Source of the DNA: Gaiellales bacterium
Lineage (GTDB): Bacteria; Actinomycetota; Thermoleophilia; RBG-16-64-13
Length of the DNA: 37,636 nucleotides
Assembly (NCBI GenBank): GCA_012719395.1
Contig: JAAYAL010000070.1
Coordinates: 1 to 37,636, forward strand
Reading direction: 5' to 3'
Of this stretch, positions 1 through 37,636 are shown in pieces. The translations under genes were made by a program, and so were the position numbers. The first letter of the stretch is position 1; every line of letters starts with the position of its first letter. The notes under the pieces are model-generated. The model was given only the letters and a program-made list of their open reading frames with translations, did no database searches and was not told where the DNA came from.

Positions 1-276
1 ATCGATCAGGCGACCGTTGTTCGTTTTGAAGCGGGAAGCATCTTTGCTCCCCATCCGGACAAGCTCTCCAGAGTCGCGAAGGCCCTCAGCTTGAGCGGCG
101 CCGATGTCTATGCTCTGGCCGATTACCTGGTCCCCACAGACCTCCCCTCGCTCAAACCGTATCTGATAACCAAATACACCCGACTGCTCGACGAAGACAT
201 CAACAAGATCGAAGAGCTGGTTGCGAGACTTGCCAAGAAGCGAGGATTCAGCCTCGCAGATACGGACACCGGCTAA
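1..276 (+). CDS. XRE-type helix-turn-helix regulator, C-terminal part (cut by window edge)
   Basis: The frame is open from the first base and stops with TAA at 274-276, so the true start lies outside the window. The first visible residues (IDQATVVRFEAG, then KLSRVAKALSLS) match the recognition helix and last helix of an XRE/Cro-type DNA-binding domain. They are followed by a Leu/Pro-rich linker (VPTDLPSLKPYL) and a helical tail that I associate with regulators on actinobacterial prophages and integrative elements. The gene ends 37 bases before the start of a large serine recombinase on the same strand, so it is probably the element's own regulator controlling integrase or replication genes. 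The HTH assignment is firm; the control target is inferred from position. Confidence 0.75.
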   Translation: MDQATVVRFEAGSIFAPHPDKLSRVAKALSLSGADVYALADYLVPTDLPSLKPYLITKYTRLLDEDINKIEELVARLAKKRGFSLADTDTG

Positions 277-313
277 TGAATTAGTGCGCTTGTCGCAAGA
301 AAGGAGGGAGCAA

Positions 314-2116
314 ATGCCCAACACCACGTCAGTAGTAAACAGGAAACACGGTGATGGGCGCGGCGCGGTAAAAGCCCCCACCGATCAAGCGCGGGCGCTC
401 ATCTATCTGAGAGTATCCACCAAGGACCAAGCCGAGATGGGCGGCGAGGCCGAGGGATACTCCATCCCCGCCCAGCGCGCGGCCTGTACCCGCAAAGCCG
501 AGGCACTCCATGCCCTCGTCGAGGAAGAGTTCGTCGACCGGGGCGAGAGCGCCAAGACGGCTGATCGTCCAGAGTTGCTGAAGATGCTCCGGTATCTCAA
601 GGATCATGCAGTGGACTACGTAATCGTCCACAAGGTTGACCGCCTCGCCCGAAACCGCGCGGATGATGTGGCCATAACGCTTGCCATCAGGGAGAGCGGC
701 GCGGTGCTTGTGTCGTGTTCTGAGAACATCGACGAGACTCCCAGCGGCCTCCTGCTGCACGGCATCATGAGCTCGATTGCCGAGTTCTACAGCCGCAACC
801 TGGCAACAGAGGTCGCCAAAGGTATGCGGCAGAAGGCCAAGACCGGCGGCACTATCAACAAGTCGCCTGTCGGATACCGGCACATCAGACTGGTCGAAAA
901 CGGCCGAGAAGTCCGCACAGTCGAGCCCGACCCGGAGCGCGCCCCGTTCGTTCGGATGGCCTATGAGCTATACGCAACCGGAGAGTGGACACTCCGAGAG
1001 CTGCATCGCAAGCTCACAGAGATGGGCTTCACCTCCCGACCGGGACCACGTACGCCAGCCAAGACCCTCACTATCTCCGCGTTCCACAAGATGCTCATGA
1101 ATCCCTACTACGTCGGCGAGATCAGTTATGAAGGCGTTGCCTATCAGGGGTCGCATGAACCTCTGGTGGATCGAGAGTTGTTCGAACAGGTCCAAGCCGC
1201 CTTGATTGCCCACCGTCACGCCGGTGAAAAGCAGCAGAGCTACAACCACTACCTCAAGGGAAGCATCTTCTGCGGCACGTGCGGCAGCAAGCTGAGCGTC
1301 ATGAACCCCCGCAATCGAAAAGGGGTCAAGTATCACTACTTCTTCTGTCTCGGACGCCAGTACAACCGGCACAGCTGCACCCAGAAGGTCATGCCCATTG
1401 ATGAGGTCGAGCAGAAGATCGAGGAGCACTACCTGACCATCCAGATCGCGCCGGAGCGCATCGAACAGATCACGGGAGTACTAAGGGAGCTGCTCTTCGA
1501 TAGACGCGAGGAGGCAGAAGCAGCAGAGCATGTCGAGACGCTGCGGATGAACCGCCTGAGCAAGGAACGGGAGAAGCTCCTTCGCCTGCATTATGAGGAT
1601 GCGGTGCCTGCCGACCTATTCAAGCAAGAGATGCAGAGAATCACTCGCGAACTGGAGAACGCACGTCAGCAACTCGAAGTGGTCACGGTATCTTTCGACG
1701 CCATCGAGAGGAACGTGGAGAGGGCGCTCGATCTGGTCCGTGACTGCTATTCAGCCTACAAAGATGCAGACCCTGCCACCCGCCGACTCTTCAATCAGGC
1801 CTTTTTCGAGAAGCTGATCGTCTCCGACACCGGATGTGTTACCCATGAATTAGCGGAGCCGTTCAGGTTGCTCCTCGATCCTTCACTCCCCGACCGTCTG
1901 GAGCGAGAAGCAAAGCAGCAGGACAAATGGCGGCGCTATAAGGAGTCCAGAAATGCCGACGACCCGGAGATTCTCCGGGCCGGCGGTTCAAACTACGAAC
2001 TTATGGTGGGCCGTAGTGAATGCTCTTCGAACATGTTACCGGACGCCGACAGCCCGCTGAACGGGCCGATACTGAAGGCTCTTCGAAGGTCACCTAGCCT
2101 CGATACCGTGACCTGA
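314..2116 (+). CDS. Large serine recombinase (integrase) LSR1, chimeric C-terminus
   Basis: Site-specific recombinase of about 600 residues. The catalytic domain begins near residue 28 with YLRVSTKDQ, giving nucleophile Ser35 and Arg33, and carries VHKVDRLARN. A recombinase domain follows (about 200-305), then a zinc ribbon (CGTCGSKL ... CLGRQYNRHSC, about 345-385) and a long charged coiled coil. The ATG at 314 is preferred over upstream in-frame starts because AAGGAGG lies at 301-307. The family catalyses integration and excision between attP and attB. The last 34 codons (from 2012) do not resemble a normal integrase end. At 2003-2011 the gene contains ATGGTGGGC, identical to 6304-6312 at the tRNA-Val end. 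Joining the two yields a C-terminus MVGDTGLEPVTSAV with a stop at 6346-6348, suggesting the original 3' end was displaced by a second insertion. Function is sure; the history is inferred. Confidence 0.93.
   Translation: MPNTTSVVNRKHGDGRGAVKAPTDQARALIYLRVSTKDQAEMGGEAEGYSIPAQRAACTRKAEALHALVEEEFVDRGESAKTADRPELLKMLRYLKDHAVDYVIVHKVDRLARNRADDVAITLAIRESGAVLVSCSENIDETPSGLLLHGIMSSIAEFYSRNLATEVAKGMRQKAKTGGTINKSPVGYRHIRLVENGREVRTVEPDPERAPFVRMAYELYATGEWTLRELHRKLTEMGFTSRPGPRTPAKTLTISAFHKMLMNPYYVGEISYEGVAYQGSHEPLVDRELFEQVQAALIAHRHAGEKQQSYNHYLKGSIFCGTCGSKLSVMNPRNRKGVKYHYFFCLGRQYNRHSCTQKVMPIDEVEQKIEEHYLTIQIAPERIEQITGVLRELLFDRREEAEAAEHVETLRMNRLSKEREKLLRLHYEDAVPADLFKQEMQRITRELENARQQLEVVTVSFDAIERNVERALDLVRDCYSAYKDADPATRRLFNQAFFEKLIVSDTGCVTHELAEPFRLLLDPSLPDRLEREAKQQDKWRRYKESRNADDPEILRAGGSNYELMVGRSECSSNMLPDADSPLNGPILKALRRSPSLDTVT
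2003..2011 (+). repeat. Left copy of 9-bp direct repeat, candidate attachment core
   Basis: ATGGTGGGC here is identical and in the same orientation to 6304-6312, where TGGTGGGC is the antisense of the tRNA-Val 3' end (CCA, discriminator base and start of acceptor stem). In both places TACGAA lies just upstream: 1994-1999 with a 4-base gap, and 6299-6304 directly abutting. Both copies lie at the 3' end of a large serine recombinase gene, where such elements usually carry their attachment site. A 9-mer alone is weak evidence. The position and the restored reading frame strengthen it. Confidence 0.5.
2022..2087 (+). repeat. Pair of 10-bp direct repeats GCTCTTCGAA
   Basis: GCTCTTCGAA occurs at 2022-2031 and again at 2078-2087, 56 bases apart, each containing the palindrome TTCGAA. 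A small inverted repeat, CCCG ctgaa CGGG, lies between them around 2052-2064. The pair sits just inside the putative left end of the element, so it could be a recombinase or accessory-factor binding arm. No function can be shown from sequence alone. Confidence 0.35.
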
Positions 2117-2226
2117 ATGAAGTCCCATGCTGAATGAACAACCAACCGGCCGAAGCAGCGCAAAGACTGGTTAGGCGACTTCGAAGGAACCAGACTTGCC
2201 AGCCGAAAACGTTCCCCGCCGAGCGG

Positions 2227-3345
2227 TCAGGAGTCGCCGTCGCCGGACTCTTCCGCGTCTTCGTCGGCTTCTGCCCTCCCTGACAGGACCTCGGCCAGAG
2301 GCGTCCTTCGGACGGCTCTCAATTGAGCCATGAGAGTGTCGCCATATGGTGTGAGGGACCAATATGACTTCTTGTCGTGCACGCTGCGTTTTCTGAGGCT
2401 AGCTCGTATTAATCCCAAAGCACGCATCTGTATTATGCATGTGTCTACATCTTCGCCTTCAACCGCAAAGTTAAGTAATATGTTCTCTTTAAACTGATCA
2501 CTTCCATCGAAAGTCTCGTACCCTTTTCTTCTTACGTAGTCCTCTATGGCCTTCCGCAGAGTCGCATCGGTAGCTTCATCTATGATGCACGGGGCTACAG
2601 CAGCAAACAGCGCATTCCAGCTGACCTGAATTGTCCCTTGATAACGCTGATCTCCAGCAAACGGATTGCTGTCGTCGCGCTTGCGCGCGGTGAAGTTGAG
2701 ATGAATCGCGAAAACATCCTCGCCTGACGCCAGATCCTCGGTCCCAGCGGGGGGACGATCCCGAGCAGCGGCCGCGTCAGCTTCGAGTTCAGCAATGTGA
2801 TTCTTGAGTGCAAGGACGTCACTGAGCGTCGCGTCAGAGGGAACCGTGTCGGCTCGTACCCACCCGATTGCAGGATGGCGCTTTGTCTCCTTCGTCAAGC
2901 CTACAATGACGCGGGCCTTGAGGTCGTCTGCAGCTGACCAGTAGTCGCAAGTGTGCCTGCTCTCTATCTTCGAGCGGAATGCGGTCAGTTTTGCCCAAGC
3001 CGCCTCGTCGGTCTCGGTCTTATCTCGAGGTAAGTTGTCCGGATTCTTGTGAAGAAGCGGGATTACTGGCTTCTTTGCCGCGATAGCGTAGTCATATTCC
3101 TTCTCGGTGTAGCCCAGGCCAGCTTCGTCCAACGATCCATACTTCCCACCAATGATGAGCACGTAGTAGTCGGAGCTATCGATAACATCCTGGATAAGCT
3201 CCCAAGCGGAATCGTCTGCAGCGGGAAACAGCTCCATGCCCGCAGGCATATGATCGAGTTCCAAAATCGCTTTGAGGCCCGCCTGACGTTCCTCTTTGAG
3301 ATCAGAAAAAGTCGAGCTGATGAAGACTTGATACCGCTTATCCAC
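2227..3345 (-). CDS. DUF4062-domain protein, possible defence or signalling gene
   Basis: The 372-residue protein starts with GTG; TAGGAG lies 5 bases upstream on the coding strand. The first ~165 residues carry the DUF4062 signature: YQVFISSTFSDLKEER at the N-terminus, then DYYVLIIGGKYGS, YTEKEYDYA and KPVIPLLH. This is a TIR/SEFIR-like alpha-beta fold, known as the N-terminal module of some NLR-like and phage-defence proteins. An acidic linker follows. The C-terminal half (about 215-350) ends in a likely winged helix (CIIQMRALGLIRASLRKR ... YWSLTPYGDTLMAQL). No NACHT, NTPase or protease motif is visible. Its base composition is visibly more AT-rich than its neighbours, and it is the only minus-strand gene among the element genes, consistent with acquired cargo. 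The domain call is good; the defence role is inferred from context. Confidence 0.75.
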   Translation of the reverse strand: MDKRYQVFISSTFSDLKEERQAGLKAILELDHMPAGMELFPAADDSAWELIQDVIDSSDYYVLIIGGKYGSLDEAGLGYTEKEYDYAIAAKKPVIPLLHKNPDNLPRDKTETDEAAWAKLTAFRSKIESRHTCDYWSAADDLKARVIVGLTKETKRHPAIGWVRADTVPSDATLSDVLALKNHIAELEADAAAARDRPPAGTEDLASGEDVFAIHLNFTARKRDDSNPFAGDQRYQGTIQVSWNALFAAVAPCIIDEATDATLRKAIEDYVRRKGYETFDGSDQFKENILLNFAVEGEDVDTCIIQMRALGLIRASLRKRSVHDKKSYWSLTPYGDTLMAQLRAVRRTPLAEVLSGRAEADEDAEESGDGDS

Positions 3346-3594
3346 GGCGCTCCTACGGTTCGTTCAATGGACGTCTATCGTATCTCATTCCCAATATAGG
3401 ACCACTGACTGAAGGAGACAAACGCGATCCCACCTGAGAGGTTCTTCTGTCCGACCCCCTTGCTAGGCTCAGATAGCCTGCGGTGCGAGTCGTTCCGCTC
3501 CGCGTAAGAGACGCAAAGGGTGTGCCTATCCTTCAACTACAGGACGGCGGATTGCCCGGCTCCCCGACGACGCAGGACGTGCGGGGGAGAATGA
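3346..3594. other. Non-coding stretch between DUF4062 gene and Rep module; candidate replication origin
   Basis: No convincing gene is seen here. The left part is AT-rich and probably holds the promoter of the leftward DUF4062 gene. At 3459-3465 there is CTTGCTA, followed at once by a small hairpin (AGGCT 3465-3469, loop CAGAT, AGCCT 3475-3479). CTTG-type nick sites beside a stem-loop are typical of rolling-circle origins, and an HUH initiator is encoded about 370 bases downstream. This is suggestive only; the stem is just 5 bp. Confidence 0.3.
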
Positions 3595-3648
3595 AACTTC
3601 CTGAACCTGAACGACTGGCTTGTCCATGCGTTCAGGGGGTTCGCTCAG

Positions 3649-3849
3649 GTGGAGCAGCGAGGTGCACAGCGGGGGGATGCTCTCCGGCGCGCTCTTGCCG
3701 CTCGCGGTATCCGCCTCACGTCCGAGCAGGCAGACCGGCTCGCGTCCGACCTCCTCCGCCTGGCCGACCGCGGCTGCTTCGCCCCTTCGATGCCAACCGG
3801 CCATGAACGTCACGAGGCGCAGCCTCGGCAGCGAAGCGGGCAGCGATGA
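3649..3849 (+). CDS. Small ORF coupled to the Rep gene; possibly frameshifted at its 5' end
   Basis: The frame stops with TGA at 3847-3849, overlapping the Rep ATG (3846) as ATGA, which suggests translational coupling. From the GTG at 3649 it gives 66 residues with a helical, plausible core (RRALAARGIRLTSEQADRLASDLLRLADRG). The same frame is open back to 3595 and reads NFLNLNDWLVHAFRGFAQ, which looks genuine, but no start codon is available there. An ATG at 3591 with a purine-rich GGGGGAGA just before it is out of frame by one base. Deleting one A at 3594 would give MNFLNLNDWLVHAF and an 84-residue protein. The gene may therefore carry a frameshift or a sequencing error. No family is recognised; a copy-control or DNA-binding role would be a guess. 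Confidence 0.45.
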   Translation: MEQRGAQRGDALRRALAARGIRLTSEQADRLASDLLRLADRGCFAPSMPTGHERHEAQPRQRSGQR

Positions 3850-4796
3850 CGGACGCGGGCGCATCGGGCGCAGGGCAGGGGGCCGGGCGCAACGGACCCG
3901 GGAGCGGCGGCAGACGCAGAGGGGCCGGCGCAGCCGGCCTTGGCTTGTCTGATGCACATATCTCGGGAAACGAGCGCCGGACGGGTAGCGTCCACGCGGT
4001 CACCCACCGCAACGGCGAACTGGTGCAGGTGAAGGCGCGGGGCGGCTCCGTCGGTGGTGGCGGCGGCCAACGCGCCAAGATCGCGGGCTTCAGTCGACAG
4101 TCACGCCGACGGCTACTCTACCTGCTGGCCTCCATCGACCAGGAGGCTTCGGGGCTGCCGCGATTCGTCACCCTCACCTACCCGGGGAAGGATTGGGAGA
4201 GCTACGCGACGAACATGAAGCGTCACCTGGACAACTTCCACCGCTGGCTCACCTACCACCATCCCCGCGCATCCGCCATCTGGCGCCTGGAGATGCAGAA
4301 GCGCGGCGCGCCTCACTTCCACCTGCTCGTCTTCGGTGTGGCCTTCCTGGACTGCCTCCGCGTGGCGGAGACCTGGTGGCACATCGTGGGATCGGGGCAG
4401 GAGTCCCACCTTCAGGCCGGGACCCAGGTGAAGGGCTGCAGCAGGTGGCGCGAAGCTACCAGCTACATGGCCAAGTACATGGCCAAGCCTCAAGAGGATG
4501 CGGCCGAGGTCCACGAGTTGTGGAAGCTGCCAGGGCGCTTCTGGGGCGTCTGGGGCGATAAGAACCTGCCGGTCTACCCTGAGTACTGGTCGCTGACCTA
4601 CGAGGCCGCTGTGCGGTTTCGGCGCATCCTCAGAGGGCATGCCAAGAGCCGCGGCTACCGGCTGCGGGGTGGGCTCTCTGTCACCTCCTTCCTGCCGCAA
4701 GCGGCAGCCGAGCGCGCGCTGCGCTTCTGCCAGGCCCACAAAGTGCCCCTCTCGACCCAGAACACGCGACCGGCCGAGAGCGAGAGGCGGCTATAG
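3846..4796 (+). CDS. HUH-type rolling-circle replication initiator protein (Rep)
   Basis: 316 residues. A Gly/Arg-rich, probably disordered N-terminus (about 1-95) precedes a Rep domain with the three classical motifs in order: motif 1 RFVTLTYPG (~106-114), the HUH metal-binding motif GAPHFHLLVFG (~154-164) and the catalytic-Tyr motif ATSYMAKYMAK (~204-214). Such proteins nick the plus strand at an origin and start rolling-circle replication. The gene overlaps the preceding small ORF (ATGA). Its TAG shares a base with an upstream GTG of the recombinase frame, so the three genes look like one transcript. In integrative elements such a Rep maintains the excised circle. It could alternatively act in strand processing for transfer, but no relaxosome or coupling gene is visible. 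Family assignment is strong. Confidence 0.85.
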   Translation: MTDAGASGAGQGAGRNGPGSGGRRRGAGAAGLGLSDAHISGNERRTGSVHAVTHRNGELVQVKARGGSVGGGGGQRAKIAGFSRQSRRRLLYLLASIDQEASGLPRFVTLTYPGKDWESYATNMKRHLDNFHRWLTYHHPRASAIWRLEMQKRGAPHFHLLVFGVAFLDCLRVAETWWHIVGSGQESHLQAGTQVKGCSRWREATSYMAKYMAKPQEDAAEVHELWKLPGRFWGVWGDKNLPVYPEYWSLTYEAAVRFRRILRGHAKSRGYRLRGGLSVTSFLPQAAAERALRFCQAHKVPLSTQNTRPAESERRL

Positions 4797-4822
4797 TGGG
4801 TGCAGCGGCGGAAGGAGGAGAC

Positions 4823-6334
4823 GTGGCGGAGAGCGGCACCCAGCCCGGCAAGCGCACCCAGTGCGTCATCTACGCACGGGTTTCAACCAAAGAGCAGCAG
4901 GAAGAAGGCTACTCCATCCCTGCCCAGCTCAAGGCGGTGCGCGCCTTCTGCGACAAGGAAGGGCTGGAGCCGGTGGAGGAGTTCGTGGAGGCACAGAGCG
5001 CGGGCAAGGCGGGGCGCAAGGGCTTCGGTCGCATGGTGGCCTTCTTGCGGGAGCAGTCTGAGGTGCGGGTGGTAGTGGCACATAAGCTCGACCGCCTGTA
5101 TCGCAACTTCGCCGATCAAGTGCGCCTGGAGGAAGAGCTGGGCATCCGCGCCCGCTACGTGGTGGGAGACGTGCCTGCCTCACCCCAGGGCGAGCTCCTC
5201 CGCGACGTGCAGCTCTCGGTGGCCAAGTTCTACCTGGGCAACCTGCGCGAAGAAGTCAAGAAGGGCATGGAGGAGAAGGCCTCGCAAGGGGGCTGGGCCA
5301 CGGGCCGCGCGCCGCTCGGCTACGTGAACGACAAACGGGCGCGTCGGCTGGTGGTCGATCCGCTGCAGGCCCCGTTCGTGCGTCACGCCTTCGAGCGCTA
5401 TGCCACGGGCTTGGTGTCCCTCGGCGATCTGGCCGACGAACTGCACGAGCGGGGCCTGCAGCATCTTCGCTCGGGGCACAAGGTGCACAAGAGTTCGCTC
5501 CACCTGCTGCTCCAGAACCCCGTCTACTGCGGTTTGATACGGTACAAGAACAGACTCTACCGGGGTCAGCACGAGGCCATCATCAGCCCGGAGCTCTTCG
5601 AGCGTGTGCAGCGAACCTTCGAACCCAACCGCAACGGCAACATGGAGCAGCGGCACCTCTTCGCGCTTCGTGACTTCCTCTGGTGCGGCGACTGCGGCTG
5701 CAAGATCACAGCGGAGCGCCACCGTGGCCACGTCTACTACCGCTGCACCAAGGGCAAGGGCAAGGAAGCCTGCTCCCAGCGAAGCTACAGCCGGGAAGAG
5801 GACCTCATGGAACAGGTGGAGCAGATACTGGCCTCCATTGAGATCGGGCCGGACCTCATCGCCGCTCTGGTGGAAGAGTCCCGCCTATTGGACCAAGAAG
5901 CACAGCAGGGGAACGACAGAGAGCGGGAAAGCCTCGAACGCGCCATCGGCGAGAACGACCGCAAGGCGGGTCGACTACTCGACAGCTACTTGGAGGGGAT
6001 CGTCGATGCCGATACCTACCGGCGGAAGGCCGAGGAACTGTCGCGTGAGCGATTCACTTTCGAACAACGTTCGGAGGCCTTAGCAAACCCGACTTCAGAG
6101 AGAACTGCCTGCGTAGAGGAACTAGCCAAAACTGCAGCATCGGCTCGCATTCGATTCACAGGCGCTTCGGTACAGGAGCAGCGAGAAGTGCTTGCGACAG
6201 TACTTTCGAACGCAACCCTGCAGGACCAGGAACTTGTCGATTTCCAGCTAAAAAGCCCCTACGAAGTCCTGGTGAAAGACTCCGAAGGGGCCTTATGTTA
6301 CGAATGGTGGGCGATACTGGACTTGAACCAGTGA
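4823..6334 (+). CDS. Large serine recombinase (integrase) LSR2, ends inside tRNA-Val
   Basis: About 503 residues. The catalytic domain opens with VIYARVSTKEQQEEGYS (nucleophile Ser in RVST) and continues with AHKLDRLYRN. The recombinase domain contains LLQNPVYCGLIRYKN. The zinc ribbon is CGDCGCKI ... YYRCTKGKGKEACS, followed by a charged coiled coil. GTG at 4823 is preferred because AAGGAGG lies at 4812-4818; another in-frame GTG at 4796 overlaps the Rep stop. The last ten codons (YEWWAILDLNQ) are the antisense of the tRNA 3' end, and the TGA (6332-6334) lies in the T arm. The gene and its attachment site are therefore fused, and excision would change the C-terminus. It presumably integrates and excises the Rep-bearing element. 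It shares fold and motifs with LSR1 but is clearly divergent. Confidence 0.93.
   Translation: MAESGTQPGKRTQCVIYARVSTKEQQEEGYSIPAQLKAVRAFCDKEGLEPVEEFVEAQSAGKAGRKGFGRMVAFLREQSEVRVVVAHKLDRLYRNFADQVRLEEELGIRARYVVGDVPASPQGELLRDVQLSVAKFYLGNLREEVKKGMEEKASQGGWATGRAPLGYVNDKRARRLVVDPLQAPFVRHAFERYATGLVSLGDLADELHERGLQHLRSGHKVHKSSLHLLLQNPVYCGLIRYKNRLYRGQHEAIISPELFERVQRTFEPNRNGNMEQRHLFALRDFLWCGDCGCKITAERHRGHVYYRCTKGKGKEACSQRSYSREEDLMEQVEQILASIEIGPDLIAALVEESRLLDQEAQQGNDRERESLERAIGENDRKAGRLLDSYLEGIVDADTYRRKAEELSRERFTFEQRSEALANPTSERTACVEELAKTAASARIRFTGASVQEQREVLATVLSNATLQDQELVDFQLKSPYEVLVKDSEGALCYEWWAILDLNQ
6304..6312 (+). repeat. Right copy of 9-bp direct repeat at the tRNA end, candidate attachment core
   Basis: ATGGTGGGC; bases 6305-6312 are the complement of the tRNA-Val 3' end. 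It matches 2003-2011 in the same orientation. Integration here would rebuild an intact tRNA, as seen for many tRNA-targeting elements. The exact crossover cannot be placed from a single window. Confidence 0.5.
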
Positions 6335-6379
6335 CTTCTGCCGTGTGAAGACAGCGCTCTCCCTCTGAGCTAATCGCCC
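6305..6379 (-). tRNA. tRNA-Val (anticodon CAC), CCA encoded
   Basis: The complement folds into a full cloverleaf of 75 bases. The acceptor stem is GGGCGAT/ATCGCCC, the D stem GCTC/GAGC, the anticodon stem CTGTC/GGCAG with loop TTCACAC (anticodon CAC, reads GUG), and the T stem ACTGG/CCAGT with loop TTCAAGT. The discriminator is A and CCA is encoded. The tRNA is intact although a mobile element abuts its 3' end. The 3' 30 bases overlap the recombinase LSR2 coding sequence in antisense. Confidence 0.96.
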
Positions 6380-6392
6380 GCTGGAGAGGCAA

Positions 6393-6421
6393 ATGTTAGC
6401 AGGAATGCCCCTTCCTTGCCA
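6393..6421 (-). promoter_or_regulatory. Possible promoter of tRNA-Val
   Basis: On the minus strand TAACAT (6398-6393) matches the -10 box at 4 of 6 bases and lies 13 bases before the tRNA 5' end. TGGCAA (6421-6416) lies 17 bases further upstream as a weak -35. Spacing and distance are right for a primary-sigma promoter, but the matches are modest. Confidence 0.35.
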
Positions 6422-6453
6422 CGCGCTTTGCGCCCCGGCCCAAGAGCGCCCTC

Positions 6454-6618
6454 CTACCCCTCCACCTTCTGGAAATCTTCCTTCCCGGCACCGCAGATGG
6501 GGCATGCCCAATCATCCGGGAGGTCTTCCCACTTGGTGCCGGCAGGGATGTCGGCGGTGTCATCGCCCTGCTCGGGATCATAGATGTACCCACAGATGAC
6601 GCATTCCCACTTGTCCAA
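6454..6618 (-). CDS. Rubredoxin
   Basis: A 54-residue protein read from a TTG start. The coding strand has AAGGAG 8 bases upstream, and no ATG/GTG is available in frame. The two iron-binding knuckles are [11 protein letters not shown] (Cys6, Cys9) and [13 protein letters not shown] (Cys39, Cys42), with the typical [19 protein letters not shown] between them, so the protein has full family length. Rubredoxins carry one electron on an Fe(Cys)4 centre in the cytoplasm, often to rubrerythrin, superoxide reductase or flavodiiron proteins, and are commonest in anaerobes. The gene follows the copper ATPase on the same strand (37-base gap) and precedes tRNA-Val. No partner oxidoreductase is adjacent. 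Confidence 0.93.
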
Positions 6619-6655
6619 CGAAGCCTCTCCTTGCTCCGGTTGCGCGCGGTGCCGG

Positions 6656-9220
6656 CTAGTCTACCCGAAACCACCTCAATCGTAACGAATTCGACAGCAC
6701 ACTGGCAGATGAAAAAGCCATGGCCAGCGCTGCGTATATGGGATTGAGCAGGATACCGAACGGCGGGTACAGAACGCCGGCCGCCAGCGGGATGAGGGCG
6801 ATGTTATAGCCAAAGGCCCACCCCAGATTCTGCCTGATGGTGCGCATGGTAGCCTTGCTCAGGCGGATGGCCGCCACGATGGGGAGAAGATCACCCCGAA
6901 TCAGTGTCACGTCGGCAGCCTCCATGGCCACGTCCGTGCCCGTACCGATGGCCATGCCTATGTCCGCCTGGGCCAGGGCGGGCGCATCGTTGATCCCGTC
7001 ACCCACCATGGCCACCACACGGCCTGCGGCCTGGAGTTCCTTGACCTTGGCTGCCTTGTGCTCTGGGAGCACCTCCGCCAGCACCTGAGTGATGCCCGCC
7101 TGGGCGGCCACGGCTTCAGCTGTGCGCCGATTGTCCCCCGTGATCATGACCACCTCCAGTCCCAACGCGCGCAGGCGGCGCACGGCTTCGGCCGAGTTGG
7201 GTTTGAGCGTGTCGGCCACCGCGATGATCCCCCCCACGTTGCCGTCAACGGCCACGAACATGGGCGTCTTCCCTTCTTCCGCAAAGCGTGCCGCCGCCTC
7301 CTCCAAGCCGCCCAAGCGGCAGGAGAACTCCTGCATCAGCGCCAGATTGCCCAGCAGCAACCGGGCACCCCGCATGTCCACCTCTATGCCGCGGCCGGGC
7401 AGCGCCCGGAACCCCTTGGCCTCCGCCACCTCCAGCCCCTCCGCCCGGGCGCGCTCCATGATGGCCTCACCCAGCGGATGCTCAGAGCCCTGCTCCGCGG
7501 ACGCCGCCACACGCAGGAGCTCGCGTTGCTCGTCGCTGGGGCCGGCAGCACTGGTACCAGTACCGTCTCCACGCGCCCCCGTCTCCACGCCCCTCGCCAG
7601 CACGTCGGTGACCACCGGGTGACCGGTAGTAAGGGTACCCGTCTTGTCCAGCACCACCGTATCCAGACGGTGAGCCAGTTCCAGCGCCTCGCCCGAGCGG
7701 ATGAGAATGCCGTTTTCTGCCCCCTTGCCCGTCCCCACCACTACGGCCGTGGGCGTGGCCAGGCCCATGGCACAGGGGCAGGCGATCACCACCACGGACA
7801 CGAACACCAGCAGCGCCACCGTGAAGCGCGGCTCCGGTCCCGCCAAGAACCACGCCAGGAAGGCCGCCAGCGCAACCCCCAGCACGATGGGCACGAACAC
7901 GGCCGCGATCCTGTCTGCCACGCGCTGGATGGGCGGCTTGGAACCTTGGGCCTCCTCCACCAGGCGCACTATCTGGGCCAGCGCCGTGTCACGCCCCACC
8001 TTCGTGGCCCGAAAGCGGAAGAAGCCGGTCTTGTTGATGGAGGCACCGATCACCTCGTCACCCGGCGACTTCTCCACCGGCAGCGACTCGCCGCTGATCA
8101 TGGACTCGTCCACGGCCGAGGCGCCGTCCACCACCACGCCGTCCACGGCGATCTTCTGCCCCGGCCGCACCACAACCTCGTCGCCCACTGCCACGTCCTC
8201 CGCCGGTATCTCCCACTCCACGCCGTCGCGCAGCACGGTGGCCGTCTTAGCCTGCAGCCCCATGAGCTTTCTCATGGCCTCGGAGGTTCGGCCTTTGGCC
8301 CGCGCCTCCAGGAAGCGCCCCAGCAGGATGAGCCCAATGATCATGACCGAGGAATCGAAATAGACCGTGGCCTCGATGCCGCCGCTCAGCAGGCCGCCGT
8401 GCCCGGCGTGGGCACCCCCGGCCAGGGAGGGGAAGAAGGTGAGCGCAGCCGAGTAGAGGTAGGCAGCGCTGGTGCCCACGGTGATGAGAGTGTTCATGTC
8501 GCTGGTGCGGTGCCGCAGTGCGGCCCAGGCACCGCGGTAGAACTGGCGCCCGGCCCAGAACTGGATGGGAGTGGCCAGGGCCAGCATCACGAACCACATC
8601 TGCCGCATGGTGAGGAAGGGAGGGGGGACGAACATCATCAGCATGAGCAGCGCACCCACCATCAGGCTGACTGTCATCTTCCACTTGAGCGTGCGCAGCT
8701 CGCGCCGGCGGGCGGCTTCCGCCGCCGCGCCGGGCTCCTCACCCGGAGATCCCTCCTCCACCAGCCCGTACCCGGCCGCCTCCACGGCACGTCGCAGGTC
8801 CTGCAGCGAGACCGTCCCCGGGACATACTGGACCAGCACCTTCTCACTGGCGAAATTGACGGCGGCGTTGACCACGTCGGGAAGGGAACGGAGCGCCTTC
8901 TCCACCCGCTGGGCACACGTGGCGCACGACATGTTGGTCACACCCAGGCTGCGTGTCTCCAGGGCCACGTCGTAGCCGGCGCCGCGCACGGCGGCCACCA
9001 GGCCGGCGGCGTCCACTTGCCGCGGATCGTAGGTGACGGCCGCCCGCTCGGTGGCGAAGTTGACGGCGGCTTCCTGCACGCCTTCAAGCTTCTTCAGGCT
9101 GCGCTCCACCCGGGCGGCACAGGCAGCACAGGTCATCCCCTGCACGGGGAGCTGGAAGCCCGCCTTGTCTCCGGAGTTGGAGCCCTGCTTGGAGGCCTGC
9201 TGCGTATCGGGTGGAGCCAT
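6656..9220 (-). CDS. copA: Copper-exporting P-type ATPase (CopA family)
   Basis: An 854-residue P1B-type ATPase that pumps Cu(I) out across the cytoplasmic membrane. Two N-terminal heavy-metal-binding domains carry GMTCAAC (Cys31/Cys34) and NMSCATC (Cys99/Cys102). Membrane segments begin near residue 180. The actuator motif SGESLPV, the transmembrane metal site CPC ([13 protein letters not shown]), the phosphorylation site DKTGTLT and the hinge [10 protein letters not shown] are all present, with the HP motif (EHPLG). Length and order are normal for CopA, so an active pump is expected. The start ATG has no clear Shine-Dalgarno. It is not flanked by a CsoR or CueR regulator or a CopZ chaperone. 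It follows the FabH-like gene with a 41-base gap and may share its transcript. Confidence 0.96.
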
Positions 9221-9261
9221 ACCAGGAGTCTACGCGAGGATCCCTGGCGCAGACAGGCGGC

Positions 9262-10314
9262 CTAGCACTCCACAACAGCGGCCACCCAATGGAAACCTAT
9301 GCCGGTGCTGACCAGGAGCACGCGGTCGCCCGGCTGCACCTTGCCTTCCTCCATGGCGAGGAACAGATTGAAGAAGACGTCCGGGGCCCCAAAATGCCCG
9401 TATCGGCGCAGGTAGTCGGCCGATGAGCGCTCCTCGGGGATTCCCAGCTCTCCCAACACCACCTGCAACACACGCAGATTGGCGTTCACCATGGACACGA
9501 AGTCGATGTCGCCCGGCTCCAGCGCCGCTCGTTTGAGCGCCCCCCGTATGCTTTCCACGATGACAGGGACGTAGATCTCCTTGAACTCGCCGTGGGCCCT
9601 TTCCCGATCCACCACGCGATAGTGGTCGGCATCTGACCCTGCCGCCTGCTCCTGGGCCACCCGGGCCCGAACGCCGCCTCCGTCGATGCGCCACAGGTCA
9701 GAGAACTCCCCGCGCATGAGCCCCTGGTACGCCAGGAGACGCACCGGCTGGTCTCCCCGGCTGACCACCACGGCACCTCCTCCATCCCCGAAGAAGACGG
9801 AATCGCAGACCTGATGCGGAGTGAAGGAGCTCCAACGGTCACCGCCCAGCAGTAGAACGTGCTGCAGGCTCGTGTCGAAGGCCAGGAAGGACGACGCCGT
9901 CCACAGGCCGGTGAGCATGGCCGCACACCCTTGCGCCACATCGAAACCGTGGGCGGAGTGCGCTCCCAGTGCCGCCTGTGCTGCGCCGGCCGTGGTGGGC
10001 ATGATGTACTCGGGCACCGCCGCTCCGCACCACAGCACCAACCCTACGTCCTCTGCCCTCACCTGCGCCCGCTCCAGTGCCTCTCGGGCCGCCGCCACAG
10101 CCATGTGCACCGGCAACACGTCCGCAGCCGCCCGGCGCACGCTATAGGCCCCGGCGTACTCGGCCACTCGCGGCGGGGTCCCGGACCGCTCCGCCAGATC
10201 GGAGAGAAGGAGGCGCTCCTCGGGAAGGTAGAAGCCCATGCCGCTGATGCCGGAGAGCGCTCCCCCTGACGGCCCAGTACGCAGGGCGGCCTCGAACGCG
10301 TCGCCCGCCATCAT
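9262..10314 (-). CDS. FabH-like beta-ketoacyl synthase III homologue with altered catalytic triad
   Basis: 350 residues with the thiolase fold of ketoacyl-ACP synthase III. The nucleophile is present as Cys130 in FDVAQGCAAM. The C-terminal half keeps the family frame: SMVNANLRVLQ lines up with the usual HQANLRI, and YGHFGAPDVFFNL with YGNTSAAS. In this alignment the catalytic His is replaced by Val276 and the Asn by His307, so the Cys-His-Asn triad is not conserved. It may act as an acyl-transfer or acyl-CoA condensing enzyme of different chemistry, rather than as FabH. The gene lies 13 bases downstream of an enoyl-CoA hydratase gene, itself behind a CoA pyrophosphatase. No acyl carrier protein or other fab gene is nearby. 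Confidence 0.8.
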   Translation of the reverse strand: MMAGDAFEAALRTGPSGGALSGISGMGFYLPEERLLLSDLAERSGTPPRVAEYAGAYSVRRAAADVLPVHMAVAAAREALERAQVRAEDVGLVLWCGAAVPEYIMPTTAGAAQAALGAHSAHGFDVAQGCAAMLTGLWTASSFLAFDTSLQHVLLLGGDRWSSFTPHQVCDSVFFGDGGGAVVVSRGDQPVRLLAYQGLMRGEFSDLWRIDGGGVRARVAQEQAAGSDADHYRVVDRERAHGEFKEIYVPVIVESIRGALKRAALEPGDIDFVSMVNANLRVLQVVLGELGIPEERSSADYLRRYGHFGAPDVFFNLFLAMEEGKVQPGDRVLLVSTGIGFHWVAAVVEC

Positions 10315-10327
10315 CCGCCCTCTGCCA

Positions 10328-11098
10328 TCATTCGCCCCTGAAGAGCGGTGGCCGCTTGTCCAAGAAGGCGGCCAAGCCCTCTCTCTTGTCCCGCGTGTAG
10401 TGGTTGACGCTGGCGGAGAGGACCTCTAACAACACCGCCGCTTCCTTCCCGCCGCCGGCATTGGCCAACAAGGCGTCCTTCATGAGACCAAGCGCCACCG
10501 GCGGGCCGGCGGCCAGCCGGCCCGCCACATCTGCGGCCCGCTCCTCCAGACGACCGGGTTCCGCCACCCAGTTGACCAACCCACACTCCCGGGCTTCCTG
10601 GGCGCCGACCATACCTCCCAGCAGGCACATCTCCATGGCCTTCCCCAGGCCCACCAGCCGAGGTAGGCGAAATGTGGTGCCTACCGCCGCCACCAGCCCC
10701 AGCGTAGCCTCGGGCAGACCAACACGGGCGGCAGTGGAGGCCAAACGCAGCGTGCAGGCCAGCGCAAGTTCCAACCCGCCGGCGGCGGCCGACCCGTTGA
10801 TCACAGCCACCGATGGCTGCGGGAGACTTTCCAGCCGGTCAAAGACCCGATTGAGATCCTTCAGGAACACCCGAGAATTGAGGGGGTTGTACTCCTCCGT
10901 GCCCACTTCCACTCCCGCGCAGAAGGCCCGGCCCGCTCCCGTCACCACCACGGCCCGGATGCGATCGTCCGCCTCCAACTGCGCCAGCGCCGCGTCCAGC
11001 TCCCGGATCATGAGAGGCGTCAACGTGTTGAGACGGTCAGGCCGATCCAGCACAATACGAGCCACCGGCCCGGACCGCTCCATACGAAGATCGCTCAC
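10328..11098 (-). CDS. Enoyl-CoA hydratase/isomerase family protein
   Basis: 256 residues of crotonase fold from a GTG start. The oxyanion-hole and catalytic segments are visible: TGAGRAFCAGVEV, then NGSAAAGGLELALACTLRLAS with the first glutamate in GGLE. LPEATLGLVAAVGTTFRL supplies the second glutamate position, and the C-terminal FLDKRPPLFRG is typical. Family members hydrate, isomerise or cleave acyl-CoA thioesters, so the exact reaction is not fixed. It sits between a CoA pyrophosphatase (9-base gap) and the FabH-like gene (13-base gap), all one strand, implying a small acyl-CoA operon. Confidence 0.88.
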   Translation of the reverse strand: MSDLRMERSGPVARIVLDRPDRLNTLTPLMIRELDAALAQLEADDRIRAVVVTGAGRAFCAGVEVGTEEYNPLNSRVFLKDLNRVFDRLESLPQPSVAVINGSAAAGGLELALACTLRLASTAARVGLPEATLGLVAAVGTTFRLPRLVGLGKAMEMCLLGGMVGAQEARECGLVNWVAEPGRLEERAADVAGRLAAGPPVALGLMKDALLANAGGGKEAAVLLEVLSASVNHYTRDKREGLAAFLDKRPPLFRGE

Positions 11099-11107
11099 AG
11101 GCTCATC

Positions 11108-11791
11108 TCAGGCCGCCAGGAAGCGGTACAGATTGCGCAGCATGGCCGCGGTGGCCCCCCAGATGAAGTAGCATCTGCCGTCACCGCCCTCCCAAGGCAT
11201 GGAGTAGAACTGGCCGTGCTGCCCCGACTCCTCAAAGGCATGGCGGTAGTGGTGGTCCGGCTGCATCAAGTAGTCCAGCGGCACCTCGAAGACCTCTGTT
11301 ACCTCCCCTGAATCCAGGCGAACCGCGAAGCCGGGGCGGACCAAGGCCACCACCGGGGTCACCAGGTATGCACTGACCGTGGCGTAAACGGGCAATGAGC
11401 CAATCACCTCCACGCGGTCTGCCGGAAGTCCTATTTCCTCTTCCGCCTCGCGCAGAGCGGTGGCGGCGGCATCGGCATCCACAGGCTCCGCCCGACCGCC
11501 CGGGAAGCTTATTTGCCCGGCGTGGTCCCGCAGGCAGTCGTTGCGCCGGGTGAGCAGAACCGTCAGCCTGTCCCTCACCACCAGGGGCACCAGCACCGCC
11601 GCGCAGGCAGGCGGACGATCTACCAGAGTCACGCCCAAGGGCGGCTCGGGCTGCCAGTCAGCGGGCTGGGAGAAGCGCAGACGCACCATGTCCGGGGTGA
11701 GACGGTCCGGGGGCACAGGCGGCAGGCCATCCCCGGCGGGTAGAGCGGGGATCCTCTCGGGGTTGAGGGCTCTGAGGTTTCTTTTGGGCAC
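11108..11791 (-). CDS. Nudix hydrolase, CoA pyrophosphatase (NudL-type)
   Basis: 227 residues from a GTG start. The Nudix box is complete: GGRAEPVDADAAATALREAEEEIGL, with its REAEEE metal-binding glutamates. It is directly preceded by LLTRRNDCLRDHAGQISFPGG, the signature of the CoA-specific UPF0035/NudL subgroup. Such enzymes cleave CoA or acyl-CoA to 3',5'-ADP and (acyl-)phosphopantetheine. The gene starts 16 bases after the second sigma factor gene and leads into the enoyl-CoA hydratase and FabH-like genes, which agrees with a CoA-related role. Confidence 0.9.
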   Translation of the reverse strand: MPKRNLRALNPERIPALPAGDGLPPVPPDRLTPDMVRLRFSQPADWQPEPPLGVTLVDRPPACAAVLVPLVVRDRLTVLLTRRNDCLRDHAGQISFPGGRAEPVDADAAATALREAEEEIGLPADRVEVIGSLPVYATVSAYLVTPVVALVRPGFAVRLDSGEVTEVFEVPLDYLMQPDHHYRHAFEESGQHGQFYSMPWEGGDGRCYFIWGATAAMLRNLYRFLAA

Positions 11792-11807
11792 GACGACCGC
11801 GACCCGC

Positions 11808-12911
11808 CTACTCCAGCTGAGACTTCAGCCGCCGAGCCCGCTCGGTGGACTGGAGCTTGGAAAGTGCTTTCGCTTCAATCTGCCGGATGCGCTCCCGGGT
11901 CACCCCGAAACGCCGTGCCACCTCTTCCAAGGTGCGAGGGTGTTCACCCTTGAGGCCAAAGCGCAGCTCAATCACTTTGCGCTCGCGATAGGGCAGCGAA
12001 TTGAGTGCGGCGTTCACAGTGTCCTTGTCCAGCTGCCGGGCCACCACGTCGAAGGAGAGGATGGCTTCCTCGTCTTCGATGAAGTCCCCCAGTTCGGAGT
12101 CCTCTTCCTCCCCAATGGGCGTCTCCAAGGAGACCGTGGTTTGGCTGATCTTGAGGATTTCCCGGATCTCCGCTTCGCTCATGCTCATCTCACGAGCCAG
12201 TTCCTCAGGAAGCGGTTCACGGCCCATGTCCTGTAGCAGTTGGCGCTGCACGCGGATGAGCTTGTTGATCTTCTCCACCATGTGCACGGGGATGCGAATG
12301 GTGCGCGCCTTGTCCGCGATGGCGCGGGTGATGGCCTGGCGGATCCACCACGTGGCGTAGGTGGAGAACTTGTGGCCCTTGCGATAGTCAAACTTCTCCA
12401 CCGCTCGGATGAGGCCCAGATTGCCCTCCTGGATGAGGTCCAGGAAGCTCATGCCGTCCGTGTGGTAGCGCTTGGCGATGCTCACCACCAAGCGCAGATT
12501 GGCCTCGATCAGCTTGTGCTTGGCCATGATGTCCCCGCGCTCGATGCGTTTGGCCAGCGTCACCTCTTCTTCGGCCGTCAGCAGACGCACCCGCCCGATC
12601 TCCTTGAGGTACATCCGTACCGGGTCTGTGGTGGGCATGTCCACGCTGAGATCGAGCACCGCTTCGCTCTCAATGCGCCAGCGCGGAACCTCGTCCTCCG
12701 ACTCCATCTCGGAGAGAGAGGCCTCCCCCAGGAACTCATCCATGATTTCCGCCCCGCGGTCCAAGAGGCGGGTATAGATGGCTTCACGCTGCTCAGTGGT
12801 CAAATCGATATCGAAGAGGGTTTCCTCGATATCCTCCGCACTGATGAAGCCCTTGGCCGCTCCCAAGTCCACAAGACGCTCGACGAGGCTCTCCACCTCA
12901 TCCGCATTCAT
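11808..12911 (-). CDS. Second primary-type (sigma-70 group 1/2) RNA polymerase sigma factor
   Basis: 367 residues from the ATG at 12911 ([10 protein letters not shown]). The frame is open to 13049, but a start there would overlap the HxlR gene, so the later start is chosen. Region 1.2 is [23 protein letters not shown]. Region 2 contains [38 protein letters not shown]. Region 3 follows, then region 4 with [27 protein letters not shown]. Both the -10 and -35 recognition parts are complete, so it should direct housekeeping-type promoters. It is a close paralogue of the sigma factor at 16821-17900. Whether it is the main sigma or a stationary or stress-type group 2 factor cannot be told from sequence. 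Confidence 0.93.
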
Positions 12912-12981
12912 GGCCCATCTTTCCACCGATAGGCTCCGTTCCGTCTCGGCCGGAGGAACGGACCACTCCGGCAACTTCTTC

Positions 12982-13341
12982 CTACGCCAGCGCGCCGGAG
13001 GACGGTGAGCCATCACCGTTGCCACTGAGCCACCGCGCGCCATAGTCACGCATGTGGTCCACCAGTGGGATGAGATCGCGGCCCATCTCCGTCAGCTCAT
13101 ACTCCACCCGAGGCGGAACTTCCGGATAGCTGGTACGGGTAATAATACCGGCTTTTTCGAGGCTCTTGAGCCGTTCGGACAGGGTCTTGGGGCTTATGCC
13201 CTGCAGAGACCTCTCCAGCGAGCTGAAGCGATTGATGCCCGCAGAAAGATCACGCAGGACGAGGATGGTCCACTTTCCGGAGATGATGTCGGCGGTCTTG
13301 AGGACCGGGCAGGAGTCATCGTTAGATACGCTGTGACGCAC
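12982..13341 (-). CDS. HxlR-family winged-helix regulator
   Basis: 119 residues from a GTG start, with GAAAGG 10 bases upstream. The HxlR signature is clear: [22 protein letters not shown], then [29 protein letters not shown] and the wing [19 protein letters not shown]. The conserved Cys near the N-terminus (Cys11, before Pro-Val) is the residue that senses oxidants or electrophiles in relatives such as YodB and HypR. The gene lies between gatB and the second sigma factor gene. It may regulate itself and the downstream sigma gene, which would tie a sigma factor to redox stress; that is inference. Confidence 0.9.
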
Positions 13342-13367
13342 GGTTCACGAACCTTTCAATCTGGGGG

Positions 13368-13385
13368 CCACCAAAACTACCAAAA
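13368..13385 (-). promoter_or_regulatory. Tandem 9-bp repeat upstream of hxlR, candidate operator
   Basis: On the minus strand TTTTGGTAG and TTTTGGTGG lie back to back, 27 bases before the HxlR start codon. One-mismatch tandem repeats at this position could be a repressor site. They are short, so confidence is low. Confidence 0.3.
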
Positions 13386-13398
13386 ATGCACGTTCATT

Positions 13399-14880
13399 TC
13401 AATTGTCAGGTGATGAGCCGGCCAGCGCCTTTCGGAGCAATTCGTTGAGCAATTGCGGATTGGCCTGGCCGCGAGTCTGCTTCATGATCTGACCCACGAA
13501 GAAGCCCAGCACCCGGTCCCGACCCTGCCGGTACTCCTCGGCCGGTCCGGGATTTGCGGCAATCAGTTCGGAAACCATGGTTTCCAGCTCCCCCGTGTCC
13601 GAGATCTGGCCCAATCCTCTCTCCGCCACCAGTTCCGGCGCCCCTTTGCCGGTTTCCACCATGGCGGCGAAGACGTCTTTGGCCATCTTGCCGGACAGCG
13701 TGCCTGCCGCCAGCAACCCGAGCAACTCGGCCAGCGCCTCCACGGAGACGGCTGAGTCCTTCACCTCCAGCCCCTGCGCGTTCAGGTAGCCGGAGAAATC
13801 GCCCATGACCCAGTTGGCCGCCAGCTTGGCCTCCCCCGTCTGGGTGGACAGCCGCTCAAAGAACGCGGCCAGGGGTCGGTTGGCGGAGAGAACGCCCGCG
13901 TCATAGGGAGAAAGGCCGTAGTCGCGCATGTAGCGCTCCTTACGGGCGGCCGGAAGTTCGGGCAGGCCGGCGCGCACCTTCTCCACGTATTCGGCGGAGA
14001 GCTCAATGGGTACCATGTCCGGCTCCGGGAAGTAGCGATAGTCGTGAGCCTCTTCCTTGCTGCGCAGCGTGGAGACCTTGCCGGACCCCGTGTCAAAATG
14101 CACGGTCTCCTGCACGATCTCCTCGCCCCTCTCCAAAGCCGAGATCTGTCGCTCGATCTCCGCCTCCAGGCCCCGCTGCAGGAAGCGGAAGGAGTTCATG
14201 TTCTTGAGCTCGGTGCGGGTGCCGAAGGGGGTGCCGGGACGGTGCACAGAGATGTTGGCGTCGCAGCGCAGCGAGCCCTCCTCCATGTTCACGTCTGAGA
14301 CTTCCAGCGCCTCCAGCAGGCTCTTCAGCTGTGTGAGATAGGCACGGGCCTGCTCCGGCGTGTGAATCTCCGGCTCGCTCACAATCTCCACCAGAGGCGT
14401 GCCGCCCCGATTGAAGTCCACCATGGAGTAGTCCGCGCCGGCGATGCGACCGTCCACCCCGCCCGCGTGCACCAGCTTGGCGGCATCATCCTCCAGGTGT
14501 GCCCGCGTGACGCCCACCCGCAGGATGGAGCCATCCTCCAATTCCACGTCCAGGTGGCCGTCGACCGCCAGAGGTAGATCGTACTGGGAGATCTGATAGC
14601 CCTTGGGAAGATCGGGATAGAAGTAGTTCTTGCGATGGAAGATGGAGTGCGGCGAGATGGTGCAGTTGAGAGCCAGCCCAATGCGGGTGGCGTACTCAAT
14701 GGCCTTCTCGTTCATGGCCGGCAGGGTGCCGGGGTGGCCCAAGCACAGGGGGCAGACATTCGTGTTGGGGACGTCCCCGAAGGAGACCGGGCAGCCGCAG
14801 AACATCTTGGTGGCGGTGTTCAGCTGCACGTGAATCTCCAGGCCAATGACGGCCTCCCAGCCCTCGGGCGTCACCATCAT
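13399..14880 (-). CDS. gatB: Asp/Glu-tRNA(Asn/Gln) amidotransferase subunit B
   Basis: 493 residues. The start is the ATG at 14880, overlapping the gatA stop as ATGA; a second ATG at 14877 is equally possible and better spaced from AAGGAGG. GatB is the tRNA-binding kinase-like subunit that phosphorylates Glu-tRNA(Gln) or Asp-tRNA(Asn) before amidation. Motifs include WEAVIGLEIHVQL at the N-terminus, the zinc-site region MFCGCP ... CPLCLGHPG, RKNYFYPDLPKGYQISQ, and the YRYFPEPDMVP segment. The C-terminal GatB/Yqey domain ends in GQIMKQTRGQANPQLLNELL. Full length, so functional. The in-frame extension upstream of 14880 lies within gatA and is not used. Confidence 0.97.
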   Translation of the reverse strand: MMVTPEGWEAVIGLEIHVQLNTATKMFCGCPVSFGDVPNTNVCPLCLGHPGTLPAMNEKAIEYATRIGLALNCTISPHSIFHRKNYFYPDLPKGYQISQYDLPLAVDGHLDVELEDGSILRVGVTRAHLEDDAAKLVHAGGVDGRIAGADYSMVDFNRGGTPLVEIVSEPEIHTPEQARAYLTQLKSLLEALEVSDVNMEEGSLRCDANISVHRPGTPFGTRTELKNMNSFRFLQRGLEAEIERQISALERGEEIVQETVHFDTGSGKVSTLRSKEEAHDYRYFPEPDMVPIELSAEYVEKVRAGLPELPAARKERYMRDYGLSPYDAGVLSANRPLAAFFERLSTQTGEAKLAANWVMGDFSGYLNAQGLEVKDSAVSVEALAELLGLLAAGTLSGKMAKDVFAAMVETGKGAPELVAERGLGQISDTGELETMVSELIAANPGPAEEYRQGRDRVLGFFVGQIMKQTRGQANPQLLNELLRKALAGSSPDN

Positions 14881-16361
14881 CCCACCTCCTTGGCCGGAGT
14901 CACGTCCAGCGGAGGACGGGTGCTCACCTGCAGCCGCTGCTCCAAAGCGTAGGCCGCGTCCAGCATCATCTGCTCGCTGAAGTGCGGCCCGATGATCTGC
15001 AGACCCACGGGCAGGCCGTCCGCAAAACCCGCCGGGAGGCTGAGGCCGGGCAGACCGGCCAGGTTGACGGGAATGGTGCACAGGTCCGAAAGGTACATGG
15101 TCAGCGGGTCCGCCGTACGCTCACCCAGCCGGAAGGCCACCGTGGGGGACGTGGGAGAGATGAGGAGGTCCACCTCGGCGAAGGCCTTCTGGAAGTCCCG
15201 AATGATGAGCGTGCGCGTCCGCTGGGCCTGGGCGTAGTAGGCATCGTAGTAGCCGGAGGACAGGGCGTAAGTGCCGATCATGATGCGGCGCTTGACCTCC
15301 GGCCCGAAACCCTCGCTGCGCGTGCGCGTGTACATCTCGTGAAGCGTTTCCGCCTTGTGCGCCCTGTGCCCGTAGCGCACGCCGTCGAAGCGGGCCAGAT
15401 TTGCGCTGCACTCCGCTGGAGCGATGATGTAGTAGGCGGCAAGGCCGCGCTCCACGGAGGGCAGGCTGACCTCGCAGCACCGGCCGCCCAGCGCTTCCAG
15501 CGCTTCCACCGCCTGCTCGAAGATCCGACGCACACCAGGCTGGATGGTGTCACCCAGATACTCCTTGATGATGCCGAAGCGCCTCCCGGCCAGGCTCTCC
15601 CCCCGCGGCACGGCAATGGGAGTCGGCAGCCCCAGGCTGGTCTGGTCATTGGGGTCCCGCCGGCCGATGAGATCCAAGAGGGCGGCGACGTCCTGCACGG
15701 TGCGCGCAAAGGGGCCGACTTGGTCCAATGAGCTGGCGAATGCAATGAGGCCCCAGCGACTGACCGCGCCGTAGGTGGGCTTCATGCCCACCACGCCACA
15801 CAGCGAGGCTGGCTGGCGAATGGAGCCCCCCGTGTCACTTCCCAGGCTCCAAGGCGCCTCTCCCGCGGCCACGGCGGCGGCGGAGCCTCCGCTGGAGCCG
15901 CCAGGCACCCGTTCCAGATCCCAGGGATTGCGGGTCACCTGATAGGCCGAGTTCTCCGTGGAGGAACCCATGGCAAACTCGTCCATGTTGAGCTTGCCCA
16001 GGATGACCAGGCCGGCTTCCTTCAGCAGCCGCACCACTGTGGCATCGTACGGCGGGATGTACCCCTTGAGAATGCGGGAACCGCAGGTGGTCTCCACTCC
16101 TCTGGTGCAGAGGATGTCTTTGACGGCGATGGGGACACCCTCCCAGGGGGAGCGTTCCTCCGGCCGTTTGGCGTCCACCGCGCGCGCCTGCGCCAGCGCT
16201 CCCTCCTCGTCCACCTGCAGAAAGGCACCCACACGCCCTTCGACAGCCTTCACCCGATCCAACAGGGCCGCAGTGATCTCTTCGGAGGTGGCTTCACCGA
16301 CAGCCAACAGGCGCCGGCACTCGTGGGCAGTCAGCGAATGACTGTCAAGCATCATGGCCAC
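14877..16361 (-). CDS. gatA: Asp/Glu-tRNA(Asn/Gln) amidotransferase subunit A
   Basis: 494 residues of the amidase-signature family. GatA hydrolyses glutamine and channels ammonia to GatB. The Ser-cisSer-Lys triad is visible: Lys81 in PIAVKD, Ser156 in GGSSGGSAAAVA and Ser180 in SDTGGSIRQPAS. The start is GTG at 16361, with ATG codons at 16355 and 16352 as alternatives; no strong ribosome site decides between them. It lies 3 bases after gatC and overlaps gatB by four bases, a standard gatCAB operon. Presence of GatCAB implies indirect Gln and/or Asn tRNA charging in this organism. Confidence 0.97.
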   Translation of the reverse strand: MAMMLDSHSLTAHECRRLLAVGEATSEEITAALLDRVKAVEGRVGAFLQVDEEGALAQARAVDAKRPEERSPWEGVPIAVKDILCTRGVETTCGSRILKGYIPPYDATVVRLLKEAGLVILGKLNMDEFAMGSSTENSAYQVTRNPWDLERVPGGSSGGSAAAVAAGEAPWSLGSDTGGSIRQPASLCGVVGMKPTYGAVSRWGLIAFASSLDQVGPFARTVQDVAALLDLIGRRDPNDQTSLGLPTPIAVPRGESLAGRRFGIIKEYLGDTIQPGVRRIFEQAVEALEALGGRCCEVSLPSVERGLAAYYIIAPAECSANLARFDGVRYGHRAHKAETLHEMYTRTRSEGFGPEVKRRIMIGTYALSSGYYDAYYAQAQRTRTLIIRDFQKAFAEVDLLISPTSPTVAFRLGERTADPLTMYLSDLCTIPVNLAGLPGLSLPAGFADGLPVGLQIIGPHFSEQMMLDAAYALEQRLQVSTRPPLDVTPAKEVG

Positions 16362-16364
16362 AAG

Positions 16365-16646
16365 CTAACCCATGCGGGGCACAAGAAAATGGCCCCGTTC
16401 CGTGGCAGGAGCGTTGGCCAGTGCCTCCTCCTGGGTAAGGCAGGCCCGCGGCTCATCCAGCCGAAAGATATTCACCACGTTGACGGCGTGGGCCGTGGCG
16501 GGGACTCCGGTGAGGTCCAGTTCCTGCAACTGGTTGATGTAGTCGATGATGCTCGACAGCTCCTGCTGCAGCAGCGCGATCTCCTGTTCCTCGAACCGAA
16601 GTCGCGCAAGGCGAGCCACATGCTCCACTTCACTGCGGGAAATCAC
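16365..16646 (-). CDS. gatC: Asp/Glu-tRNA(Asn/Gln) amidotransferase subunit C
   Basis: 93 residues from GTG with AGGAG 7 bases upstream. The helical N-terminus (ISRSEVEHVARLARLRFEEQE) and FRLDEPRACLTQEEALANAP are typical of GatC, the small belt subunit that holds GatA and GatB together. It is the first gene of gatCAB. The 174 bases before it, back to the sigma factor gene, contain GC-rich inverted repeats but no gene. Confidence 0.95.
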   Translation of the reverse strand: MISRSEVEHVARLARLRFEEQEIALLQQELSSIIDYINQLQELDLTGVPATAHAVNVVNIFRLDEPRACLTQEEALANAPATERGHFLVPRMG

Positions 16647-16820
16647 GATGAGGCTCCTCTACCGGATTGATCTTCGCACGAGGGCCGGCTGCGCACGGTG
16701 CCGGGCCGGCTCCTCACCGTCCGTGATTATAGCCGGGAGGCCGGCCGGAGCACGAATCCTGCCGCCTCCACGCACCCTGCGGATACCCCGAAGAAATGAT
16801 TCTTTCCTCTCTCCCGCGTC

Positions 16821-17900
16821 TCAGTCCGAGGAATCCCGCAGTTGCTGGGCTCCCCGATAGTTCTTGAGGCGGGTGAGCGTCTTTGCCTCCACCTGGCGTA
16901 TGCGTTCACGGGTCACGCCGAAACGCTCCCCCACCTCCTCCAGGGTGAGTGGCGGCTCTCCCTTCAGGCCGAAACGCAGCTCCAGCACCTTTCGCTCACG
17001 TAGCGGCAGGCTTTCCAGCACCTTGCTCAGCTCTTCGCTGCGGATCTTGCGCGCCACCGCATCCGGCGGCTGTTCCGCCAACGCGTCGATGATGAAATCG
17101 CCCAGCTCCGACTCATCCTCCTCGCCGGTGGGCGTCTCCAACGATACCGGCTCCTGCGCCGTCTTCTGGATATCGCGTACCTTGGCCGGGGATAGCCCCA
17201 TCTCGGCGGCGATCTCCTGCACGGTAGGCTCGCGCCCCAGCTTCTGCACCAGTTCCCGCTGGATGCGCGACAGCTTGTTGATGGTCTCCACCATGTGCAC
17301 CGGTACGCGGATGGTGCGCGCTTGGTCCGCAATGGCCCGAGTGATGGCTTGGCGGATCCACCAGGTGGCGTATGTAGAGAACTTGAAGCCCCGAGTGTAG
17401 TCGAATTTCTCCACCGCACGGATGAGGCCCAGGTTGCCCTCCTGGATCAGATCCAGCAGCAGGAGACCGCGCCCCACATACCGCTTGGCGATAGACACCA
17501 CAAGCCGTAGATTGGCCTCCGTGAGCCGGCGCTTGGCTTCAACGTCCTTGACCCGGACCTTCTTGGCCAGTTCCACTTCTTCCTCGGCGCTGAGCAGGGG
17601 AACCTTGCCGATCTCCTTGAGGTACAGCCGTACCGGATCCCCGGTGGTCTGGTCCAGAGTGAGGTCCAGCTTGCTGAGGAAACGAGCCTCCTCGGCATAG
17701 TCCTCCTCGTCCTCCGCGCCCGGCTCCACCACCTCGATGCCAACATCGGACAGCCGGGAATACAGACCCTCGAGGTCCTCGGGAGAGACTTCGGCATCCT
17801 GAAGAAGCTCGCTCACCTCCCCCGGGGAGAGCACCCCCTTCTCGCGGCCTCTGTCGAACACCGCGCGGAAGGCGCCGCTATCAAGACGTCTGGCTGCCAT
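16821..17900 (-). CDS. rpoD: Primary RNA polymerase sigma factor (RpoD/SigA)
   Basis: 359 residues from ATG, 9 bases after dnaG. All core regions are present: a short region 1.1-like N-terminus, region 1.2 ([23 protein letters not shown]), region 2 ([36 protein letters not shown]), region 3 and region 4 ([29 protein letters not shown]). The dnaG-rpoD arrangement is the classic macromolecular-synthesis pairing, so this is the better candidate for the housekeeping sigma factor. The paralogue at 11808-12911 shares nearly identical regions 2 and 4, so the two probably recognise overlapping promoters. Confidence 0.95.
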
Positions 17901-17909
17901 GGCAGGGAC

Positions 17910-19772
17910 TCACTCCTCGTCGACGTTGGCCAGCATATGGCGCACCTCTTGCCGCAGGACTTCGAGCCGCAGCAGCTTCCCTTCGAGTTCCCGTTCTCCG
18001 GGATCACCGGTCAGCGCCGCCTGAAGTGAGCCAATCACTCGATCCAGATGCTGCTCCTGCAGCTTGAGATAGTCATGCTGCAACAGTCCCTCTGTATGCA
18101 CGTCATCTTCGCTGGAGATGAGAAGCCCTGTGAGCAGACGACCGACCTCATCATGTTCCAACGTGGCCCGCCTGGCGGCATCTACCACAGGGACCCCCTC
18201 GTCCGCGGCCGGACACAGCACGTCATACACCCGCTGGTGCAGCCCGTCAACGAAGTGCTCCCGACTCATTCCCCGGAACAGCTCCGCCGCACGCCCGGGA
18301 TGCCTCAGCACGCCCGCCAGAAAACGTCGCTCAAGCGATACCTCCGGGGCGAGCACCTTGACCCGATAGGCTGCTTCCTCTCCCTTGTCCCCCTCTGTAG
18401 GCGAATGACGTGTGGCCCCCGTGCGAAGAAGGAACCGCACGTTCTCCGGCGCCAGTCGCAACCGATCTGCCACGAACTGGACCTCCTCTTCCTTCTCTTG
18501 AGGAGAGCCCGCCCGGTCCAACAGCTTCCTGACCGCCTCGAAGGCGCGCACCCTACCTTCGCTCCCGGTTAGGTCCGTCGATCCCAGTCGCCCATTGATC
18601 TCATATCTTAGCAACGAGATCTTGCCGGCAACAAGACGCCGCAGGTCGTCGGGGGAGCCGGACACGGCCAGTTCCGCCGGATCCCTCCCCGGCGGAAGCG
18701 CCACCACCATGGGTCGCAGCCCGGCCTGCCGCGCGATCTCCCCCGAGCGCACCGCCGCCTCCGCCCCCGCCCGATCCGCATCGAACATGAAGGTGACGTT
18801 CTTCGTGAAACGGGTGAGCAGAGCCAACTGCCGGCCGGTGAAAGCGGTGCCCATGGAGGCCACCACGTTGGTCACGCCGGCCTGCACCATCCCCAGCACG
18901 TCCGTGTAGCCCTCCACCACGATCACTTCGTCCGCCTCGACGATGGCCCGCCGGGCCTGAAAGAGGCCGTACAGGAGACGACCCTTATCGTATACCGGCC
19001 CCTCGGGCGAGTTGAGATACTTGGGCAGATCGTCACCCAGCATCCGGCCACCGAAGCCCACCACCCGGCCGCGATGATCCACCAGGGGGAACATGAGGCG
19101 GCCGCGGAAGCGATCAAAAACCCTCCCGGCGCTCCTGGAGGTCAGTCCAGCTGCCTCCAGCTCGCGAGCCGTGAATCCCTGCTCACCTGCCCGTCGGGAC
19201 AGCACGTGCCACCCCGTGGGGGCAAGGCCCACCAGGAACTCCTCGCACACCGTGCGCCCCAGACCGCGTGCCGCAAGATACGCGCGCGCCGCCTCGCCGC
19301 CCTTGCTCTCCCAGAGGTACCGTTGATAGAAAGCAGCCGCCTTCTCCAGCACCTGGAGCAAACGCTGTTCCCTCCCCCTGTCCGCCGAGGCGGCAGAGCC
19401 CATCTCTTCTCTCTCCAGAGGAACGGAGTAGCGCTCGGCCAGCACTTCGACGGCCTCGGTGAAGGTCAGGTTGTCCATGCGCTGCAGGAACGTGAAGACA
19501 TCCCCACCTTCTCCGCAACCGAAGCAGTGGTACAGCCCCTTCTCCACGCTCACGGTAAAGGAGGGCGTCTTCTCCTGATGGAAGGGGCACAGCCCCAGAA
19601 GAGTAGACCCGCGTTTGCGCAGCGACGTGTAGCGCGACACTACGTCCGCCAGGTCCGCGGCGGCGGCCACCGCCTGCACCGAGGACTCCCTGATCTTCAG
19701 CCCCTTCCCCCTTCCGGCCGTGGGCCGTGGGAACGGAGTATAGCAAGCGGCAGGTGGCTGGTTCTCGCCCAA
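17910..19772 (-). CDS. dnaG: DNA primase DnaG
   Basis: About 600 residues; synthesises RNA primers at the replication fork with the DnaB helicase. The CHC2 zinc finger is CPFHQEKTPSF ... YHCFGCGEGGDVF, followed by the N-terminal fold EAVEVLAERYSVPL. The TOPRIM domain has VIVVEGYTDVLGMVQAG and FMFDADRAGAEAA. A C-terminal helicase-binding helical domain follows. The start is uncertain. TTG at 19772 adds an atypical Pro-rich leader, whereas homologues begin close to LKIRESSVQAV, where only a CTG (19700) preceded by GGAAGGGGGAAGGGG is available. It is divergent from the FAD oxidoreductase gene with only 22 bases between the longest frames. Confidence 0.95.
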   Translation of the reverse strand: MGENQPPAACYTPFPRPTAGRGKGLKIRESSVQAVAAAADLADVVSRYTSLRKRGSTLLGLCPFHQEKTPSFTVSVEKGLYHCFGCGEGGDVFTFLQRMDNLTFTEAVEVLAERYSVPLEREEMGSAASADRGREQRLLQVLEKAAAFYQRYLWESKGGEAARAYLAARGLGRTVCEEFLVGLAPTGWHVLSRRAGEQGFTARELEAAGLTSRSAGRVFDRFRGRLMFPLVDHRGRVVGFGGRMLGDDLPKYLNSPEGPVYDKGRLLYGLFQARRAIVEADEVIVVEGYTDVLGMVQAGVTNVVASMGTAFTGRQLALLTRFTKNVTFMFDADRAGAEAAVRSGEIARQAGLRPMVVALPPGRDPAELAVSGSPDDLRRLVAGKISLLRYEINGRLGSTDLTGSEGRVRAFEAVRKLLDRAGSPQEKEEEVQFVADRLRLAPENVRFLLRTGATRHSPTEGDKGEEAAYRVKVLAPEVSLERRFLAGVLRHPGRAAELFRGMSREHFVDGLHQRVYDVLCPAADEGVPVVDAARRATLEHDEVGRLLTGLLISSEDDVHTEGLLQHDYLKLQEQHLDRVIGSLQAALTGDPGERELEGKLLRLEVLRQEVRHMLANVDEE

Positions 19773-19794
19773 CCGCCGCTGGTACGATAGTCAA

Positions 19795-21384
19795 GTGAGA
19801 GAAGGTCGCGTCCAGACCAAGAAGGCGTGGTTCCCGTCCCGGTGCCGGGCGGAACACGCACGTGGCTGCCTGATGGCCGTGCTGCTCCTGCTCTTCTGGC
19901 TATCCCCTCATGAGCACCTTCCCGGCTCCGCGCTGTCGGCGGGCAACACAGCCTTGGCGCTCCAGGTTTCTGCTTCCAGCACCTTTCTGGCACCGGACCC
20001 CGACTCGCCACCGGCGCTGCCCGTGGTGAATCGAGACGTGGATCTGGTGATCTACGGCACCACCACCTCCGCCATAGGAGCAGTGCGGGCGCTGCAACGG
20101 GCCGGCAACGCTTTCGGAGGGGGGCTGGAGATCGCCGTCATCGGCACGGGACCTTCACTGGAGAGCACCATTGCCCAGGGCCTCTCCGTGGAAGACCTCT
20201 ACGGCTCCGGCAGCGCCAGCGGTTTCTACGCTGAGTTTCGCCAGGCGGTTATCGACGAATACGCCGCCCGCGGGATCAACGCCATGTACGAGTCGCGGCT
20301 CGTGGTGGAGCCGGAGATGGCGGCGGGTATCTTGCGCTGGTACCTGGACAAGAACGGCGCCGGGAGGCCGGGCGTCACTTTCGTCCAGGGTCGCTTGGTG
20401 TCAGCGAGTGATTCAGGCACCCGCTACGTGCTGGTCAACACCGGCCAGACGCAGATGTACATCACCACCCGCTACTTCATCGACGCGTCTCCGGAAGGGG
20501 ACCTGGCCCGGCTGCTGGGAGCGGGGTACCGGATCGGACGGTCCGAAGAGGTTTACAACGACGCCACCGGCCACCGCGCGCCACGGCCCTCGCGGGGGAA
20601 CGACTATGCCACTGCCCCTCAGAGCATGTCCATGCTGCTCACCCTACAGATCCACTCAGGCACCGCCCCGGACGTGGCCTCGCTGGGTCATGCCGGCTAC
20701 CGCCCGGAGGACTACGGCAAGCCCGGCTTCACACTGTCGGAATGGGCACGGTCCTCGTTCGCCACCAGCTGGTCCTTGCGCTACGTCCTACCCAACGGCA
20801 AGCGCGAGCTCAATGAAGCCTGGAGCGACTATGCCGATCCGGACATCAGCTTCGACTGGGTAATGTTCCCGGAGAAACGCGCGGCCATCCGCGACATGAT
20901 GCAGAACTGGATCCTCAACAAGGTCCGCTACCTGCAGCAGAACGGGTATCCCTCCGTCGGCGTGGCCACCGTACCCACCCGGCCCTACGTGCGTGATGGC
21001 GTAAGGATCGCGGGGCCGGCCACCTACACCGCAGACGATATCGTCAGCGGTCGCATACAGCATTCGGTGGCCTACGGCGTCTACGCCCTCTTCGACCGGC
21101 ACGATACCGTCCAAGGCTCCCACCAGGACAGCACCACCGGGCGTGTTCACGTGCCCATGGAATCGCTGTTGGTGGCTGAACACCCCTGGCTGCTGGTGAG
21201 CACGGCGCTCTCCACAGACAGCGCGGCGGGCTGCTCGGCCGTGCGCATGGAGCCCGTGCGAGCCAACACCGGTGGAGCGGCCGGGATCATGGTGGCCATT
21301 GCGGCGACCTCCAACACGCCTCTTCACTCTCTGGACTACACCACCGTACGGGACGAGTTGCTGCGCCAAGGCTACCAGCTCTAG
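19795..21384 (+). CDS. Exported FAD-dependent oxidoreductase (FAD_oxidored family)
   Basis: 529 residues from GTG 19795; ATG 19873 is an alternative that leaves a compact signal sequence (AVLLLLFWL then GSALSAG). A hydrophobic segment near residues 27-37 suggests export or membrane anchoring, without a twin-arginine motif. The mature part starts with a dinucleotide-binding fold, DVDLVIYGTTTSAIGAVRAL, whose GTTTSAIG replaces GxGxxG as is usual in this family. Later it has YFIDASPEGDLARLLGAGYRIGR, the second FAD contact. The C-terminal TGGAAGIMVAIAA also fits the FAD site. The substrate is unknown. It is the only plus-strand gene between 6380 and 33096, and no electron-transfer partner adjoins it. 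Confidence 0.8.
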   Translation: MREGRVQTKKAWFPSRCRAEHARGCLMAVLLLLFWLSPHEHLPGSALSAGNTALALQVSASSTFLAPDPDSPPALPVVNRDVDLVIYGTTTSAIGAVRALQRAGNAFGGGLEIAVIGTGPSLESTIAQGLSVEDLYGSGSASGFYAEFRQAVIDEYAARGINAMYESRLVVEPEMAAGILRWYLDKNGAGRPGVTFVQGRLVSASDSGTRYVLVNTGQTQMYITTRYFIDASPEGDLARLLGAGYRIGRSEEVYNDATGHRAPRPSRGNDYATAPQSMSMLLTLQIHSGTAPDVASLGHAGYRPEDYGKPGFTLSEWARSSFATSWSLRYVLPNGKRELNEAWSDYADPDISFDWVMFPEKRAAIRDMMQNWILNKVRYLQQNGYPSVGVATVPTRPYVRDGVRIAGPATYTADDIVSGRIQHSVAYGVYALFDRHDTVQGSHQDSTTGRVHVPMESLLVAEHPWLLVSTALSTDSAAGCSAVRMEPVRANTGGAAGIMVAIAATSNTPLHSLDYTTVRDELLRQGYQL

Positions 21385-21458
21385 CCCTGTCCACCGCACT
21401 CGGGGGAGCCGAGCCCCGGTACCCCCAACACCCCACTCCGCTTGGGAGCGCCCTCCAG

Positions 21459-23588
21459 CTAGGCGTGGATGGCTGCGATAACCGGAGCCAGCACCAGCGC
21501 CATGAGGCACATGAGCTTGATAAGTGTGTTGATGGCCGGGCCGGCAGATTCGCGCAGCGGATCACCGAACAGATGACAGACATCCGCCACCTTGTTCATC
21601 GCCTCTTCCGCTGGTTCCTTGGCCGGATTGCCCGAAGGGCCCTCACCCGCCGTCTGTCCCTCAGGCAGGTAGTAGCGCAGCCCGGACCACACCCCGCCGG
21701 CGGTGATGAGAGTGGTGGCCAACAGGAACCCGCAGATCGTGGCTCCCACCACCACGCCGCCCAAGGCCATGGGGTTGACCAGGCCCACCAGGAGAGGGAC
21801 TGCCAGCGCCACAGCAGCCGGCAACGCCAGGCCCTTCAGAGCCTGAACCATAGCAATGGAAACACAGGTGCCCAGGTCCGGTCGCGCGCTGCCGCCGCGC
21901 AGACCGGGGATCTCCCGGAACTGCCGCCGGATTTCCCCCACGACCAGGCCGGACGTGCGGGTGACGTTGGTCAAGGTGAAGTAGCTGAAGAGGAAGGGCA
22001 GCATCCCGCCCAGCAGGAGACCGATCATGAGGGCCGGGTCTTCCAGCAGGTCGAAGACGGGGAGGTTCTCGGCGGCCGCGCGACCAATGGCGAGCCGGTA
22101 GGTCTGAAAGTAGGCCACGAGCAGGATGATGGAGGTGAGCGCGGCGGTGGCCCCGGCGTAGCCGCGGGCGGCCGCCGCCGCCGAGTTGCCCAGGGAATCA
22201 AGCCGAAGTGTCCGGGCCCGCACCTCCTTCGGCAGCCCGGCCATTTTGGCAATACCATGGGCGTTGTCCGCCACCGGCCCATAGGCTCCCATGCTGATCC
22301 AGAATGATGCGGGAGAGAGCATCCCCAAGATGCCTATGGACACGTAGTACCACCCGGCATCGGGGAGGCCGCTGAGGAAACCCATGAAGTAGCTGAAGGC
22401 CATCAGCACCCCCAGGATCAGGGACGGCAGAGCCACCGCCCGCAGGCCGGAGGAGAGACCGCGAATCAGTGCGGGGGCGGTTCCCAGTTGAGCCGCCGCG
22501 GCCGCTGAGCGGACGGGGTGACGGCGAACCGACACATCGAAGCGGGCCAGCCAACCCAGTCCCATGCCGGCCACCCAACCGGCCGCCGCACTCCAGAACA
22601 GGCCCAGATAGCGAGTAGCGCTCTCGCCCGGACCGGGCAGAACCAGAAGCACGAGCAGCAACAGGCCTCCCAGGGCAACCGGCGCCGCCACGTAGGCAGC
22701 GATCCGGAAGGAAGCGAAGTCTGCATCCCTCCTCCGGGCGGCCTGCACCGCCCACTGGCCGGCCAGCGACCCAATGAGCCCTGCCACACCTAGGAGAAGG
22801 GGGAAGACCACCAACAGCGTCCCCGGGCGTGAAGGAGCCAGCACCGTGGCCAGCAGCATGGAGGCCGCTGTAGCGCCCACGAGCGAATCGCTGATGTCGG
22901 CGCCCATACCGGTCACGCCGCTGACATTGTCGCCTATCTGATCCGCAATCACTCCCGGATTCTGCAGGTTGTCCCCTGGAACGTCACCCTCCAACTGCAG
23001 AGCCAGGGCCGAGCCGATGTCCGTGGCCTTGGCAAAGGTTCCCCCTCCCACGCGGGCGAAGATGGCAAAGGTGGACATGCCCAGCGCAAAACCCGCCACC
23101 TGGACCGGTTCCCGCAGGAGAAGCCAACTGCCCGCCAATCCCAGGAGGCCCACACCCACAGTGACCAGACCGGTGACGGTACCGGCCTCATAGGCAATAC
23201 GGAATCCGGCAGACAGCGAGGTGACGGCGGCATTGGTGGTCCTGGCGTTGGCCCTGGTGGCAATCAACATGCCCAAGTGGCCGGCCAGCCCCGCCAGTAT
23301 CACACCCCCCGCGTAGCTCGCCGCCGCCTGCCAGCCAAGAGCAGATCCGGACGCCTCACCCAAGACGGCAAGGACCACCACCACCAGGAGCGAGACCCGA
23401 GCCAGCAGCGAATACTGCTTCTTGGCAAAAGCCACTGCTCCCGCGTGAACGAGTTCGAGGATGTCGCGCATGACCTCGGAGCCACCCTGATGCCTGACCA
23501 CCCGTGCCGCCAGCCAACCGGCATATACCAAGCAGGCGAACGCCGCCACCAGAGCCACCCCTGTCCAGTTCACGGCGGTCACCGGCAC
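21459..23588 (-). CDS. Membrane pyrophosphatase (HppA) homologue lacking several catalytic residues
   Basis: 709 residues with about 16 hydrophobic segments and clear similarity along the whole length to ion-translocating membrane pyrophosphatases. The catalytic loop (RVGGGTFAKATDIGSALALQLE ...) keeps Lys187, Asp190, Glu200, Asp206, Asp216 and Asp220. By alignment to the usual KAADVGADLVGKVE ... EDDPRN ... GDNVGDVAG it has Ala194 for Asp, Gln198 for Lys, Gly205 for Glu, Asn207 for Asp, Gln209 for Arg and Gly224 for Asp. Near the C-terminus GGAWDNAKK becomes GGVWSGLRY and GDTVGDPLKD becomes CHLFGDPLRE. PVADNA and LDSLGN are conserved. Intact length under these losses suggests a changed function rather than a pseudogene. 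GTG start, 4 bases after the dGTPase-like gene, probably co-transcribed. Confidence 0.88.
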   Translation of the reverse strand: MPVTAVNWTGVALVAAFACLVYAGWLAARVVRHQGGSEVMRDILELVHAGAVAFAKKQYSLLARVSLLVVVVLAVLGEASGSALGWQAAASYAGGVILAGLAGHLGMLIATRANARTTNAAVTSLSAGFRIAYEAGTVTGLVTVGVGLLGLAGSWLLLREPVQVAGFALGMSTFAIFARVGGGTFAKATDIGSALALQLEGDVPGDNLQNPGVIADQIGDNVSGVTGMGADISDSLVGATAASMLLATVLAPSRPGTLLVVFPLLLGVAGLIGSLAGQWAVQAARRRDADFASFRIAAYVAAPVALGGLLLLVLLVLPGPGESATRYLGLFWSAAAGWVAGMGLGWLARFDVSVRRHPVRSAAAAAQLGTAPALIRGLSSGLRAVALPSLILGVLMAFSYFMGFLSGLPDAGWYYVSIGILGMLSPASFWISMGAYGPVADNAHGIAKMAGLPKEVRARTLRLDSLGNSAAAAARGYAGATAALTSIILLVAYFQTYRLAIGRAAAENLPVFDLLEDPALMIGLLLGGMLPFLFSYFTLTNVTRTSGLVVGEIRRQFREIPGLRGGSARPDLGTCVSIAMVQALKGLALPAAVALAVPLLVGLVNPMALGGVVVGATICGFLLATTLITAGGVWSGLRYYLPEGQTAGEGPSGNPAKEPAEEAMNKVADVCHLFGDPLRESAGPAINTLIKLMCLMALVLAPVIAAIHA

Positions 23589-23592
23589 ACCA

Positions 23593-24648
23593 CTAGACGG
23601 CCCAGCCCTTGGGCAAGGACAGCGAGAAGTAAAGCTTCATGGCGAAACGGTCCGTCATGCCGGCAACGTAGTCGGCCACACGCACGGCAAGGAGGTCGAG
23701 GGAGGGTGTTGTCCCGGTGCCAACCGGCACGACAGGAGGCCCGGCCGCCGAGGGCAGAAGGTCAGGATGCTCGAGAAAGTGACAGAACAGGCCTCGAATG
23801 ACGCGTCTCACCTGCTGCCCTCCGTTTTCCTCAATGGAGCGCGCGTACACGGTGGCGAACAGAAACTCCCGCAGCGACGACATGGCCTCGCCTATGCGCC
23901 GGCTCTGGCCTATGTCTCCCAACTCCACGCTCGTGTCAACCAGGTCGTGGACCAGGGTGTCGATGCGCTCCGAGCCGGTGTTTCCCAGGAGAGAGAAGAG
24001 GCCGGGGGGAAGATCACCCGTTCCGATTAGCCCAGCACGCAGGGCATCATCCAGGTCATGGTTGACATAGGCAATGCGGTCACCCACGTGGACGATCTTA
24101 CCCTCCAGTGTGGCGGGTTGCCCCGCACCCGTGTGGTTGCGTATGCCGTCCCGCACTTCCCAGGTCAGATTCAGTCCCGCCCCATCGTTCTCGAGCGTGT
24201 CCACCACCCGCAGGCTCTGCTCATTGTGGCGGAAACCACCCGCTCCCATCTCCTCAAGTATCTCATTCAGTACCTCCTCCCCGGCATGGCCGAAGGGGGT
24301 ATGCCCCAGGTCATGACCCAGGGCGATGGCCTCCGTGAGGTCCTCATTGAGTCGCAATGCCCGGGCGGCAGCGCGCGCCACGCCCGCTACCTCCAAGGTG
24401 TGCGTGAGCCGGGTGCGATAGTGGTCACCTTCCGGGGCGATGAACACCTGCGTCTTGTGCTTGAGCCTACGGAAGGCTTTGCAGTGCAGGATGCGATCAC
24501 GATCGCGCTGGAACTCGGTGCGCAGCAGGCAGGGCGCCTCCTCCCTCCGCCTGCCCCGGGAGTCTGTGGAGCGCATAGCCAAAGGGGACAGCCCGGCCTC
24601 GAAAGCGATCACGTCGAGGCTGGTCCGGCCGGCCGCTTCCCTCTTCAC
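23593..24648 (-). CDS. dgt: dGTPase-like HD-domain triphosphohydrolase
   Basis: 351 residues from GTG, with AAGGA upstream. The HD phosphohydrolase metal site is visible as RLTHTLEVAGVAR (His) and ALGHDLGHTPFGHAGE (His-Asp), with RDRDRILHCKAFRRLKHKTQVF before it, the signature of deoxyguanosinetriphosphate triphosphohydrolase-like proteins. They release tripolyphosphate from dNTPs and affect dNTP pools or defence against phage. Length is at the short end for the bacterial type 2 group. It follows a terminator hairpin and precedes the pyrophosphatase homologue by 4 bases. Nucleotide preference is not predictable. Confidence 0.92.
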   Translation of the reverse strand: MKREAAGRTSLDVIAFEAGLSPLAMRSTDSRGRRREEAPCLLRTEFQRDRDRILHCKAFRRLKHKTQVFIAPEGDHYRTRLTHTLEVAGVARAAARALRLNEDLTEAIALGHDLGHTPFGHAGEEVLNEILEEMGAGGFRHNEQSLRVVDTLENDGAGLNLTWEVRDGIRNHTGAGQPATLEGKIVHVGDRIAYVNHDLDDALRAGLIGTGDLPPGLFSLLGNTGSERIDTLVHDLVDTSVELGDIGQSRRIGEAMSSLREFLFATVYARSIEENGGQQVRRVIRGLFCHFLEHPDLLPSAAGPPVVPVGTGTTPSLDLLAVRVADYVAGMTDRFAMKLYFSLSLPKGWAV

Positions 24649-24670
24649 GTCACCACATCCTTACACCGCT

Positions 24671-24700
24671 GGGGCCGGGCGGCTTCCGCCGCCCGGCCCC
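24671..24700 (-). terminator. Strong GC hairpin after ppdK
   Basis: A perfect 13-bp stem (24671-24683 with 24688-24700) closes a TTCC loop. It sits between the ppdK stop and the dgt start and probably terminates ppdK transcription. A T-tract is lacking, as is common for high-GC genomes. Confidence 0.7.
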
Positions 24701-24730
24701 CGTTCCCACATCACTCCACGATGCGCGCCT

Positions 24731-27397
24731 CTACGCGTTGCTGGCCGGGCCCGCGCCCTTGTTGAGCGCGGCCTGAGCCGCCGCCAGCCGGGCCAGCGGC
24801 ACGCGGAAGGGACTGCAGCTGACATAGTTGAGGCCCACCCGGTGGCAGAAATCGATACTGGAGGGCTCGCCGCCGTGCTCACCACAGATGCCCAACTTGA
24901 TGGTGGGGTTGACGGCGCGGCTCTTCTCTTTGGCCATGGCCACCAGCCGGCCCACTCCATCTTGGTCCAGCTTCTGGAAGGGATTGGCCTTCAGAATACC
25001 CTGCTTGGTATAGAAGGTGAGGAACTTCCCCTCCGCATCGTCCCGCGAGAAGCCCAGGGTGGTCTGGGTCAGATCGTTGGTACCGAAGCTGAAGAAATCA
25101 GCATACTGCGCAATCTCGTCCGCGGTGACGGCAGCCCGCGGCAGCTCGATCATGGTCCCCACCTTGTAGGGGATCTCCACGTTGCGCTCCGCCAGTACCG
25201 CGTCCGCCGTCTTCTCCGTGAGCTCACGCATCATCTTCAGCTCTACCCAGAAGCCCACCAGGGGGATCATGATCTCCACCTGTGGCACCTTGCCGCTCTC
25301 GGCCATCACATTGCAGGCCGCCTCCATGATGGCCCGCACCTGCATGGCATAGATCTCCGGCCACTGGATACCCAGGCGGCACCCGCGGGTGCCCAGCATG
25401 GGGTTCATCTCGTGCAGCTGCTTGACCTTCGCCACCAACTTTTCCTGCTCGGCGATCTCCTCCGGCGAGGCACCGGTGCACTTCATATGCTCCAGTTGCA
25501 CGCTCACGGTCACGTAATCCGGCAGGAACTCGTGCAGCGGCGGGTCCAGCAGGCGGATGGTCACCGGGAGGCCCTCCATGGCCCGGAACAGCCCTTCAAA
25601 GTCCTCCCGCTGGAAGGGGAGCAACTCGGCCAGGTGGACCTCACGATCCTCGGTGGTCTCCGCCATGATCATGTTGCGCACGTGCGGCAGACGCTCCTGC
25701 TGCATGAACATGTGCTCCGTGCGGCACAGGCCGATCCCCTCCGCCCCGAATTCCCGGGCGCGACGGGCATCCTCCGGCGTATCCGCGTTGGTGCGCACGC
25801 CCAGCACGCGCACCTCATCCGCCCAGTGCAGCACCTTGTCAAAATTGCCCGAGATCTGCGGCGGCGCCAGGGGAACCTTGCCCAGGTAGATGCGGCCGGT
25901 GGAGCCATCCATGGTGATCCAGTCATTCTCGCGCACTGCGGTGTCACCAACGGTGAAGTAGGTGCCTGTCGGGTCGATCTTGACCTCAGACGCCCCCGCG
26001 ATACACGGCCGACCCATACCACGTGCCACCACGGCAGCGTGAGAGGTCATGCCACCGAAGCTGGTGATGACGCCTTGGGCGTAGACCAGACCGTGGATAT
26101 CGTCAGGATTGGTCTCCCAACGTACCAGAATGACCTTCTCGCCCAGCTCACCCCGCCGCTCGGCTTCGTTGGCCGTGAATACCACCATGCCCGATGCCGC
26201 CCCCGGTGAGGCGTTGAGGCCGGAGGTCAACGGCTCCGCTTTGGCCTTGGGATCCAGGGTAGGATGGAGCAGTTGATCCAAAGCGTCCGGCTCGATGCGG
26301 CCCAGCCCCTCCTCCTTGGTGATCATGCCCGATTCCACCATGTCCACGGCTATCTGTAGGGCGGCGGCGGCCGTGCGCTTGCCGTTCCGCGTCTGCAGCA
26401 TGTAGAGCTTGCCGTCTTCGATGGTGAACTCCACGTCCTGCATGTCCCGGTAGTGAGCCTCCAGCTTCTGGCGGATGCCATCGAGCTCCGCGTAGATCTC
26501 CGGCATCACGTCCTTGAGCTCTATGAGGGGCCGCGGGAGCCTCACCCCGGCCACCACATCCTCGCCCTGAGCGTTCAGAAGCCACTCGCCGTAGAACTCG
26601 CTTGCACCGGTGGCGGGGTTGCGCGTGAACGCCACGCCCGTGCCGGAGGTCTCCCCTTTGTTGCCGAACACCATCATCTGCACATTGACGGCGGTGCCCA
26701 AGTCATCCGGAATGTTGTTCAACTGCCGGTATACCTTGGCGCGATTGTTGTCCCAGCTCTTGAATACGGCGCCGACTGCCAGATCCAGTTGCTCCCTGGG
26801 ATCATCCGGGAAGCTGCGTCCCGCGTGCTGCTGAAGCAGTCGCTTATAGCGAACAGTGAGATCCTTGAGGTCCTCGGCGCTCAGATCGGTATCAAGCTTG
26901 GCCCCGACCTCCGCCTTCTTGGCGGTGAGCGCGTCTTCGAACAGCTGGGGATCTATGCCCAAGACCACATCGCCAAACATGTTGATGAAGCGGCGATAGG
27001 AATCGTACGCAAAACGCGCGTTACCGGTGGACTGAGCCAGACCGGCCACCGTGGTGTCGTTGAGCCCCAGGTTGAGAACGGTGTCCATCATGCCCGGCAT
27101 GGAGAACACCGAGCCGGAACGAATGGACAACAGGAGCGGATTGGCCGGATCACCAAAGGTCTTCCCCGTGATCTTCTGCAGATTGGCCAGGTGGCTGTCA
27201 ATCTCCTGGGAGAGGCCCTCCGGATACTCTCCGGTGCGCGAGAAGTGCACACACGCATCCGTGGTGATCACAAACCCCTGCGGTACCGGGATGCCGATAG
27301 AGGTCATCTCCGCCAGGTTGGCCCCCTTGCCCCCCAGAAGCGACTTCAGCTGAGCCCCGCCCTCAGCAAAGTCGTACACGTACTTCTTAGCGGTCAT
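24731..27397 (-). CDS. ppdK: Pyruvate, phosphate dikinase
   Basis: 888 residues from ATG 27397; a TTG two codons earlier is the alternative, with GGGAG 4 bases before the TTG. The enzyme interconverts pyruvate + ATP + Pi and PEP + AMP + PPi in the cytosol. The N-terminal ATP-grasp part has LLGGKGANLAEM and SIRSGSVFSMPGMMDTVLNLG. The swivelling phosphohistidine is in GGMTSHAAVVARGMGRPCIAG. The C-terminal PEP/pyruvate barrel has LGTRGCRLG and the acid-base Cys in NYVSCSPFRVPLARLAAAQ. All key residues are present. With a pyrophosphatase relative nearby, a PPi-linked energy economy is plausible, though that relative looks catalytically impaired. No PPDK regulatory kinase gene is adjacent. Confidence 0.97.
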   Translation of the reverse strand: MTAKKYVYDFAEGGAQLKSLLGGKGANLAEMTSIGIPVPQGFVITTDACVHFSRTGEYPEGLSQEIDSHLANLQKITGKTFGDPANPLLLSIRSGSVFSMPGMMDTVLNLGLNDTTVAGLAQSTGNARFAYDSYRRFINMFGDVVLGIDPQLFEDALTAKKAEVGAKLDTDLSAEDLKDLTVRYKRLLQQHAGRSFPDDPREQLDLAVGAVFKSWDNNRAKVYRQLNNIPDDLGTAVNVQMMVFGNKGETSGTGVAFTRNPATGASEFYGEWLLNAQGEDVVAGVRLPRPLIELKDVMPEIYAELDGIRQKLEAHYRDMQDVEFTIEDGKLYMLQTRNGKRTAAAALQIAVDMVESGMITKEEGLGRIEPDALDQLLHPTLDPKAKAEPLTSGLNASPGAASGMVVFTANEAERRGELGEKVILVRWETNPDDIHGLVYAQGVITSFGGMTSHAAVVARGMGRPCIAGASEVKIDPTGTYFTVGDTAVRENDWITMDGSTGRIYLGKVPLAPPQISGNFDKVLHWADEVRVLGVRTNADTPEDARRAREFGAEGIGLCRTEHMFMQQERLPHVRNMIMAETTEDREVHLAELLPFQREDFEGLFRAMEGLPVTIRLLDPPLHEFLPDYVTVSVQLEHMKCTGASPEEIAEQEKLVAKVKQLHEMNPMLGTRGCRLGIQWPEIYAMQVRAIMEAACNVMAESGKVPQVEIMIPLVGFWVELKMMRELTEKTADAVLAERNVEIPYKVGTMIELPRAAVTADEIAQYADFFSFGTNDLTQTTLGFSRDDAEGKFLTFYTKQGILKANPFQKLDQDGVGRLVAMAKEKSRAVNPTIKLGICGEHGGEPSSIDFCHRVGLNYVSCSPFRVPLARLAAAQAALNKGAGPASNA

Positions 27398-27466
27398 GGA
27401 CAAAGGTCTCCCTTCGCTCTTGAATACGGCTGCCGCCGGCGATAATAACAGGCAGCAGCCCTCTTT

Positions 27467-29554
27467 CTAGCCCGGCAGCTTCTCCAGCCAGGCCAGCTGC
27501 CGCACGGTGCCCGCCACGGAAGCCAGCAGGCGCAGGCGGTTGATGCGGACGGCATCTTCCTCCGCCATGACCAGCACTTCGTCGAAGTAGCGATCCACGG
27601 TGGGTCGGATGCCGGCGAGCGCCTGCATGGCATCCAGGTATCGGCCCTCCTCCACGGCCTCGCCGGCCCTGGCTGCCGCCTGCTTCCATTGGTCGTGCAA
27701 CTCCGCTTCCACCGGCGGGCCGAAGAGCGACGCGTCGACCGGCCCGGCTTGGTCCGGCGGAAGTTTCTTGGCCAGATTGGACGGTCGCGTGTACACCACC
27801 ACCAGATCATCGAACCACACGGCACGGCGTGCCTCATCCAGGGCCAAGGCGCGCGCCCGCAGGTCCAAGAAGCCGTCCGACGTGGGCAGCACAGCATCCA
27901 CCGTCTCGCGACTCACTCCTTGATCGGTGAGAGCCTTCGCCAGTCGCTCCAAGACGAATTCCAGGGCCTGGTCCACCACATCCGGCTGCGGTACCAGGTG
28001 ACTGTGACCGCCCAGAGCCGTGTAGGCGAACTCAGCCAGCGGGCGGAGCCGGTAGCCGAACTCCTGGGCCAAGGCGATGTTGACCATGCCCATGGCGGCG
28101 CGCCGCAATCCGTAGGGGTCCTTGGAGCCGGTGGGCGGCTCGGCGCAGGCGAAGGCGGCAATGATGTTGTCCACCTTCTCCGCGGTGGCCAGCAGCGAGC
28201 CGGGCAGGGTCTGCGGCAGCGCGCCCTCGGCGGCATCGGGGAGGAACTGTTCGCGAACGGCCTGGGCCACCTCGGCGGGAAAGCCCTCCATGGCAGCATA
28301 GGTCATGCCCATGGTGCCCTCCAGGTCGGCGAACTCGCGCACCATGACCGACACTTGATCCGCCTTGGCCAGACGGGCGGCTTCCAGCGCCCGTTGGCGC
28401 GCCTCACCCGTGACTCCTTCGGCGTCGGCCAGCCAGGCGGTCAGAGCCACCAGCCGGTCGGCCTTCTCTCTCATGGTCCCGATCTTGTCGTGGAAGACCA
28501 CGCGGTCGAGATTGCGGGCCATCTCCTCGATGCCGGTGGCCACATCCTTGTCGAAGGAGAACTCCGCATCCTCTATGCGACCCTCCAGGACCCGCTCATT
28601 CCCGGCCCGGATGGTGGCAGCGTGGTGAGGGTCACCGTTCATCACAAAGATGAAACGGTTGGAAAGGGCACCTTCCGCGTCCAGAAGTGGAAAGTATCGC
28701 TGGTGCGACTGCATGGCGATGATGAGTACTTCCGGGGGCAGGCGCAGGTGGTCTTCCCTGAAGGATCCTTCCAGCACCGTGGGCCACTCTACCAAGTGGA
28801 GCACCTCGGCCATCTTGTTCATGGGGTCAACGGTGTGCAGGCCGGCAGGCTCGGCCAGCCGAGCGATCTCCGCGCGGATGAAGGCCTCCCTCTCCACCTG
28901 GTCCACCATCACGAAGGCGCCGCGCAGAGCGTCAATGTACTCCCCGGGCTGCCCGACGTCCACCGCCTGGCCCAGCCAGCGATGACCTCGGCTCTGCCGG
29001 CCCGACACCACCCCCGCGACCTCAAACGGCACCACCTCGGAGCCGAACAGAGCCACCAGCCACCGCATGGGCCGCGAGAAGCGCAGCGCATAGCCCCAAC
29101 GCATGTTCTTGGGAAAATACATGTCCCGCACCAGGCGCAGGCACACATCCGGCAGCACCTCGGCAGTGGCCTTGGCTTCGCTGGTGGACACGTAGTAGAC
29201 GAAGGAACGCCCGGAGGCCAGGTCTTCCCTCACCTGCAGTTGGTCGGGGGTTGTCTTCTTGGCTTTGGCGAAACCCAACGCCGCCGGCGTGGGATTGCCT
29301 GAGCCGTCAAAGGCCGATTCCACGGCCGGCCCCCGCTGCGCCACCTCGCGCGCCGTCTGGCTTTCCGGCACATCCTTTACAAGCACGGCAATACGCCGGG
29401 GCGACACCAACACCTTCACTGCCTCCGGACCGATATCCACCTCGACGGCTGCAAAGAGGCTGCGCACCCTATCCGGCAACTGGTCCAGCACCACATGGCA
29501 GGCGGAGGAAGGTAGCTCTTCCGTGCCTATTTCCAGCAGGAAGTCCCGCGCCAT
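27467..29554 (-). CDS. glyS: Glycyl-tRNA synthetase beta subunit
   Basis: 695 residues, the usual length for the beta chain of the alpha2-beta2 enzyme. The N-terminus DFLLEIGTEELPSS and SPRRIAVLV are hallmark. HD-like core motifs such as DKIGTMREKADRL and DLEGTMGMTYA, and the C-terminal anticodon-binding DALR-like region (FDEVLVMAEEDAVRINRLRLLASV) are seen. The beta subunit binds tRNA(Gly). The start follows the glyQ stop with a single base between, so translation is coupled. Confidence 0.97.
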   Translation of the reverse strand: MARDFLLEIGTEELPSSACHVVLDQLPDRVRSLFAAVEVDIGPEAVKVLVSPRRIAVLVKDVPESQTAREVAQRGPAVESAFDGSGNPTPAALGFAKAKKTTPDQLQVREDLASGRSFVYYVSTSEAKATAEVLPDVCLRLVRDMYFPKNMRWGYALRFSRPMRWLVALFGSEVVPFEVAGVVSGRQSRGHRWLGQAVDVGQPGEYIDALRGAFVMVDQVEREAFIRAEIARLAEPAGLHTVDPMNKMAEVLHLVEWPTVLEGSFREDHLRLPPEVLIIAMQSHQRYFPLLDAEGALSNRFIFVMNGDPHHAATIRAGNERVLEGRIEDAEFSFDKDVATGIEEMARNLDRVVFHDKIGTMREKADRLVALTAWLADAEGVTGEARQRALEAARLAKADQVSVMVREFADLEGTMGMTYAAMEGFPAEVAQAVREQFLPDAAEGALPQTLPGSLLATAEKVDNIIAAFACAEPPTGSKDPYGLRRAAMGMVNIALAQEFGYRLRPLAEFAYTALGGHSHLVPQPDVVDQALEFVLERLAKALTDQGVSRETVDAVLPTSDGFLDLRARALALDEARRAVWFDDLVVVYTRPSNLAKKLPPDQAGPVDASLFGPPVEAELHDQWKQAAARAGEAVEEGRYLDAMQALAGIRPTVDRYFDEVLVMAEEDAVRINRLRLLASVAGTVRQLAWLEKLPG

Positions 29555-29555
29555 C

Positions 29556-30428
29556 TCAGGCCTCCTTCCCCGCGCCGATCATGGCCACGTAGGCTTCCGC
29601 CACGCGCCGGGCGATGCTTCTCACCCGGGACACGTATGACGTCCTCTCCGTGACACTGACCGCTCCACGCGCATCAAGCACGTTGAAGGCGTGCGAGCAT
29701 TTGAGCACGAAATCGTAGGCAGGCATGACCAGGCCGCGCGCCAGGCACGCCTCGCATTCCTGCTCGTAGTCGGTGAAATGGCGTTGCATGGTTGCCGTGT
29801 CCGCCACCTCGAAGTTGTAGGTGGACCAGTGGGCCTCGTTGGTGCGGTGAATGTCACCGTAGGTCACCCCGGGAGTCCACACCAGATCGAAGGCGCTGTC
29901 CACGCCCTGTAGGAACATGGCCAAACGCTCGGTGCCGTAGGTCAGTTCCACAGGGATGGGATCCAGGTCCACGCTCCCCACCTGCTGGAAGTACGTGAAC
30001 TGCGTGGCCTCCATGCCATCGATCCACACCTCCCAGCCCAGTCCCCAGGCACCCAGGGTGGGCTGCTCCCAATCATCCTCCACGAAGCGAACATCATGCT
30101 CGGCAAGCCTGATGCCCACGTGTTCAAGGGACGCCAGGTAAAGGTCCTGAATGTCATGCGGGGCGGGCTTGAGGATCACCTGGTATTGATAATAGTGACC
30201 GAGCCGGTAAGGATTCTCGCCGTAGCGCCCGTCCGTGGGGCGGATGGACGGCTCCAGGTAGGCCACATTCCATGGTTCCGGGCCGAGTGCCCGCAGGAAG
30301 GTGGCGGGGTTGAACGTCCCTGCCCCCACCTCGGTGTGCCAGGGATGCCACACCACGCAACCTCTGGCCGCCCAGAAAGCCTGGAGGCCCAACAGTAGGT
30401 CCTGGAAGGTGGGTTTCTCGCTGCTCAA
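29556..30428 (-). CDS. glyQ: Glycyl-tRNA synthetase alpha subunit
   Basis: 290 residues from TTG, with GAGAGG 5 bases upstream. The catalytic class II subunit: [68 protein letters not shown] and [14 protein letters not shown] are all family motifs. A small deviation is [14 protein letters not shown] where many homologues read QPYDMEVGAG. It forms the glyQS operon with the beta subunit. The separate alpha/beta type is unusual among classical actinomycetes, which mostly use the single-chain enzyme, and this helps to place the organism outside them. Confidence 0.97.
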
Positions 30429-30464
30429 CGGAACCTCTCGCTCACGTAGGGGGGTTTGTCCGAA

Positions 30465-30481
30465 AGGCGATTGTATCGCCT
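30465..30481 (-). terminator. Small hairpin between acyl-CoA synthetase and glyQ
   Basis: AGGCGAT, loop TGT, ATCGCCT gives a perfect 7-bp stem 11 bases beyond the acyl-CoA synthetase stop codon. It may separate that gene from glyQS. It is short and lacks a T-run on the minus strand beyond TTT. Confidence 0.35.
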
Positions 30482-30492
30482 CCGGGCCGCCA

Positions 30493-32169
30493 TCAGAGGT
30501 GCAATTTCTCGATGGCCTGTTGGCGGATCCTGAACTTCTGCACCTTGCCGGTGACGGTCATGGGGAACTCGTCCACCACCATCCAGTAGCGCGGCACCTT
30601 GAAGTACGAGATCTTGCCCCGGCACATCTCGCGGAATTCCGCCGCCGTCGGTTCAGCGTAACCCTTGCGGAGCTTGACACAGGCCAAGAGCTCCTCACCC
30701 ATGCGGGCGTCAGGCACTCCCACCACGTAGACATCAGAGAGCATGGGCAGTTCGTGCAGGAAGTCCTCGATCTCCCGCGGATAGATATTCTCCCCACCTC
30801 TGATCACCAGGTCCTTGATGCGTCCGGTGACACTCACGAACCCGTCGTCATCCATGACCCCCAAATCTCCGGTGTGGAGCCAGCGGGCCCTGTCGACGAC
30901 GGCCTGCGTCGCCTCCGGCCGGCCATCGTAGCCCACCATGACGTGGTAGCCACGCACGCAGATCTCGCCCTGTTGGCCCCGAGGCAGCGTCGATCCCCCG
31001 CCCACGCCGGCGATCCTGATCTCTTGGTGCGGCAGGACCTTGCCCACCGTGGAGATCCTCGCCTGGAAGGGGTCCCCCGGCATGGTGAGCGTGCACAACG
31101 GCGCCGCTTCCGTCTGCCCGTAGCCGATCTGGATACCGCTCAAGTGCATCCGCTCCACCACCGCCTTCATCAGCGACACGGGGCAGGGCGCTCCAGCCAT
31201 GATGCCGGTGCGCAGCGAACTCATGTCGAAGGACGCGAAATCGGGATGCTCCAGCTCGGCGATGAACATGGTGGGAACGCCGTGCAGGACGGTGCAGCGC
31301 TCCTCAGTCACCGCGCGCAGCACCGCCCCCGGCTCGAACACCGCCGAGGGCAGCACCTGTGTGGCGCCCACGGACACGCAGAGCAGGCTGCTCAGCACAA
31401 TGCCGAAGCAGTGATAGAAGGGCACAGGGATGCACATGCGGTCCTGGGAGGTCACGCCCAGTGCCAGCGCCACCTGATGCCCGTTGTTGAGGATGTTGTG
31501 GTGGCTGAGCGTCACCCCTTTGGGGAACCCGGTGGTGCCGGAAGTGTACTGGATGTTGATGGGGTCGTCGTAGTCCAGGTCGGATTCGCGCTCCTGCAGC
31601 GTGTCAACCGCCGCCTGTCCCGCCAACTCCACCACCCGGCTGAGGCTGTGCATACCCTCGTAGGCGCCCTCACCGATGACCACCACACGCTCCAGCTCGG
31701 GCAGCGCGGCGGAGCGGACGCGACCGTCCTCGGCATCGCCCACCTCCGGACACACTGAGCGCACCATGGCCAGGCAGTCGGAGGTCTTGCAGAACTCGGC
31801 CGAGAACAGCACCTTGGTCTTGGATTCTTTGAGCACGAACTCCATCTCGCGCTCGCGGTAGGCGGGGTTGATGGTCACCAGCACCGCCCCCACGCGCGCG
31901 CAGGCGTACTGCACGGCGATCCATTCCCAGCAGTTGGGGGACCATATGGCCACGCGGTCCCCCTGCTTCACGCCCAAGCCGAGCAGCGCCCGCGCCACCC
32001 GATCAACTTGGTCATCCAGGGCCGCATACGTCAGCCTCACACCCTGGTGAAGGCTGACCACGGCTTCGCGTTCAGGATGGGCACGCGCCACGCCCCTCAG
32101 CCATTCGCCGATGGTGACGCCCAGCAGGTGAGTCAGGGAGGGGCAGTGCTCGTAACTGAGACGTCTCAT
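30493..32169 (-). CDS. AMP-forming acyl-CoA synthetase
   Basis: 558 residues from ATG 32169; GGGAGGG lies just upstream, so an earlier GTG-type extension is not used. Activates a carboxylic acid to its CoA thioester with ATP. Signature motifs in order: P-loop [40 protein letters not shown], hinge [18 protein letters not shown] and C-terminal catalytic Lys in [12 protein letters not shown]. The pattern resembles medium-chain or FadD-like ligases; the acid cannot be named. It follows the BadH-like dehydrogenase by 45 bases and probably shares its promoter and MarR control. Confidence 0.93.
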
Positions 32170-32214
32170 CGAACCCTCCCCTCCCCCTCGCACATGGCGA
32201 GTGACCGGGTCCCC

Positions 32215-32979
32215 CTACGAGATCATGGTCAGCCCACCGTCGACGCTCAGCACCTGGCCGGTGAGGTAGGCGGCATCCTCTGAGGCGAAGAAGCCCACCA
32301 CATCCGCCACATCCTCAGCCGTTCCCAAACGCTTCAGCGGGATCATGCGGGCGATCTTGTCACCCAACCCCTCGCCGTACAGGACATCACCCATCTCCGT
32401 GTCGCCGATGGGGCCGGGAGCGACGCAGTTGACGCGGATGTTGTACCGGGCAAACTCGCGGGCCAACGCCTTGGAGGTGGCCATCACGGCCGCCTTGGTG
32501 CCGCAATATACGGCGTCGCCCGGGTTCCCAATGCGGCCGGCATCGCTACCTATGTTGATGATCAGGCCGCTCTTTTTCGCGATCATGTGCGGCGCCGTCG
32601 CGTGCGTCACCGCGAGGAAACCGATGTAGTTCACATCCACCAGCTTCCGCCAGAGAGCCTCGTCCGTGTCCACGAACATCCTGACGATGTCGATACCCGC
32701 GTTGTTGACCAAGATATCCGGAGCGCCGAGTTCCGAAACCACCCTGTTCACGGCAGCCGTCACGCTGGCGTAATTGGTGACGTCACACTGCACCGCCAGA
32801 GCCTTGCCGCCGATGGCGGCCACCGCAGCCGCTGTGCCCGCAGCCGCCTCCTCACGGATATCCAGCGCCGCCGGCACGGCCCCCCTCTCTGCCAGGCGCA
32901 GGCTCACCGCCCTCCCTATGCCCGCTCCGGCACCGGTGACCATCGCCACCTTTCCCGTCAGATCACCACGCTCCGCCAT
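32215..32979 (-). CDS. Short-chain dehydrogenase/reductase, BadH-like
   Basis: 254 residues with GAGGAGG 5 bases before the ATG. The Rossmann motif is VTGAGAGIGRAV, then LVNNAGIDI, the Ser of INIGSDAGRIG and the YxxxK of AVYCGTKAA (Tyr and Lys), ending in LTGQVLSVDGGLTM. Several stretches recall BadH, the 2-hydroxycyclohexanecarboxyl-CoA dehydrogenase of cyclohexanecarboxylate and benzoate degradation (NNAG-DI, NI-SDA-R-G, GQVLSV-GGLTM); this is recollection, not a search. SDRs diverge widely, so the substrate is a guess guided by the acyl-CoA genes around it. It is the first gene of the leftward acs operon. Confidence 0.9.
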   Translation of the reverse strand: MAERGDLTGKVAMVTGAGAGIGRAVSLRLAERGAVPAALDIREEAAAGTAAAVAAIGGKALAVQCDVTNYASVTAAVNRVVSELGAPDILVNNAGIDIVRMFVDTDEALWRKLVDVNYIGFLAVTHATAPHMIAKKSGLIINIGSDAGRIGNPGDAVYCGTKAAVMATSKALAREFARYNIRVNCVAPGPIGDTEMGDVLYGEGLGDKIARMIPLKRLGTAEDVADVVGFFASEDAAYLTGQVLSVDGGLTMIS

Positions 32980-33005
32980 CTGGGCCTCCTCTCGCGCCGT
33001 ATGCC

Positions 33006-33050
33006 TTAATAATGGCTCATGTTATAATCATTTTAACCCTAACCATTATA
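33006..33050. promoter_or_regulatory. Divergent promoter region with MarR-like palindrome
   Basis: An AT-rich island in GC-rich DNA between the SDR gene (leftward) and the VOC-marR genes (rightward). A perfect TATAAT on the plus strand lies at 33023-33028 and another on the minus strand at 33050-33045. The near-palindrome TTATAAT-C-ATTTTAA (33022-33036, one mismatch) overlaps the plus-strand box. ATAATGG (33009-33015) and CCATTAT (33043-33049) form an outer inverted repeat. This looks like a MarR operator controlling both transcripts; -35 boxes are poor. Confidence 0.55.
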
Positions 33051-33096
33051 CAGACGCTCGCCCGGGCATCTGCGCGCGAGGCGGGGAGGTTCAGGC

Positions 33097-33531
33097 ATGA
33101 AGATCAACAGGATCGACCACATCTGTGTTGCCGTGAAGGATCTCGAGGCCGCCCAGAAGGCCTGGGAGCCGGTGTTGGGCAAGTCCGGGCCGGACGAGAC
33201 CTACGTGGACGATGTGGCCCGGGTGCGTGTGGCCCGTTACATGATAGGGGAGACGGGCCTCGAGCTCATGGAGGACACCACGGGCAACGGGGACACAGCC
33301 CGCTTCATCGAGAAGAAGGGCGAGGGCATCATGCTGATGGGTCTCAACGTCGATTCGGCGCGGCAGTCGCTGGATGAGCTGAAGTCTGCCGGATACCGCC
33401 TGATCTCCGATCCCACGTACGGTGAGGTGTTGCCCTCCGCTCTCAACTGCGAATATGGCTTTGTTCATCCCAGAGCCCTCAACGGGGTGCTGCTGGAGAT
33501 CATCGACTACAAGTGGGAAGAGGCAAAGTGA
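33097..33531 (+). CDS. VOC (glyoxalase-fold) protein, methylmalonyl-CoA epimerase-like
   Basis: 144 residues; GGGGAGG at 33083-33089 fixes the ATG. Two beta-alpha-beta-beta-beta units: RIDHICVAVKDLEAAQKAWEPVLG at the N-terminus with metal-ligand His8, and GETGLELME. The C-terminal unit has YGFVHPRALNGVLLEIIDY with Glu134. In methylmalonyl-CoA epimerases the middle has a GxGxHHIAF segment supplying a metal-binding His. Here it reads GEGIMLMGLNV, so that ligand is missing and the activity may differ. It overlaps the MarR gene by 4 bases (GTGA), so the two are co-translated. A role with the acyl-CoA genes is likely, but the substrate is unknown. Confidence 0.82.
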   Translation: MKINRIDHICVAVKDLEAAQKAWEPVLGKSGPDETYVDDVARVRVARYMIGETGLELMEDTTGNGDTARFIEKKGEGIMLMGLNVDSARQSLDELKSAGYRLISDPTYGEVLPSALNCEYGFVHPRALNGVLLEIIDYKWEEAK

Positions 33532-34016
33532 AGGAAGACGACCCGGCACAGGCCTTCGCGGGGCAGGTGCGCGCCTTCGGCGCGTTCATCAAGCTGTGCC
33601 GGGCCACCTGGACCCTCACCGGCAAGGTAGCGGCCGGCCTGCCCGGACAGATCAGCTTTGCTCAGTTTGCGGTCCTGGAGGCCCTGGACTCGCTGGGTCC
33701 CATGAACCAGCGCACCATAGCCCACAAGATCCTGCGCAGCAGTGCCAGTGTCAACGTGGTGGTGGACAACCTGGACCGCCGTGGGCTGGTCACGCGCACG
33801 CGCTCGCAGAAGGATCGCAGGCACGTGGAGGTCAGCCTCACGCCTGAGGGCAAGGCTCTCATGAAGCAGGTGCTGCCTGCCTACGTCCGCACCGTGACCA
33901 AGGAGTTCAGTGTGCTCAGCGACGACGAGCAGGAGGAACTGGGCCGGCTGTGCCGCATCCTGGGCCTTTCCGCCCGCGCGCAGGACGACTCGGAGACGGA
34001 GTCGGCAGAGCGATAG
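33528..34016 (+). CDS. MarR-family transcriptional regulator
   Basis: 162 residues from GTG 33528, which overlaps the VOC stop (GTGA); a further GTG at 33513 is possible. The winged helix is visible: FAQFAVLEALDSLGPMNQRTIAHKIL, recognition helix SSASVNVVVDNLDRRGLV, and the wing TRTRSQKDRRHVEVSLTPEGKALM. Helical N- and C-termini form the dimer. MarR proteins often respond to aromatic acids or acyl-CoAs; BadR of benzoate degradation is one. Its gene and the AT-rich palindrome 33022-33036 suggest autoregulation and control of the leftward operon. Ligand unknown. Confidence 0.9.
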   Translation: MKEDDPAQAFAGQVRAFGAFIKLCRATWTLTGKVAAGLPGQISFAQFAVLEALDSLGPMNQRTIAHKILRSSASVNVVVDNLDRRGLVTRTRSQKDRRHVEVSLTPEGKALMKQVLPAYVRTVTKEFSVLSDDEQEELGRLCRILGLSARAQDDSETESAER

Positions 34017-34035
34017 GCTGATAGGCTGCCTTCAC

Positions 34036-34075
34036 AGGCGAGGGGGGCCGCCCGTACGGGCGGCCCCCCTCGCCT
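34036..34075. terminator. Perfect 20-bp inverted repeat, bidirectional terminator
   Basis: Bases 34036-34075 are an exact palindrome (arms AGGCGAGGGG... centred at 34055/34056, with CCCGTACGGG at the core). It lies 19 bases after the MarR stop and 15 bases before the end of the convergent dehydrogenase/hydratase gene, so it can stop transcription from both sides. Confidence 0.8.
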
Positions 34076-34090
34076 CAGAACTCGCTCCGG

Positions 34091-36127
34091 CTACATACGG
34101 CTGAAGTCCGGTTTCCTTTTGCCCAGGAAGGCGCCAATGCCCTCCTTGGCCGCCGGTCCCTCAGCGATCTTGCCGAAGGCCCGGTAGCCCGTCTCCAACG
34201 CCGCACCCAAGTCTGCCTCCTGCACACCGGCACGCACCGCATCCAGGATGATGCCGCAGGCCTGCGCGGACAGTGGGGTGCCGTCCATTTGGGTGGCTTC
34301 CTGCTCAGGGATGTCGGCCGCGGCGAGCCCGGAGGGCTGGTCCGTGGGCATGGCACCGGAAAGGGCGCGCGCACGATCGGCCGCGAGTTGCACCAGCTTC
34401 CAGTAGTCGTCCTCCAGGGCGGAGACCACACCCAACTCCAGGGCGTCCTTGGCGCTCAGCCGGTCGTTGCGGCAGAGCATGGCCGTGAACTTGGCCGCAC
34501 CCTTGGGCCACTTGCGGAAGGGGACTATGAGCCCGCCGATCCCGGGCAGGATGCCCAGAGTGATCTCCGGGAACTGGAAAGTGGCCTTGGAGGAAGCCAC
34601 CAGCCCATGGCAGCGCATAGCCAATTCCGAGCCACCGCCCAGCGCCAAGCCGTTGACCGCCGCCACCACCGGCTTGCGCATGGTGTCCATGTACGTGAGC
34701 AGGTGGGAGGAGTCACGTGCATACTGCGCCGCCGCCGCTGCGTCACCCAGCATCTCCGGGAAACGTCCAATGTCTCCACCGGCGCAGAAGGCCCGCGGTC
34801 CATAGCCGGTGATGACAAAGCCCGTCACGGATTCGTCCGTCTCATACTGCTTGAGCACGGCCAGGATCTCGTCGTTGACCTTGTCGGTGATGGCATTCAT
34901 CTGGGCCGGACGGCGGATGGTGATGATCACCACATCCTCCAGACGATCCACCAGGATGTACTGATTGTAGGTGGTGAGTTCCTCGAAGCGATCCAGGTAG
35001 TTGAGGCCGGGGAAGCCGGGCCGGTCGGCCTCGAAGTCCTGCAGCACTTTCTGCACGCCGGCTTTGCCCATCTCCTGCATCATCTGCAGCGGGCCCTTCT
35101 TGAAGCCCAGCGCCAAGGTGCAGCCCAGGTCCAGGTCCTCGGGCGTACCCACCTTGCGGGCCACGATGTCCAGCGACTGGCTGAAAAGAATGCCTTGGAA
35201 GCGCGTCCGCCCTATGCTGCGCACCTCTTCGGGCACGTCCACCTTCTGGTCGCGACTGGTGGCCACCCGCCAGCGCACCACGCTCTCCAAGATCTTGGCC
35301 GGCTTGTAGCAGTCGCCCTCGGCTTCCTGCTGCCGGCCGTTGGTCTCCACCACAATGAGGTTGCCGTTGGACATGTCCACCACCCATAGCGGGCCGGCGG
35401 CGCAGAACTCCTCCGCCACCTTGTCCACCTCCAACGCCGTGGCTCGATCCAGCTGGTAAGCCGCCTCGTTCACCCAATTGTCAAAGATTCGGTCCAGCAT
35501 GAAGCAGACCACATCCGCCGTAACCACCGGCGTTTTGCCGGTGGCGCAGAACAGCCAGGTGAGGTAGTCCACCGTGGCCCGGTCGGACTTGGCCCAGGTG
35601 ACGACCTCCACGCAAGGGTTGTACCAGGCCGGCGCAAAGAAGTGGGTGACCGCGGTACGGCCCGGGTATTTCATGTCGGCAAAGATGGTCTCGGCCGGGA
35701 TGGAACTGGTATTGGAGGCAATAATGGTCTCCGGCGCCACCCGCTCCTCGATCATCCCAAAGATCTTCTTCTTCAGTGGGATGTTCTCCGTGGCGGCCTC
35801 GATGACCAGGTCGGCGTCGGCAATAGCATCATAGTCCGTGGAGTAAACGATGTTGCCGAGGACCTTGTCCACCATGTCCGGCTTCATCTTGCCGCGCTTG
35901 ACGCTCTTGGCGGCGTAGCCCTCGAAGCGCGCCTTCGCGGCATCCAGAGGCTCCTGCACCACGTCCACCAACGTCAGCTTCATGTCGGGCAGGGCAAGCT
36001 TGAGGTAGTAGCCGATATCGGGGCCGATGGTGCCCGCCCCCACCATGGCCACGTGTGCGGGCATGGTGATGCGCGGAGGATCCAACAGCGGGTTGCGAAA
36101 GCCAGGATAGAGCGCGGGAACCGTCAT
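34091..36127 (-). CDS. Fused 3-hydroxyacyl-CoA dehydrogenase / enoyl-CoA hydratase
   Basis: 678 residues. ATG 36127 is chosen because AGGAGG lies 5 bases upstream; ATG 36130 is too close. The N-terminal NAD-binding domain has GAGTIGPDIG (usual GxGxMGxGIA), then EAATENIPLKKKIFG, SNTSSIPAETI and THFFAPAWYNPCVEVV with catalytic His. A C-terminal dehydrogenase domain follows (to ~385). The crotonase domain (~395-678) has TGYGPRAFCAGGDIGRFPEM, LALGGGSELAMRCHGL and FPEITLGILPGIGG with both glutamates. The dehydrogenase-first order is opposite to FadB and resembles fusions found in anaerobes and archaea. It likely performs two steps of beta-oxidation (or the reverse). It faces the MarR gene across a bidirectional terminator and lies apart from the TRAP gene upstream by a terminator. 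Confidence 0.94.
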   Translation of the reverse strand: MTVPALYPGFRNPLLDPPRITMPAHVAMVGAGTIGPDIGYYLKLALPDMKLTLVDVVQEPLDAAKARFEGYAAKSVKRGKMKPDMVDKVLGNIVYSTDYDAIADADLVIEAATENIPLKKKIFGMIEERVAPETIIASNTSSIPAETIFADMKYPGRTAVTHFFAPAWYNPCVEVVTWAKSDRATVDYLTWLFCATGKTPVVTADVVCFMLDRIFDNWVNEAAYQLDRATALEVDKVAEEFCAAGPLWVVDMSNGNLIVVETNGRQQEAEGDCYKPAKILESVVRWRVATSRDQKVDVPEEVRSIGRTRFQGILFSQSLDIVARKVGTPEDLDLGCTLALGFKKGPLQMMQEMGKAGVQKVLQDFEADRPGFPGLNYLDRFEELTTYNQYILVDRLEDVVIITIRRPAQMNAITDKVNDEILAVLKQYETDESVTGFVITGYGPRAFCAGGDIGRFPEMLGDAAAAAQYARDSSHLLTYMDTMRKPVVAAVNGLALGGGSELAMRCHGLVASSKATFQFPEITLGILPGIGGLIVPFRKWPKGAAKFTAMLCRNDRLSAKDALELGVVSALEDDYWKLVQLAADRARALSGAMPTDQPSGLAAADIPEQEATQMDGTPLSAQACGIILDAVRAGVQEADLGAALETGYRAFGKIAEGPAAKEGIGAFLGKRKPDFSRM

Positions 36128-36210
36128 CATTACCTCCTGCCTGGGAACAACACTTCTCTCACCCGACAGTACTGCCGATGGGCTCTGCCCCTATGACCGT
36201 GCTTGCTGGA

Positions 36211-36249
36211 GGGAGGCGGTGCCCGGCCCGCGGCCGGGCACCGCCTCCC
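36211..36249 (-). terminator. Perfect 18-bp GC hairpin after the TRAP lipoprotein gene
   Basis: GGGAGGCGGTGCCCGGCC (36211-36228) pairs exactly with 36232-36249 around the loop CGC. It begins 43 bases beyond the TRAP binding-protein stop and precedes the dehydrogenase/hydratase start, so it most likely ends the TRAP transcript. Its function as a terminator is inferred from position. Confidence 0.75.
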
Positions 36250-36292
36250 CACGGGTTGATTGCTGGGTCGCCCGCCGGGTGCTCGATGCAGT

Positions 36293-37402
36293 CTACTTGT
36301 GCTTCGCGCCGGCTTCCTGCAGTTGCTTGTAGAAGTCCTCGGCCGGCAGGCCCTTGGCCGCCACAGAGGCGATCCAGGCGTCAGTCACAGGCTGAAGGGC
36401 CGCTTCCAGCTTGGCGGCCTCCTCCGCGGACAACTCCACTTCGGTCAAGCCCTGGTTGGCCTTAGACCACTCAATCGACTCCTTGACGGACTTGTCCAGT
36501 GACTCACCGGCGAACTTGGCGGCTTCCGGCGCCAGTTCCTGGATGACCTCCTTGACGTTGTCCGGCAGCGCCTCGTACTTGTCCTTCTTCATGACCACGA
36601 GCGCACTCACCTGGCCCAAGGGGTTATTGAGGACGTACTTGATCTTCTCCGCGTACTTGAAGTCCATGAGGACCTCGCGCGAGGTCAGGATGCCGTCGAT
36701 AACGCCGGTCTGCAGGGCCTGAGCGATCTCAGACTGCGGCATGCCCACGCCGGTGGCGCCCAGCGACTCCAGGTATTTGGCGCCGCCGGCCGTCCGGATC
36801 TCAGTGCCGGCCAGGCTGGCTACGCTGTCCTTCTTGGCGATGGTCTGGATGTAAGCCGGTTCGGTGCAGAAGGCGGTGATAACCTGAAAGTCCTGCAATT
36901 CGGCGATATCCTGGTTGGCCCACACAACATCGAAGAAAGCCTGGCTGCCCTGTGCGGAGTTGGCGTAGCCAAGGCCGTGCAGGTCGTTGAGCGACAGCAG
37001 CGGGAAACGACCTGGCTCGTAGGTGACAAAGGACAGGCCGATATCGGCCACGCCGGTCAGCACCCCGTCATACATGTTCTTGGCGGTCAGCAGCGTGCCG
37101 CCCAGGAACTTCTGCACCTCGACCTGGCCGTTGGTGCGCTTGTTGATCTCCTCGGCCCAGAAGTCCAGCTGCCGACCGGGGAAGTCCTTGCCAGAGGTGA
37201 AGTGCGCGTACTTGAGGACCATCTTCTCGCCCACCGTGGTACTCGTGCTTTCGCCCCCCGTGGTGGTGGTCTCACCGCCGGCGGGTGCCGTGGTGGTGGT
37301 AGCAGCCGTAGTGGTGGTGGTCTCCCCGCCGCAGCCGGCGACCACAGCGGCAAAGCCCGTGATGCAAATGACAATGACAGCGAGCCAAGCGAATCTCTTC
37401 AC
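36293..37402 (-). CDS. TRAP transporter substrate-binding lipoprotein (DctP family)
   Basis: 369 residues. GTG 37402 is chosen: GGGGAGG precedes it and it gives the compact signal KRFAWLAVIVICITGFAAVVAGC. Cys24 is the lipidation site (lipobox VAGC), so it is anchored outside the membrane. A Thr/Gly-rich linker (residues 25-58) follows. The DctP fold then starts with LKYAHFTSGKDFPGRQLDFWAEEINKRTNGQVEVQKF, and IRTAGGAKYLESLGATGVGMPQSEIAQALQTGVIDGI contains the conserved Arg that binds a substrate carboxylate. It captures a carboxylic acid for a TRAP permease. No DctQ/M permease is seen on its 3' side; it may lie elsewhere. Confidence 0.93.
   Translation of the reverse strand: MKRFAWLAVIVICITGFAAVVAGCGGETTTTTAATTTTAPAGGETTTTGGESTSTTVGEKMVLKYAHFTSGKDFPGRQLDFWAEEINKRTNGQVEVQKFLGGTLLTAKNMYDGVLTGVADIGLSFVTYEPGRFPLLSLNDLHGLGYANSAQGSQAFFDVVWANQDIAELQDFQVITAFCTEPAYIQTIAKKDSVASLAGTEIRTAGGAKYLESLGATGVGMPQSEIAQALQTGVIDGILTSREVLMDFKYAEKIKYVLNNPLGQVSALVVMKKDKYEALPDNVKEVIQELAPEAAKFAGESLDKSVKESIEWSKANQGLTEVELSAEEAAKLEAALQPVTDAWIASVAAKGLPAEDFYKQLQEAGAKHK
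37229..37330 (-). repeat. Thr-rich low-complexity linker
   Basis: The DNA is dominated by ACC/ACG/ACT codons, encoding runs such as TTTTTAATTTT and TTTTGG straight after the lipidated Cys of the TRAP binding protein. It tethers the binding domain to the membrane; such linkers are frequent in actinobacterial lipoproteins. Confidence 0.7.
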
Positions 37403-37516
37403 GGTTCCTCCCCTGATCACAAAGCATAGCGTCCCGTCAAGCGTCCGGTGCCCTGTATCCCCCGCGCCCTCCTTCCCCCCTCTTGGGGCTCCGTTCGCGT
37501 CTCACTCCAGACGGCC

Positions 37517-37636
37517 CTACGCCACCGACCGCCCCTCCTTGGCCCAGATGGCCTCCAGGATACGGTCAGGCGTCATGGGCAACCGGTTGAGACGGATACC
37601 CACGGCGTCATAGAGGGCGTTGGCGATGGCCGGCGC
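37517..37636 (-). CDS. Molybdenum hydroxylase large subunit, C-terminal end (cut by window edge)
   Basis: The last 39 residues read APAIANALYDAVGIRLNRLP, then MTPDRILEAIWAKEG, and end at the TAG at 37519-37517. This matches the conserved end of the molybdopterin-binding subunit of the xanthine dehydrogenase/aldehyde oxidase/CO dehydrogenase (CoxL-like) family. The 5' part is outside the window, so the substrate cannot be judged. Its stop lies 114 bases before the TRAP lipoprotein start on the same strand. Hydroxylases of this family occur in aromatic and heterocyclic degradation, which agrees with the neighbouring genes. Confidence 0.8.
   Translation of the reverse strand, partial: APAIANALYDAVGIRLNRLPMTPDRILEAIWAKEGRSVA

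Follow-up and report, generated by a model that had tools for sequence, protein, structure and literature searches.

Two large serine recombinase (LSR) elements very probably used the 3' end of a tRNA-Val(CAC) gene in succession in the window, the whole stretch of 37,636 nucleotides analysed here. The outer element would have come first, with its recombinase, LSR1, ending inside the tRNA gene (DTGLEPVTSAV). A 4.3-kb element carrying DUF4062 cargo, Rep and LSR2 would then have entered by recombination inside the GTGGGC that closes the tRNA gene, pushing LSR1 4.3 kb away, replacing its tail with the newcomer's own left arm and bringing LSR2, with a terminator-like hairpin in its last codons, into the place beside the tRNA. 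Comparison between assemblies demonstrated an unsplit junction in a relative, both ends of the inner element, a sister element, tRNA-ended recombinase tails and fixed positions of a T-loop motif. The features on which the junction analysis rests are the following:

314..2011, forward strand: LSR1, the large serine recombinase belonging to the older, outer element; its original tail, encoded in the tRNA gene, is missing (Pfam)
2003..2011, forward strand: left core copy, ATGGTGGGC, left end of the inner element
2012..2116, forward strand: present LSR1 tail, read from the left end of the inner element and not original
6304..6312, forward strand: right core copy, antisense 3' end of the tRNA
6305-6379, reverse strand: tRNA-Val(CAC), the target (ARAGORN)

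The sequence-only reading had started from a 9-bp direct repeat at 2003-2011 and 6304-6312, which is indeed present, and a third copy of ATGGTGGGC was found in the window at 30931-30939 on the reverse strand. The repeat by itself is weak evidence and not decisive, because 0.68 copies are expected in shuffled windows and three copies were reached in 2/100 of them. The antisense CCA end of tRNA-Val(CAC) falls inside the right copy. Joining 2011 to 6313 reproduced the proposed restored frame, in which LSR1 continues as ...NYELMVGDTGLEPVTSAV (MVGDTGLEPVTSAV) to a stop at 6346-6348. Both genes named as serine recombinases, LSR1 and LSR2, contain Resolvase, Recombinase and Zn-ribbon domains, all of which scored above the Pfam cut-offs in both proteins (in LSR1 as Resolvase, Recombinase and Zn_ribbon_recom). 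LSR1 starts at 314 or 353, and its present frame stops at 2116.

The best relative of LSR1 was found in a genome of another genus of the same family (G010; public record JAJFUK010000136.1), with 94% identity between the orthologues over residues 1-550. Window 1-2011 was matched there as one unbroken stretch with 89.8% identity, which runs straight into tRNA-Val(CAC) with no inner element between, and beyond the tRNA lies a P-type ATPase gene, as in the window. The orthologue ends MVGDTGFEPVTSAV inside the tRNA gene, and in G010 the segments matching window 1-2011 and window 6304-6411 have precisely the 9 bp in common. This is the relative that had been predicted, with LSR1 ending beside tRNA-Val, and its unsplit junction bears out the claim that LSR1 once adjoined the tRNA. 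It could still be argued that the repeat is a chance one, that the present tail is original and that the recombinase genes are independent neighbours, given that the 9-mer is not rare in this window. This explanation is hardly credible: the alignment with G010 breaks exactly at the repeat (2011/6304) and continues into the tRNA, the tail after 2011 was in none of the LSR1 homologues seen, and the left arm from which it is read is common to the sister element. The tail thus appears foreign, as had been claimed, and a homologue keeping the present C-terminus, the case named as refuting, was looked for and none was found.

The unsplit junction need not make G010 the direct ancestor of the window. 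Its flanking chromosomal genes on the ATPase side are 71-76% identical to those of the window as against 90% for LSR1, and the LSR1 elements, on this comparison, therefore probably entered the two genomes separately; G010 would represent the predicted architecture and not necessarily the direct ancestor. The G010 island was sought in the window's genome without a match. The window contig starts at the 5' side of LSR1, and the other end of the outer element lies outside it. As points against stacking, only draft assemblies were available, without reads or data on excision or circles, and integration at an occupied tRNA gene would pair attP with a P/B' hybrid, a non-canonical substrate for a serine integrase.

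The inner element of 4.3 kb (DUF4062 cargo, Rep, LSR2) comprises the following features:

2004..2032, forward strand: attP P' arm, TGGT N18 TTCGAAC, T-loop-like, with G at +25
2227..3345, reverse strand: cargo gene, DUF4062 domain protein (phrog_15411)
3445..6303, forward strand: module common to the sister element (leader, Rep, LSR2)
3846..4796, forward strand: rolling-circle replication initiator Rep, start uncertain
4823..6334, forward strand: LSR2, inner-element recombinase, last codons within the tRNA

The sister lies in the same genome (locus C73), inserted between tRNA-Val(GAC) and thrS, and shows 75.8% nucleotide identity over window 3445-6381. The same two genes are adjacent without an insert in genome G003, and apparently also in G001 and G010. 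The left arm, GTGGGCCGT..TG..GGCTCTTCGA.CA (the P' arm, which fits the attP-arm pattern), and the Rep-LSR2 module are common to the sister and the window element; the cargo differs, being a protein with only sub-threshold TerB resemblance in the sister and DUF4062 in the window. Because arm and module are shared around different cargo, the comparison is taken to place the left end close to 2004, to define GTGGGC as the core and to set the size at 4.3 kb, and both ends of the proposed inner element were in this way confirmed. That 2003-6312 lies in one island in which both recombinases arrived together, or that LSR1 is cargo of the inner element, would suit two recombinases pointing in the same direction within 6 kb; with LSR1 present without the inner element in G010 and the inner module without LSR1 at C73, it retains next to no plausibility.

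The cargo protein matched Pfam PF13271 with 99 bits and its PHROG with an E value of 1.5e-97, while PADLOC gave no match for the gene. Rep matched PF23343 (REP_ORF2-G2P), contains HUH (HFH) and YxxxY (YMAKY) motifs and is 78% identical to the C73 Rep; by inference, it would multiply the excised circle. For LSR2, a GTG start at 4823, preceded by GGAGGAG, is more likely than one at 4796, and its tail, YEWWAILDLNQ, reaches its stop at 6332-6334 inside the tRNA. A Rep marker search of 399 genomes of the class returned only the two copies of its own genome and three weak matches, and one of 396 genomes of the phylum returned three distant matches. Searches of other data gave distant matches to small actinobacterial plasmids and none in genome_contigs, and LSR2 had one distant match only in viral contigs.

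The nature of the inner piece, as distinct from the stacking, was also considered, since it might be the provirus of a filamentous phage (inovirus), or a satellite of one, and not an integrative element of plasmid type. Its Rep is of G2P type (PF23343, 57.8 bits), the sole match among phage records was an Inoviridae record (36%), and phiRSM1 is a phage for which use of a tRNA-Ser gene by a serine recombinase has been described (PMC3218068). Against this, it has only three sizeable genes (DUF4062, Rep and LSR2), the sister has unrelated cargo in the same slot, and no Zot/pI or coat Pfam match was found among the main ORFs, small coat ORFs not being exhaustively covered. A phage origin is considered unlikely.

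The use of tRNA genes extends to the relatives of LSR1. Of about 42 LSR1-family loci, approximately 35 run antisense into a tRNA or tmRNA gene and end there, in agreement with the sequence-only reading, which had likened such a tail to those seen on tRNA-targeting recombinases. The targets are tRNA Val, Ala, Arg, Lys, Met, Glu and Pro and tmRNA; loci of this kind also occur in Aeromicrobium, Frankia, Pseudofrankia and an Acidimicrobiia genome, and close sister LSRs have different targets (tmRNA vs tRNA-Ala). When loci were anchored on the CCA end (TGGT = 0 to 3), the motif [AG]GTTY[GA][AG] stood exactly at -19 in 32/37 family loci, against a background of 0.001 per base. In the window this corresponds to the following half-site:

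1985..1992, forward strand: left half-site at the 3' end of LSR1, GGTTCAAA, which mimics the T-loop (-19 to -12 relative to core TGGT)

The mimic ([AG]GTTYRA) in the last LSR codons faces the antisense T-loop of the tRNA, with G at +20, which in tRNA-Val(CAC) is TTGAACC at 6323-6329. The attP arms of G010-LSR1, window-LSR2 and C73-LSR2, the far arms having been identified by comparison and not by pattern, contain TTYGA with G at +25, so that the T-loop motif lies 5 bp further out in attP than in the tRNA, in the right arm only. A shift of 5 bp in the zinc-domain motif between attB and attP was described for the LI integrase (Rutherford et al.; PMC3783163), and the sites compared here agree with this rule for large serine recombinases, by which the motif lies closer to the centre in attB, by 5 bp, than it does in attP. 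The left arm of LSR2 itself is without a GTTC mimic and has AAGGGGC instead. A search for attP arms in named Actinomycetota with relatives gave chance-like matches only, besides the G010 arm itself. Reading of the T-loop motif by the zinc domain is an inference, without binding data, and a T-loop recognition rule for these enzymes is considered fairly likely.

GTTC at the 3' ends of the LSR genes could instead reflect conservation of the protein (GSN/GLN) and not a binding site, as most members have the mimic in frame and in the same codons. This is doubtful as a full account, because the residues vary (GSN, GLN, GLS, SFS) with GTTY constant, and the same motif recurs at matching distance in P' arms and in the array junctions described below. 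Since the mimic sits in conserved codons, a protein constraint may nevertheless lie behind part of it in the LSR genes. Recognition of the T-loop remains the preferred reading.

Both recombinase genes also contain predicted hairpins on the tRNA strand:

1956..1986, reverse strand: terminator-like hairpin at the 3' end of LSR1, for the tRNA that once adjoined it (RNAfold z -3.2)
6252..6294, reverse strand: terminator-like hairpin for tRNA-Val in the LSR2 3' end (RNAfold z -4.5)

The hairpin of the sister LSR2, also on the tRNA strand, gave an RNAfold z of -6.5, and at C73 the insert now separates the tRNA from a hairpin resembling its native terminator. Judged from these folds, each insert seems to supply the tRNA with a new terminator, and the hairpin is inferred to terminate tRNA transcription. 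Terminator consensus scans were negative in the window and revealed no enrichment when applied to an array; the T runs are probably taken up into the stems of the hairpins. In G003 and G002, short stretches resembling LSR2 or LSR1 ends lie beside uninterrupted tRNA-Val genes; these may be scars of former inserts or a source of LSR ends.

A search with the pattern TGGT N18 TTYGAAC revealed up to 18 matches per genome in another family of the class (f6), with none in most of these genomes when the pattern was reversed. In a test of spacers from N15 to N22 in 11 genomes, N18 gave 56 matches and the other spacers 0-19, and matches outside f6 were mostly chance-like. Many of the f6 matches are lined up in one orientation, in arrays with a tRNA or tmRNA gene at their end. 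At the tmRNA of one genome (G057), six cassettes occupy 18 kb in which no LSR1/LSR2-like gene was detected, and further arrays lie at tRNA-Ala, Met and Val. The 34 cassettes that could be delimited measure 766-3847 bp (0.8-3.8 kb; cassettes above 4.5 kb were uncounted). Their opposite arm, outside the search pattern, has a conserved AAAAAATGCCTT..AAGGCAT, and terminator-like folds were obtained in 4/6 junctions tested (z -2.6 to -3.8; weak in 2/6). Cassette genes include HicAB, ParE/Phd, RelE/HTH, nucleotidyltransferase and immunity-type genes, toxin-antitoxin genes being present in many cassettes, and related cassettes were found in differing neighbourhoods and at differing tRNA genes. Another genome (G032) has an autonomous island, about 19 kb long, at its tmRNA gene, and this island shares its arm with the tmRNA cassettes. 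Array arms were not found in viral contigs.

These arrays can be read as small, mostly recombinase-free cassettes stacked at a tRNA or tmRNA 3' end, each of which would be bounded on one side by a T-loop-mimic arm and on the opposite side by a tRNA terminator, and the LSR1/LSR2 stack of the window would be the two-member case of the same rule. Mobilisation of the cassettes in trans by a serine recombinase is an inference. The broader proposal, that an LSR lineage reads the tRNA/tmRNA T-loop and builds integron-like cassette arrays mobilised in trans by autonomous elements, is only slightly favoured.

Tyrosine integrases are known to produce tandem islands at tRNA genes, and the use of tRNA genes by serine recombinases has been described as rare (PMC3218068) or not known (PMC4383910). 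The LSR1 locus and its relatives indicate, against this published view, a recombinase family that routinely targets tRNA genes. No literature linking serine integrases with the T-loop, or describing serine-recombinase cassette arrays at tRNA genes, was found, preprints and most subscription journals being outside the scope of the search. New here are the tRNA/tmRNA-ended LSR family, the T-loop mimic, the +5-bp attP shift, the terminators that inserts apparently carry and the cassette arrays; the T-loop rule and the arrays would be unexpected even to a specialist. The recognition rule (+20 in the tRNA, +25 in attP) would explain target switching among tRNA-Val, Ala, Met, Pro and tmRNA, and would give integrases with a target motif found in most bacterial genomes; the arrays suggest that cassettes can also be assembled in a second way, without an integron.

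As in the window, the newer island of known tandem tRNA islands (Islander; AICEs at tRNA-Lys and tRNA-Arg) lies beside the tRNA and displaces the older one, and the target is restored. Those islands, however, have tyrosine integrases and longer identity blocks, whereas the window has serine recombinases and a core of 6-9 bp; the Islander criterion of a tyrosine integrase is not met, both recombinases by the tRNA being of serine type. SCCmec and the Enterococcus cassette chromosome share with the window a large serine recombinase, a gene end as target and complex or composite elements, but they use Ccr proteins at a protein gene (rlmH), with no Rep module noted (PMC6222049), and the Ccr family models scored far below cut-offs on the window recombinases. 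The inner element resembles AICEs of the pSAM2 type in combining a rolling-circle Rep with an integrase at a tRNA gene, and differs from them in that no transfer gene (FtsK/SpoIIIE-type Tra) was found among its main genes in 4.3 kb and its Rep belongs to another Pfam family (PF23343). Finally, the f6 arrays are like integrons in being oriented arrays of small cassettes, many of them with toxin-antitoxin genes, and in sharing cassettes between arrays in new neighbourhoods, and unlike them in having sites of a different kind from attI/attC, at tRNA/tmRNA ends with T-loop mimics, and, presumably, a large serine recombinase as the enzyme.

The island of G010, a relative from another genus of the same family, is another case of stacking, in which the remnant of a second LSR1-type gene is followed by the arm of the island; type I restriction genes lie within the island. 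The window's own genome (G000) carries a sister of the inner element with different cargo, and a terminator-like hairpin is now found, displaced, on its far side.

L037 17585-17728 (G010:C83): 3'-terminal 144 bp of the second LSR1-type gene, lying at the island's far end
L035 10001-14350 (G000:C73): inner-element sister, at tRNA-Val(GAC)

Short stretches like a recombinase 3' end also adjoin tRNA-Val genes without an element in two comparison genomes. Their likeness is to the LSR2 and LSR1 3' ends and includes the hairpin, and they may be either scars or the origin of the recombinase ends.

L039 2579-2640 (G003:C25): stretch adjoining tRNA-Val
L070 5123-5191 (G002:C73): stretch adjoining tRNA-Val

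Within the window, the DUF4062 protein is possibly defence cargo, and no PADLOC model fits it. The small gene, also kept in G010, had no Pfam match for the portion present; by eye, its product looks like a helix-turn-helix regulator.

Window 2227-3345: DUF4062 protein gene (phage family phrog_15411)
Window 1-276: incomplete small gene preceding LSR1, the contig beginning inside it

Cassette arrays end at tmRNA, tRNA-Ala, -Met or -Val, with cassettes of 0.8-3.8 kb each, all in one orientation, and cargo in which toxin-antitoxin genes are abundant. Every junction carries a hairpin arm together with the TGGT core and the motif TGGT N18 TTYGAAC.

L156 (G057:C1:82000-100000, family f6): example array
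L157-L163, L165, L181-L199: further loci of this kind

Stacking at L163, L165 and the other array ends requires recombination of attP with the hybrid P/B' site of a tRNA that is already occupied, and this is not expected of standard serine integrases.
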